A DNA stretch of 64,000 bases from NCBI GenBank assembly GCA_900169235.1, contig FWCC01000062.1, forward strand, positions 1 to 64,000, read 5' to 3'. Positions 1 to 64,000 of this stretch are shown here, piece by piece (position 1 is the stretch's first letter; each line of letters begins with the position of its first letter). The notes below the pieces were generated by a model, which was given only the letters and a program-made list of their open reading frames with translations, was not told the DNA's origin and made no database searches. The position numbers were made by a program, and so were the translations under genes. The DNA is from Zarea fungicola. Taxonomy: Eukaryota; Ascomycota; Sordariomycetes; Hypocreales; Cordycipitaceae.

Positions 1-126
1 GTGGGGGCGTGGCACAAGTAGACGCCAAAGCTGGCCAAGACAGCGCCAACAGAGACCTGCAAGAAGCTATGGCTCACACCGGTTCAGCCGCAACAGTCAC
101 AACAGCTTTGCCTAAATGCAAAGATG

Positions 127-134
127 TATATAAA
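127..134 (+). promoter_or_regulatory. TATA-like box of DUF4291 gene
   Basis: The octamer TATATAAA lies about 140 nt upstream of the ATG at 273. A second AT-rich stretch follows at about 150-160. It is a reasonable core promoter element with a 5' leader of about 110 nt, but it is placed by eye only. Confidence 0.4.
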
Positions 135-192
135 GACAAATATTGCATAATATAAATCAAAGACATGAAATGAAATAAACCCGTTACAAAAG

Positions 193-212
193 CACACACA
201 CACACACACACA
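193..212. repeat. (CA)n microsatellite
   Basis: Ten CA units occur in the presumed 5' leader of the DUF4291 gene, followed by A/C-rich leader sequence up to the ATG. Likely length-variable between strains. Confidence 0.9.
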
Positions 213-272
213 AGCAATTTAACCAACAAACCATCACCACCCACCACTCCAACCAACACTTACACCATCACC

Positions 273-899
273 ATGACTGACTCACAACCTCAACCCACCC
301 CCTACCGCCAAATCAGAGCCAGCTACAATGACAAAACAATCACCGTCTACCAGGCCTACTCCCCATCCATTGCCGCCGCCGCCGTCGCCGCCCAGCGTCT
401 CAACGCATCCCCCGACTTTAAACCCGGCCGCATGACCTGGATCAAGCCCAGCTGGGCCTGGATGATGTACCGCGCCGGCTACTCTTACAAGGACCCGCGC
501 CAGGCCCGAATCCTCGCCCTCCGCATGAAGCATGAGCACTTCATCGGCCTCCTCGAGCGTGGCGTCTTGTCCCACGGCCCTGGCATTGACGCCGCCCGCG
601 ACAAGACCCATGAAGTGAGAGTCCAATGGGACCCGGAGCGCTCCCCGGCCCTGGAGCGGCTCGAGTATCGGAGTATACAGATTGGCATCCCGGGCAGCTT
701 GAGCAACCAGTGGGCGACCGAGTGGATCGACTCTATAGAAGATGTGACGGAGCAGGCGAGGAACTTGAAGAGTGCTCTTGACGAGGATGGGGGCTTGTCA
801 CTCGAGACATTGCTCGAGCGTGGACTTGTACCCGACGAGAAGCCCTTTGCTGTGCCAGACAGTGTCATGACTAAGTTGGACATGACGCGGATAGATTAA
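273..899 (+). CDS. DUF4291 domain-containing protein
   Basis: Single-exon gene of 208 codons. The protein opens with a short polar leader and then shows the hallmark DUF4291 blocks: YRQIRASY near residues 11-18, TVYQAYSPSIAAAAV near 24-38, and RMTWIKPSWAWMMYR near 53-67, the family's most conserved stretch. The length matches the family, whose members are about 200 aa and occur in bacteria and fungi. No signal peptide or membrane segment is visible, so it is probably cytosolic. The biochemical function of DUF4291 is not established. The ATG follows an A/C-rich leader and sits directly before the conserved N-terminal block, which supports this start. Neighbours give no functional hint. Confidence 0.9.
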   Translation: MTDSQPQPTPYRQIRASYNDKTITVYQAYSPSIAAAAVAAQRLNASPDFKPGRMTWIKPSWAWMMYRAGYSYKDPRQARILALRMKHEHFIGLLERGVLSHGPGIDAARDKTHEVRVQWDPERSPALERLEYRSIQIGIPGSLSNQWATEWIDSIEDVTEQARNLKSALDEDGGLSLETLLERGLVPDEKPFAVPDSVMTKLDMTRID

Positions 900-1068
900 A
901 TTGTTACTTTTATACTGTATTTTACTGTATTATACCGTATTGATACCCTTGATATTAAATGAAAAGTAAACATATACTTGAACCATAGAGCGCCAATGTC
1001 CTGTTAGCCAATGCTACCACTTTCAAACACATCTAGACCAATATGGATCCGACAAGAACAAATCATTT

Positions 1069-3019
1069 CTAATCATACACCAGCTGCAAGTCATAAAACA
1101 GCTGCCCCGAATACCGCACCTTGAACCTAAACTCCCCCCTGATCCCCGGCGACGGCCCCCAGACCTGCCGCCGCGCCACCGCGTCCTTGACCCTCGCAAA
1201 GTCCCCCGCGTCCACCCTGTCCAGCTCCTCAAACGCATACCACGGCACCGCATACAACGCCGGCGTCCCAAACGGGTTCGCCAGCAGCGGCTCCAGCCCA
1301 GCCACCAGGCACGTCCGGCTCGTCCTGTTCCGCAGCAGCAGGCCCCCGCCGCCCTCAAACACGAGCCTCAGCGCGCCGCACACCACCGCCTCCTTCATCT
1401 CCGCCACCGCCGGCACGGGACTGAGGCTAAAGTTGATCTCGTACGACTCGGGCGGGTGCCCGATGATGGCCTCGTCGACGAATATCTGCCACGTCGGCGA
1501 GCGCGACTCCACCCGCACCACGTCGCCGCCGCCAAAGCCCCCCGTGTACGACGACGGCGTGCCGATGGCCGGGTGAAAGAGGATACCGTTTGCCATGAGG
1601 GACGGCATGACGCTGCTGGGTACAAAGACGGATGTCGTCTGCACTGTCTTGAGGATCAGGCCGCGACCCACGCGAGAAGTATACGCAGCAGTTGCAGTAG
1701 AACTTGTTGCAACACCACTACCATCACCACTACCATCACCGCTGCCGCTGCCGCCCTCTTCCGTCGTCTGTCCCTGCTGCTGCTTTTGATGGTACGCGTC
1801 CATGAAATACAGCAGCTTCCGCGGCGCCACGATGCGGTTCATCATGCACAGCGGAATCAGGTCAGGCCGCACCCGCACAAACAGCGTCTCGTCCTCGTGG
1901 GACATGCGCTGCAGCAGCACCGCCGGCGTGAACATGGCCTGCGACGCCTCCCGCCGCATGTGGCACGCCAGCAGCGCAACAAAAATGGTCCCTGACGCGT
2001 CTCCCGGAAACGGCGTCAGCGCCAGGTCCATCTGTACTCCGCGCCGCGACACCGCCGTGCTCGCCCCGCGCTTCATCCGCGTCGAGAGGTACTTGGACCG
2101 CCGCGGGATCAGCTCCGTGAAGAAGACGAAGCATTCCGGCCCGTCGGCGAGGAGGCCGGAAAATATAGGTGGTGGTGGCGGCGGCGGCGGCGCTCCATCG
2201 GCCGGTGGCTCGTCGTCGACAACGTGCCGCCAGACAAAGATGGACTCATCATCCGTGGCCCGGATGATTTCCTCCTGCAGCCGCTTAAACGCCTTGACGC
2301 GGCCCTCGCCGTACAGGAGCGGCATGTTTATGTCAAACAGCCCCAGCAGGCTGTATGCAATGTCCTCCTCGCGCGTCGTCTCTCGCCGCGCCGCCCAGCT
2401 CATCCGCTCCGCCACGGACGTGAGCTCCAGCAGCCGCGACACGTCGGGAATGTCCCTCGTCGGCGTAAAGTACAGCACCTCAGTCGGTATCCCTGTGATG
2501 GCGCGAATCTCAGCGCTGAGCGAACCTCTTGTTCCGAACCGCTCCCAGCTGTGGTTGTAAAACTCCACCTCCCGCGGCGCAATGAGCTCCTGGAGCGTCC
2601 AGCCGCGGGCGGGCGCAGCGCCCACCCACTGCGCTGCCCTCCTTGGTTTGGAAAGGGGACCAAGAGGCGGCAGAGGAGCTAGCCGTCGATGAGTCGGCGA
2701 GATCGGTGAGGTAGACAAAGCACACTTGGGCCCGCGCGTACCACTGGAACATGGAGTTGATGGCCTCGGTCAACTCGGCGCTGCTCGACTTGTCTATGCA
2801 GCATGTGTCGATCCAGATGTAGTCCAACTTCTGCGCCGCGGCCACCTTTGCACTACCCTTGATCTTGAGCCATCCCGACGACGACTTGTGTTTGCCGTTC
2901 TGAAGCTGCTCATAGACGACTTCACCGGCTTCCCACGTATGAGACAGAATGGCGTAGGGCGGCACATCACCGCTGGCAAAGACTTCGAGTTCTAAGCTGT
3001 GTGTGTTTAACAGCCGCAT
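1069..3019 (-). pseudogene. HET-domain (heterokaryon incompatibility) protein, frame disrupted
   Basis: Starts at the ATG at 3019 and runs to the stop at 1069. The first frame (3019 to about 2620) carries the HET N-terminal signatures: an AILSHTWEAGEV block near residues 23-34, YIWIDTCCIDK near 66-76, then an MFQWYARAQVCFVYL block. The second frame (about 2604 to 1069) carries the downstream signature RGWTLQELIAP, a WAARRETTREEDIAYSLLGLF block and a long variable C-terminus with Pro- and Gly/Ser/Asp-rich low-complexity tracts. The two frames are offset by one base and I found no GT-AG intron that joins them. A 13-nt excess at 2605-2617 inside a perfect hairpin would explain the shift. HET proteins trigger non-self recognition cell death between fungal strains. 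This copy is either a broken allele or carries a sequence error. Confidence 0.8.
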
Positions 3020-3519
3020 TTTTTCTCAAATTATGAGCAATAAAAATAATTTCAGCATGCTCGATTTTTTGGTATGGAGGGAGGGTGCTCGTTGTCTGCC
3101 CGTGCTCAAGTCTAGCTTGACGACTTGCAAAGCGGAGGCGTCGCCTCACCACCAACGCCGTCGACAGCCACCACTCACCATTTGGCTAGCCTGCAAAGTC
3201 CTGTTGCCGCATTCTTAATCACAATCTTCAGGGTAGGCCGCACCCCGCGTACAGAGTAATGTATTAACTAGTATCCATTGTCTATTTCTTGTACAACGAC
3301 GGTTCAAATCAGCCGTGTGCCCAGACGACACTGCAGGATGTAGTAGTCCGCATCCGCGAACCGCCCACGTCGCCTCCACTCGATGAACAAGGCCCAAAAC
3401 GTGACAAAACCAAAAAGAAAATGCTCCCAAGAAACGCCGGTTTAAAATTGTATCCCACTTCGTTGTTACACAGAATCGCTCCCTCCACTTTCTTCGTCTT
3501 CGTCTGATGCATATTTATT

Positions 3520-3946
3520 TTATAGGGCAATGGTGCCTCGTCTGTTTTCGCGTACGTGGAGCATGCCTTGGCAGCCGCAGAAGACTAGGAAGCCCTGCAA
3601 AAGCGGAAAAGAATTAGCAAACATGTGCGCATCTGCAGGGTAGAGATCAATGGAGCGTACAATGTAGACAAAGACGGCGGTAAAGATTGTGCCGGACATG
3701 ACGACGCCGTGCTCGGGTGTGGGATCATTCTCGCCGCCGACAAACTCCTCATGGCCGCTGCGGTATACAAACGCCAAGACGGTGAGGATGATGATGGCAA
3801 AGGCGGAGACGACGGTGCTATACAACAGAACAAGAGCAATGTCAGTATGTAATGCTTGGCCTGGCTTGTGGCGACGGGGCCATCGGAAGGGAGCTGCTCT
3901 CGACGTACCAAGACCAAGCATGGCCGGCGCTAACCACGGGCTTCAT
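3520..3946 (-). CDS. V-type ATPase V0 subunit f (yeast Ypr170w-b homologue)
   Basis: Small gene in three exons: 3946-3909, 3817-3661 and 3594-3520, giving 89 aa. Intron 1 (3908-3818) has GTACGT...TATAG. Intron 2 (3660-3595) is 66 nt, so it stays open in frame and is easily missed; it has a TAAT-type branch site, a pyrimidine tract and CAG. The spliced protein begins MKPVVSAGHAW and has two hydrophobic helices (about residues 13-31 and 59-76) around a hydrophilic loop HEEFVGGENDP. Start, loop and the second-helix FCG motif match yeast Ypr170w-b, the f subunit of the V0 membrane sector of the vacuolar proton pump. The match runs through both inferred junctions, which supports the splicing. Expected location: vacuole and Golgi membranes. 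Confidence 0.87.
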
Positions 3947-5225
3947 GATGGGTAGTATGGGCGCGCGAGTCGTGTAGAATTGGTGGGAGATGTTCTGTAA
4001 AATGGCGTCGTGGATTCGTTTGCTGGCGCAGATGGGATGAGATCGACGTTGGTTTCTGATGATGGATGCCTACAGCTCGGATTGAAGTGACGCAGGAGCT
4101 TCGAGGTCTTGCTTGAAGTGTGGAGACACCAGCCACAGTGTAGAAGTGGTGCCACGCCACAGCGACCGTTGGTGTGGCTCAGTCTACATTCCGGGCATGT
4201 TATGCGTGCAAGAAAGGAGACATGAAGATAATTATCAATTTAAATAAATTAACAATAAAAACAAAGGAATTTAAGAACTTAAAACTTTAACCACCATTTA
4301 CACTTTTGTCTAGTTTTTCTATTTGTCCTATATCTAATCCATGGACAGTGCCCAAGACATGAACACCGACAAGTCTTGGTAATTCAAACGCTCGAGTTGA
4401 CGACTTTTATTAAATTTGCAACCATAGACACATTTCATGAACGAGTACATAACATTGCAGCGCAAGTTAATGAAAAGAATATGCTTATATGATAACATAA
4501 TAAATCGACAAAGCATGTAAGACGTGGCTGGCCCACCTACTCGCACCACATCTTGTGGCGATATTATCATCCCCAACAATTTACAATCAAAATCGTCCGG
4601 CAGCCATTCCAGCACTTGCCATCGGTCTAGAACGCATATAAAATGCCTGATATAGCAACATCGGAAGCCCTCTCCGGCACCTGATTGGCCCTGTTTAACT
4701 GGGCTGAATCAGGCTGCAGGCGTCTCTCCAATATCAGCCGTGGGACAAAGCGGCTTAAAATCAAACACGAATCATTACTCGATATACCAGGCTAGCCTTA
4801 CTATTAGAGCCGGACCGTTTTGAAATGGATTTAGTGCAGCAGATAATAAGCAAGAAAAAACGCCACTGGTTGCTGACTGCTCGTTCAATGAATCATGAAC
4901 GAACCAGGTTGGATGGGCGGTAACCTAGCCTCTAGAAAATTAGCTTCTTAACTTGAACTAGGGGTACCCTTGTCTCTTGAATATTTGAATTTGTCATGTG
5001 AATGATTGAAAAATGAAGTCGACCGACAGAAGGCTGAATGAAAAGTAGTTGGAAAAGGAATGACAACAATAAAAAACAAACCAAAAATAAGAGTAAAAAA
5101 AGCAGCTGTACAAGTCCTGGCGACAAAAGGTAGAAAAAAAAGTAAAATGTACATGTAAAAATTTCAACACTTGATATACATAGAGTCAGTCATTCATTCT
5201 TCTTATTCTTTGGCCAATTTCTCTC
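3947..5225. other. Intergenic region, no gene seen
   Basis: Upstream sequence of the V-ATPase f gene and downstream sequence of the next regulator. It is AT-rich from about 4200 on. Open frames of 60-95 codons (for example 4334-4615, minus) show no motif and no splice support. Confidence 0.5.
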
Positions 5226-7416
5226 TCAAGTAAGGACATTAATCGGCTCATCATAGCACTGGTCCCAGCCCGTCTTGCCCGACGCCCAAAACGTGTCCAG
5301 CTTCTCCAGCAGGTGAAACGCGCCCCCGTCCGAGCCCGGCAGCCAGCGCATCCTGCCCACGTACTCGCGCAGCGTCTGCTGCTCCTCCTCCTCGTGGTTG
5401 CTAAACGCCACGCCCAGCACCGCGACCGGCCACATGAGCCCCTCCTTGGCCGGCGCCAGCGGCAGCGCGTCCTTGAACAGCTGGTACAGGTGCCGCCGGT
5501 AGCACTCCCGCGGGAGCTGCGTGTCTTGCGCTTCCATCAGGTACGCGTCCGTGCTGTTGTCCCCGACGGTGGAGTAGGCGTCGTTCGATGAGATTGTCGT
5601 CGTCGTGGAGTTTGGGGTGTCGGCCAGGGCTAGCGGCGTCGCTTCGGTCGGCGGATAGGTAAAGACGGATGCGAGCGGGCCCGGCAGCGAGAGAATGCCA
5701 TAGAGGGCGACGGCGAATTTAAAGACTTCCCCCGCTATCGGGTAGAATTCGTTCTTGGTCGAGTACTGCTCGTCCCAGACGTGCGGGTCAAAGTTTTGAA
5801 TCTTGGCAAAGGCCTCGCGGGCCAGCGGCACGAGCTCTCGTACCGCAAATACGTTCTCGCAGTGGATGACGAGGGTCCGCAGGTGTGTTATTCGTATTAG
5901 GGCTTGTAACAGGACAGTCGGGCACGGAAAGGCGTGGAACCCTGTGTGGGAGTAGGCTATGCGGATGTCTTCGTCGGACCAGTTGGACATGAGTCTGATT
6001 TGGTCATGGGCTGGGCTCGTGGAGTTGCACATCGTTGATGTTCTAGAAGTCATGTAAGAGACCGGGTGCAAGAGTAAGAAAAAGGCCCCAAGTGGCAGGC
6101 TGGTCACTTACACCAATGCGTATTGTGATTGTATTGAAGGCGGTTTTTTAAGCGTAAAGAGCGCAGGAATGCCGCCGTAGCTCTTGACTAAAGCGCCGTA
6201 ACCCTCTGCGTGGGCTCTCCAGGTTGGAATCGAAAGCGAAAGCTGCGCGGGTGGAATGGTACGTTAGTTGCCATGTTCCCTAGGTAGCGTTTTCATGCAC
6301 GCAATGTTACCTCGGTATTGATGAGATCGCAGACTCTATGTAGTACAAAGTAGCCATCCTGTGCCAACGCCATGTATCGATTCAGGTTGCTGACAGAAAT
6401 GGCCATTTGATTAAACAGACGCGCCCACACAGGACCGAGCGACGGTAACGCCCCGAATTTGGCCTGCACGCCGTGCGCGGCTGAGACGCACTGGACTTGG
6501 TGGTTTAGGATAAGCATGGTGAAACTGTCGGGGTCAAACATGCTGTTCATGAGCTTAGCAAACTCGTAGCTAGAGTCGTATGCGCTGTCGCCAGCGGCGT
6601 GGTACCCGTGCATGGGAATCATGACGGTAATATCTACGGAGGGTCTCATTAGCTCCGAGCGGGGTATTGAGCGGGACGTCTCATTCAATAGTCGTCGAGA
6701 GGAGAGACGAGGCAGCAGGAGGCGGGCAATGAGACAAATGGCTGCAACATACAATATTCGCAGGCCTCTTTGACGTGCCAGTCTGGTGAGGGGAGGCCCT
6801 TTGGTGGGATCGGAGGGGGCGAGGCGGAGGAGGACGCATCCGAATTGGGGCTCTCGGGCGTTTCGTAGACACATGTGCGTCCAGTGAGGGCGCATCTTTT
6901 GCAGTCTGGTTTTCCTTCATCACACTTGATGCGACGATTGCTACAGGCATGCCAATAGCCGTTTTGTGGTTAGTTGATATGGAACGCTTCACAGTCACGG
7001 CGATGGGATCTGAGTAAGCGAGCGGATAGATGGGATGAGAGCATGAGGGCGGATAAAAGGATGTGAAGAATGCCATGAAGGAGAAAAGAAAGCACGAACC
7101 GACAAGTGACGCATCCCGTCCTCACCCGCGCCGCCCAGCGCTTCTTCCTCGGCTGCGAGGCGTCTGTCCGGTTGGGGTTGGGCAGCACCTCGAGCGATCT
7201 GCTGAAAGTCTCCGAGTCCTCGCGCAGCTTCCGGACGACCGTCTTGAGGTCCGTCTCGCGGGGTTTGTTCAGCGACTTGGTAACGGCGACCTGATGCTCG
7301 ACGAACTCGCGGGCATAAGTCATGTTGGGCTCTCGGCCATTGACCAGGGACCGGGCAAAGGCATTGGAGTCTTCCTGGACCTGCCGTACCGCGGCGGCTC
7401 GGTCCTGGGCGTTCAT
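5226..7416 (-). CDS. Zn(II)2Cys6 fungal-type transcription factor
   Basis: Five exons: 7416-7100, 6940-6753, 6633-6311, 6242-6112 and 6042-5226, giving 591 aa with frame kept at every junction. The binuclear zinc cluster spans about residues 102-129 with spacing C-x2-C-x6-C-x6-C-x2-C-x6-C. It is split by intron 1 just after the second cysteine, a common place in this family. The remainder has the helical, hydrophobic character of the fungal-specific transcription factor domain (Fungal_trans_2 type), with a Thr/Asn-rich loop near residue 460. Unusually, about 90 residues of Arg/Glu-rich sequence precede the zinc cluster. I chose the ATG at 7416; an ATG at 7443 would only add codons made from a CTCTCA repeat. 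The target genes cannot be inferred. Confidence 0.88.
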
Positions 7417-8874
7417 TGCTCTCACTCTCACTCTCACTCTCACTCTTTGTGCGCGGGGTGTTTTTCTTTGTGAGTTTTGCGTGTCTTGGTGTTTATGTTG
7501 TCACGGCCCCCTGCCTGCGCAGGCAATTCAAGCCAAAAAGCCACGCAATTTGGCAAGTTGAAGGCTTGAAAAGCAGACGGCGGTTTAGAAGTGCTCTCTC
7601 TCAGCCGCGCATCCGGCCGGAAGAGAGTCTTTGTTGCCCTTGGTTTTTTACGGGGCGGAATGTGGGCGGGAGGGGCGTAGGGAACGGTTTTATCTGTTCA
7701 TTGGAGCAGTTTCACCAGAAGAGAGGAGTGAGCTGTTGAAATGGAATTGCCTGCTGGGTTGGCTGGGGACCCTTGACTAACCTAGTGCAGTTTGAGCCCA
7801 GATGCGATCGTAGCAAGAGAAGCAGGTCCCCCGCCGGCAAGTTGGTCCAAGCAGTGGTCCAAGCCGGTCGAGTCAGCAGAAAAGAGGACAGCACCACACA
7901 CCTGGGTCGTGGGCTCGTCTGACAGCTGTTATTTATTAGCCTCACTTCCAGCTGCGGCAAAAGGGTGGTGGAATGGCCGAGAAGGATTCCAGGCCCCAGC
8001 TCCTCAGCCAGCCAAGCAAGCTCAGCCCAAGCACAGCCTGGCCTGTTTGGAACGGATGGAATGCAGAGCGTTGTGCGGACCGACTTCCGCCACCCGACAG
8101 ACGATGGGACAAGGACAAGGTCAAGGACAGGGACAAGGACTGGACAGGGCCAGACACTACGTAGCCTGATTTGCGGATACAGAGGCAAATTGCGAGCTAG
8201 ACCATCCTCAGGAAAGAAGGTGGTTCTAAGCAACTAGTTACTATTGGTTTAGCCAAAACTCTTTTTCCCTCTTCACTTTCATTTGCGCGTATTTCCTTTC
8301 ACTGATTACCGTGTGTGACTGAGGACAGTATGAGTAATTCAGCTGCACATCATTTCCTCTGTCCCGTGCTCGTGCTCCGAGACAAAACAAATAGATAACC
8401 CCGCAACCCCTGTCGTGCAAGCTAACAGACCAGCTTGTATGGAGTGCGAAGCACCAGTATCCATCAGGCAAGCACCGAAAGCGTGGCAGCCAATGAAGAG
8501 TCTCAACGTGATCTTATAAGAAAGTTTACGATTCTAATTATAGCCCTGCTTAGATGCAAATCATCTAAGCAAAACCAGCTGCGGAAAAAAGAAATAACCC
8601 GCACTCCAGTCCAACGAGGGAACAAAAACGATGTGATCTAGACAATTAGAAAATCAATACCAAGTCAACTCTATCCCTAACACCATAACCCAAAGATTGA
8701 ACAACCTCCCACAAAAAGGGAAGAAAAAAAAAGAATCGCTTCTCAAATGTGAGATATTTACACAGAAAAAAAAAGTAATCATCTCACCGCAATCTCGTTG
8801 TAAGTGGTTGAAAGCAGCCTGCCCGATTTGCGCCACCGCATACACGTTACCCAGCCCAAATATACACATCTTCC
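7417..8874. other. Intergenic region, no gene seen
   Basis: Promoter side of the Zn2Cys6 gene and 3' side of the C2H2 gene. It contains a GGACAAGG-type imperfect repeat at about 8103-8150. Overlapping open frames on both strands at 7712-8240 come from low-complexity sequence and have no recognisable domain. Confidence 0.5.
7420..7446. repeat. CTCTCA hexanucleotide repeat at the start codon
   Basis: About four and a half CTCTCA units lie directly upstream of the minus-strand ATG at 7416. Read in frame, the repeat encodes alternating Arg-Val and adds an optional upstream ATG at 7443. Confidence 0.85.
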
Positions 8875-11738
8875 TCACCTTGGCCCCCCCAAGATCATCT
8901 CTTTGCACACCCGCAGTCTGTCCCGCGCCTCCACCAGTAGCTCCGTGTCTGCCTCCTCCAGTATCCCAACCATGACATCCAGCAGATCCGGTAAGCCCTC
9001 GTGCAGCATGCCCGCCGACCTCTCGTCCAGCTCAGGCAGCGACGCCACCCTCGATAGGTACTCGGCCATGCGCCCCTGCGTCGTGCTCCCCATGTTGGGC
9101 GACTGCAGGCTCAGCGGCTTCCCTGCCGACCGGCCCAGCGCCTGCACAAACGACCAAATGGTCAGCATCGCAAAGTACATGATCCACGGCCGGTGCGGGT
9201 CTGGCTCATCGCGGATCGAGTAGTGTGCCGCCGCCGTCATGCCGTCCGCCTCCGCATCCCTACTACCGGGGTGATGATGATGAAGGTGGTTGTGGTGGTG
9301 GTGGGACATTGGCATCCGGCGGCGGCCCGGGTTGGGCTCGACGAGGACGCGGTACAGCAGCTTAAAGGCGTGGTAGATGGCGTGGCGCGTCGAGCCGAGC
9401 TTGGCCCAGGCCACCATGCGCTTCATCGCGTTGGCGTGGTCCCGCGCCGACACCTTGCGGCCCAGGATGCGCTTGGCGCCGGCGTAGACCTGGCAGTCGA
9501 TGATGTCCACGTTGGGCGTCATGTGCGCCAGGTGGAACAGCAGCTGCGCGCTGTTGATCGGCCCGTTGGCGATGCCGCGCTTCTGGCCCCCGCCGATGCC
9601 GCCGGTACCACCGCCTCCCCCGGAAAGGTGCTGCTGTCCGCCTGGAGATTCCGTCATGGAGCCCGCCATGGCCATGTCGAAGCTCCCCTTCCAGTTGTCA
9701 AACGCCAGCAGCAGCATCTTGCGCCAGTTGTCCTGCACCTCTGTCGACGGCGTCCGCAGGTCGAGCCACTTCAGGTGCGTCTCTCTGTGGCTGAGGTGCC
9801 AGCCGACGCTAAGCAGGCCCGAGATGATAATCATGCGGCCAAACGAGTGCGTCTTGACCTCCTTGCCGTGGAGCGCGCTCTTGAGGCCGTCCAGGAAGGA
9901 GACCTGCCGGAACCCGTACATGCGAAAGTTGGCGTCGAGGTGCCGCACCTCGTCGGGGCTGTTGGCCGCCCAGAGGTTGTCGTCGCACGGCAGCGGCAGC
10001 CGGATCTCGTGCGCCGCCATGTCCGCAGCGTGGCCAAAGATGGCGGCGTGGATAATATCGAGCATGAAGGCGGCAAAGACCACCCGGTGCATGGATTCCG
10101 TCTCCGCCCACCGCGTCCACCACGTGTGGGAGTCAAGCGGCATCCCCGTCGCTCCACGGTCATTCAGGCTCTCGGGCTCGGCGGGCGACTCGCTGCCGGT
10201 TCGTCCTATCAGCGGGCTGCCTCGCCGCAGCAGTGTTAGAAATGAAGAGTGGTAGATGTGCGCCCTTTCGTGAAACCGGCGTGATGAGTAGAGTTTCTCG
10301 TAGAACTCCAGTAGCAAGAGTGCCTGTGCCACCCACAAGTTCGCCGGCGGCGCGGAGTCGTCCGAAGTGAGGATTTCCCAGCGCACGGAGAAGATGATGA
10401 CGTCGGCAAAGGCTACGTATTCTGAGAGCTGGCCTGTCGCGTCACGATTCTTCAACGAGGCCGCGCCCAGGGCAATCATGACGAGTAGAAGAAATACTGA
10501 GCATCGGCTGGCGGAGAATGTGTGCTGATGAACAATGGGGAGCCGCGGTGACACATTATCCCAGAACTCTTTGAGGCACTCGCGCAGCATATCGCCACTG
10601 AGTGCTGGCAAGTCGCCTCCGCTCTCAAGTGTGAGCGTCGTCATGAGAGCATCGTACTTTGGCTGCTTCTTGCGAAATATTTGAAACCATTGCAAAATCT
10701 CCTTGCGCCGCGTCTCTGTGATCCACTCATCTGGTGCATCCGAGTGCCGTGGCGGTGTAGGGGCAATGGGAGAGAGGCTATTGAGCGACTCATAGTCGTA
10801 CTGTATAGTGTTGTTAAATGTTGACTCCAATCCGCCGTCTAGAAAAGGGAGGTTGGCCACGCTAAAGTCGCCATAGGTGGTCTGGGGGTCAAAGAGCCAA
10901 GCGGCAAAGTTGCCCTGGTTTAGCTGGTTGTCGGAAGGGTATGTGCCGGTTGGAAAGGGCATCAGGGTCGCCGGCTCAGGCATGGCGTTTGGGTCATTGG
11001 CGTAGAAGCTCCCGCGGTGACGCATCATGGGCGCCTGCGGCTGCCCGTCCATCGGCGCCGTCGGCCAGACAGTAGCCTGGTGCGTTGGCCTGTTGTGCAT
11101 GCCGGGGCCAAGCCCGGGCGGCGGCGGCTCCGTGTTGGACTCTGGCGTAAGGAGAATGGCAGCATCATGGGGTCCGGCTGTATGCTGATGATGCCCATAT
11201 GAAGGACGAGCTGCCGGCACGCCGCCCGCACCACTCACATTGACATTCACATTCTGCTCGGGCTGTCGGTGATCCAGCGCAGTAGTGTTCCCGTCTCCAG
11301 CTGGGTCGAAGCTGGGAATACGATTGCGTGGGGTGTATGATGATGTGTGACGCTTCTTGTGTCTCGACAGCAGATCAAGTCGCACAAACTTTTGATCGCA
11401 GTCACCAACATCGCATCGAAAAATCTCCTTGGGATTGTCTGAGACGGGTTGGGGGTTATGAGTTAGCCCTTGCTGTGCTGTGGGGGTCTGGCGCTGCATG
11501 GGGAAGAAAAGCAAGCATGACCGCCGCCGTGCATTGTTTGGGGGGCTAATGTCTTACGGTTCAATTGATGACGCTGCAGGTGTTCGGCCCTGGAATAAAT
11601 CTTGTCGCAGCCGGGATGCTCGCACATAAACTTGCGCGGCGCCCCTTTGCGACTTGCGCGCTTATACCCAAGGCCATTGCCATTGGCGGAGGACATCTGG
11701 CTGTCTGTGCTCATAGAGCGGGCAAACGCCCTTTGCAT
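8875..11738 (-). CDS. C2H2 zinc-finger transcription factor with fungal_trans domain
   Basis: Two exons, 11738-11558 and 11438-8875, giving 914 aa. The 119-nt intron (GTAAGA...CTCAG, with CTAAC branch sites) splits the histidine pair of finger 1. Joining the exons makes the second zinc ligand His61 and gives finger 1 (C39, C44, H57, H61) and finger 2 (C69, C74, H87, H91), joined by the usual NPKEIFRC-type linker, so the splice is well supported. The middle of the protein (about residues 300-700) resembles the fungal-specific transcription factor domain. Low-complexity tracts include Gly-rich and His-rich runs near the C-terminus. Paired fingers plus this domain are typical of nuclear regulators of carbon or secondary metabolism; specific targets are unknown. 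An earlier in-frame ATG at 11993 exists but lies in what looks like leader. Confidence 0.88.
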
Positions 11739-12455
11739 TCGGGACTTTGGGGGTTGCTGCAAAAGGGCCGATAAGTTGCGTCTTGCGTGGGTTGAAAGGG
11801 GGGGAATCTTTGGGGGGATAAGTGACAGTCTGACCCCTGGACTAAAATCTGCAGCTTGTGAGAATTCAGATGAGATTATTCTGAAATGTTGCGAGAGGGT
11901 AGCACTGGGACTGGCGGCAAGACGCTTCGCGGGGAAGTCCCACGCTGCCGACTCCGGGGTGACCCCCACGGAAAGCAGACCGTCTCCCCACATTCATAAT
12001 CTGCGTCGGAATTTCGTGGGGGTACGACTGCAAGCAAGATACCAGCAGTAACTAGATGAAATATGGCAGCCGGGGCCTGTCAAGGACAGAGATGGTTCAA
12101 GGACTGATCCAGTGGCGTATTGGGGCGCGATAAGAAGCCTGAACAGTAAGGAGTCTCCTCGTTGTCATCTGTGCCACTGACAAGGACACTGCTGCGCTCG
12201 CACGATATGCCACCGCACAATACTACTACATACGACTTCTTCTAAACACCAGATTGGGTTGCATCATTTATTCATCAGTAAATTCAAGTCTATAATCCAT
12301 ATGTCCGTTCTAATCCTCAAATACACCAACTCCCTCTGACAGTGGGGAAAGAAAGTACCATTATAATCACGTCCATCGATGCCTCTTTGCCGAGATTTTT
12401 TTTCATGTAATTCCGTTTCAATTTTCTTTTTTTCCTTTTCTGCCTTTTTGCCTCC
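11739..12455. other. Intergenic region, no gene seen
   Basis: Promoter of the C2H2 gene and 3' flank of the ankyrin gene. No repeat or motif stands out. Confidence 0.5.
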
Positions 12456-13108
12456 TCATGAACTCGCCGCCGGTGCATCGTCCTCTGTGCTCTCCTCCAC
12501 CTCAATAGCGGCCGCAGCGCTGCTTAGTCCATCCGCCTGGTTCTCGCCCTCCAAATCCTTTAGGAAGGAGAGAAAGTATTGTGAAACCTCCGTCTTTTCG
12601 TTCTGGTTTGCTAGATCGAGCGGCACATAGTCGCGCTCATTCGCCAGGGCAGGCGAGGCGCCGTGCTCCATGAGGAGCTTGACTGTGTCCAGGTGGCCAC
12701 CAAGCGCAGCCCAGTGCATGCCAGTGTTTCCATGCTCATTGGGCTCGTCCAAAAATGCCTGCTTCTCCTCCTTTGGCCTTTCATCAAAGCATGCAATCAC
12801 TTTGCGCACGGTTTCTAGTAATAGTCAGTTCCTCGCCTTTCCCTTTCAAAGTGGCACGTGAGAACAAGTCAAATAAGACAATTTCTTTGCCCGAGACGGA
12901 ATCTTATCGTACCTAAGTGTCCGTTGCCAGTCGCCATGTGTAAAACTGTGGATTTGCCCTCGTCCTTGGTGGCCATGAGAATGACAGCAGGGTCTACCTT
13001 TTCTCGCTCGGCAATGGCAGAAACACTCTCCATGAGATCTACATCCTCTCCGGCTCTGGCGAAATAAACGAGATCATCAATCTCTTCTTCGGTGATTTGT
13101 GGCGCCAT
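12456..13108 (-). CDS. Ankyrin-repeat protein, Yar1-like ribosome-assembly chaperone
   Basis: Two exons, 13108-12913 and 12814-12456, giving 184 aa; the 98-nt intron has GTACGA...TACTAG. The N-terminus starts MAPQITEEEIDDLVYFARAG. Two ankyrin repeats follow: one around residues 50-65 (STVLHMATGNGHLETV) that spans the splice junction, and one around 95-110 (NTGMHWAALGGHLDTV). The tail is acidic and alanine-rich. Length and arrangement match yeast Yar1, which binds newly made ribosomal protein uS3 (Rps3) and escorts it to the nucleus. A longer open frame upstream of the chosen ATG is present, but only the sequence from MAPQ resembles the family. Confidence 0.85.
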
Positions 13109-13345
13109 TTTATCTTGGTATATGGTGTTGCTTTGCACATCCGCCTTCATACAATCCGCGACTGACACAAATTTTTTGGCTAGTGAGGGGACGGTGTGAG
13201 CTTTGTACCCCGCAATTTTCGCACTGTAGAGGTGTAGGGTAGGCTCCTGTCCTTGCACAGCACGGTCGTGGGATTATATAGAGAGCGTTGTAGAGAGAGA
13301 GGAAAAATTAATTGGTTTCGTAAAAGTACGTGAATGAGGTTGGTA

Positions 13346-14817
13346 TCAATGGATTACAAGCGTCTCCTGCAACACACTGTCCAGCCAGCCTGTAATGTCG
13401 CCAGAATCATCTACTGCTTGCATCTCGGCCTTGACCCCCAAGAGTAGCATTAGCTGTAGATCTCGCAAAAGAGCCACCTGATTACTGTCCAGATTTTGAA
13501 TAGTAGAAATTTTGGACAGCATGCTAGCTGCATATTTTCTATCCCGCGGTGTTAAATCCGAAAGAGCCGCAGCAGGCAAGTTTGGCGCGCTATTGGTACT
13601 GCCTCCCATCACAGACGAGCTGCCTGGCAGGCGGCGCAATAGGTGATCTGATTGTATGCCCAGCCAACTCATGTCCAACGTGACATTGCCTGATTCGTGG
13701 GCAAAGTTCTTTGTCCCGTAGCGATAAGCCCATGCTATATTTAGGCCATCTGGATCAAAATCGGACAAGACAAGCATTGGCAAGTGTGGACAGTCGGCAG
13801 CTACTTGCGCTAGAAAGCTCCGAGTCATCAAATCGGGATAACCTTTAGCCTTGAGTATGTCAGCACTTCCAGCGCATATGATTGCCATTGATGCTGTTAT
13901 CTTACTGTAACCACAATGCCCCGGCCAGCCAGAGATGTTTCCCAGAAACGGACCGCGACGAGGGACCGAAACACCGCCTGGAAATGCATAAGCCGAAGGT
14001 TTTTTTTTTTTTTNNTTTTTTTTTTTTTTTTTTTGGGCAATTGGGGCGTATTCGTACGTCCTTTTCAACTACAAGGAGCCACTTTGCGTCTATGGCTTCC
14101 AATTTTGCAACTGAACGGGTCCACGGAATTGCTACACCCTGCAATTTGTTAGATGCATTCAGATTGGCCAGACAGTAGTACTTACAAACTCGGCCTGCGA
14201 AGCGTGGATTACAGCGTCGCTACGCAGGTGAATAGCTATGCAGCCCGCTACAAATCCCTTGGACGATGCCGTCTGTTTTGTTAGCTTGAGTCATATGAAT
14301 GCGTAATTTGCTTACAATGTTGAGATCATCCCGGTCGGCTCCTAAAGTGTAGGCTACGTTGTCGACGAGGTCATCGACCACTCGTTGCGAGTCAAACAGG
14401 TCCTGGTGCTGGTAGTAAATATGGCTTTCCCAGGGGGTCCATCAGTTTTGGGAGATGGAAAAATGGATTTGTAATTTCCGTACCGCTTTGTCAAAACAGT
14501 CCCGGTGCGCAACGCTTGGTGAGACAACTGAAGTATCAACAATACTCTAACTGTGTGGTGTAAGTAACATGGATAAATGCTTGCTACGGTCACTCACCGA
14601 ATTGTAGCCTTTCTCGAGCATTACTGCGGATAAATCGAATAAATCTATCATCTCGAGCGACGGATTGCGAGTTTCTTGTCCGTGAATTAAACGCGATGCT
14701 CAGCTCTTCTGCATTGGCTAGTGAATCTACAATGCGCTCTAGCGCAGCCTCGATGCGATCTAGAACGGAAGCCGATGATTGCCGTCTCCTCGCTGACTCT
14801 CGCACGATTGTATTCAT
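13346..14817 (-). CDS. SPO11: Spo11, meiotic topoisomerase VI A-like DNA-cleaving protein
   Basis: Seven exons: 14817-14598, 14550-14484, 14424-14316, 14272-14186, 14138-14058, 13977-13906 and 13849-13346, giving 379 aa. The catalytic tyrosine is in the motif HIYYQH (Tyr99-Tyr100, the second expected to attack DNA). The Toprim metal ligands are Glu186 in LLVVEKD and the DFDPDG motif (Asp242, Asp244, Asp246). The KGYPDLMTR block is also present. Spo11 makes the double-strand breaks that start meiotic recombination, so the organism probably keeps meiosis. Intron 5 (14057-13978) contains a poly-A/T run with two unknown bases, but exons on both sides are intact and in frame. The last intron (13905-13850, acceptor CTCAAG) is the least certain junction. 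Confidence 0.9.
14000..14034. other. Homopolymer run with assembly gap (NN at 14014-14015)
   Basis: A run of T is interrupted by two N. It lies wholly inside intron 5 of SPO11, so it breaks open frames but not the gene. Its true length is unknown. Confidence 0.95.
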
Positions 14818-15177
14818 TTTTCAACCAATTGATGCACAAAAGAAAACGATGGACAAAGAAAATCCATTCGAGTAAAGTAATTGCGTTTACCAGGACAAAC
14901 GGCTGTCTCAGAATGTAGGTACCTGCCAGCTGTCAGGCCTTCTGGCAGCCGGTGCGGGTCCGAACTCGAGATGCCCCACTCGGCCGGTTGAGACAGGGGC
15001 TCATCTGCTCGTACTCGTAACAACTGTAGACAAAACTCCCGGAACGCAGCTTCAACAAACAAGTTGCACCGCCTCTCCGTTGCAGTTACAAGCTCTGCAG
15101 GCCACATAAAAGAGCAGACAACGGCAGCAACCCAGAACAATCTGCCTTTGACTCAATTGACAGCAACGACTGTAGCC
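14818..15177. promoter_or_regulatory. Divergent promoter region between SPO11 and ERG7
   Basis: 360 bp separate the two start codons on opposite strands. I see no clear TATA box. A constitutive sterol gene and a meiosis gene share this short interval. Confidence 0.5.
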
Positions 15178-17549
15178 ATGCCGAGCACAACAGCCAGAGA
15201 GACCCGATCGTCGGCGAAGAAGCGCACCCGCGATGACCCTACCAGCACGACCACCAAAAAACCCCGTATCGAGGGCAAGACAGATTATGCGCGCTGGCGC
15301 CTCAAGGACGATGACAGTCGACATACCTGGCACTATCTCACTGACGACAAAGAGGTGGAAAAGTGGCCCCAGAGCACAGCAGAGAAATGGTACATGAACC
15401 TACCATTGGTATGTTGACCGACTGCTCTGCCGGACAGTTTAACAAGGCTAACAACCCTGTTCTACAGAACCTGCCAGACCTTCCCAAAGCCACAAATCCC
15501 CTCGAAGCCGCCAAAAACGGGGCCGAATTCTTCGAGAAGCTTCAGTTGCCTGCAGGCCATTGGGGCTGCGAGTATGGCGGCCCCATGTTCCTCCTTCCGT
15601 GCGTCGTCTTTTCTTGGTACGTGACCAAGACGCCGATCCCCGAAAGCTACGCCATTGAAATAAAGAGATACCTCGCTGCGAGGGCACACCCAGACGATGG
15701 TGGCTGGGGCCTGCACATTGAGGGCGAAAGCACAGTCTTTGGTACCAGCTTAAATTATACCGTGCTTCGCCTTGTCGGCGTCGACCCTGAGGACCCCATC
15801 ATGGTCAAGGCCCGTGGCACGCTGCACAAGCTCGGTGGTGCTCTCTATGCCCCTCACTGGGCCAAGTTCTGGCTGGCCACGCTCGGCGTCGTGAGCTGGG
15901 ATATTGTCAATCCCATCCCGCCTGAGCTTTGGCTGCTGCCGGACTGGGTGCCCATTGCGCCCTGGCGCTGGTGGATTCACATTCGCCAAGTATTCCTGCC
16001 CATGGGCTACGTGTACTCCAAGAAATGGAGCTGTCCGGAAGACGACATCATCCGCGGTCTGAAGGAGGAGCTCTTTGTCCAGGACCACGCAACAATTAAC
16101 TGGGCCAGCCACCGTAACAGTATAGCACCGCAGGACAACTATCACCCGAAGTCTTGGGTGCTGAACACCATCAACTGGGCAATCGTTAATATATATAATC
16201 CCTACGTGCGACCCAATTTTCTCAAGGAGAGGGGCGAGGACTGGGTTAGCACACTGGTCGACATGGAGGATGCCAACACAGACTATGCGGACTTGGCACC
16301 TGTCAGCGCACCCATGAATACTGTCGTCTGCTACATCAGAGACGGGCCGGAGGCCTATTCGGTAAAGAGACATATTGAAAGACTAGAGGAATTTCTATGG
16401 ATGAAGGACGAGGGTATGCTGGTCAACGGTACCAACGGTGTCCAATGCTGGGACACTGCCTTTCTCATTCAGGCCGCGTGCCAGGCCGGCCTACAGACAG
16501 ACGAACGCTGGCGACCCATGCTGCTCAAGGCGCTCAACTACCTCGAGCGACACCAGATTCGTGAAAACTGCGTCGACCAGGAAAAGTGCTACCGCCAACC
16601 ACGAAAGGGCGGGTGGCCGTTCAGCAACCGCGATCAGGGCTACGGCGTCAGCGACTGCATCTCCGAGGCGCTCAAGGGCATCACCCTGCTGCAGAAGACG
16701 GGGGGCTACCCGACGCTGCTGGAGGACCAGCGCATCTTTGACGCCGTCGACACGCTGCTGCTGTACCAAAACGACACCGGCGCGACGTCGTCGTACGAGG
16801 CGCGCCGCGGCAGCGAGTACCTGGAGCTGCTCAACGCGGCCGAGGTGTTTGGCCGCATCATGATTGAGTACGACTACCCCGAGTGCACGACGGCGTGCGT
16901 GACGGCGCTGTCGCTCTTCAACAAGCACTGGCCCGACCACCGCGCCAAGGAGATTTCCCTCTTTATCCAGCGCGCGACCAACTGGATCCGGACCAACCAG
17001 CGGCTCGACGGCAGCTGGTACGGCAGCTGGGGCATCTGCTTCACGTACGCAACCATGTTTGCGCTGGAGAGCATGGCCAGTGTCGGGGAGACGTATGAAA
17101 GTAGTTACATCTCGAAGCGAGGGTGCGAGTTTCTGCTGTCGAAGCAGCGGGAGGATGGCGGCTGGTCAGAAAGTTACAAGGTACGTTTTTCGTCACTGGT
17201 GCGATGGAGGACAAGAATGAAATCACAAGAGAAGGGAGAGTTGACTAACCATTGAAATTAGTCTTGTGAAACTATGACATATATCGAGCACGAAATGGGC
17301 TCTCTAGTTGTGCAGACCGCTTGGGCATTGATTGGCCTGATGGAGGCGGAGTACCCCGACGTCGAGCCGCTCAAGAAGGGCATCAAGCTCATCATGGACC
17401 GACAGCAGCCCAACGGTGAATGGCTGCAAGAGGCGATTGAGGGTGTCTTTAACAAGTCTTGCATGATTTCGTATCCCAACTACAAGTTTACGTTTACGAT
17501 AAAAGCGCTTGGCATGTTTGCCAAGAGATTTCCAGATGAAAAGTTTTAG
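15178..17549 (+). CDS. ERG7: Lanosterol synthase (2,3-oxidosqualene cyclase)
   Basis: Three exons: 15178-15408, 15468-17180 and 17262-17549, giving 743 aa, typical for the family. It cyclises 2,3-oxidosqualene to lanosterol, the first ring-forming step of ergosterol synthesis, on the ER and lipid droplets. Squalene-cyclase QW-type repeats are visible (DGGWGLH, DGSWYGSWG, EDGGWSESY, NGEWLQEAIEG). The catalytic acid is Asp473 in SDCISE, a variant of the usual DCTAE. The C-terminal exon (SLVVQTAWALIGLMEAEYP) closely resembles yeast Erg7. The N-terminus has a basic, Ser/Thr-rich extension of about 35 residues. A triterpenoid-pathway paralogue is possible, but no accompanying P450 or acyltransferase genes are nearby, which favours the housekeeping enzyme. 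Confidence 0.93.
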
Positions 17550-17763
17550 TTTATACGACCGCTGAGTGGATCGATGGCATGCAATGAGGCGAGAGGCGCA
17601 GGTATATAGGGCACGACAAATAATAACAATAGTTAATTAACCAGAAATATTAATAATCATGACAGCTCCGTTTATGCGCTCTTGTAAAATTCTATATACA
17701 TGTATCCATGTTTCTCGTGTTTCATCTCTATATTTGGGTTTGATTTTGGCTCTTCTTTTGGAT

Positions 17764-18759
17764 TTAAAGCTTTCCGCTTCTCTCCTGGACGGCCTTGCGC
17801 AGGAGGGCGATTACTTCGGCGGGATCTTTAGCGCCAAAGACGGCGCTGCCAGCGACAATGACATTGGCACCGGCCTCGGCGGCCTGATCAATGGTGCCGG
17901 GTCCGAGACCGCCGTCGACTTCAATGTTGAGCTCGGGATACCGTTGTCGCAGGGCCTGGACCTTGGGGAGCTCTGAGGCCATGAACTTTTGGCCGCCGAA
18001 TCCGGGGTTGACAGTCATGACGAGAACCATCTGGACAGTGAAAAAAGAAGAAGCATGATTAGTAACTACGACACGGGCATATGGCTTTATGAGCGGGGTA
18101 AAAAAAGCATACATCGGGGTGATCCTTGGGATCGGCAGCTTCGAGATATTCCCACAGAACATCGACAGACGTCTCGGGCTTGATGGCAATGCCGGCGAGC
18201 ATGCCGTTATCGTGAATATAACGGATTAGGTCCGTTGGGTTCGTCTTGCCCGTGGAGGTCTGCTCCGGGTTCTCGGCGTCGGTGGAAAAGGCGGCCTCGT
18301 AGTGGAAGCAATACAGGTCGCAGCCGACTTCCTTGAACGACTTGACCCATTTCTTGGGCTGTTTTTCATATTGGTGCAGAAGTTCATGTCAGTCCATTTG
18401 CGAAATTTTTCCAGAGGGTGAGGAGTAAGAAAATGAGAGCGCACCTCTGCAATCATCATATGGCAATCAAAGGTGCCACGGCCGTGCTTCTCGGTCGGTC
18501 TGTCGACAAACCCGCGAATCTTGGCCACGACGGGGGCGCCAAAGGTCATGTTGGGCACAAAGTGACCATCCCTATATGGAATAAAAGGAGAAAATGTCAG
18601 CTGAGGAGAAACAGTGGACAGAGGGAGAATTCATGATGCTGACATGATGTCAATGTGAAGCCAGTCTGCGCCGTGCTCCATGGTGCGCGCGCAGGCATGG
18701 CCAAACTCGGCAAAGTCGGCGGATAGCACGGAGGGTGCGATGATTGCCTTGGGAGCCAT
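17764..18759 (-). CDS. RPE1: Ribulose-phosphate 3-epimerase
   Basis: Four exons: 18759-18644, 18571-18445, 18358-18113 and 18030-17764, giving 251 aa. It interconverts ribulose 5-phosphate and xylulose 5-phosphate in the non-oxidative pentose phosphate pathway, in the cytosol. Family blocks appear in order: [33 protein letters not shown] (rebuilt across intron 1), the CHMMIAEPKKWV region, [15 protein letters not shown], and [12 protein letters not shown] with an [12 protein letters not shown] phosphate-binding end. His and Asp residues of the metal site are present. The ORF extends 103 codons upstream of the chosen ATG, but that part is leader-like. It ends convergently with ERG7, 214 bp apart. 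Confidence 0.95.
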
Positions 18760-19934
18760 TCTGTCCGAGACTTTGTGTTTCTGGGGTTGAAAATTGAGTT
18801 GTTTGAGAGGGGATTGAGAGGGAGAGGAGAGGGCTACAGCTGGCTTCCTGTTGTCGGGATGGGATGATCGGTGGGGTTGTGGTGTTGGGGTTTTGGCATT
18901 TTGGTGGGGGGAGAGACGCAGGGTCCTTTTATCGCCACTGATAAAGCTATGGAGAGCTCGGCGAGCTTGCAGATTCTGTGGAGCATGTTTCGGAGAGTAG
19001 AATTTACAAATAGGTAGACATTTATTAGACCCAGATAATCCAACTGCGCTCCATAATAAGTTATTCATGGTAATACCGGCGGAGGGTAGTCCGACAGACT
19101 GAGAGTGACGGACAGTTGCGCCCCAAGTGAGCCATTGTCATGATAAGTTGATTTTCTCTGACAAATTATTCCTGCTTCAATTGCTTCATTTTCTATTCAT
19201 CCGAGTTTAACAGTTTGACATTACCACATCATTCGGTTTATTCAAGTTATTCAAAGTCGCACCACGTCCCCGCGTCTGTCTACTCCGGGGTGTCCAAACT
19301 GACAAGTGTTGCAAAGCATAGTCTAAATAGATGCTGTGTACTTTGATTTAATTCACATATGCATACGCGCGGCCTTTCTTCTCCGATTAATTAATTTTTT
19401 TATTTCAATCTCTTTCATTCCTGTCATTATTTCGAGCAAGTCCGGCCGGACTCCGTGGACAGCCGGCCGGTGGCGGGGAATAGACAGGAGGTACCAGACG
19501 ACGGCCCTGCATCCACTGTACTGCTCCCACTGTAGCCAAGGCATTCAGCGCCTCGCCTTCTGTACTGCGACGCTTCCAGTTGTAATTCTCAGCAGACCTC
19601 CTCACTGGGACGCTGCCACGTTTAGGTGCAGGAATGCACAATTTACAATCACTATCAACTCGGAACAAATGGTTAAACAAGTGTAACCGAGATAAGGTTT
19701 AGTCACGGGTCGACTTTCCGACAGCGCCCCTGGTCAAGCAAAGGCGTGGTGGGGTCCGCATTGACTGTCGGTTGCTTCAACCATCGCCACAACCCGGCCT
19801 CGGAGAGATAGTCATTGCATGCTGCATTGTCCATACCCAACTTCCACATTAGGTCTTTTACACAGCCTAAAAAAATTGCCTTTTGTCGTTTCAATAACAA
19901 CCATCACTCTTGTGCAAGACTTTGGCCATCCCTA
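18760..19934. other. Intergenic region, no gene seen
   Basis: Promoters of RPE1 (minus) and of the Zn2Cys6 gene (plus). AT-rich at about 19,130-19,440. No convincing coding sequence or repeat. Confidence 0.5.
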
Positions 19935-21658
19935 ATGGCCACGGCAGCCCAAGGATGCTGGACCTGCAAACGTGAGTGAGTCGCCACCGCCACAATGTTG
20001 ACAAGAGTTGTCGCTGAAACAACATTACCGCGTACAGGGCGGAAAATTGGGTGTGATAGACGGCTGCCATCCTGCAGCAATTGCTTGCGCACAAAGCGGT
20101 CATGCCAAGGATACGGCACTCGTGTGCATTGGCCAGACCATCGAGATGGCAGACGCAAGGATGCCCTCGTCGTACATGTGCCCCCGCCAAATGCTCAAAT
20201 ATGCGAGCACTATGGTCAATATTTTCTCAACGTGGCATTCGACGACATTGCTCAGTCGGAGTATGCTGATTGTGGCAGATTGCAGCGTGCGCTGGTCGTG
20301 CGGCCGCTACCGAGCCCACAAAGGAGCCTCAGCATGCATCCAGTGCTTCCGGAGCAAGATGGATTGCTCTTGTCTTACTGTAGGCCGCAAATCGAAACCG
20401 TCATTCACTCAGAGTCACAGCTGATTCCATGCAGATGAGCGTATAATATCCCCTCTTGTTTCCACGGTTCACATTGAAAACGGGTTCTGCACGGAGCTGC
20501 TACCAATGATGCTCTCCCGCCCAGATGCTTCCGCGGCAGCTTTATCCAACGCAGTCCTGTCCGTGGCAGCCTTTCACCGTTATGGCTCGCAGAATGCATT
20601 GCCGTACAAGGTCAATGCCCTTCGTTATTTATCCGACTCGCTGATGAGCAGTGGCCAGCAGCTCTGCTCCATTGAGGAGACCAAAATGCAACTAGCTGCA
20701 TCCATGATGCTGTGTGTTTATAGTGTATGCACCCCCTGCCGTGAGACTGAGATACAGTGCTGACTCTGCCGACTTTATTTTGACAGGTCTTTGATGAGAC
20801 AGACGGCAAATGGGATATGCATCTGGATGGTGCTAAACAGATGGTTCAAACACTATGCTCCAACTATGGGCAAGGTCTGCAACCAGAATTCTTGTTCTCG
20901 TGGTTTCTTTACCATGAAGTTCTAGGCTGTTTTACGCAGCCACGGCGCGATACTTGCCAAGGTTTCCAGCTTCTCCAAGCCTTTCATGTACCGACATACG
21001 ATACTACTCACGTTCGTCCCCCTTGCGATTAACCCTTCTCGGAATTACTGCTAAACAGCTGTCTTAGATCATTGGTTCACTAGGATGCACAATTGAACTA
21101 CTCGAGATTCTTCATTCAACAAACAAATTGCGCGCAGAATCATGCCAAATGGAGCCAATCACGAGTTCTATGGAGATGATGCAGCGGCGAGCAAGTCTAG
21201 AGGCGAGGTTACACGGCCTCACCCAGCGACTCAATGCTGATGAAGAAGCTCTAGAGACACCGGAACGGTGTGCACACATCTTGGCCTCGGCCGAACTCTA
21301 TCGCCTCGCGACCATTCTGTACCTGCAGCGCGTGTACCCGCTCAAAGACGACGAGAAATTCAAGAAGCTTCATCACGAACAGGCGTTTCATGTCCTCGGA
21401 CGACTCAAGGTTCCCACAGGTCCGTGGCCTTTGTTTGTGATTGCGTGTGAATCCGAATCGGATGAGCACCGTATCCAGATCCTGCAAGCGCTGGAGAAAA
21501 TGGACAATGTCCGAAAGATTGGCAACGTACACGTGATGAGGACCATTATCGAAGGTATTTGGAAGCAAAAGGACCTCCGAAATACCGAATCCTCCACTCA
21601 GCCCATAAAGTGGTGGAGTACAGTTTACAGTGACACGGCTGTGCCATGGTTTATATGA
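19935..21658 (+). CDS. Zn(II)2Cys6 transcription factor next to nitrilase
   Basis: Five exons: 19935-19971, 20038-20379, 20435-20724, 20787-21011 and 21068-21658, giving 494 aa in frame throughout. The tiny first exon encodes only the start and the first two cysteines (GCWTCK). The zinc cluster continues in exon 2 with KIGCDRRLPSCSNCLRTKRSC, near residues 8-36. The rest is helical, like the C-terminal region of fungal Zn2Cys6 regulators. Its stop is only about 30 bp from the stop of the convergent nitrilase gene, and a PLP decarboxylase lies just beyond. It may regulate those two, which is inference from position. Intron positions 2 and 4 rest on frame continuity and GT/AG signals only. Confidence 0.82.
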
Positions 21659-21688
21659 GTATGTTGAGCTATATAAACAGGTCCTACT

Positions 21689-22785
21689 CTAGGAGTGATT
21701 CTCGGTCATGTTTGTGATGTGCTTGCCTACAGAAGGGTTCACAAGAAGACTCAGCAGATCCGGCCGGGCGTAATGACCGACAACGTCAATAAAGGCCTTT
21801 GGCCGATCAATATCGCGCAAATTCACGTCTGCTACCAAGATGCCCTCCACGCCGTCGCTAATCGGCTCGCACAGAGGCTTGCCATCGGGACCGAAAATCA
21901 TCGAAAAACCTCCACCAGGCTTGTTTTTAAACTGTTAGCAAAGGAGCTGACGAGAGGAGATGAATTTCACGAACGGTTTTGGTAACTGGATTACCCACCA
22001 GCTGGTTCTTCTCAAGGTTCCCCTCTGTGAGAATCTGTGTCGCGACAACCACAAAGGTGCAGCCTTCAATCGCCATAAATTGGCTGGCGCGGTAGCTTGC
22101 CTCGCCCGTCTCATGATAGAGCCAGGATATTTTCTCGGGATCGGGCATCTCGAACTCGGGTGGCCAGCTGGCGACGTGAATCTGGACTCCTTGCGCGTAT
22201 TCATAGTACCGCAGCAGGGGTTGCAGATGTTCCCAGCAATTCAGCCCACCAACCTTGCCGAATGGCGAGTCAACCACCGTGATCAGAGAGTCAGCCTGGC
22301 CTTCTCCCCAAATTGTCCTCTCCACATGGGTTGGCTTGATCTTTCTGCGGTGGTGGACAATCTCGCCGCCTGGGGAAATGAAGGACTGGGCCATGTACAA
22401 GCTCGCTCCGTCCCGTTCGCTGTACCCGAGCACGACCATCATTCCGGCTTTCTTGACGGCGGCTTGAATGCGTCGCATCTCTGCCGAGTCTTTGGCCATG
22501 GAGTTGCCCATGTACTTGTGAACCCAATCACCATTGCTGATGACTGGTGATGTCCACATTTGCCTAATAGTATACATTAGTGCCCACCCAAAAAACCATT
22601 GAATAAGCGCTGGGGAAAGAAACGGACCATGGGTACCCTGGAATCCACACCTCAGGAAACCCAAGGACTTGAATGCCCTTGCTGGCTGCTTGCTCGATGA
22701 GGGAGATGGTTTTGTCCACGCTTCCCTGCAGGTCCAGCCATACTGGTTCAGCTTGGATAGCTCCGACTCTGACAATTTTATCCAT
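21689..22785 (-). CDS. Nitrilase / cyanide hydratase family enzyme
   Basis: Three exons: 22785-22628, 22563-21975 and 21931-21689, giving 329 aa. The Glu-Lys-Cys catalytic triad of carbon-nitrogen hydrolases is complete: Glu45 in [11 protein letters not shown], Lys127 in [12 protein letters not shown] and the nucleophile Cys162 in [12 protein letters not shown]. The NCWEH motif and a [13 protein letters not shown] block near the C-terminus are those of nitrilases and fungal cyanide hydratases (branch 1). It would convert a nitrile to acid plus ammonia, or cyanide to formamide; the substrate cannot be read from the sequence. No signal peptide, so cytosolic. The last junction (donor GTTCGT at 21974) is less certain because the intervening bases are also open in frame. 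Confidence 0.9.
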
Positions 22786-23447
22786 GATTGAGAACGGGAT
22801 TAATTTTTATTGAATTAAGTACCTTGCAGCCGGAGGACTGAATGGAGGCTACCAGGTGCCCCAGCCCGTACTTATACATGGTGCGGCCCAGTGGCTTTAT
22901 CAACTCCCACTTACAACCGCCAGCTTGGAGCTTAAGCCTATCTTCTAGATTCAAATCCCCCGCTGGCCGCGGGCTGCCGGCACAGAGCGTCAGGTTCAAA
23001 TTATCGGTAGTTCAAGTTTACCATTATTTAATACATGCAAATTCGCAAAGACTTGCTTTCGCAAAGTGTTGCCTTCGCACACTACTGCCATTGAAGCGCA
23101 GACCCACAACATCATGGGGAGCGGGGGAAGCAGAAACGGCAACAGTTTGCGATCGATTATCAACTCAAACGGGGCTGGGAAAATAGCGCTGGTAATTTAT
23201 TCTATGCAATATCAGCAATTTAGAAGAGTCTGATCCATAATAGAACGAATGTGACGTGTACATTTTCTTTCCCTGTTGCATTTCAGTTGCCATTACGTTT
23301 AACAAATTCATGCCTCTGGTCTCACTAGTGGTGGTGCCCGCCCCCAGTTCCAACAGCTTTTAAAAACGAGGACACTGGCGTCCTTTTCCAATATCTGCCC
23401 TCCTTTTTTTCCCATTCTAACTATACTAAGATAAGGCCAAGCGAATC
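22786..23447. promoter_or_regulatory. Divergent promoter of nitrilase and decarboxylase genes
   Basis: 662 bp lie between the two start codons on opposite strands. A direct repeat TTCGCAAAG / TTCGCAAAGTGTTGCCTTCGCA occurs at about 23,042-23,080. No sure TATA box is seen. The arrangement would allow co-regulation. Confidence 0.45.
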
Positions 23448-25130
23448 ATGAGCGACACGTCCAAGTACATCCAAGACCAGTGGCGTCGCTTGGGGGAGCA
23501 CCACGCGGATGCTCAACCCGACACGGCCGCCACCCTCCCAGCCTTGAGCACATTGGAGGCTGTTCATCTCTCGCTTCCCCGCGTGGGAAGTGCGACGTAT
23601 CTGCAAGGGCAGCCGGACGACGAGGTGGTTGAGCACATCAACCGCCACATCATCCCCGCCCTCTGCGGCCAGGCCAAGTCCAGCCGCTACTACGGCTTCG
23701 TCACCGGCGGCACCCTGCCCATTGCCGAGTGGGCGGACAATGTGGTCTCGCACATGGACCAGAACGTGCAGGTCCACCTCCCCCACCAGTCCGCCTCTAC
23801 CGCCGTGGAGGATGCCGCCCTCGCGATGCTGCTGGGCGTGCTGCGCATGGAGGAGGAGGGGCGGTGGAAGGGCAGGACGTTTACGACGGGCGCCACGGCG
23901 AGCAACATTCTTGGCCTCGCGTGCGGGCGCGAGGCCGTCCTCGCGAAAAGGCTGGGGCTTGCTGGCAAGGGCGGCAGCGTGGGCGAGTTAGGACTGCTTG
24001 GCGCCTGCGCGCTGGCTGGCGTCACGCAGATTCAGGTCCTCACCAGCGCAGGCCACAGCTCCCTGTCCAAGGCGGCCAGCGTGGTTGGTCTGGGCCGGGC
24101 GGCGGTCAAGGAGCTTGGTCGGAGCGAGAGCGAGCCGTGGAAGCTCGACATTGATGCTGTGGAGCGGGAACTCAAAGTACATGGTACGGCTAGTATTATT
24201 GCCGTCAGCGCCGGTGAAGTGAACACGGGAGGGTATGCTCTCGATGATGTTCAGGAGTGGACGCGGTTGAGGAAGTTGGCAGATGAGTACAATGCCTGGA
24301 TTCACGTAGACGGAGGTTTGTGCTTCCCAATTTTTTTTTTTTTGCCAAACCTTCTTTGGGTTGACTGACATGAATCAAGCTTTTGGAATTTTTGGCCGGG
24401 CCCTGGAAGACGGCGACGAATATGCCACAATTCGACGCCGTGTTGAAGGCATTACCATGGCGGACAGTATAACAGTGGACGGCCACAAAGTCCTCAATGT
24501 CGTAAGTTTCACACAATCCCCATCATTCATCCAGCGCACTTTTTTCTTATTTTTCAAATGTTTCTAATAATTCTGTAAAAATCACAGCCCTACGATTGCG
24601 GCATGTTCTTTACGCAGGACCCTCTCATTCTCCAGTCCGTCTTCCGCAACCCCAACGCCGCATACCTCTCGGGCGGTGGTGCCGCCGCGGAGATTCCATC
24701 GCCCCTCAACATTGGTCTCGAAAACTCACGCCGCTTCCGCGCCCTCCCGGCCTACGCAGTGCTTCTCAGCAAAGGCCGCCCGGGGATCGCTGCCATGGTG
24801 TCCAACATGGTGCGGCTGTCCCGCAAGCTGGCCGCGTACTTGCGCGACTCACCGCACTACCAGCTTTTGCCTGATTCGGATGCTGCAGGTATTGAGGACA
24901 TATTTATTATTGTGCTTTTCAAAGCCAAAGACAAAAAGTTGAATGAGGTCTTGGTGGACAGGATTAATGCATCGAGACAAATGTACGTGAGTGGGACGTC
25001 TTGGAGGGGTGATAAAGCGACGAGGATTGCTGTGTCGAATTGGCGTGTGGATGTAGAGACGGACTATCAGGTGGTAACGAACATTTTATCTGCCGTTGCA
25101 AAAGGCAGTGAAATTGATTCGTCTAGTTAA
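23448..25130 (+). CDS. Pyridoxal-phosphate-dependent (group II) amino-acid decarboxylase
   Basis: Three exons: 23448-24315, 24380-24501 and 24588-25130, giving 510 aa. Group II PLP decarboxylase features are present in order: SRYYGFVTGGTLP near residue 80, the TTGATASNILGLACGRE cofactor-phosphate loop near 145-162, a SAGHSSLSKAA block, the VNTGGYALDD block, WIHVDGAFG containing the aspartate that pairs with the pyridine nitrogen, and the Schiff-base Lys326 in TVDGHKVLNV. This family removes CO2 from aromatic amino acids, glutamate and relatives; the substrate is not certain. It is divergent from the nitrilase gene, which together with the adjacent regulator suggests a small nitrogen- or amine-metabolism group. 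No signal peptide. Confidence 0.9.
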
Positions 25131-25829
25131 AACCCCATTCTAAGAGTTGAATTTTATACATCTGTCTTGTTTGTTCTATATGTGTTGCTTTTCAGTCAGG
25201 CACACGTTCCATTGCCTGGCAGTGAGAGCTCTCGCCACATACACCGGCAGTCCCGTCTAGATTTAAATATAGGGAGACATTTAGTTACTTTAACTTAGTC
25301 TGCTAGTCTGATAGCTTCCTATTCTGTAGTACATCGATCCATTAGATCGCTAGATCGGGCTATTGCCGGGTAGGTCATCGACTTATGTGGCTTGCTATAC
25401 AAGTACACAAGATTCTGGCCTGCAGCTTCCTAGTATGCAAGAATTTGTCGAATAGTACTGTATTTTGCACAGCAGGTGACTTGTAGAACTCTGAGTAGCG
25501 AAACTACTGCTTCAACAACTGGGATACAACACGCGAGATTGACACAGTACAATCTTCGTCCCAGAACCTCTGAGAACCAGGCAGTAGGCACGAGGTTGTA
25601 GCTATGAAGCACTCGCGTAGAACGGTCTGATTCGACAAATTGATGCTGTTTAATATACCAAATATACTAAATACACTTACTATACTAATACTATCTACAT
25701 AATTCAATAGTTAATATTTAACACAAGATCTCCTTGGTATTGAGTATTTGCAACGCAAGCTCATATCGAGTGTTGCATGTTGAATACAACACTGCAGGAT
25801 TGTAAAACGGCGCTTCATAACACCCTCAT
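25131..25829. other. Intergenic region, no gene seen
   Basis: AT-rich 3' flanks of two convergent genes. Short minus-strand open frames here lack any feature. Confidence 0.5.
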
Positions 25830-26681
25830 CTAGCATCTGACGTTTTTCTGGCCCGTACTGCATCCATAGTTCAGAAACTCGTTTGTGCGAGGGTTTCTTG
25901 CAGGAGCAGTAGCTCCACCGTTGACGTATTCGGCACCACAGCCGCCACACATACGGTTAACAGTGCATCTTTGAGACCAGAACCACCCCCATGCAATGTA
26001 AGGCTGGGTCCAGACTTGAACGACACTATTCTTGTTCACGGCACATAGGTAGGTCCTGGATGACGAGTAGGTTTCAGTCACTGAAATACCCAGACTGAAA
26101 GTCAAAACATCCTTAATAACTGTCCAGCTCAAGCCAGCATTTTGCTCGATAGCGATGGAGTAGCTGGTCTGAATGTTTTGCGAACCTCCAGCATCAGATT
26201 TGCCAGTCCAGAGGCAAGAAGAGGCTGGGCTCCAAGATCCAGCCCATTGTTGTGCCTGCTTAGTATACGTTTTAGTGTACTTGGCAGGAACAATGCATGG
26301 TCCGGACTCTCTGCTGGCAAGAGAAGAAGAGTTGTGGCCATCGTCGTGCTCAACGTTATACTCAACGGTAGCCAGGCTAACAAAGGCTTGCTCGTCGCTG
26401 AGATAAATCGTGTGATTGGCGTCTTTACAATTAGTACCTCGCATAATAGAGAACAGAATTGAGATTGAATTATACTCACCACGATTTGCCATTACGTACT
26501 CCTCAAAGACAGTAGTGTTCATAATCCATTCACTTGGGAAATTGTTCAGAGTATTCTCATGAAGCTGTCGTCGCGAGAGTGTCATTGCTCCAGCAGGAGG
26601 AGCAAAGCCCGGAGCAAGAATGCCCACGTCTGCCAGGGCTGCAGCAGTAGCTGCAACAGGGAACAGCCAGAATGTCTTCAT
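25830..26681 (-). CDS. Secreted cysteine-containing protein of unknown function
   Basis: Two exons, 26681-26480 and 26422-25830, giving 264 aa. The 57-nt intron (GTGAGT...TAAAG with a TACTAAT branch site) is open in frame, so an unspliced reading would wrongly add 19 codons. A signal peptide is clear at about residues 1-17. The mature part has N-glycosylation sequons (NTT, NHT, NSS), a Thr/Ser-rich centre and a conserved-looking C-terminal part rich in Trp and Cys (WTQPYIAWGWFWSQ, then CGGCGAEY and a terminal NVRC). I do not recognise a named domain. A TATA box lies about 95 nt upstream. A secreted effector-like or wall-associated protein is possible. Confidence 0.75.
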   Translation of the reverse strand: MKTFWLFPVAATAAALADVGILAPGFAPPAGAMTLSRRQLHENTLNNFPSEWIMNTTVFEEYVMANRGEYNSISILFSIMRGTNCKDANHTIYLSDEQAFVSLATVEYNVEHDDGHNSSSLASRESGPCIVPAKYTKTYTKQAQQWAGSWSPASSCLWTGKSDAGGSQNIQTSYSIAIEQNAGLSWTVIKDVLTFSLGISVTETYSSSRTYLCAVNKNSVVQVWTQPYIAWGWFWSQRCTVNRMCGGCGAEYVNGGATAPARNPRTNEFLNYGCSTGQKNVRC

Positions 26682-26774
26682 TATAGCTTTGAGTTGGCTT
26701 GATTTGATAGTTGAGTGGTCTATAGAAAAGAGATGACAGTTGGTGATGATATCTGTTTATTGGGAGAACTTTGG

Positions 26775-26784
26775 CTTTTATATA
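26775..26784 (-). promoter_or_regulatory. TATA box of the secreted-protein gene
   Basis: TATATAAAAG on the minus strand, about 95 nt upstream of the ATG at 26681. Position and sequence are typical. Confidence 0.6.
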
Positions 26785-27451
26785 CTTCAGCTCATCATTA
26801 GCTTACTCACCACCAAGACGATCCCCAGTATTGAAGCGGACACACCGGAGAAGTCAAGGTAATTGGTCCGAACTAATGAGATGCTGGACGCCCGACGATG
26901 GTGAATAGACATGCTTGGCATTTTAGAAGCCTAGAAGGTGTTCCACCATGCACGACCACCCCCAGCCCTCTCCTAACCTCCGCTCGATGTAAGCAGCTGA
27001 GATATGTGGTGGATCATCGAAATGCGTATTGGTCCCGCAATTGAGGTCAGCAGAGAGAGTCTTGGCGAACGACGCAACTTATATGATACACGGAGAATGA
27101 CTTTGGCAAGATCTGTCGTCGACTACGTAGAAACAAGAAGGAGTCGCTGTCTTTTGTATTGAAAACGCAGCTCTACTCAACACTACCCTAGGGCAGAACT
27201 AAAAGGCAAAAAAATGATTTACTACTGTTGCAAATGTTAATAAGCTTATGCAAAGCACAAACTTTCTCTGATATATAGAGTATCTCATTGCCGTTTAAAC
27301 GCTAAGATAGAGTCGGCGTGTGGCTCAACTTTCGCCTTACGCTAATAAGTAAATTCATTATTAATTAACTTATTTACCATTCAGATACACTGCAAAGCAT
27401 GTTTGCCCAAAGATTCGTATTGACAGATCAGCTCTTCCGGTGTGGCTGGCT

Positions 27452-28045
27452 CTAACTCCACAGAAAACAGTGTGGTACCATGCAAGGAACCAAACATTCT
27501 AGAAGCCTTAATGCACTAACTAATGAACTACCGCTTTTCGGCAGATCATGCAGGTAATATGTATGGCCGTGTCCAAGCACATTTAGTGGTGCAGTGAATC
27601 GACAAGGGTCAGCTATTTCTATCCACTCTCTACGCCTTGAAGTGTTTCGGCGACTTGGGTGATACCATTCTCTGTACGCATGTCGCCCATGAGATTCAGA
27701 GATGCGTACTTCGATATGTTCACCACATGATCTTGATGCCATCTGTATAGGATATAATTTAAATGGAAACCAGACGTGGTTGGCTAAAATATCCCTACAA
27801 CAGATGTACCAATCTAGCATCACTGGCCATGCCATTGCTGCCCACAGAATCGTTCCACAAATTACCAAAAGAAGTGTTCCTTTTTCCCAATCCGTAGCGT
27901 CAGGAATCGGCCAAAAAAAGGGCAGACTGGCGGCTCTGGCTGGCTTCTTCTGCGGCAAATGACGGTTCTCCACGAGCTGGTCCACAGGATCTTGACCCTG
28001 GTCACCCAATCCACAAATTCCAATCAGCAACTCGACATCAGGCAA
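27452..28045 (-). CDS. Hypothetical open frame with one hydrophobic segment (possible relic)
   Basis: 197-codon open frame. It has one hydrophobic helix-like stretch (LLLVICGTILWAAMAWPVML, about residues 58-77) and Arg/Ser-rich sequence after it. A splice acceptor (TTCCCAG) at about 28,096 could join it to an upstream piece ending near 28,130 (donor GTAAGC), but no start codon was found there. No family recognised; it may be a decayed gene or chance. Confidence 0.25.
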   Translation of the reverse strand: MPDVELLIGICGLGDQGQDPVDQLVENRHLPQKKPARAASLPFFWPIPDATDWEKGTLLLVICGTILWAAMAWPVMLDWYICCRDILANHVWFPFKLYPIQMASRSCGEHIEVRISESHGRHAYREWYHPSRRNTSRRREWIEIADPCRFTAPLNVLGHGHTYYLHDLPKSGSSLVSALRLLECLVPCMVPHCFLWS

Positions 28046-29966
28046 TATTATTGGTGGATTTTGTGGCTTATTAGGCTGCTGCCAATGGCCTGGGAAGGTT
28101 TGAGCTAGATTTACAGGGCTGGGTTGCTTACCGCCCTCCCGGACGGGGCCGGTTTGAGAATATCGAAATTGATTTCGGGCTAAACTACCTTGCTCGTCTG
28201 TGGGACTGCTTCAGCCCGGGCGCCATCTATGGCACTAGGATGTTACAGAAACATACCGATAGGATTTCGCCGAGGATGCGTATGCTTTAAAGCCTTGTTT
28301 ATACCTATGAGGAAGGCCAGGACCTGGCAGACCTCTAAGCTGTCTCTGCCACCAAAATCGAGGTACGAAGCACACTGCCTTTGCCAAGAATTCAGTCCGG
28401 AGGGCAAGCAGTCACCTCGCATGGGTATGAAACTTTCGCCTCGAACCCAGTATTCAAGTAAAAAGGAATGCCTAATGGACCCGAGACACTCCTGTACGGA
28501 CGAACCCGAGTTAACATCGGAGAAATTGTGCTGAACAGTGCCATTTGCGCCACCCAGCCAGGTTCCTCTCTGGTAGCCTTTATCTGCGCCAAAGTTGTTC
28601 CGAATAAAGCGTCCGGATAAGGTAAAATGACAAGCTTATTTGTAAGAATAAAATAGATTGTTATGGGGCATACTTTGCCTAGGTCTTACATTTTTTAGCT
28701 AGTCTTACATCAGCGGTGCGGAGAAAACCCGCCATGGCTTTTCAGCATGGATGATATCGCATCATCTCAATAACAGTAACGGTGTATTGTTCTCTCTCAC
28801 CGAGGGGTGTGCAAAAAAGAAGGCAATTGTTTAAATGATTCACTAAATAGAATCCTATAACGTTATCGTATTATGAGCGCCAGATCGAGCATGGACAGTG
28901 GCTTTATTACAATGAAAAGCTGTGATGATCAACCAGAATCAACCATAACCAACCGTGGCTCTCCAAGTACCCTAAATACGAGGCGTGAGCACCGATTAAC
29001 ATGCAATTACACAATGTGACAAAATTATCGAGAACATTGGCATTGCCAGAAATCATCCGTCATCCCTTGGACTTTACACTGGCTTCCCGTACTGACAGAC
29101 AAACTATTTTCAGACGTGAAGATATGAAAACCAGTCCTGCTCAGAAAGGTTAACGTTTCTATAATATAACAAAGCAATTTAAATAGAAGGATTACTTTTT
29201 ATATCTACCTAGGTTTTATCTATACCCTTTCATACTCGTCAGAACGCCTGCAAAAGGAAGAATCTGCCGATTAATGCCACCACTGAGGAGGGGGAGCGAC
29301 GGAAGTGACAATATATAGAAATAATTTGATATCTAGGAGTATAAATACAGCTACAATTATGGAAGTTAGTCTTTCAGGTGATAATTATAGTAAGTGTGAT
29401 GATATAGCTTTTAGGAGACGTCTGGGCTCTGACCACGTCCATACTGGGACCTGTTGATGACTTCTAGTAAGTGCTGCTAAAGACTAGACTGCGCAACTAA
29501 CTACTGCGTGTGGCACGATCCACGTTTCTGCCTCAAATCACAAACAAGCTCGGCAATGTTTTTTCTTGATTTTTCAATCAACCATGGTCTTAAACGCTGA
29601 GACGGATGAGGGACTACGTCTGCTGTTAGACAATAAAACGGCCCTGAGCGCAAGCATTGGTTCGCAGGGTGGTGCTCAGCACTCGACAAAGGAGCCATTG
29701 CTTGAAGCGGCAAGAATATATATCAGGTGCCCAACACGGAACAGGCAGCGAGGCAGCCACGTGGCAGAGGATCGTTATATTGTAGGTCGCTGGCAGTTAC
29801 CTTTGACCAGCTAGCGATAATTCCACTCAGCCTGGAAGCAGTAGCGTGATCCGTGACACCCTCATGAGTTCTCGAGTGAAGTTCCAGAAAAAGTGTGGAT
29901 GGTGCAAGATTACCTTTTACAGATGTGCGAATGAAACGAAAATGCTACACGATTAGGCTTCACCTG

Positions 29967-30068
29967 CCGAACAAGAAACGGATTGGTTAGACGGCGCTAT
30001 ATCTCGTGGCTTGCCACTGGACTAGGAAGTGGATGGTTTCACGGCACTACTCCTCGTGGCTTAACACC
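29967..30068 (+). repeat. Imperfect direct repeat, about 38 bp, two copies
   Basis: Two similar stretches, about 29,971-30,008 and 30,031-30,068. Each begins with GGAT, runs through GGTT, and shares the block CTCGTGGCTT before AACAC or GCCAC. Copies are about 60 bp apart. No function known. Confidence 0.45.
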
Positions 30069-31153
30069 AATTAAAGGTTTCCAGTCTGGATAAGCAACGC
30101 AACCTGAAAGAAAATGTTTCTAGATCACGTAAGGCAATAGCTATCAATAAAATTATACCTTTGCCTGTAGAGGTTTCATCAGCCCTAAGAAGTCAAACTT
30201 ATCACCGATCTACAACAGGCTTCAGATCGGCAATACCTAGTTAATCGCGTAATTAGACTGTAAATTAGCGCAAGACTTAATAGCGGTCGTCTAAACTGTA
30301 GTACAATCTGTGTGCTATGTTAGATAACCCTAAATATTTCCTGCCGCGACGGCCTCTCTTCCTCACGCTCACATTTCAGTGCGTGCTTCCATGCACCCGC
30401 AGCTCAACAGAAACGGTGGAGCAGCGAACTTTTCGGACTAGGCATGTTTCAAAATAATTAAAGTGAAAGAAAAATCAGCTGGTTTGAATATCTGAAAGTA
30501 CATCATTCTGTAGGGAAGTGATGCGGAGGAGCCGAACATGCAGGCGGAGGACTCTGGTTAGGCACTGTTGCATTTTGCATGCTCGCAAGGAAACAAGTGG
30601 TCGCGCTAGCTGAGTGTACAGCGGTCTCCGGTCTTCATATGCGAAGAGATGATTTCATTTTGCCTTATAAGAGGCTAAGCAGCACGCACGTTGCGCCAAC
30701 CAGCAGGCCTTCTGCAGCACGGCGAGTCCATCCCGGAGTAGAGGATAACTACAGGTAATGTCGGCTGGACAAATGCCACTGCAGCAGATTCACTGTACCC
30801 TGCCTGGCCATATAATGGTAAAGAAGCCGGCCATTTCAGTCATAAATTCTTGGATCTGTACAGCGGGCAATTAAGGCAATGATCCGGCGTGAGCGCGGTC
30901 GGCACAAACATGCTGGTGCTGAGCTTGCGGTAATGCAGGGGCAAGACTACTGCCACTTGTTAGTTGTAAATTTAGATGTGTCACCGCGGCGAAAAAGAAC
31001 AATCATGATGTAGAAAGAATTAAAGATTGATAACAGTAATCTAGTTCTGTATGCGAAAAATTAAACACGGCCACCTCGAAATCTATATGAGAATAAAAAG
31101 GAAAGGGAAACAGCGAGACATCTTTATGCTTTCCTTATTCCCATTTGTTTATT

Positions 31154-31501
31154 TCATCTTCCTTCATTTTGTTCCTGGCGTCTTTCCTCATCTTGAAGGG
31201 CGTCACACCGTCTAATAAACTCCATAAAATCATCATACACTATGAGCTGCCTCTCCGATAGCTCACGATCTCCCAGCATGAGAGTGCACAGGGACTTTTC
31301 TCTTAGGAGCGGCGCCTTAAGAACTTGACACTCTCTGCAGTTGAGATACCAGTTGCCAAACCGATTCAAAGACTCGTTAATTTGTCCCAAAGCATCAGCC
31401 CAGCGCTTCTCCCTCAAAGAGTTATTAATGAGCACCCGCCTGTAACCCAAAGAGTTCTCGATGTACGGGTGATGATTTGCTTGTGTTATGGGCGAGCTCA
31501 T
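31154..31501 (-). CDS. Small hypothetical protein
   Basis: Single open frame of 115 aa with helical, charged composition, no signal peptide and no membrane segment. Trp-Tyr-rich and Leu-rich sections alternate with Glu/Arg, and the tail is Glu/Gln/Arg-rich. A TATA box (31,619-31,626) sits about 118 nt upstream of the ATG, giving modest support for a real gene. No family recognised. Confidence 0.42.
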   Translation of the reverse strand: MSSPITQANHHPYIENSLGYRRVLINNSLREKRWADALGQINESLNRFGNWYLNCRECQVLKAPLLREKSLCTLMLGDRELSERQLIVYDDFMEFIRRCDALQDEERRQEQNEGR

Positions 31502-32327
31502 TTTGACGGTTACGTGAGGGGTTGCTGTGAAAAGATATTGTAGTCAATAGTCGTCTAGGATCGAAGCTGTTCAGAGGGTTGATAACTTTTAATACTAAAC
31601 TGAAGCGGAAATGTGGCATATTTATAGACGACTGGCTGGGTTGTCTTTTGATGTAATGCTCTAGAGAATAAATTGCGACGTTTGTTACAAATTCATGTTC
31701 ACAAACCCGATCGCAAAATCCGTAAAAAACATCGTGAACTTCTGTTTTGTGTGTAGTTGGAACAAGAAAAAACGTTGGTGCTCAAAGAAGAAATGACACT
31801 AACAAGGGCATTTACATTATATACTGCCTAAACAAGAGTTCATTTTGAGAGTCCATGGACAAAACCGGACATGATCTGGTCTGTTGTGCGTCCACTTAAA
31901 TGGTAGCGTAAAAGACCATGACAGAAGGTATGTACGTACACAATGTCAATGCAAAGAAAAGCAACAAAGAATAAGATATGAGTCCTATGAGATGTAGCGC
32001 AACTCACTGCTCGGTTGATCGCTTATTCTCCGCGCTGCCACTTCGGGCGACAAGTGTCACATCTTGGGTGCTACTTGGCCGGATTTCTTTCATACTGTCC
32101 TGCTCTGTCTCGTTGGCGCCGTAGCGCATTTAATGTTTGAGTCATGAAACTGATGCAAATGTAGGAATGAGAATGATATTTTACTACTCCTTATCACGGA
32201 AAAGGCAAATCAAAAGTGGGAAACTAGAGAGTGATACTACTAGATGAAGAATGAAAAAAAGAGAGGCGCTTCCAAGTCGTGCTGATGAACAGCAAAAACG
32301 GAGTACCAATGAGGCACGGGAGACGTC
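31502..32327. other. Intergenic region with TATA box
   Basis: Contains TATAAATA (minus strand, 31,619-31,626), a plausible promoter for the small gene to its left. Otherwise nothing recognised. Confidence 0.45.
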
Positions 32328-33882
32328 CTAGATGGTGTCTTGCTTGAAGAAGAGAACTTGAACAGCTATGTCGTCTCGGATACTGCGCGACTGAGGAGGC
32401 CCCAACATGGTGCTCGCCACAAACAGGTTTCGTCGGTTGCCGCCAAGCGCATTCTTGAGCAGATGCACGGCAGCGTTGTCCAAGTCTTCAATAATAAAAT
32501 GCTGCGGCAAAGTTTTCCACGCTGCGAATCCCTGCTCGTCAAAATCAAGATCGAGTTGGGCACCCGCGTTGTTCGGCGTGGTGATGTCTCCGGCACTGTC
32601 ACCATAGCGAGCTCGGAGGCTCCGAAGCTTTCTCTTTTCGAGCCACTCGGATATCAAGCGCACAGCATCTTCTGTCGCTACATGGTCCCAGAACCCATCA
32701 GACGCCAGAATCACAAAGTCGCGTGCCGACACGGGCGTGCAGGTCACCACCGGCTCTGCGGTCAGGTACGGCGGCGTTTGGATGCCCGGCTTGGCCTGGT
32801 GGCCGAGAAAATCGAGATAGACCTTCTCGACCAGCTCGGCGTTCCATTTCCATCGGTGATCGCCAAAGGCGCGCGTCACCATGATGCCGAGGAATCGGCC
32901 CCATTCGAAAAGGTCCCCCTCCTCCTCACCAGGATGCGCCGCTTTGATGCGAGAAACCTCTTCCTTGTTTTCCGCATTTTGATCCTTGGAGAGTGCCTTT
33001 GCTTCGTATACACTGCCGTGGTTGCTGCATTCCTCTCCTTTAGCCACGACACCCGCGTAAGAGCCGAGGACTGCGCGAGAGTCGCCGACGCTCGCTACGC
33101 GCAAGGTGCTAGACCCCGGATCAAAGATGGACAACAAGGCGCAAGACCCAGCAATGGCTGGTGCTAGAGCTGACATGGTGGTGGCATCGCATGGATCGGC
33201 GTTGAGCAACGCAGCCTTACCAGCGTCGAGGATGGTATCATCCAGCTTGGTAAATCCCGCCTTGATCGCACCATTAATTTTCTCGGGCGACGAGTCTGTA
33301 TCCAAGCGATGAATCTCTCGAGCGACAAAGGGAATGAGGCTAGTCTTGAGAGTTCCAGCCGTGGCTGAGCCTCTGTACGCAGCAAAATGAATTGGTTTAG
33401 TCAGCCTTGTATACTCTCTTTTGGATATGATCTGGGGCGACTGTGAGGATTGGGGGAAACCATGCTGCTTACCCATGACCATCATAGATGCCGGCATAGA
33501 CACATCCGTCTGCTGTGCGCATATCCCACTCATCCTCACAGGGTGCGTTGCTCGGCAATCGAGCCGCGTGCAGCATGCCCATCTGACCGTCGTAAGACGC
33601 AAAACGACTGATCTTGGCCTCCTGGCGTATCTTGGCGTTTGCGTGGCTGAGTCTCCATGCCTTGACGGCGGGCGGTAGCGCCAGGTCCTTTTCCTCGCCA
33701 GATACGAATTTGGTTGGGACGAGGGGCAGTTCGTTAATCGGCGTGTCGAGCCAGCGGTTGCTACGCGTGCCAGAGCCAAAGGTGTTAGTTTGGACTATAT
33801 ATGGCCCATGACTTCCGAAAGATTGAATGTTGACAGGGAAATCCTTGGCCGGAGCCCAGTCAAGTATAGACTTTTCGAGCAT
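32328..33882 (-). CDS. PP2C-type protein phosphatase, pyruvate-dehydrogenase-phosphatase-like
   Basis: Two exons, 33882-33473 and 33372-32328, giving 484 aa. The splice rebuilds the metal-binding motif YDGHGG. PP2C motifs follow in order: YAGIYDGHGG near residue 130, GSCALLSIF, VGDSRAVLGSY, GRFLGIMVTRAFGDHRWKW, VILASDGFWDHV and RDDIAVQVLFF. It is a metal-dependent Ser/Thr phosphatase. The long insert between the GDSRAV and RAFGD motifs and the overall size resemble the fungal mitochondrial Ptc5/PDP group, which reactivates pyruvate dehydrogenase. A mitochondrial presequence is not obvious from the chosen ATG, so an upstream exon may exist. Confident as PP2C, less so for the subgroup. Confidence 0.88.
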
Positions 33883-34926
33883 TTCGCTGCTTTATTTCGG
33901 GATTAATTTTCGGGAAGTCTTGCCTCGTCTTGATTAATGAAAGAAGCATCGCCAGCAGGTCATGGCGTTTTGAGTGATACATATACCTCCATCGATGTAC
34001 TAATGATGACCAGCCACGGCGGGACGGCTCGCCCTGTGCCAACCTTTTAATTTGCGAGAATAGCCATTCTGCGCCGATCTTGCAAGGCTCCGGCGAATCA
34101 GCGCAGATGAAAACCGCAACAGGCTTTCTTGTCTGCCAAGGCGGTGACCACAAAGCAGTAGGAATAGCTCCGCGAGCAGCCTGGTTTATAGCTCCATCAC
34201 CAATTTGGCTATGAGTCACACTGGATCTTACTGCATAGGTCAAGGATAATTTCATCAATAGGTCGTGTACTGCGATGTGCTGGTTTTAATTTAAGAGTCG
34301 GCTAATGTTGTTGCCTGCAAAATATTTTGTCTTGGGCAACCTTTTTCACATCTTGATCACAGATCGTTGTATACCACCCCGCGAAGCTTAGAATTCGTCC
34401 ACACGAACAAATCCCAACCTGCCCAGTTGCGTTTGCTGACAACTCATCATTGTATAGCTTAGTTTTTGCGCGTTTATGCCGCTGCTTAATAGGGCTACAT
34501 CAACAACTACGCGCGGGATTCAGTATTGAAAGCAAAAAAATAAAATAAAAGAGGAAAACAAAGAGGATGTGAAGATCCCGCGAAAGCCTTTACTAACTCA
34601 GCCGAGAAACATTCTGCGCGACACCACTTGCCGCGGCATTCAGCATAGCCTATTTGGATAGTTGCATAAAGATGAGCATAAACGTCAGATATTGTTTTCG
34701 CCTTACTCAACATCACCTGTTAGTGGTCAATTCTATGCGGCGTACTCCCATGTTTCAATTCAGTTGAAGTAAGAGTGTAGCGCACAATCTGTATTTATTG
34801 AGAAATAGCTCAAATATGTATGGTATTTCTTCTCCTGAATATTGTGCACGATGGGCCAGAGACAGGTGAAGCCTATGCCATTTGCCTCAGCACTTGCTTC
34901 GAGATTAGTGGGATAGAGTCATCGAG
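33883..34926. other. Intergenic region, no gene seen
   Basis: A 132-codon minus-strand frame (33,860-34,258) overlaps the phosphatase start in another frame. It could be leader sequence or a missed first exon, but it shows no domain. Confidence 0.4.
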
Positions 34927-36483
34927 CTATACCAGTTTCGACTCCACATGTTCAGACCGTTTCTTTAAAGGCAGCAAGCGGCTTTCTGATGGCGTGGAAG
35001 CACTCTTTGTACCCTTTCCACCCACCCTTTCGCAGCAGGCAACCAATGCATGCGCTATGAACATGACGGTCGTTACAATACCCGCTACATGGAAGACGAC
35101 GGTAACGAACTTGAGGATCGCTCCAATGATATTAACGCGGATAATGCGCAGATCTAAAGCTCCAAGATTTGAAATGATCAGAAACGCGCGTCCAAAAATA
35201 CCTTCATGATGCAGCACGAAAACAGCAAGATGAAAGTAAAGCATCTTCCAGAGCGTATACAACCATGGAAAGCAGAGGAAAAATTGCACTGCCCAGCCAA
35301 TCCGTGAAGCATAAACAAATCCGTCAAGATGAACAGCTGGCCCAAAATTGAGCGCGGACGCCACGCGCCAGAGGAGCCACATGGCCATTGAGCAAAAGAC
35401 AGCCAGATGAAGTGAGAGATTCATGCTATCTCTCTGGGCTGCAAGATGCGTATCCACTTCTGAGATGGTGGAGATGATGGCCAAGGTTTCGAGAACGTAC
35501 AGAGGACTTGTGACAAGAGTGACCACCACAAAATCCAAGTTCGGGTCCGGAAAGAAATCCTTGGTTTTAGTGCTTGGTCCAGGGAACGTCTTTGCCAACG
35601 GACCAACAATATATCGACGAATTGGAGTTGCCATGTGCCCGGAAACAAAAGCAGAAAGGGGCCGTACCACAGATATCCATAACGGTCGAAAACCATATTG
35701 CATGATCGGCAGTAGCACAAAGCGAAGAAGGAGCCCCCTGATACCAGCTTGGTACAAAATGAAGATGATGCTCGCACCGATGATTGTTTTTATCCATAAT
35801 ATAAGAAGAATGAACGCCATGTAACCACAGCCAAGTGCTGCTATAAGCAACCAGAAGCACATTCTAGCCGTCACTGATTCTGTGTATGCCGCGTTCAATG
35901 GGCATAGTACTGGCAGCATATGACACCCATCAGGTTCAAAGAAAGGGTACATCAGAGCAGGCACTATTTCTGTAATTGTGTTAGACCATACGATGCACAG
36001 CGCCCATTGAACAGGCCATGAGATCCTCCAACTGAAAACCAAACTATCCAGCTGTTTTGCTGGCTTGTAATGTACCACGCTTGCAGCGATCCTCCAGCAC
36101 AGGTGGCATATCGCGCCACAGAAGAGTGGAATGTAAAGCTTTGCATTGAAATACCCCTTAAACGTCAGATCTTGGCCATATATTAACAGCCAGGTAAAAT
36201 AGAAACCGACAACCGCTATCCACAGAGAGGCAACGGCCGCCATCGGCACGGCCATTGGACGCGGTGGCAAAAGGCCATCCTGGAATGCATTCTTTAGCTT
36301 TGTCTCTGGGTTGCTGGTTGCTGCTGTCTCAGTTTTTTCATGGGTGCCATCACCCAACGACCTGCTTTTCGACCCGCCTGGCTGTGTTGCGTGAGAGGGG
36401 ACTGCCTCGTATTCAATAATAGCTCGCGCTGCAAAAAACAACTCGAAGAAAATGCTATTGTATGGGCCTGCAGAAAACGGCAT
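34927..36483 (-). CDS. Polytopic membrane protein with internal duplication, unknown function
   Basis: Single-exon gene of 518 aa with roughly eight to ten hydrophobic helices after a hydrophilic N-terminus of about 75 residues. Two segments, near residues 120-175 and 370-430, share the pattern W-R-x-A-x7-P-A-x2-L-D-x2-V-x3-R-I-x-W-x-V-Q-x2-L-C-x2-W, so the protein is a tandem duplication of an about 250-residue unit. The tail is basic. No transporter or receptor family recognised. A real gene is likely because the frame is long, uninterrupted and consistent in composition. Confidence 0.72.
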   Translation of the reverse strand: MPFSAGPYNSIFFELFFAARAIIEYEAVPSHATQPGGSKSRSLGDGTHEKTETAATSNPETKLKNAFQDGLLPPRPMAVPMAAVASLWIAVVGFYFTWLLIYGQDLTFKGYFNAKLYIPLFCGAICHLCWRIAASVVHYKPAKQLDSLVFSWRISWPVQWALCIVWSNTITEIVPALMYPFFEPDGCHMLPVLCPLNAAYTESVTARMCFWLLIAALGCGYMAFILLILWIKTIIGASIIFILYQAGIRGLLLRFVLLPIMQYGFRPLWISVVRPLSAFVSGHMATPIRRYIVGPLAKTFPGPSTKTKDFFPDPNLDFVVVTLVTSPLYVLETLAIISTISEVDTHLAAQRDSMNLSLHLAVFCSMAMWLLWRVASALNFGPAVHLDGFVYASRIGWAVQFFLCFPWLYTLWKMLYFHLAVFVLHHEGIFGRAFLIISNLGALDLRIIRVNIIGAILKFVTVVFHVAGIVTTVMFIAHALVACCERVGGKGTKSASTPSESRLLPLKKRSEHVESKLV

Positions 36484-37538
36484 AATGTCTTGATTCGAGC
36501 GCCTTCAAATACTTGACTACAGCAGCATAGAAGACAGAGAAAATAGAGAGAGAGACAATAAAAATAAATATAAACAAAACCAGGCCAAGAAAACCTGCGA
36601 TTGGGTAAGTTACAGATAGATATTTTCCTTGACAAGGCTGTGTAGCGTGGAGCACAGTACAAGGGTATGCGCAGCGTCACGTGGAAGATTCGTGGAAACG
36701 CTCAGTTTGGATACAATTTACGAGTGTGCATTTAAGATGCAAAGGAGTAATTATTATGCATAACGAGAAATGAAGGCCGGCTGTGCTGTGGACAGCGCCA
36801 GGCGCGGGGGACACTCCATTTCGAGCGGTGCTTGCATGATTCGTAGTGAAAGGAATAATCTAGCTGCGCACCTGAACAACAGGCTGGCCGGCTACACACT
36901 GAGTCTGACACTCAGAGGCACATAATTCCAAAGCTGGTTTGGGATCCTAGTGTAGAGTTGGTTGCTAGTCTACAGATTAGCAATTTCCATTCCAAGATGT
37001 ACTTTTCGCCGTTGCGGCTAACTTGAATCTACAGCCAGGAAATAACTACAATGGAAAATGGAGCCGCGGTTCCAGCCGTTGCCCGAAAGTGGATTTCATT
37101 GACACAGCTTCCTGTTAGCCTCCGGTACAAAAGTCCCATGCACAAGTAGCCTTTGTGTTCAAGTAGAGTGTATTCCCAACCGTCACCCTCAGCATCGAGG
37201 TAGGAGCAGTTGAGTGATGCTAGTGGCGGGTGGCCGCCTAGCGATGTGGCTGGCACTTCCAGTCAACCCTTGGTTACAAGCCCTTCTGATTCCTATCCTG
37301 TTAAGCTAGGGTCTGCAAGACTTGGATTGATTATGGGCAGAGGATATACGAGAGAATCAATAGAGTTGGAGTAGGATTGAGCAACATGAAATGTAAACTA
37401 TCTGGCATAACTAGTCTAACAAGGGTTCCTTATAGCGTGGGTTGATTACTTTGAAGCCGCCTCAGTATGCAAACCCCAGCTGTCTGGCATGCTCGCCTTT
37501 GTTATCCTAGCCTATATTTATGCTTTGCAACTACCTCT
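36484..37538. other. Intergenic region, no gene seen
   Basis: Only short open frames, for example 37,029-37,256 on the minus strand, which shows no domain. Confidence 0.45.
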
Positions 37539-38018
37539 TTATAGACCATGTTTCTTTAAAAGAACATGCAGGTCCTCATACAAAATTTCCATAAATACAA
37601 CAACGTTGACAGAGTACGTGGTCGCGGTCAGCGATTGAAGCGTACATTTGGATTCCTTTAGAAATTCGCCGACCCCAATGACATACTCGGTCATGCTAAG
37701 CGCCGAGACCTTCACCACTGCTCGAAATTGATTTTCTCTTTCCGAACCATGCCGTCGATTTTGCCAGTAGACGTCCAAAGAAGGTGGACCAAAAGTGACA
37801 TGACGAGGCCCGCGAAGAGCCACGGTTTGGCCCGTCTCCATGTTGAAGTATTTATTGTCCACGATAGGAGAGCCCTTTCCTTCGTCTGAGACTGTCCATT
37901 CATGAAGAAAAGGGCCACAGTATTCACTCGTACAACCAGCCTCATTGCAGGTGCTAGCAGCCGAGTCGGTACCGCTGGCTCTGCTAGCGGGATTCACGTC
38001 GGGACGACTTTGCTCCAT
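37539..38018 (-). CDS. Hypothetical protein
   Basis: 159-codon open frame. The N-terminal third is Ser/Ala/Cys-rich; a middle block (FHEW..., YFNMETGQTVALRGPRHVTFGPPSLDVYW) looks like folded protein; the C-terminus is hydrophobic then Lys-rich. No signal peptide and no family recognised. Confidence 0.4.
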   Translation of the reverse strand: MEQSRPDVNPASRASGTDSAASTCNEAGCTSEYCGPFLHEWTVSDEGKGSPIVDNKYFNMETGQTVALRGPRHVTFGPPSLDVYWQNRRHGSERENQFRAVVKVSALSMTEYVIGVGEFLKESKCTLQSLTATTYSVNVVVFMEILYEDLHVLLKKHGL

Positions 38019-38992
38019 GGTTCTAGAAGTAAAGGTGCGGCGAAAGGAGGAAAACCCGAGTCGCTTTGTACTATTAAACTTGCTGTTTGCTTCGATTCAG
38101 TGAAGCGTGAAAGGGGGCAACGTAGGAATAATGCTTAGCTATTATTGTTCAAGTGCTGGAAGCTACTTTACAAGGAAGCATGCTACGAAAATGAGTAAAA
38201 CTAGAACGGGCAGGTGGGAGAACCTTGGTTGACAAATAGAGGAATGCATGGTGACTCTAATGAGACATCCGGCACCGAAGGGAACAAGTAGTTAACCTAG
38301 CTGAAATTTGAATGGCAGTTTAGTCCCTTCGGCCGTTGTGTCGACGCACCAAGTTTATGTACTGGCTATTATTGCCCCAGCGTGCGAACTGCTCTGACTT
38401 TGCACATTTGGATTCCACCACACTATTATCCCGTCGAAGCTGCCATCCATCATGTCAAGAAAGCTCGCACTACCACTGTTTGATGGAATGCTCCTGGAAT
38501 GTGCTCTGTTAATTATTACTGTGCCCTGCGGATATTGCACCCTGTCTAGGGGCCTGGACAGCCACGGTAGGTAGTATTAACAAGGCTGAAGGTTAATTCC
38601 CACTATTAGGGGTGGACACCAAGTACGAGCAGGTGCAATAGATATGAAATAAGTTCAAAGTAAGAGAAAGAAAATGTACGTATGTCAATTACTTTTTTTG
38701 CGTCAATTTCGAGGACTGTTAGGATCTGTTTCCTCACTCCTCACCCACGTAAGCCATTGAACGACTTTCTTACGTCATGAGCCATAACTCTGCATCACGT
38801 CAGTGGCCTCCAGTTTGACTTGGGAAAATAAACTCCAGTACCGCACCACTATGAGTAATGTGAGTCACTTTCAGTAAATGCCCATCACATTCACTGGTCG
38901 ATAAACTGATCCTACTAAAGCAGCAGAGCCACAAGGGTTGCCTGTTCTCGCAATTCAGACGGTTTTTTTCGTCATTGCATTAGTCCCTGGAT
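38019..38992. promoter_or_regulatory. Upstream region of the first UstYa gene
   Basis: Left border of the candidate RiPP cluster. It holds a TTACGTCA element at 38,770-38,777. Otherwise no gene or strong repeat is seen. Confidence 0.4.
38770..38777. promoter_or_regulatory. Candidate bZIP (ATF/CRE-type) site
   Basis: TTACGTCA (TGACGTAA on the other strand) lies about 216 bp upstream of the first UstYa start. It matches the consensus of ATF/CREB-type bZIP factors; a bZIP gene lies in the same cluster. One 8-mer alone is weak evidence. Confidence 0.4.
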
Positions 38993-39877
38993 ATGTTTCA
39001 AAAACTTAACCTATCATATAATTTCTTACCGGCAAATCCACCGGAGCCAGAGCCACCAGAAGACTCCAGCAACGAATTTGGAGATGTTCAATGGAAGCAG
39101 CATCCTCGCAAGCTGTCATATTGCTTGACAATTAAAGCCGCAGTTGTAATATTTATATTCATTCTTCAACTTGGGTTTACTTTGCATTTCCAACAAGCCG
39201 CCTCCCGATGCGCCAGAGGCGAGCTTGACAAGCCTCAAACGTTTGAGGCTAGGTTTGAAAGTGACCGAAATTATCAGTCGCTTGATCACCGATACGACAA
39301 CCTCTGGAATGAGACTGGTCAGTCTCCGATTGTAATGACCTCAATAGGCCTAAACGGTGGCCAAGCTCAAGTAGGCTCCATTACCATGTGAGTATGGCTG
39401 CCCTGTTGGATGTTTGGAAGTGCTAATGAAGCAAAGGTTTCATCAGCTTCATTGCTTGGCATCTCTACGAAAGGCACTTCAAGAGTCGCAAGAGGGGAAA
39501 AACATTGGCAAGGATTCAAAGGATGACGCGCATTGGCCGCACTGCTTGGATTATCTGCGCAAAGTATGTAGTTTCATTTCAATACCATCCAACCCCCACT
39601 GACATTCAGGCAGGCCATAATATGCTACGGCGACGACACCATTGAGCGGGCTGACTCATCCCCCGACGGGACTGGGCCAAAGGTTATTTCCGGGTTCCAA
39701 GACTGGCGAACTTGCCGTGATACGTCTCATATCTATACACTAAGATCCGAGAAACACTGTGTTACAACATGCTGATGCTGGCGGCTAGAGGATGTGGACA
39801 GTCGCCTGTGGAAAGTACACTCCTGGCCGACTACCTACGCCTTCGCAAGCCGATTGCTTGTCGCCATTAAGATGTAA
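38993..39877 (+). CDS. UstYa-like (DUF3328) RiPP-modifying protein, first copy
   Basis: Four exons: 38993-39387, 39437-39563, 39614-39716 and 39789-39877, giving 237 aa. UstYa-family proteins are membrane-anchored and needed for oxidative macrocyclisation of fungal RiPPs such as ustiloxin, asperipin and phomopsin. The typical plan is seen: a short cytosolic Pro/Glu-rich N-terminus, one membrane helix at about residues 47-66, then two HxxHC motifs, HQLHC at 134-138 and HWPHC at 164-168, the second followed by LDYLRKAIICYGDD. The last exon is short and its junction (donor GTGATA, acceptor GGCTAG) is the weakest. The C-terminus lacks the usual H-x-C-R-D-W ending, so the model may be slightly wrong there. 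It converges with the precursor gene. Confidence 0.83.
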
Positions 39878-40459
39878 GAGGAGAAGTTATCAGGAGTGAC
39901 ATACGATGGATCAATATAGGTAGCTATTGTAGCGAAGCTGTGTGTTAATTCATGCCTTTGCTTTGTTCTCATTCTTGTCCAATCTACACGTGGAGTCTGT
40001 GAACAAGGTTGGCCGTTGACATTGAACATTATAATTCCGCAAAGACAAATGAGTGATTAAAGGCATTCTGACTATGGAAGAGAGTTCATTTGGCTCACAG
40101 GATAAATGTGCCACAGAAACATTGTAGACTAGTTCATCTGCCTCACCGCCAGCGTTGTCTCAATCGTCAAAAAAGGCGTTGAACACTCACCTAATCTTAT
40201 TGCATGGGAACCTTCACAAATTGATAAACTTATTTAGCGCCAGTGTAAATGTTAAGTGAAAGCAGAAAATGCTAGGAAACAACCAAGTAGCCAGTAACTA
40301 TTTAACATCTATTGGAATGCCATTGGGTTAAATCAGCTTGTGCATCATATTGATCGACTTGAAACTATGCTACCACCCTCGTCAAGACAGGAGAAAGTAG
40401 CCCATTTGAGAGTGGCCCAATTTCATTGCGCTACTAGCTCTCAGCACCCTTACTACCTG
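39878..40459. other. Intergenic region between convergent UstYa and precursor genes
   Basis: About 580 bp of 3' flanks. No gene seen; AT-rich in the middle. Confidence 0.5.
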
Positions 40460-40504
40460 TTATTTGCAGTCCTCGTCATTCCAATCAAGAATATTTCCAA
40501 ACTC
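40460..40504 (-). repeat. Decayed fourth precursor repeat beyond the stop codon
   Basis: Directly after the precursor stop (40,525-40,523), in the same frame, 15 codons still encode a variant of the repeat core: Glu-Phe-Gly-Asn-Ile-Leu-Asp, then a Trp-Asn-Asp-Glu-Asp-Cys-Lys spacer, before a second stop at 40,462-40,460. Only the TAA separates it from the expressed repeats. It appears to be a relic of a longer repeat array. Confidence 0.7.
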
Positions 40505-40522
40505 CCACTTCTCGAGGATGTT

Positions 40523-40936
40523 TTACTCTTCAATACTCCATTTTTCATCCTCATCCTGCTCGTCAATAATGTTCAAGAACTCCCTTTTCTTGACGTTTCG
40601 CTCCGCATTGCCTGTGGTGCTCCATTTGTCGTCTTCATCTTTCTTGTCAAGAATGTTCAAAAATTCCCTTTTCTTGACATTTCTCTCTGCATTGCCAGTG
40701 GTACTCCATTTGTCATCTTCATCCTTCTTGTCAAGAATGTTGAGAAACTCGTTTCTCTCAAGCAGATGTCCCTCAGTGCGGAGAGAATTGCTGTCAGCTA
40801 TGTTTGGCAACTCACACAGAGCGTCAGATCTTAAAATATTGCACGAATATGGTGCCTTCATTTTGAACGTACCGGTTGGTGCTGCGGCAGTACCACCGAG
40901 CAGGATGAAGAGAGTCGAGAACGTGGAAAGCTTCAT
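40523..40936 (-). CDS. Candidate Kex2-processed RiPP precursor (dikaritin/ustiloxin-like)
   Basis: Single open frame of 137 aa. Residues 1-19 form a signal peptide (hydrophobic, ending AAA). A unique leader follows (about 20-62, two cysteines). Then come repeats at 63-90, 91-118 and a shortened third at 119-137. Each begins Glu-Phe-Leu-Asn-Ile-Leu/Ile-Asp, continues with an acidic Lys/Asp/Glu spacer plus one Trp, and the two full copies end Asn-Val-Lys-Lys-Arg. Lys-Arg is the kexin (Kex2) cleavage site. Secreted precursors with KR-separated repeats next to UstYa genes are the hallmark of ustiloxin, phomopsin, asperipin and epichloecyclin systems. The core is probably within the conserved Phe-Leu-Asn-Ile region, an inference. 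Product and activity are unknown. A signalling peptide or an unmodified secreted peptide is the alternative. Confidence 0.8.
   Translation of the reverse strand: MKLSTFSTLFILLGGTAAAPTGTFKMKAPYSCNILRSDALCELPNIADSNSLRTEGHLLERNEFLNILDKKDEDDKWSTTGNAERNVKKREFLNILDKKDEDDKWSTTGNAERNVKKREFLNIIDEQDEDEKWSIEE
40526..40750 (-). repeat. Coding tandem repeat, 84-bp units
   Basis: Unit 1 at 40,750-40,667, unit 2 at 40,666-40,583, partial unit 3 at 40,582-40,526. Units 1 and 2 encode the same 28 residues but differ at 10 bases, all silent. Unit 3 has conservative changes (Leu to Ile, Lys-Lys to Glu-Gln) and lacks the basic end. Confidence 0.92.
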
Positions 40937-41405
40937 TTTTCGTAATCAACTTTGGATACTGATTAAAATTGAGCAGTTGAGTGATAAAACCAAGATTTTT
41001 TTAATGTCCATGCAACAAGGTTGTCCCCCTTTTATAACTTTCTGAGCTTAACGTTGTAGGCTGCCTTGTATAGGTTACGTGATAGACCTGCCGTTCATAA
41101 AAGGCAACGTTATCTTACTGTTCTATTATTTACTAATGCAGAAAATGTACCTGAGTAATACGTCAAAGTCTATTGCTGAAGATATATACTAATTCCAGCC
41201 TCGGCAATAATCGGTACTGTAAAGGTCTTAGTCATGTGTGGTTGAATACTGAACCTTGCTAACATTTGCTGCCAATCTAGTCAGTGGCCTTAGCTGGACC
41301 ATTTGTCTTGGCAATCTACAACAACAGGCGATTTTGAAGCGTCAGTACCGTCGCGATTTTGCTGCGCTCTTTTATTTTTTCATGCTGGCAAGGCAAATCA
41401 AAATT
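40937..41405. promoter_or_regulatory. Divergent promoter, precursor and second UstYa gene
   Basis: 469 bp between two oppositely oriented start codons. It includes a TATA box for the precursor and a TTACGTGA element at 41,075-41,082 that resembles a Yap/ATF-type bZIP site. The layout allows coordinated expression of peptide and modifying enzyme. Confidence 0.55.
41029..41036 (-). promoter_or_regulatory. TATA box of the RiPP precursor
   Basis: TATAAAAG on the minus strand, followed by a G run, about 93 nt upstream of the precursor ATG. Suggests a strong, regulated promoter. Confidence 0.6.
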
Positions 41406-42375
41406 ATGGCCGAATACTCCACCAAATTTACTCTGTTAGACAATCGGCGCATTGAGAAGCAGGAATGGCAGGTCGACGGAGATGGACCGATCTCATTCGT
41501 GCTCCGAGCTCTTCGCATCTCATATAACACTGCTCACATTGTCGTGCTGTATGTCATCATCACCATTTTATCTGGCACTTTGTTGCTGCATGAAGGAGAT
41601 CCAAGCACGACACTTTACTGTGCGTCATACTCCCATTATGGCCATACAACCCTGCTAATTGAAAGTTAATAGCGCCTGCGACAAACGCGATCAAGTATAT
41701 AACCTACTTGTGGCCTGAAAACCTGGGACATAAGACTTCCTACATGGCTAATGGCCCTGATGGGATGCCAACCGATAGAACGGACCAGCTATGGAGTGAA
41801 CTTTACGAATGTGAGCTCTTCTATGGCTCACGACTGGCAACCAAACAGTCGTGAAGCTGCTTTCTTCTCCATTTGACTGACAGAATACAGTTGGAATCTC
41901 ACGACTGTCTTCATCTGAGGCCACCAAACTTCCTAACGAGACTGCAGCGCTTCCCAACGCCTCTGATCAGTACCCTATTCAGCTCGGCGTTTTTCACCAG
42001 CTCCACTGCCTCAATAATGTCCGCATGGCTCTATATCCAGAACGGTACTCGAATAAATTCCATGACCTCTTTGCAACGGATGTTAATGGGACCCGCTTCA
42101 ACTACTCCTCTCACGATGCCAACCATCTAAGCCACTGTATCGACACGCTCAGGCTCACTGTTATGTGCCACTCGGATGTGTCTCCACTCACTTGGGTATA
42201 TGACAAGGCGAAACGACAGCCGCTCCCGACGCTATATGTAGAGCACACTTGCCGCGACTTCGGTGCGATTCAGCAGTGGGCAGTGGACAGGGCCATTGTT
42301 GATGAGATGGAACTTGAATGGCCGCTTGGGTCGAAAGATGACTTCCAGTTCAAAGGAAAACCGGCAGACAACTGA
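41406..42375 (+). CDS. UstYa-like (DUF3328) RiPP-modifying protein, second copy
   Basis: Three exons: 41406-41619, 41673-41810 and 41891-42375, giving 278 aa, the usual family size. One membrane helix lies at about residues 44-61 after a charged N-terminus. The two diagnostic HxxHC motifs are complete: HQLHC at 153-157 and HLSHC at 196-200, the latter followed by IDTLRLTVMCHSD. The family's H-x-C-R-D-F ending (VEHTCRDFGAIQQWA) is present near residue 245. Several N-glycosylation sequons fit a lumenal or extracellular catalytic part. It starts divergently from the precursor. Together with the first copy it forms the pair often seen in ustiloxin-type clusters (UstYa plus UstYb). Confidence 0.9.
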
Positions 42376-43462
42376 TCAGTTTCCAATTAGATGAGTATTA
42401 AATTCCTTGAAAACCTCTAGCCGCCTGTTCTGAGAGCTTGTTGGATTATGGGGTAGTCGAATGAGCCAGATGAAGCTGAGACTCGACGGCAGATCGACAG
42501 ATCGACAGATCGTTAAGATGGAGATATTCCAGGGGTCGAATAGTCTAGATCTCTATTGATCAATCCGCGCAATTATTTTCCATTGAGACTCCTAGTTATG
42601 AATCAAGTACAAATCAAAACACCTTAAAGGGCGCGCCTTGTGGGCGTGGAAGGAATATGACCCAAGGAGCCCAAAAACGAGGCTCTGAGAGGGTCAGTGA
42701 GGCAGGACTGTAAAACACAGTGGCTTCCAGCCCCTTTATGATTGCCCCATTTATTTAATAAAGAGAGGAGTTTCATTCGTATCGTAGTGAGAAAATACTA
42801 GTCTTAGTTTAACCATTCTGGAGCAGATGAATAATAACTGCTTTGTGCCACGGCGGTATGAGTAATAATTAGACAATGTCGATGCTCAAACACCTATTAC
42901 AGACCCACATAAGTTGGGAAGTTTGCCAATCGCAGCTGCAGTTAGTGATTGAGGCGCACGAATGTTGCTGTAGGAAAGAGTCATTTGGTGTGGGAGGCTC
43001 AAGGGTACACAGTTATGAGGAGCCTGGCTAGACCTACGGAATTACTACGTAAACTCGCCACAAAAGCAGGTATAACCGGGTGAAATACTGTCAGACAGAA
43101 TATTAGTCACTGAGAAGCAGAACGTTGACGACGGAAAAGCTATCTGGTATGCAGGGTTCAGAGTAACTTACAGCCTAATGGGACCCCTGGCTTGGCTTGC
43201 GGAATACTAGGGGAACACTTGCAAAATTGGGTCAAGTTGCACAAAGCAAACCGTGATGAGTAGCTCTCATATCCTCTAGCCACCTTGCTTCACAAAATCT
43301 AGTCAGTTTTATCGTCCACTCCAAGTTGGCCAGGGTCTTGCGTGGCGGCAGAACAGCTTACGCGCAATTGCAACCTCGTCCGCATTTCAAAACGAGTTTT
43401 CTTCTCTAGCTCTGAACTGGATTAAGCTTCCGGCGCTGCTGTGCTATTTTCACCCGAGAACC
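42376..43462. promoter_or_regulatory. Upstream region of the first ABC transporter gene
   Basis: About 1.1 kb without a gene. Includes a short tandem GATCGACA repeat near 42,490-42,510 and the element ATTACTACGTAAA at 43,041-43,053. Confidence 0.45.
43041..43053. promoter_or_regulatory. Candidate bZIP site shared by both ABC transporter promoters
   Basis: ATTACTACGTAAA contains TTAC and GTAA half-sites three bases apart, like Yap-type bZIP targets. The identical 13-mer recurs at 53,933-53,945 upstream of the second ABC transporter. A 13-mer match can arise by chance in 64 kb; only its placement gives weight. Confidence 0.35.
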
Positions 43463-46400
43463 ATGTACTCTGACCGCGATGGGACTGCTACCAAGCAGTC
43501 TCAATCCACCTATGACACGCACTTGCGATTTCTCCGCCTTGCTAGCAGTGTGCTGTCATCCATTGGTTTTGGAGCCGTGGCTACTGGCGGAGAATACAGC
43601 TGCACTCCTTCTCAGTGGTTGATTGACTGTATTTGGAGATGCAATTGGCACCACGCTGCCTCGTTCCTTTGGGTAGGTCTCCCAGGCGGCGCGCAGCTGA
43701 TCAAGTCGCATTTGGACTACATTCGTTTGCTAACAATTGCATTGTTCATAGCCCATTCTCTGTTTTCACAGCCTTGCTTTGTATATGAAGGAAGATCCTA
43801 TATCTACGTATCAATCTGCTCTTCGCGGCACACTGATGTCGTCGCTGCTGATCTACTCTCGACTGCTGATCCTGTTGACCGACGGAGAAGGCAGTAATGC
43901 CCCATCACTGGTCCCGCTCCAGCTCTTCTGCGCCCTCTCCTTTCTCGTTGTCCAACTCCTATTTCCACGTCACCCTCAAACTTTTTCTACTGATGGACGC
44001 CCTGTTGATGCTGAGGGCAGTTCCTCCCTGTTAGTCCGATTCTCAATGGTTTGGTGCCACAGCGCGCTTGACATCGCGGGCAAGTCAGATGATTTGAAAA
44101 CAATTCCAGAGTTGGGATACGAAGCAAGAGCATCAAGTCAATCCGTCATCACTGTGCCATCTCCTCAGCCGTACGTTTGGAATCGCATCCTTATAGAGCG
44201 CCTTCCTCTCTTCGTCAAGCAGTACACTGTCGTCTTTATGCGCGCCGGCTTTGCGCTTGGATCTCCGTACTGTTTGAAAGGCCTCTTGAAGAGCCTGGAG
44301 AGATCAGAACATGTGACTATTGAGGCCTGGATGTGGTTTGCGGGGATTGGTGCTTCTGCTACCGTCGAGACAATCGCGCTCAACTACACAGCATGGACCC
44401 AGATGTCAGAAATATGCATCCCTGTCAAGGCACAGCTCTTCACCTCCATCTTTCAGAAGCTACTGCGAAGAAAAGGCTTAAAAGAACAGAAAAATATATC
44501 CAAGCTAGTCTCAGAAACCCCTGACGTTATTAATGTTCTGTCAGCCGACGCCTCCTCGCTATCGTTTTACGCGGCCATCGCTTACCTTGTTCCTCTTCGG
44601 CTATTCAAGTTTGTCTTGGCTGTCTGGTTCTTATACAGGCTCCTCGGTTGGAAAAGTACATTCACTGCTGTTGTGGCAACCCTGGCATGCTTTTCTGGCC
44701 ACCATTCCACGGTCAAGCAGACAAACGTAGCGCGACAAAAGGTTCGGTCGTCTCGCGATCGGACGACGAGTGCCTTGAAGGAAGCATTATCTTCACTGCA
44801 CGAAATCAAATTTTCTTCCCTTGAACTGCAATGGGAAACACACATAGATTCTCTCCGCGAGCAGGAACTCCGTGAGCTGAGCTACAGTCGAACTGCTGCA
44901 ACCATTCGTGGAATCTGGTATACAGCTGCTCCGTTTATCGTTATTGTTTCTGTGCTTTGCACCTACCTATACTCTGGTGGATATCTCACTCCGTCTGTCG
45001 TATTTCCAATGATTACTGTGCTGCACCAGCTTCAGGAAACATTAAGTTTTATTCCGACGGCTTTGAAAGACTACTTCTACTCGAGTGACACCTCTGGCCG
45101 CATTGACAAATATTTGTCGTCATCAGAAATAGAATTGAAGATAGAGCCATCTCCATTAGGAACAGTTGTTTTTGAGGATGCTACTATTACGTGGCCGATG
45201 GACGACTTCCATAAGATGAGAGATTCCCAGAAAACAGAAACTGGACCTGGAAGGTTTTTACTACAAGGTTTAAATCTGGAATTTCCTTTTGGCGAATTGA
45301 GTATTGTGTCTGGAAAGATAGGTTCTGGCAAAAGCCTACTGCTCTCAGCTATTCTCGGCGAGGCTGAACTTCTGCAAGGTCATATCAAGGCGCCGTCTGC
45401 CGCAGGCTGTTCCGACTGTGTTGCATATGTGTCTCAAGTCCCTTGGTTGCAGAGTGGAACAATACAGGAAAATATTCTGTTTGGTAGTCCACTCGATCCA
45501 GACAGATACAATACTGTGGTGTCGTCCTGTGCACTGCTGCCAGACTTCCATGCTCTTCCTGATGGGGACCAGGCCAAAGTCGGACTGAGAGGTGTCAAGC
45601 TTAGCGGAGGACAGCGCACTCGGGTCAGTTTTGCTCGGGCTCTCTATTCTTCCGCAAAATTACTGGTTCTTGACGATATTTTCTCTACTCTTGACACAAA
45701 TGTGTCGAAGGAGATTTTATGCACTTTAACCGGAGAGCTCTGTAAGGACCGCACGCGGATTTTGGTGACACACCATGTCTCACTCTGCTTACCTTATGCC
45801 AAATACGTCGTTCACTTGGAAAATAACACAGCATCGTACGCTGGAGCGCCGGAAAGCGTCCCGCAAAACATACAGCATCTTGAAACAAAAGAGCCACTTG
45901 TATCAGGGTCTCCATCAAGATCGTCTTTTTCAAACGACAAGGATGTGACTAAAACGATCGAGACTCGAAACACAGTCCAGAAGAAAACACCCTCAAAGAC
46001 TCCGTGGCATATTTATCGGAGCTATTTCAAGACTGCGGGTGGTTTAAAATCCGCCATTGCCTTTGCATTCTGGATAGTTGCAAGCAGGCTGCTGAACGCT
46101 CTTTCATCGTACCTGTTGGGCCACATCAAGTCGCACGGCAAACCGCTAGCTGCTTCATCAGAATTGCACACGCTTCAAGAAGACTCGACACTGTTGCGTA
46201 GCATTGCTACGTATGCAGGTACTGTCGCTCTGGTGATTATCACAACATCGTTTTCAAAGCTCCAAACAGATGCTACAGCTTTGCGTGCGGCCAGGGTTCT
46301 GTTCCGTCAAATGATATTCACGTCACTTCGAATGCCTTTAACATGGCTGGATACAACATCAATAGGGGCAGTTCTAAAAGATTTCACAATCGATGTACGA

Positions 46401-47834
46401 GTTGTTGACGAGACAGCTCTTACAAGCCTAGCATTGTTTATCGACAGTGCTATTAATGTCCTCGTGGCGATTTTTATCGGGTAGGAAGCTTCACCACCTA
46501 TCTTACCACCTGCAGATGCTAATGAATCCAGCTTAAATACCTCCAAGTACACCAGCATAGCGACAGTTTTGCTTCTGGGTTGGTGCAAACGACTTGCGTC
46601 ACGCTACCATAAAGCCAGTTCTCTGGTGAAGCGCACTGAGGGAGTTTCGACAGCAGATATTCTCGAGCATGTAACAAACACATCTGCCGGGATAGCCACC
46701 ATCAGGGCGTTTGGCGCCAGTGATATGTGTATTAAAGCTATGGAGCGTTACATTGACGTAAACTCCACAGTAAAACGCCATTCTTCTATGTTTAGCCGCT
46801 GGTTAAATCTGCAGATGAGTCTAGCAGGCATCTTGTTTGCTATGGTCACAGGAGGTTTTCTTCTCACTTCCAGGTCTACAAACAATGTGACCTATATTGG
46901 GTTCTCTTTGACCTTTGTTATGGAATTATCTCGCATGATTAGCACTGCATTTGTCAAGTTTACGTCTCTTGAGGAATGCATGAATGCGATATCTTCTGTC
47001 ATCCAGTACATGGAACTCGATATAGAGGATCCAAGTGGCAACGACGTTGCCACTGATTGGCCACCTGAGGGCCTGATTGAGGTGCGAGATCTTCAGGTCA
47101 GCTATGCGGCTAGTCTCCCACCAGTTTTGAGGTCCGTATCTTTTCAAGTTAAGCCAGGGGAAAGAGTTGGTGTTGTTGGCCGCACTGGCTCTGGCAAGTC
47201 ATCTTTGATGCAATCGCTACTCCGCCTACTCAACACGCAAAAGGGGAGCATTAGCATTGATTCCATTGACATTGCTCACATTAAAATTGGTGATTTGCGT
47301 TCAAGAATTGGGTTTATTCCCCAAAACCCTACACTTTTCGGCGGGACAATACGATCCAATCTAGACTACTTCGAGCAGGTATCCGACGACAAGATTAACA
47401 ACGCACTGCGGCATGTCCAGCTTATGGCAGAGGAAGGTGATGCAAATGCTAGTAGTCACTTTACTGCTGAGTCACCCATTGCGGTGGGCGGCGCGAACAT
47501 ATCGCATGGGCAGAGACAACTACTATGCCTAGCCCGCATCATCCTCAAGGATCCCAAGATTATCATCCTGGATGAGGCGACGTCGGCTGTTGATGGCGAG
47601 ACAGATGCACTGGTACAAAAGGTTATCCGGAGCCTATTTCGTGGTACATTAATTGCGGTGGCACACCGTTTAGAGACGGTCGTGTCATTCGACAGGATTT
47701 TAGTTGTTAGGGATGGTGTTTTAGCTGAAGACGGGACTCCAGCAGAGCTGTACCACCGTCATGGGGCATTTTACAATCTTGTACAGGAAAGTCAAAATAG
47801 CGATTTTCTGAAAGAGGCTATTTTGAATGGATAG
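43463..47834 (+). CDS. ABCC-family (MRP-like) full ABC transporter, first copy
   Basis: Three exons: 43463-43672, 43752-46480 and 46532-47834, giving 1413 aa, the size of fungal ABCC pumps. Order: N-terminal membrane part, first membrane domain, NBD1, second membrane domain, NBD2. NBD1 shows Walker A GKIGSGKS near residue 590, signature LSGGQRTR near 687 and Walker B LLVLDD near 709, where the catalytic Glu is replaced by Asp as is common in ABCC NBD1. NBD2 shows GRTGSGKSS near 1196, signature ISHGQRQ near 1302 and IIILDEATSAVDGETD near 1323, so it is fully catalytic. ABCC pumps export organic anions, conjugates and peptides at the plasma or vacuolar membrane. Beside the RiPP genes it is a likely product exporter or self-protection pump. 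The first exon boundary is the least certain. Confidence 0.9.
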
Positions 47835-48204
47835 AATATATGTTTACGTAGTTGACATATTCACTTGTTTAATTATTTCTCCATTATTTATTATTTATTA
47901 TTTATTAATTTATCTATTAAACGATCGATCAATTTTTCAAGTGAAGAGAGCGGCTGACCTGCGCTGCACGACTGTTCGTAAGGATCAGTCGTGATCGCGG
48001 AAACAAGACAGATAGCATATGCTGCTGTCACTCTTTCCACCCGCGACCAGGTAGAAGCCTACGTCTTGTTGCGAATGCCGTTGGCATATTAAGCCTACCC
48101 ATGGCAGTACTCTAACGTCAATCTGCTAAAAGAACTATAAAACCAAGTCCAAAAGCTGTAAAAGCTGTTGTTTTTCACAAGTGCCGGCAAAAAGAAGCAT
48201 AAAA
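47835..48204. other. Intergenic region between convergent genes
   Basis: 370 bp with a TTATTTATTATT-type AT-rich run at about 47,882-47,925 that could serve 3' end formation. No gene. Confidence 0.5.
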
Positions 48205-49702
48205 TTAATCGCAAGAGCAACATTCGCGCGACTTCTCTGCGGTAGGCAGCGATTTATAGACATCAGGCTCATGAGTAAGGTCCACCAATGTGGGCACTGC
48301 GTATAAATTTAGAAGCTGTGCGTCAAAGAGGGATATGAGGGTAGAATCTCTTACTTTGTTCATCAAATCGTCTCTCACTGCCAAGACATTGCACATGTTT
48401 ATACCTGCTGTAGGTTTACAGCCGCCTTCCCGATGAGAATCAAGGTCCACCAGCACCTGCAGCGGGATGTCCTCACGGGCTGCGCTAATCTCTGCATTTA
48501 GCAGGCCCTCTGCAATCCGGAAAATCTCGACATTCAAACATCGTCTCTCTAGCTGGTTCCATTGTCTCGAGGAGGCAAATATACCAGCGATGAGGTTTGG
48601 CAGCCGACAATTGCGACTCAGCCATTGCTCAGAGGTCAATGCGGACGATTCAATAAAGGTTCTACCGTAGTAAAGCGCCATTAATGAATCAAAATTATCA
48701 AACCCTTGCCTCTCAACATGGTCCAAGACAGATTCTATCCTCGTTTCTAATGGTATCTGTGCTGCTTCTATTGGCGACTTATTCTGATCGCTGCCGTGTC
48801 TCGTGGCCTCCGCTCTAGTCAGGGTTGTAGATGCATCGTTTGTTGAAGAGTGCTCGCTTAGCGGTGTGATGTTTCCAATACTCCCTGAGCCATCACATAG
48901 CGGAGAATTAAGATTCAGAGGTTGACCAAACCACAAAGGTGTCCATGAATGGTCTTCAGCTGGCTCGACATGTCGAATTTCGGATAGGCCTGGTCTATTC
49001 TCAGCATCAATTGTAAAGTAAGCAGTGATGGGACAATCGCACTCTCTAGGGCACTGTCTGATTCACTAGAGAGCAAGACACTGGGTCCATATTCAAACTC
49101 CATCAAATTAGTCACCCCATATTCTTCCCTATCCGCCAACCCCTGTATGACTTCTGGTGGTGTGATTGTAGTTGGTTGCGCAAGCATTGATGCATCCGTG
49201 GTTTGCCCTAGGTCTTCAGTAGAAGGAATGTCACCCATTGACCTTTCCATCGGCATCGACTGATCCGTTGCTTCTACCGCTGCATATTGTGTTGGCGACG
49301 ACTTGCTGGTATTCGACTTTGGATGGATTTCTCGTGCTGCTATGTCGGGTGAAGGCGTCAGAGAGGGCCTCAAGATTGGGGAAAAGTCGTCTCCAGGATT
49401 CTCGACGCTGCTACTGCCCAGCCCAGACGAATTTTCGTATTCATCAAGCTTCGCTTGTAGGTCTTTTAGGCGGGCTTTTATTCTACTTCCTAGTAGAGGT
49501 TAGCTTAAGCTCATGGTTTGTTTTAAGATGGAGCTATAACGGTACGATAACTTCTTTGGGCCACCCGGTTCTGCATCCGCTTCTTCTCCTTGGCGTTATG
49601 CGTTTTGCGCAAGTTAGCACTGACAACGGCGCAATCGGTGGTGGATTTTCTTATCGCATCGTCACTGCGAATTTGAGAGACAGAAGTGTTTGGGCTCGGC
49701 AT
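48205..49702 (-). CDS. bZIP transcription factor
   Basis: Three exons: 49702-49546, 49489-48935 and 48884-48205, giving 463 aa. The basic region is rebuilt across intron 1: KEKKRMQNRVAQRSYRSR with the invariant Asn45 and Arg53 spaced N-x7-R, followed by a short leucine-type helix (IKARLKDLQAKLDEY). The C-terminal third (FDNFDSLMALYYGRTF, then WLSRNCRLPNLIAGIF) resembles the conserved tail of a fungal bZIP group often found in secondary-metabolite clusters. Intron 2 (48934-48885, GTGGTT...CTCAG, 50 nt) restores the frame; without it the frame would be shifted. Sitting between transporters in the RiPP region, it is the likely local regulator, by inference. Confidence 0.82.
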
Positions 49703-51798
49703 GGTTGCTTACATCTGGATAGAATGTTTTCGCAGCGGAAGTCTTCACCCTCAAATAATGGCCATTGCCTATAAAGCGCTTCGGAGTGAAGGGTAGCCAA
49801 GGTCGGTCAGTGGCTTATCTTGTCAATGCCAGCTTATGCTGCTTATGCCGCTTTACCAAACCTTGCAGTATAATACACTGGCAAAACCAGGCTGCGTGCG
49901 GGTACGTGCGTCCCATGGATGTCGGATGGCCTCATCCATGCAGGATGATGGTTGGTAAAACGCCTCCTGCAGCCGCAACAGGAGGACTCAAAAGAACTCA
50001 CATAAACCGTAGTTTCTAGGAATATCTGATTGGAATAGAAGTAATACTCGAGGATGTAGAAGATTAGTAAGGCAAAGTACCGCTGTCAGTCTAGGATAGC
50101 CTGATCGCAGCCGTGACATTGCCTCTCGCCATTTTAACGTTAGGCGCTGGAGCTGCCCCTCGCTAAAAGTTATAATAATGTAGGCAGGAAAGCGAGGGCC
50201 GGTCGCTCACATTGTGTTTGTGTGGATCGAGCCAGTCAACTAATGTTGAGCGTAGGTATCGCTTATTGACACGAAGGGCATAACACGCGCAAATTTGTTC
50301 CTTGTCCCCGAACAAGAATAAAGCAACCCAACCAAAAAAGACGCATTTTTACACGGTTATGTTCTTCTAAATTACATGTCGCTTTTTGTATACAGCTGGC
50401 CTACTTCCGCGACACAACTTGGTCGAAGCTTGAGAATTACTAGCAAGGTAGTTATGACGTTGTGATGCATTGTTATTTAGTAGTCGTGTAATCGGCGTAG
50501 AATAACTAGCCCTTCATAACTAGCCCTTCATAACTAGCCCTTCATAACCAGCCCTTCATAACTAAGCCCACTAATAAGAAATGATCCGTCGCCTAAAAGC
50601 GCCGTTCACCATTCGCTCTAACTAGTTAGTCGCTCCAGATTCAATAGCAATTACTCAACTGAGCTTTCCAAAGCAAATCACACTGGTAACACAACTCTGC
50701 CCTTGAAGTCTTTAGATGCGACCTGCCGTGGTTCGCCTTGCCCTTACTCTTTTCTACGGGTGAAAAAATTGGGGCAATCCGTCCAGCGAACTGGTCAAAT
50801 CATGGCTTTCGAATGTCCACCTTGGGTATGGTTTGGACTGTTGCCTTATCTGAACAAGTACCTGTTCTCCGTACCAACCAAGTAGTGAATAGAGGGTGGC
50901 TCCTGAGACTACTATTGTTTCCCTTCGTCATATTGTGCTCAAGTGTTCAAGATTACATATAGCAGGTCGTCACTTTTGGTGTGTATAAAAGGTTTGAATT
51001 CCACGGCTATTCTTTGGCCACGGCCGCGGGTTGGCCATGTCCTTGTAGGCAAATAATGCCGCGCGTGTTTTCCACCGGAAACCCTGGCAGCGGCTGGCTC
51101 AGGACCTTCCCGTTTCAGCGGGACGCGCCTCCAGGAGGATCCGACGCCTGCATGCTCCGCGCGTTGGATGCGTTATAATTAGTTAGTTAATAAATCGCCC
51201 TGCAGAGGCAGTTATCAGGCTGCGCACAACTCACCCAGTGTCACTCACTGTTAGGCTTGCACAGTACAAGATCCTCATTGAGATGCTAGAGCCGCTATTG
51301 ATTTTCAGCAGACGAGTCTAGTAACTAGATTGCTTTTCCAAGTCAGTCATTGGCCGTTGCAATAGCCTCTATGAGGATGAAGTGAAACGTACAATTTGAC
51401 TCTTAAAACTGTTTGCGCGGGACTTTGTTGTTGCTTAATCGGCCAATACAGGACGCAGAAAGCCAAGGTTCTGGCTGCATATTCGGTACCAGAGGCCAGC
51501 ACTATTACCATTATTAAATAGTCGCCCTGTATTTGATAATTGCTGTTTTTTTTGGAGGCGGAGCGGGCCGATTCTCGATCGCTCCAAGTTAGTAGACCCT
51601 TGCCCCTGGTTTGCTGCTTGTCAGGCTCTTACACAAAAGTTCCAGGCAATTAATTGCCCAGCCTGATTGTTGGTACGGCCTAGCTTGCACTAACTACATC
51701 CCGTCTCCATCCGCCTTGTCGACCTCGTCAACCCAGTGAACAAACTGGTTCTATCCAGTCGGACGAATCTCAATCCCCCGTCTGCCTCTGAGGAGCTA
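49703..51798. other. Intergenic region with minisatellite, no gene seen
   Basis: About 2.1 kb. Short open frames near 50,700-51,180 show no domain. Contains the minisatellite at about 50.5 kb. The MFS gene leader occupies the right end. Confidence 0.45.
50502..50570. repeat. 14-bp minisatellite, about 4.5 units
   Basis: Unit AACTAGCCCTTCAT repeated head to tail with one C-for-T change in the fourth copy (AACCAGCC) and a one-base change at the end. Likely length-polymorphic. Confidence 0.9.
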
Positions 51799-53662
51799 AT
51801 GGCTCCTTTGCGATACGACATGAATGATTTGCGGAGTTTCGACAGTGATCAAACTCTGGAAGACGTCGAGGACGCACCATTGTTGGGGAAGCGCCCATCT
51901 CGCCGTGGATTTCAATCACTGTTTATCCGGCACATTCCCGCCCCGTCTGTTTTTCTCTATGTCTGTTTCTTTTTGGTATTGGAACTGGGCCAGTCTCTAC
52001 CAGCGAATTCGATGATTCAGGTAGTCGAGGAGGTTCTTTGCCGCGAGATGCGTGGTACCTCAGACTGCGGTGCAGACGACAATGTACAGGGGTCTCTCGC
52101 CATTCTTATGGGATGGTATCACACCTTTATGATACTACCAGGTTTGTAAATTGTCAGCCATATCCTAGACTGCTATGATTCACAATTCCATCTGCATGTT
52201 TAACTCACTAACTATCCACCCAAGGACTCCTCACCGTGCTACCATATGGAATGCTTGCCGACCGATACGGACAGAAGCCGTTTCTGGCCTTGAGTACTTT
52301 CGGCGTCTTGCTGGCAGGTGCATGCGCAAGAATCATTTGTAAGATCAGCCAAGTTCGCGAGCAGTTATTTAAAAATACTTTCCTGACAAAGATTAAAAAA
52401 AGGTTTCTGGCCCGAAAGATTCTCCATTCATGCGCTCTGGACCAGCCAGCTTCTATACTTCATAGGTGGCGGCCTTCCGGCCTGCAACGCTATTCTCTTT
52501 GCAAACATCACAGGCCTTACTACTGATGCGTCGCGGTTCGTCCACTCACACAAATACCATTCTGCTTTTCGCTGAATGTAAAACATGGCTAATTAGTACT
52601 ACCCAGATCCTCCATCTTCTCCTTCATAATTGCCTTGTCGCTCGGTCCGCGACTTATCGCTACCGTTGCCGCTTCGAGATTAATAAGACTGTACAGCCCG
52701 TGGTTTCTTTTGTGGCTTAGCCAAGGATTTATGGTACTGGCTTGCCTTTTATCCTTTTTTATTATAGAACCAGAGAAGAACAGCAAGCAATCGGATGACT
52801 CTGCAATGCGCGACGCCAGTGTCAACTCCACAGAAGAGCAGCCTGGCGGGCCACCTGGAAGTGGCCGTCTGAAGGATCAGATTTTGAAGAGCTTCCAAGA
52901 AGCCAGGGCTGGTGCAGCTTTCATCATTCAAAAGAGCAGCTCTTTTACCATCAGAATCATTCTGTGCTTGGTATTCATGACATTGGCCTGGCAATGCTCT
53001 GGTGTCAGTGAACAGCTTATGCGGAGGAGATTTGGTTGGAGTTGGGCCGAGGTACGTCTGCGCTTTCAAAATGATTTCTTACTCCGCGACATGTCTCACC
53101 TCTGTTGACACTTCCCATAGCTCTCTTACATCACAGCGTTGCAAATTATTGTCAGCATCATTTCTTGCATGGTTCTACTACCCGTCGTGTCCTACATCTC
53201 GTCGAGCAAGTTCTCCGTCAGCACAACGACGCGGGACCTGGCAGTGGCACGGGCTTGCGGCGTTGTATTTATACTAGGGGCCATTGTTACAATTTTGACA
53301 CCCAACAGTATCGGAATGATTTTCGGTAAGCGCTTTGTTCTTTATTCATCATGTCGCTTCATGGTATTTTGTTCGGGACCTAATCTTCACCAGGTGTGGT
53401 GCTGTTCAACCTGGGCACAGTGTACAACCAGGTCCTCAAAACTCTGCTCGTGGTTGTGGTCGGTGAAAACTCAGTAGTGTTATTTAGTGGTCTCAATATT
53501 CTCGAGACGATTGGCAATCTGGCATCGGCGCCGCTCGTTGCCCAAGCATTCAAGCTTGGTCTGCGCTTGGGAGGGATTTGGATTGGGCTTCCTGTCATGT
53601 TTGGAGGAGTATTTGCCGTGGTTGGCTTGCTGATGCTCGGAGTGAGGAATGGTCCAGTTTAG
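51799..53662 (+). CDS. Major facilitator superfamily transporter
   Basis: Six exons: 51799-52141, 52225-52338, 52403-52535, 52607-53051, 53121-53325 and 53394-53662, giving 502 aa in frame at every junction. A hydrophilic N-terminus (acidic, with DAPLLGKRPSRRG) precedes about twelve hydrophobic helices. The MFS loop 2-3 signature is visible in GMLADRYGQKPFL. A long cytosolic loop rich in Ser, Glu and Gly (about residues 240-275) separates the halves. The substrate is unknown; an ion-coupled exporter or a peptide or nutrient carrier is possible. Located between the bZIP gene and the second ABC transporter, it may belong to the cluster. An in-frame ATG at 51,736 would add 21 residues. Confidence 0.85.
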
Positions 53663-54735
53663 CTCAAATTCATCAAATTCCCAATGATTTGTGATGCTTT
53701 GAATTGAGAATTCAACCGACTACCCATAGCCAACTGCATGAGAACTTGGCCAGCGGTCTTGCACAGGCCACAGGTGTTTGGCACCAGCAACGATGTGACT
53801 GACTTTCTTATGTGAGTGGCATATCATTACAACAGCTAACCATATTCACCGAGTAGATCAGACTAGGGTTTTTCTTTCTCTTTTAAACGACTAGCTCGCC
53901 GGCTAGGAGTAACCCAATCCATTTGCTGGCTGATTACTACGTAAAGGCTACGAAAGCCCGCAAGACTATGAACGTTTGAATGCCTGCATAATATTTGCAC
54001 AACTCTCTGCTCCGTATCATATCCAAAGGCGCCATTTTGACTAGGGGCAGTGGTCTTTTACAGAGCTGGGCTTAACCGGGCGCTGAGCGGTGATTTTATC
54101 TACTTTCGGCGATTGGAGATAATTATTGAATATGCTGGAATTGCACCCAGGCGGCCCTAATTTTATCTATTCGAGTTCGAAGAAAACCTAACCAGTCATT
54201 CCTAATTCGTAACAAATTCCCTAATCTCCCAATGAGCAACATCAAATTGTCGAAAGGCATGCACGTCAGCGCATCGAATAAATAGCATCAAATAATAGCA
54301 CATAAGACTGCCATCAACAGCGGTAAGTATTAAGCAAGTATCTCTACGACACTTTTCGTGCCCCGCACGATATCTCCAGGTTCCTTCACAAACGTGATTG
54401 CGTAAACCAGCCAGAACTCATGCCCTATTCCATGTTTGAACGCCTTGCAGATGAGAATATGCCGACTAACCGTGGCAGGGCTGTGGCAGCGATTGCTGGA
54501 GCGGGCCGCGTCACGCGCCGCCAAAAGTACCTTACAGGACAATAGGTCCATTATATCAGTCCTATGATGCTGATGCCAGCCTGATTTCCCCTTTCAAGTG
54601 ACAGAAGCCAGTCGGTCCACCACAGGCAAAAAAAAACAGTAGATTCTGTGAATTAGAGGCCACTAATCTAGTGCATTTCGCCTGAGGTGTTGGGAGAGAC
54701 AGGAAGCTGCGGCGACCTGCCCGCATTATTGAACA
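53663..54735. promoter_or_regulatory. Upstream region of the second ABC transporter gene
   Basis: About 1.1 kb without a gene. Holds the second copy of ATTACTACGTAAA. Confidence 0.45.
53933..53945. promoter_or_regulatory. Second copy of the ATTACTACGTAAA element
   Basis: Identical to the 13-mer at 43,041-43,053 and in the same orientation relative to the downstream ABC gene, about 790 bp before its ATG. Candidate bZIP site; weak on its own. Confidence 0.35.
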
Positions 54736-57700
54736 ATGGAACTCAAGGTTTTCAAGCCTTTGCGAAATGGGCAGCTCGATTTCACTTTGCAATTTGAGAA
54801 TTTAATATTTGCCATTGCGCCCGCGAGCTGTGCGCTGCTTGCAGCCATTCTTGCTAGCGCCTCAGTTCGACCATGGCGTGGTCGTGGTCACGCCCAACAT
54901 TCAACCATGACAACGACAATTCAATACAGAGTATGATAATATGTTGTCCCATGGCTTCCTGTGATCTAATTAGTGTCTTTATAGACCGTTTTAGCGATAC
55001 TTGCCATTCTACATGCAACCTCTCTAGGTTTGTATTGTCGTCAGTCGGATGCCTCTAACTCATTCTCGCCCTCTGGCACTGCGGCTTATGTACTCAGATT
55101 AATTGCGTCCCTCTTCATCCCTCTTCAACTATATCTTTCAATTTCAGGCTCAAAACTTCTGACAGACATTTACTTGCTGGCAACTTGCGTTGCTGATGGC
55201 TTTCGCCTCCGCACGATTTGGTTCACGGCCCAGCACCAGGACGGACTTACAGTAAATGTTCTCCCTGCCTTGCAGACAGCTGTGGTTGTTATTAGCGGTC
55301 TCGCCTTGATTCTTTCCCAGGTCGTCTCCAGTCTCAAGAAGCACGCTGCAAGAAAGAACGCTGGACCGGCGCATGTGGACGAACCTGGCAGTGGTGTTTT
55401 TAGCATCCTCTTTTTCGGCTGGCTCTGGTCGTTGCTCCATCATGGCCGCAAAAGCTCAATTGCCTTCAGCGACGTACAGTCCGCCATCGCTCACTCCACA
55501 GCGACATTTGCACTTGGCAGTGAATGGATGTCTATGACGGATGGCGAGGATAAATTTATCATTGAAATCACCCTCCACTTCATCGGGGCAGTTGTCATCC
55601 AAATTCTCAGCGCTGGTGCTACTCTAGCGCAGCCCATCATTGTTCAAGGCATCGTGTCTTATCTGCAGAATGAACAAAACAAGTCAGTAGGAATATGGCT
55701 CTTAATCGCCATGGTATTCGAGTACGTTGACACCTCTAGCTCCATCTTTTCTCTGCCAGCCCATTCTGACCCCGTCTTCTAGTCAACTAGCCATCAGCCT
55801 TCTCGAGGCACATGGAACTCATGCGTTCAACCAGCTCTCCTTCAAGATTCGATCCTTTCTCATACACAAAATTGCACTAAGAAGTCTTCGCGGCTCGCCT
55901 CCCGATGGAGGCTGGAAAGCAGCAGCCGACAAGGTTTTGGTTCACGTGTCACAAGACTCTGTCGCCATTGCCGGGGCAGTACAATTGTTGGGCATGATTG
56001 TTCCAAACATTATTGTGGTTGGAATTGGCTCTTACATGCTCTTTCGACTCATAAACCTTGCATTTCTTGGGCCGCTTCTCGCTGCAATTGCCTGCACTCT
56101 ATTTCCCATGCTACTCTCAGGGCCGTTGTCGCGGAGTCAGCGGAATCTATTAGAAGCTACTGAGCGTCGCATTACAAGTGTTCAAAATCTCATCTCAGAA
56201 GTTAGGAGCCTCCGCTTCGGTAACATGCAACATGCCATTGAAGGCCAGGCTGCCCGAAACAGACGGCAGGAAATTATAGCTGCATCTATGTTTCGTCGCA
56301 TTCTCACTGTGGTTATTGTCGCAGGTGTGTTTATATGTCTGAGGCCATTAACCATATACTTTTTTATTAACTCTATCATCCAGCCACGATGCTTTCCAGC
56401 CTTGCTACATTGGCTGCTTTTGGCGGTTTCACGTTGCTGCCCCGGCACAACCTGGACTATGGTGTTCTCTTCACATCTCTGTCGACTATGCAAATCATGC
56501 TCACTCCTCTCTTATCAATAACACAAATGCTACCGGAGTTTGTTTCCTCTCTTGTAAGCTGGAAACGGCTTGCTTCCTATACCGAAATAGGCCAGCAGGA
56601 TCTGCCATCTTCCGGTTCTCCTGGGAACCCTCCCTCCACCTCTGAAAAATCTACATCACCGCAAGAGACTCAAATCGGTATGTCCAACCTCGCTATTGGC
56701 GCCAAAGGCAACCCGGTATCCATGGAGGATGTAACCGTCGAGTGGACTGCCGGCTCATCGTGCATTGAGCATGTCAGTTTCACATTAGCGGCTGGTCGTC
56801 TAGCAATTGTCGCCGGTGCCGCAGGTTCTGGAAAATCGAGCTTTCTCGCAGCCATTTTAGGAGGAGACATTGTGGTCAACGGCCGTTTAAATGTAGGCGC
56901 GAAGAAAGTGTCGCTTTGTGATCAGTCTCTCTGGTTCATTCCAGATATGTCAATCAAGGAAAACATTATTTTCGGAAAACTATTCGACCAGCATCTCTAC
57001 GCCAGAGTCATTGCTTGCTGCTGTTTGGATCGAGACCTGAGGGCCCTCGATGACGGCGACAGCACGAAGCTCAGCATCATCGGCTCACCGCTCAGTGGTG
57101 GGCAGCGGCGTCGTGTGGCTTTGGCACGTACGCTGTATGACTCTGGGGATCTGTTTTTACTCGACGATATATTCAACGGACTGGATAATAGAACAAGAAC
57201 CACGGTTGCTACTAATATCTTTGGCCCGAATGGCTTCATCCAAGAGACAGGTGCTGCCGCTATTCTGGTTTGTGCTGAACGTATGCCAACTTTTTCACTC
57301 AGTCGCTTCGGCTTTTTTGTACTGACGTCTCGTATCAGCCCCTGAAATAATGTCATCATTTGCTCGCACCGAATTCTACCTCCTGCAGAATGGCCGCCTT
57401 AGTATTGACTCAAGAAGTGCAGGTTTGGAGAACGCAAGGAGAGACGAACAGCCTCGGGACTCTCAGTTGACTCAACCAGTCGCGCCAACAGAACTCGCCT
57501 CATCTTCCAATTTAGCGAGAGAACAATCTCCGTTTGGAGACGAATATGACGTTGATGCATGTACACCAAGTGACAAGGCAAAGAGTTTTGAGGCGCACCG
57601 TGTGTATTTTAGGTCTTTCGGCTCTCCAATTATTGTCGCCGTCGCCGGCATCCTAATACTTACTTGGGTGGGCCTTGACAGAGCTGCAAGTGAGTATTTC

Positions 57701-59547
57701 TGGAAATTCTGCCAGTCTATAGCATTCATATGGCACGAGGCTGACCTGAATAGCTTTCTGGCTGTCGCATTGGGCAAGCCAATATTCGAATCTGGGCCGT
57801 GACATTGATAATGGATACTACATTGGAATCTATGTTGCAGTCTCCATGGCCGGTGTTTTTGCCGTATTCATTTCAGTTTGGATCACTTTTATGCGTATAG
57901 TCCCGGAAAGCAGCATTGGCCTCCACAACGACATGCTCTCGATTCTCACCAAGACACCCGCCTATACTGTTGAGCAACACAAGTCCGAAACGGTGAATAG
58001 GTTTACGAACGACATTGAAGCCGTGGATTTACATCTTCCTCAGGCTTTGCAAAATCTTGTTACTGCGATTGCATCCTCCGTTGGTTCCATGGTTGTCATC
58101 GGCATTGCCTCGCCATACACCTTGATCAGCCTTCCCATTCTTCTGCCGCTCATTTTCATGCTTCAAAATTTTTATTTGAAGACTTCATTTCAGCTTCGCT
58201 CTCTCCAAGTAGCTTCTCAGGCGCCTATGCTTCAAATGGTGGGCGCAATTCTGCAAGGTCGTGTTACTATTCGTGCGTTCAATCAAGAACAGTACATGGC
58301 TCGGCTCATGTCCGATTGTATAAATCGAGGTTTAAAGGTTGGCTATCTGTTTCGGTCGGTCCAGGTATGGGTTACATTGATGCTTGGCCTTATCAATGGA
58401 TGCCTGGCAATTGCTCTCGCAGGTTTGTTGATTGGCCTGGGCGGGTCAAATGGTATTGCATGGGGCGGCCTCGCGCTTCTCAATGTCATTCGGCTCGGAC
58501 AAGATGCCATGCTGCTACTCACATGGTGGACGAGATTTGAGTCTTCCATGGCAAGCATGGACCGCATCTGCGATTACACTCGGCGTACGCCACAAGAGCA
58601 AGTTCAATTTCCTGAAGTTCATGTCGGAAGCGCGTGGCCGGAGGGTGGACGGATCCAGCTCAGAGATTTATCGCTCACTTATAGGTAAGCTCTCCCTTTT
58701 TTTCAGTCGCTCGTAGCTCTCCATCAGGACCTTTGCTAAACCTTCATGATAGGTCGCGCCAAATCGTCAAGGACTTGAGCATTTCTGTTCCAGCAGGGAC
58801 TAAAGTCGCAATTCTGGGTAGAACTGGCAGGTGAGAACTTCTAAAGACGTGAAAGCCGTATTATAATCAAATACTAATCAATTAAATCAGTGGTAAAACA
58901 TCTTTGCTGCAGTCCTTCTTTGGATTGATTCGCCAGACGGGCGGCACTCTTGAAGTCGACGGTGTTGACATCTCGTCTGTCTCGAACAACGCACTGCAGT
59001 CGCATTTAGTCGGACACTCGCAGATCTTTGTCGCAAATTCTAGCGCAACTGTCAGGCAAAATCTTGACATAGGTGGGAGAGTTGCTGATTCTCACATTCA
59101 GTCTGTGCTGTCTTCTCTTGCTGCACAGCACATGGCGGACGACATCATGTCTAAGCTAGATTCAAAATGGAGCGAGTGCAATTTCTCCGACGGCTGGCAG
59201 CGCGTCATCGGCCTCGCACGCACGCTGCTACGTGACTCGAGTATATATGTCATGGATGAGCCTACGAGTGGGTATGTATCGATATCTCATTGAAATACTG
59301 CAATCTTTGCGATTGTGCTAACTGCCATTGTAACAGAATGGATGAAGAAAGCCACATTCTGGCCCTGGAAGCCATCTTTGACCGCTTGTCCGAGAAAACT
59401 GTTTTAACCACTACACATACACTGGCTGGTATTACCAAATTTGACCACGTTATAGTCATGGAGGATGGATGCCTAGTCGAGCAAGGTTCACCGACAACCC
59501 TACTAGCTCTTGAGGGCAGTATGCTAGCTCAGCTTCTTCGCGCATAG
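54736..59547 (+). CDS. ABCC-family (MRP-like) full ABC transporter, second copy
   Basis: Nine exons: 54736-54930, 54985-55721, 55783-56324, 56384-57280, 57339-57689, 57754-58684, 58753-58830, 58891-59271 and 59337-59547, giving 1440 aa. NBD1 has Walker A GAAGSGKSS near residue 636, signature LSGGQRRR near 727 and Walker B LFLLDD near 747. NBD2 has Walker A GRTGSGKTS near 1240, split by an intron between GS and GK, and a Walker B with Glu (YVMDEPTSG) near 1362. Its signature motif is FSDGWQR instead of LSGGQ, an unusual loss of the Gly-Gly-Gln core. The gene has far more introns than the first ABC gene, so the two are not a recent duplication. The role is probably efflux of a metabolite; whether it belongs to the RiPP cluster is uncertain. 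Confidence 0.9.
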
Positions 59548-61368
59548 TGGCCGTCGTTGGTTCCCTTTTATTTTCTTTTTTCAACGTTCTCTCATTCGGT
59601 TTTGCTTTTATTTTGGACATGTGCTACGGCGCGGCTGTACAAAGACGCCGAAGCGTGGTGCCTCTTGTGACAGGGCTTGTGAGCGTTGTGGAAGGCGGAG
59701 CTGAGGACAGGGAAGGAAAATTCTCAGCGGTGAGCAAGCCTTCAGGCTGTAAGTCCATATCAGGCTCGGCTGGACGGGATTCAGGGTTGAATCCGTATTA
59801 CGCCTACTTTTATATCGTGGCGTGCATCGTCTGCCTTTACTCGTATTCGCGACAGCACTGGCGTAAGCGAAATGCGAGCCAACCAACTCAAATTTACAAA
59901 TGTCAGTGGATTTCCCGAGTCCCTCTACACAAGGAGTGATTGTAGAATTTTGGCAAAGTGAGTTATGCACGGGATATGCGACAAATTGCGTATTGTAAAT
60001 ATAACGATCAATGCGGGCATTTACAAACCCCCTATCCCAGGACTCTCCATGCCAGCAAAGTAGGTGATAATTATTACAAGCTTTGGCAGGGAGACGACCC
60101 GACCCCGTGATTTGATTATTCTTTGATTCTATAAATATTCCAGCAGCAACTAAGCATGGTCAAATTCATACGACAGTGGTCAGTGAACACGACATGTCTA
60201 GCATCACGGCGTTGTCCCGAAGATCACCGCATCAACTTCCTCGTGGAGCCATAAGCCGCGACCGACTTTGGGCTTACTGAAACATGTCTCACGGAGTCTC
60301 GCTCAGATAAGAAGTAAGGAAAAAAAAATGAAAAGGAAGAAAGAAAAGAAAGCAAGTTTAGCAACCAAACGGCAAAGCAGCTTGCAACACCATCGATGCC
60401 CAGGAAAACGTATAGAAAATATAATTTCCAACGTTTTCAGGGCTAATTGGAATGTTTTCATGTCTACAGAACGCAACATTGGTGGGAATTGGCCGCAATT
60501 GTCATCCGTGCCCTCCGTGGTACGAGGGTCAGCCTTCCAGACACCCTCCAAGCAATCTATAATTAGCGTCGAAGGCTTGCCCAGCACATCATTGCAAGAG
60601 TCCACCTGATCGGGCGCCACACTATGACCTAAAAAGGTCTCACCAGGCCAGATCAAGAGTGTGGGCGTAGAGCTGAAGCCTTGTGGAGGCAGTGCCCCAA
60701 CCAAAATCGGCTCAATAAATCTACTGCCTGAAAGCAGGTAAAAATATTAAACTATGTGCCGTGAGAGGGCCAGGCTGCGATTAAAGCATCCCCATTTGGG
60801 TATTAATCTCGAATTCCAAAAATGAAACTTTCGAGCAGCCTGTTCTTTCGGACACTTTGCATCAGGCGGGACTCGCACCCAGCATTGGTTTTGAACGAGG
60901 GGACATGTTCAGAGTTTATTCTAGAAAAGCGGGGGTTGCATTGAATTTTCCTAGTTAGCAAGTTACCAAAGAACCTCTGCCCCTTCAGATAGGAACCTAA
61001 AGCAACCCGATGGCGTGGAAACCGACACCGTTTGTTTTGCTCCACGTTGCGTTGATGATCGCCATGTTTGACAGGTGGCCGAGAAGCCGATGGGCGGTCA
61101 AGTCAACGAGGTGGGGCGGAGCTGTAAACTTTACGAGACTCGATCAGCATAGCCGCAGCCTGCCTGGGGCGGAGGCTGCCCACCTGGCTGTAAGCCGATG
61201 ATCAGCTTTAACACGATGTCGCCTGAGCGGACCAGCCGGCTGGGCCTTATTCCGATCTATTGCGAAGATGGTCTGTCAGTCAAGGCATATTCCCAACTTG
61301 AGGCTTTCGCTTGATTTATTTATAGTAGTGAAAATGAATACCGGTCGTTTCGTGGCATCTTGATCATC
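59548..61368. other. Intergenic region with possible relic
   Basis: About 1.8 kb. Apart from the open frame at 60,303-60,727 I see no gene. A short basic Lys-rich plus-strand frame near 60,300 is a shadow. Confidence 0.45.
60303..60727 (-). pseudogene. Possible orphan exon or gene relic
   Basis: Open frame preceded at 60,728-60,745 by a good splice acceptor (pyrimidine-rich, TTTCAG). It encodes an ordered-looking stretch (RFIEPILVGALPP, then TPTLLIWPGETFLGHSVAPDQVDSC) followed by low-complexity Lys/Phe codons. No upstream exon or start codon was found and no family recognised. Could be a decayed gene end. Confidence 0.3.
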
Positions 61369-61375
61369 TATATAA
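61369..61375 (+). promoter_or_regulatory. TATA box of the small secreted protein
   Basis: TATATAA about 122 nt upstream of the ATG, followed by a CT/CA-rich leader free of ATG, typical of strongly expressed fungal genes. Confidence 0.65.
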
Positions 61376-61496
61376 GCAGCTCTTCATCCCGACTCTGGAC
61401 CATCATTTCTCACTACTCACAACAGCAAGAAAACCACCTTCCCAAACAATACCAACTCTTTACTCAAACCACCACAAACACTTTACATTTATCAAA

Positions 61497-61880
61497 ATGG
61501 TTTCCGCTATTGCCTTCGCTCTTCCTCTTCTCGCCGCCGTTGCCTCTGCGGCTCCCTCTCCCCAGGCTCCGGCCACTGGCAGTGTTCAGGTCCAGTTTGC
61601 CAACAACTTCAGCGGCGCCAACGGCAATGCCTGGATCCCCCTTGACGGCTCTGCTGTCAGCCTTGGAGATGCCTATGGCAACACCAACCTGTTCAAGGAC
61701 GGCACTCTGTTCGTCACCAGCCTCCAGTTCACCGCCAACTTCCAGCTTGTCAGCTGTGAGGTCCTGAAGGATGGCGTCAAGAAGGTTGCCGAGATCTCCA
61801 ATCCCACGCAGGACTTCCAGACCTTCTCTCAGACTCCTGTTGACTGGGAGACCGGCTTCACCATCAGCTGCTCTGCTTAG
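61497..61880 (+). CDS. Small secreted protein of unknown function
   Basis: Single-exon gene of 127 aa. A clear signal peptide at about residues 1-18 (hydrophobic, ending ASA) is followed by a Pro/Ala-rich start and a beta-rich, Asn/Gly/Phe-rich body with only two cysteines (VSCEV and the C-terminal ISCSA), which could form one disulfide. Codons strongly favour C at the third position, unlike neighbouring genes, which points to high expression. The TATA box and clean leader agree. It looks like an abundant secreted or cell-surface protein; no named domain recognised. Confidence 0.85.
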   Translation: MVSAIAFALPLLAAVASAAPSPQAPATGSVQVQFANNFSGANGNAWIPLDGSAVSLGDAYGNTNLFKDGTLFVTSLQFTANFQLVSCEVLKDGVKKVAEISNPTQDFQTFSQTPVDWETGFTISCSA

Positions 61881-62387
61881 GTTTCAGCAGAGAGTGGAAC
61901 TACCGGGGATATAGAGTAAAATATGAGCATAATTTTCAAAGTCACTCATTACAAGCGACATGGATTTAGACTGGACTTTCATTTTTATGGGATATTGATT
62001 TATAATGGACATTCATTTGGAACGGATATGGAGCTTCAAGGTATTGGGTTTTAGGTAATGTTTTATACACTTTTTATACATTTCAATTCATTTCTTCTTT
62101 ACCGGTATCTCCTCCAATTGCAAGACGTGGCTTTGCTTTTACAGGTTTTTACGCTGCATTGAGTACCAAAGCGCCCCGTTTAGTGAGCCTGTCTAAGGAC
62201 TGGGGTGCTAGGTAAACACGAGACCAAAGACACGTAAAAGAACCAAGTAACGGCCAGGCGCAGCTGGCTATCCTTTCATTATACCTTCTATTTACATTCC
62301 GCTACAATATAATTAATTTGGCGGATTTCCTCATCAACATTGTTCAACTTTCATGTACGGTTGCGGCTCGTCCAACCATTGTCGAGT
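61881..62387. other. Intergenic region between convergent genes
   Basis: Terminator side of two converging genes, with several GGA/ATTT-type imperfect repeats around 61,960-62,040. No gene. Confidence 0.45.
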
Positions 62388-63417
62388 TCAAAAGTTCTTT
62401 GTTACTCCTGGCTGGATAGTCTCCAACTTTGCAACTAACTCTTCCCAAACTCTGACCTGTGCCTTCGATCCTTCTGGACTGAGTACAAACGGAGAAGGGT
62501 TCCCAATCTCACAATTGCTCAGAAACTTTCCATGTGTATCCGGCCCTTGTATGGTTGCGTGAATTAATGTACGGCTGCCTTCCTCTGCGGACCGTGCTAG
62601 AAGATACATGACTAGGTCAAGAATACGCGAGTTTGCATCTCTTGAGAGTTCCCTACATGCAAAGTCAGCCACCAAAATCGAGAAGATCAAACAGGAGAGG
62701 TTCAGGGAGCGCTTACGAGTGGCAAAGTCCTGGGCAGACCGTGTTAATCGTCACTGGGCAGGCAGACGCAGGATGCTCCTCTGCTATTGCACGTACGGCA
62801 AGGAGCTGCAGTAACTTTGAGATGGCGTAAGGGTCCTTGCCAGGGTTGTTCGTAGCGCTCACTGTAGCGAGTATTTGACCTTCCGGGGCGTCCTTTTGCG
62901 AAAATTTAGTCATTCCGTGAGCACTAGAGTTCACGAGCGTTAGAACTGGGCGCGTGCCGAATTTCGCCGCCGTATCCCTCATCTTAGGTAGAACCAGCGC
63001 CGTAAGAAGCAATGTGGAGATGCAATTGACTGCGAGCGACCTCTCGTCACCCTCTACCAATTCGTAATGGCTTCTTGCGACACCCGCATTTGCTAGGAAG
63101 ATATCGACGCGCTCCAGCTCGGCGTCGACCCTCTTCGCAAATAGCTGTACACTAGCGTAACTGGCCATATCAACGTGCCAGACTTGAATGGAGTCAACAG
63201 GCCGCTTTGTTGTGGCTATGATGTCGGCTTTGGCAGCCTCGCCCTTTTCGACATTTCTTACACCAATAATCAGCGTGCTAGCGTCAAGGTGGGCGTAGTG
63301 TCGCGCAGCTTCCTTGCCCAGACCAGTGTTGCTGCCTGTCACGATGACGGTTTTCCCAGCAAATGAGGTCTCTGGTATGGGCATCGACCTGAAGCGCTGC
63401 TGATAGATGATGTTCAT
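62388..63417 (-). CDS. Short-chain dehydrogenase/reductase
   Basis: Two exons, 63417-62717 and 62652-62388, giving 321 aa. NAD(P)-binding Rossmann signature TGSNTGLG at residues 27-34, LANAGVA near 108-114, catalytic serine in VNSSAHG near 164, and the YxxxK pair Tyr197-Lys201 in YAISK. The sequence TVCPGLCHSELSRD after the active site, rebuilt across the intron, is also family-typical. This classical SDR group includes retinol-dehydrogenase-like and WW-domain-oxidoreductase-like fungal enzymes that act on alcohols or ketones of metabolites; the substrate is unknown. An ATG at 63,384 would give a shorter but equally plausible start. Its distance from the RiPP genes makes membership in that cluster unlikely but possible. 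Confidence 0.9.
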
Positions 63418-64000
63418 CGCTGCAGCAGACTATGAGAAGTCTGTCAGTTGGGTTCGTTCTGTGGAAATGATAAAGGGAGAGGACTTTTGGATTAATAATA
63501 AAGGTGTCTACAACCAACGGAGCATGATAGGATCACGGGTACGCGGCCACCCCGTACAAGTCGCCGCCTTTCAATTTTAGAGCCACTAACTATAACATAA
63601 CCATAATGTGAATAGCTCAGCGCGAGTAAACCTTCCTGCGCTCAGCTAGTATATAATTGTTCTTTAGTGATCCTTTTGAGCAGCAAATTGATCGTAATGC
63701 TGATCAGGCAGTATTTCTTTTAATATTTCGTCTGCTTCATTGATCAACAAAGTAGCAAAGGTCCTTTGAACTCTTAGAATCTGACTGATTACTGATCCAC
63801 TACTGAAACGAGGCTGAGGAACGGGGAACACTGTAACAACGTCCGGATACATGGTCGCTGGGCCCTGCACCTTGTAAGTACATCACCCAAAGACGCCGAA
63901 TTCTGACAGTTGCGATGATTCTTCCCGCAGCTAATTACGGTATATCCAGTATCCGGAAGAGAGTTATGCACATATGCAACATTGGCCTGGTTTGCATAAA
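63418..64000. other. Right end of window, no sure gene
   Basis: SDR promoter, then minus-strand open frames (63,664-63,870 and 63,789-63,971) that might be the 3' exons of a gene continuing beyond the window. No domain is visible. Confidence 0.3.

Follow-up and report, generated by a model that had tools for sequence, protein, structure and literature searches.

What is the product of a locus in which a Kex2-type repeat precursor lies directly between two UstYa (DUF3328) genes, if the repeats contain no Tyr? The cross-links of ustiloxin, phomopsin, asperipin and epichloecyclin are reported to run through Tyr (PMC7329392, PMC9233826), and our literature searches retrieved no paper on the peptide letters of this repeat or on Zarea, and none joining UstYa, Kex2 and Cordyceps.

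A precursor gene flanked by two UstYa genes

The window, that is, the whole stretch of DNA analyzed, comprises bases 1-64000 of contig C167 in a genome of 43.1 Mb and 456 contigs, and its genes carry fungal-type introns. Across positions 38993-42375 the gene order is UstYa1, precursor, UstYa2, with the precursor in the middle and on the opposite strand (Table 1). The first-pass annotation had described a KR-repeat precursor between two UstYa proteins, both with paired HxxHC motifs, and this description is borne out. A PF11807 profile search of the region matches both UstYa genes above the cut-off of 25 bits, a KR-repeat open frame lies between them, and two motifs are found in each protein (HQLHC and HWPHC in UstYa1, HQLHC and HLSHC in UstYa2).

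Table 1. Positions and supporting evidence for features in and beside the locus
Feature	Position	Strand	Basis
UstYa1, UstYa family (DUF3328), 227 aa	38993-39387, 39437-39563, 39614-39775	+	PF11807 76.8 bits, E 2.8e-21
Precursor gene, 112 aa spliced	40523..40936; exon 1 40873-40936, exon 2 40523-40797	-	homologue P0001
Putative precursor intron, 75 nt, GTACGT...CATAG	40798..40872	-	residues absent from Zarea protein
Repeat 1, EFLNILDKKDEDDKWSTTGNAERNVKKR	40667..40750	-	tandem-repeat scan, translation
Repeat 2, 28 residues identical to repeat 1	40583..40666	-	translation
Repeat 3, degenerate, without KK site, EFLNIIDEQDEDEKWSIEE, C terminus	40526..40582	-	translation
Intergenic stretch between divergent precursor and UstYa2, 469 bp	40937..41405	.	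arrangement
UstYa2, UstYa family, 278 aa	41406-41619, 41673-41810, 41891-42375	+	PF11807 149.4 bits, E 1.8e-43
ABC transporter, looks ABC-C type	43463..47834	+	PF00664 and PF00005 in ORFs 43779-46484, 46485-47834

UstYa1 has one hydrophobic stretch, which is likely a transmembrane segment. The two UstYa proteins are 22% identical and have separate sets of closer relatives, and from these comparisons we read them as apparent members of two different UstYa subfamilies. Protein searches gave 8 matches for UstYa1, one of which is the window itself (relatives P0003-P0009), and 41 for UstYa2, the best being Beauveria bassiana ACQRIT_000486 (74%). Zarea is absent among the named matches of both searches.

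In an AlphaFold model of P0010, a Beauveria relative of UstYa2 (mean pLDDT 75), the two motifs sit on helices 149-163 and 193-210, and a further helix at 39-59 would be fit for a membrane anchor. The model is in keeping with the description of CctR, a UstYa relative reported to be dimeric and O2-dependent, with a binuclear copper site at the HxxHC pair (PMC12435403). A Foldseek search with the same model returned 32 weak matches and no solved structure at E <= 0.001, and UstYa2 matched no PDB sequence.

The precursor gene and its homologue

The repeat array recognized in the first-pass annotation is present, but reading the precursor unspliced, as the 137-aa open frame on the minus strand at 40523-40936, is very likely incorrect. 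The sole homologue found, Zarea fungicola NQ176_g1525 (118 aa), lacks the stretch that follows the signal-peptide-like start (approximately residues 22-46 of the open frame). A 75-nt, frame-preserving GT..AG intron accounts for this gap, and it is very likely, judging from the sequences compared, that such an intron had been overlooked. After its removal, 91 of the 112 aligned residues are identical. NQ176_g1525 holds three repeat units as well.

The homologue search covered 5.8 billion proteins, from which 39 candidates were scored, and it detects relatives that have short exact words in common with the query. It returned no Beauveria precursor, though Beauveria holds the best UstYa2 relative. 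Missed annotation of a small gene, or merged gene models, could be the cause both of this absence and of that of a Zarea-named UstYa protein. A sequence search of the genome for a precursor paralogue returned only the precursor itself.

The precursor N terminus, MKLSTFSTLFILLGGTAAA, resembles a signal peptide according to a crude hydrophobic-stretch rule and reading. Downstream are three EFLNILD-KK-DEDDKWSTTGNAERNV-KKR units, the third of them degenerate. KKR precedes repeats 2 and 3, and ER, not KR, precedes repeat 1. The 84-base tandem array (40534-40750) has the highest tandem-repeat score in the window (322; the runner-up scores 120), and a dibasic-repeat scan of the 64 kb gave no second match. 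The precursor has three repeats of at least 8 aa at Kex2 sites; Umemura 2020, as described there, accepted KR, KK, RK and RR as cut sites and asked for at least three repeats (PMC7329392).

Constraint on the repeats

Repeats 1 and 2 differ by 10 bases in 9 codons, and every difference is synonymous. A simple model of equal rates, applied to the 14.8 silent and 69.2 replacement sites, gives this pattern P ~3e-8. Because ten silent changes have accumulated with no amino-acid change, the peptide itself is under constraint. Repeat 3 differs from each of the other two by 7 replacements over 19 codons and therefore lies outside this constraint.

The six units from the window and the Zarea protein agree without exception at eight positions (E1, N4, D7, D10, E11, D12, W15 and S16). 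N20, E22, R23 and V25 are invariant in the five units of this set that are long enough, and KKR is present in four. Tyr occurs in none of the six.

Precursors at other UstYa loci in the genome

PF11807 has 55 exon-level matches in the genome, which were grouped into 34 regions beyond the studied locus; 29 of these were read. Precursors with dibasic repeats are present in nine (L011, L012, L016, L017, L020, L022, L030, L032 and L038), and the scan found none in the other 20. The L022 precursor has two repeat copies and the other eight have three or more. As controls, codon-block-shuffled sequence (6.1 Mb) yielded one match in the scan, and the rest of the window yielded none. Ten UstYa-linked precursors, including the studied one, are thus seen in this genome; being rich in such loci, it should be a good source for product discovery.

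When one representative unit is taken from each of the nine precursors, Tyr is present in eight; L017 and the window precursor are without it. In L032 the Tyr sits in an acidic spacer piece and not in the NNRGGIPW piece. The scan had picked up L017 by RR pairs read out of frame; the actual frame (2600-3151, minus strand) has six units with KK sites. The window precursor is consequently neither the only one of its kind in the genome nor the only Tyr-free one.

Candidate core peptide

Across the six repeats, conservation of the spacer, DEDDxWSTTGNAERNV, roughly equals that of EFLNILD. Since conservation spans the entire unit, constraint alone marks no short core. Comparison with other precursors suggests that the likeliest core would be EFLNILD, bounded by KR and KK; the next likeliest would be a longer unit that takes in the invariant Trp. 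EFLNILD is our first choice because the layout of the L022 precursor, KR-YTPVKYFGEAA-RR-DEADESTTA-KR, runs from KR through core, RR and acidic spacer to KR, matching KR-EFLNILD-KK-DEDDKWSTTGNAERNV-KKR. Fungal Kex2 is reported to cut at KR or RR, with KK as a lesser site (PMC6339444). Several precursors of the genome have the order spacer-core-KR, for example GDILYNNPAGWG-KR and DYIAYGA-KR. Two features speak against EFLNILD as the core: repeat 3 has no KK site, and conservation extends to the spacer, where one Trp is invariant.

Surrounding genes

The ABC transporter lies ~1.1 kb downstream of UstYa2 if its start is at 43463, and by reading it may contain an intron near 46481. From its position, it is a possible exporter of the product. 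Likewise, the divergent arrangement of precursor and UstYa2 makes the stretch between them a possible shared promoter. A short list of simple promoter patterns revealed no clear site common to this stretch and the region upstream of UstYa1.

Of the nine exon-level matches to tyrosinase (PF00264) in the genome, none is on contig C167. Two other UstYa regions (on contigs C157 and C43) have a tyrosinase match within about 0.5 and 6 kb. An exon-by-exon search of the genome for S41 peptidases (PF03572) gave no match at E <= 0.001; the same search was positive in 10 of 14 control genomes. Among the window ORFs scanned against Pfam, a selection of large ones, there is no methyltransferase and no reductase beside the UstYa genes, the one short-chain dehydrogenase being 20 kb away.

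Relation to known systems

The locus is best read as belonging with the UstYa-linked, Kex2-processed repeat precursors (dikaritins in the wide sense), to which it adds a Tyr-free member. The Pfam matches and paired motifs support this RiPP-type assignment, as do the purely synonymous differences between repeats 1 and 2 and the fact that nine of the 29 further UstYa regions examined contain a dibasic-repeat precursor. The class proposed in the first-pass annotation can therefore be retained, whereas the likeness it drew to ustiloxin, phomopsin, asperipin and epichloecyclin is weaker, given the missing Tyr. The kind of system is already known; what would be new is the chemistry that this Tyr-free precursor may undergo.

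Ustiloxin and phomopsin precursors are described as having, like this one, a signal peptide, dibasic-separated repeats and two or more UstYa proteins (PMC7329392). Their cores, however, carry a Tyr-to-Ile ether whose formation is reported to need tyrosinase (PMC7329392). As the repeat lacks Tyr and the contig lacks a tyrosinase match, Tyr-ether chemistry of this type is unlikely here, and the absence of Tyr rules out the known Tyr-based rings in the repeat. Cluster peptidases of the ustiloxin and phomopsin type belong to family S41, of which the exon-by-exon search found no member in the studied genome.

Victorin, from Cochliobolus victoriae, offers a parallel in that its precursor is described as multi-core and Kex2-type and its ring as joining Phe to Leu, free of Tyr; it differs in its reported chlorination and cluster-encoded peptidases (PMC9233826). 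EFLNILD contains Phe and Leu, the residue pair that is linked in victorin. To our knowledge, the victorin core sequence is unrelated to the studied repeat.

Asperipin-2a resembles the locus in that few genes are involved, among them those for a UstY-type enzyme and a transporter, and, as described, no tyrosinase is needed (PMC12048977). In contrast to the two UstYa proteins and Tyr-free repeats found here, it is reported to depend on one UstY enzyme and a reductase and to contain two Tyr links (PMC12048977, PMC9233826).

The 1,758 Kex2-processed repeat proteins near DUF3328 genes in Umemura 2020 have the same anatomy (PMC7329392). According to that report, a DUF3328 gene lies near 22% of 7,878 KEPs (mean distance, 3.09 genes); Tyr occurs in 65.6% of the repeats of these DUF3328-near KEPs, leaving about a third without it (PMC7329392). 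The types that its main text associates with Cordyceps and Beauveria (G-5, G-6 and G-10) all contain Tyr, unlike the studied repeat (PMC7329392).

Proposed product and alternative readings

For this locus, Tyr-ether chemistry is less plausible than a cross-link based on Phe (as in victorin) or on Trp, or else a peptide that is hydroxylated or linear. We favor the first of these, with a probability of roughly 0.6: the three genes make a small secreted peptide that both UstYa proteins cross-link oxidatively at Phe or Trp and not at Tyr. The predicted signal peptide would direct the precursor into the ER, and Kex2 in the Golgi would cleave after KKR and perhaps at KK. The two presumably membrane-anchored UstYa proteins, each with one HxxHC-x(n)-HxxHC site, would then oxidize every unit, as expected from their family. 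The peptide, which we infer to be cyclic, would be completed by carboxypeptidase trimming and exported, perhaps through the neighboring ABC transporter. Several observations weigh against the proposal: the named homologues of the precursor and of UstYa2 come from different species, the spacer is conserved, ER precedes repeat 1 and repeat 3 has no KK, the contig has no tyrosinase match, the exon-by-exon search found no S41 peptidase in the genome, and the scan saw no precursor in 20 of the UstYa regions.

A more specific version of this proposal is tentative and, we think, somewhat doubtful: a copper-dependent pair of UstYa proteins from two subfamilies might link Phe to Leu or Ile in EFLNILD (or Trp to a neighbor) with neither tyrosinase nor cluster peptidase, which would be a new ring chemistry achieved by a minimal set of genes. 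If so, the VDPHNRFW-KK units of the second Tyr-free precursor in the genome would offer a sister case. Should the main proposal hold, the UstYa-linked peptides would gain a precursor family whose known members are those of the window and Zarea fungicola (NQ176_g1525), and the locus, with one precursor and two enzymes, would be a compact test of how the copper UstYa family acts without tyrosine.

A rather unlikely competitor is a linear, Kex2-processed peptide of signaling or effector type, with the 25-aa unit EFLNILDKKDEDDKWSTTGNAERNV, whose UstYa neighbors are incidental or serve another product. The entire 28-residue unit is conserved, beyond any short core, and has no Tyr; ~78% of KEPs are reported to lie away from DUF3328 genes (PMC7329392), and the named precursor homologue (Zarea) and the best UstYa2 relative (Beauveria) come from different species. 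However, a UstYa gene adjoins the precursor on either side, the precursor has its divergent upstream stretch in common with UstYa2, and repeat precursors recur beside UstYa genes elsewhere in the genome, as noted above.

It is rather improbable that the UstYa proteins hydroxylate, dehydrogenate or halogenate side chains to yield a modified linear peptide with no ring. Members of the family are reported to hydroxylate (CctR), to halogenate (ApnU) and otherwise to oxidize C-H bonds (PMC12435403), and the candidate core has many aliphatic side chains but no Tyr. On the other hand, the UstYa proteins encoded beside the KR-repeat precursors of ustiloxins, phomopsins and asperipin-2a are described as acting in cyclization (PMC7329392, PMC9233826), and two UstYa proteins of different subfamilies would permit both kinds of step. 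Finally, it is extremely improbable that the repeat frame is no gene at all, having arisen by chance or as the antisense of a repeat carried by the opposite strand: long plus-strand frames do cross the array (40410-41045, 211 aa), but it is the minus frame that has the silent-only divergence, the signal-peptide-like start, the frame-preserving intron and the annotated homologue.

Repeat precursors in other UstYa regions of the genome

Clear KR-repeat precursors that contain Tyr are found in five other UstYa (PF11807) regions of this genome (L011, L012, L016, L020 and L030). Examples among these carry seven copies of TV[K/H]QNGDILYNN[P/G]AGWG or 10 copies of [D/E]YIAYGA.

Region L017 holds a second precursor without Tyr, and five of its six units are followed by KKEE. 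No dibasic site other than KK separates these units, which suggests that KK serves as a processing site in this fungus.

The precursor in L032 includes a hydrophobic piece that lacks Tyr. In L038, the three units of a short ORF end in KR, and two UstYa matches lie close to it. A relative of UstYa1, the first UstYa-family gene of the main locus, is present in L029, where a dibasic-repeat scan of the region found no repeat precursor.

Repeat precursors and a UstYa1 relative in other UstYa regions
Region	Feature	Position	Strand	Context
L011	Tyr-containing KR-repeat precursor	3936-4640	-	UstYa region
L012	Tyr-containing KR-repeat precursor	2007-2513	-	UstYa region
L016	Tyr-containing KR-repeat precursor	6593-6937	+	UstYa region
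L017	Tyr-free precursor, six VDPHKVDPHNRFW units	2600-3151	-	UstYa region
L020	Tyr-containing KR-repeat precursor	3543-3845	-	UstYa region
L029	UstYa1 relative	4153-4513	+	adjoins another UstYa match
L030	Tyr-containing KR-repeat precursor	4668-5177	+	UstYa region
L032	Precursor, KEENNRGGIPWKR alternating with EDDDIYKR	1025-1336	-	UstYa region
L038	Short ORF, three SSVYKSYMADR units	3023-3193	-	UstYa region

Tyrosinase matches near UstYa genes

On contig C157, a tyrosinase match lies ~0.5 kb from the UstYa match of L020, the region that also carries a repeat precursor. On contig C43 (L036), the corresponding distance is ~6 kb. The genome may therefore contain ustiloxin-like gene sets at other sites.

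Other genes in the window

Minus-strand ORFs at 48205-49499, located between two ABC genes, have no Pfam match; judged by eye, they perhaps encode a regulator. Exon pieces of a second ABC transporter are found at 54985-59293 on the plus strand.
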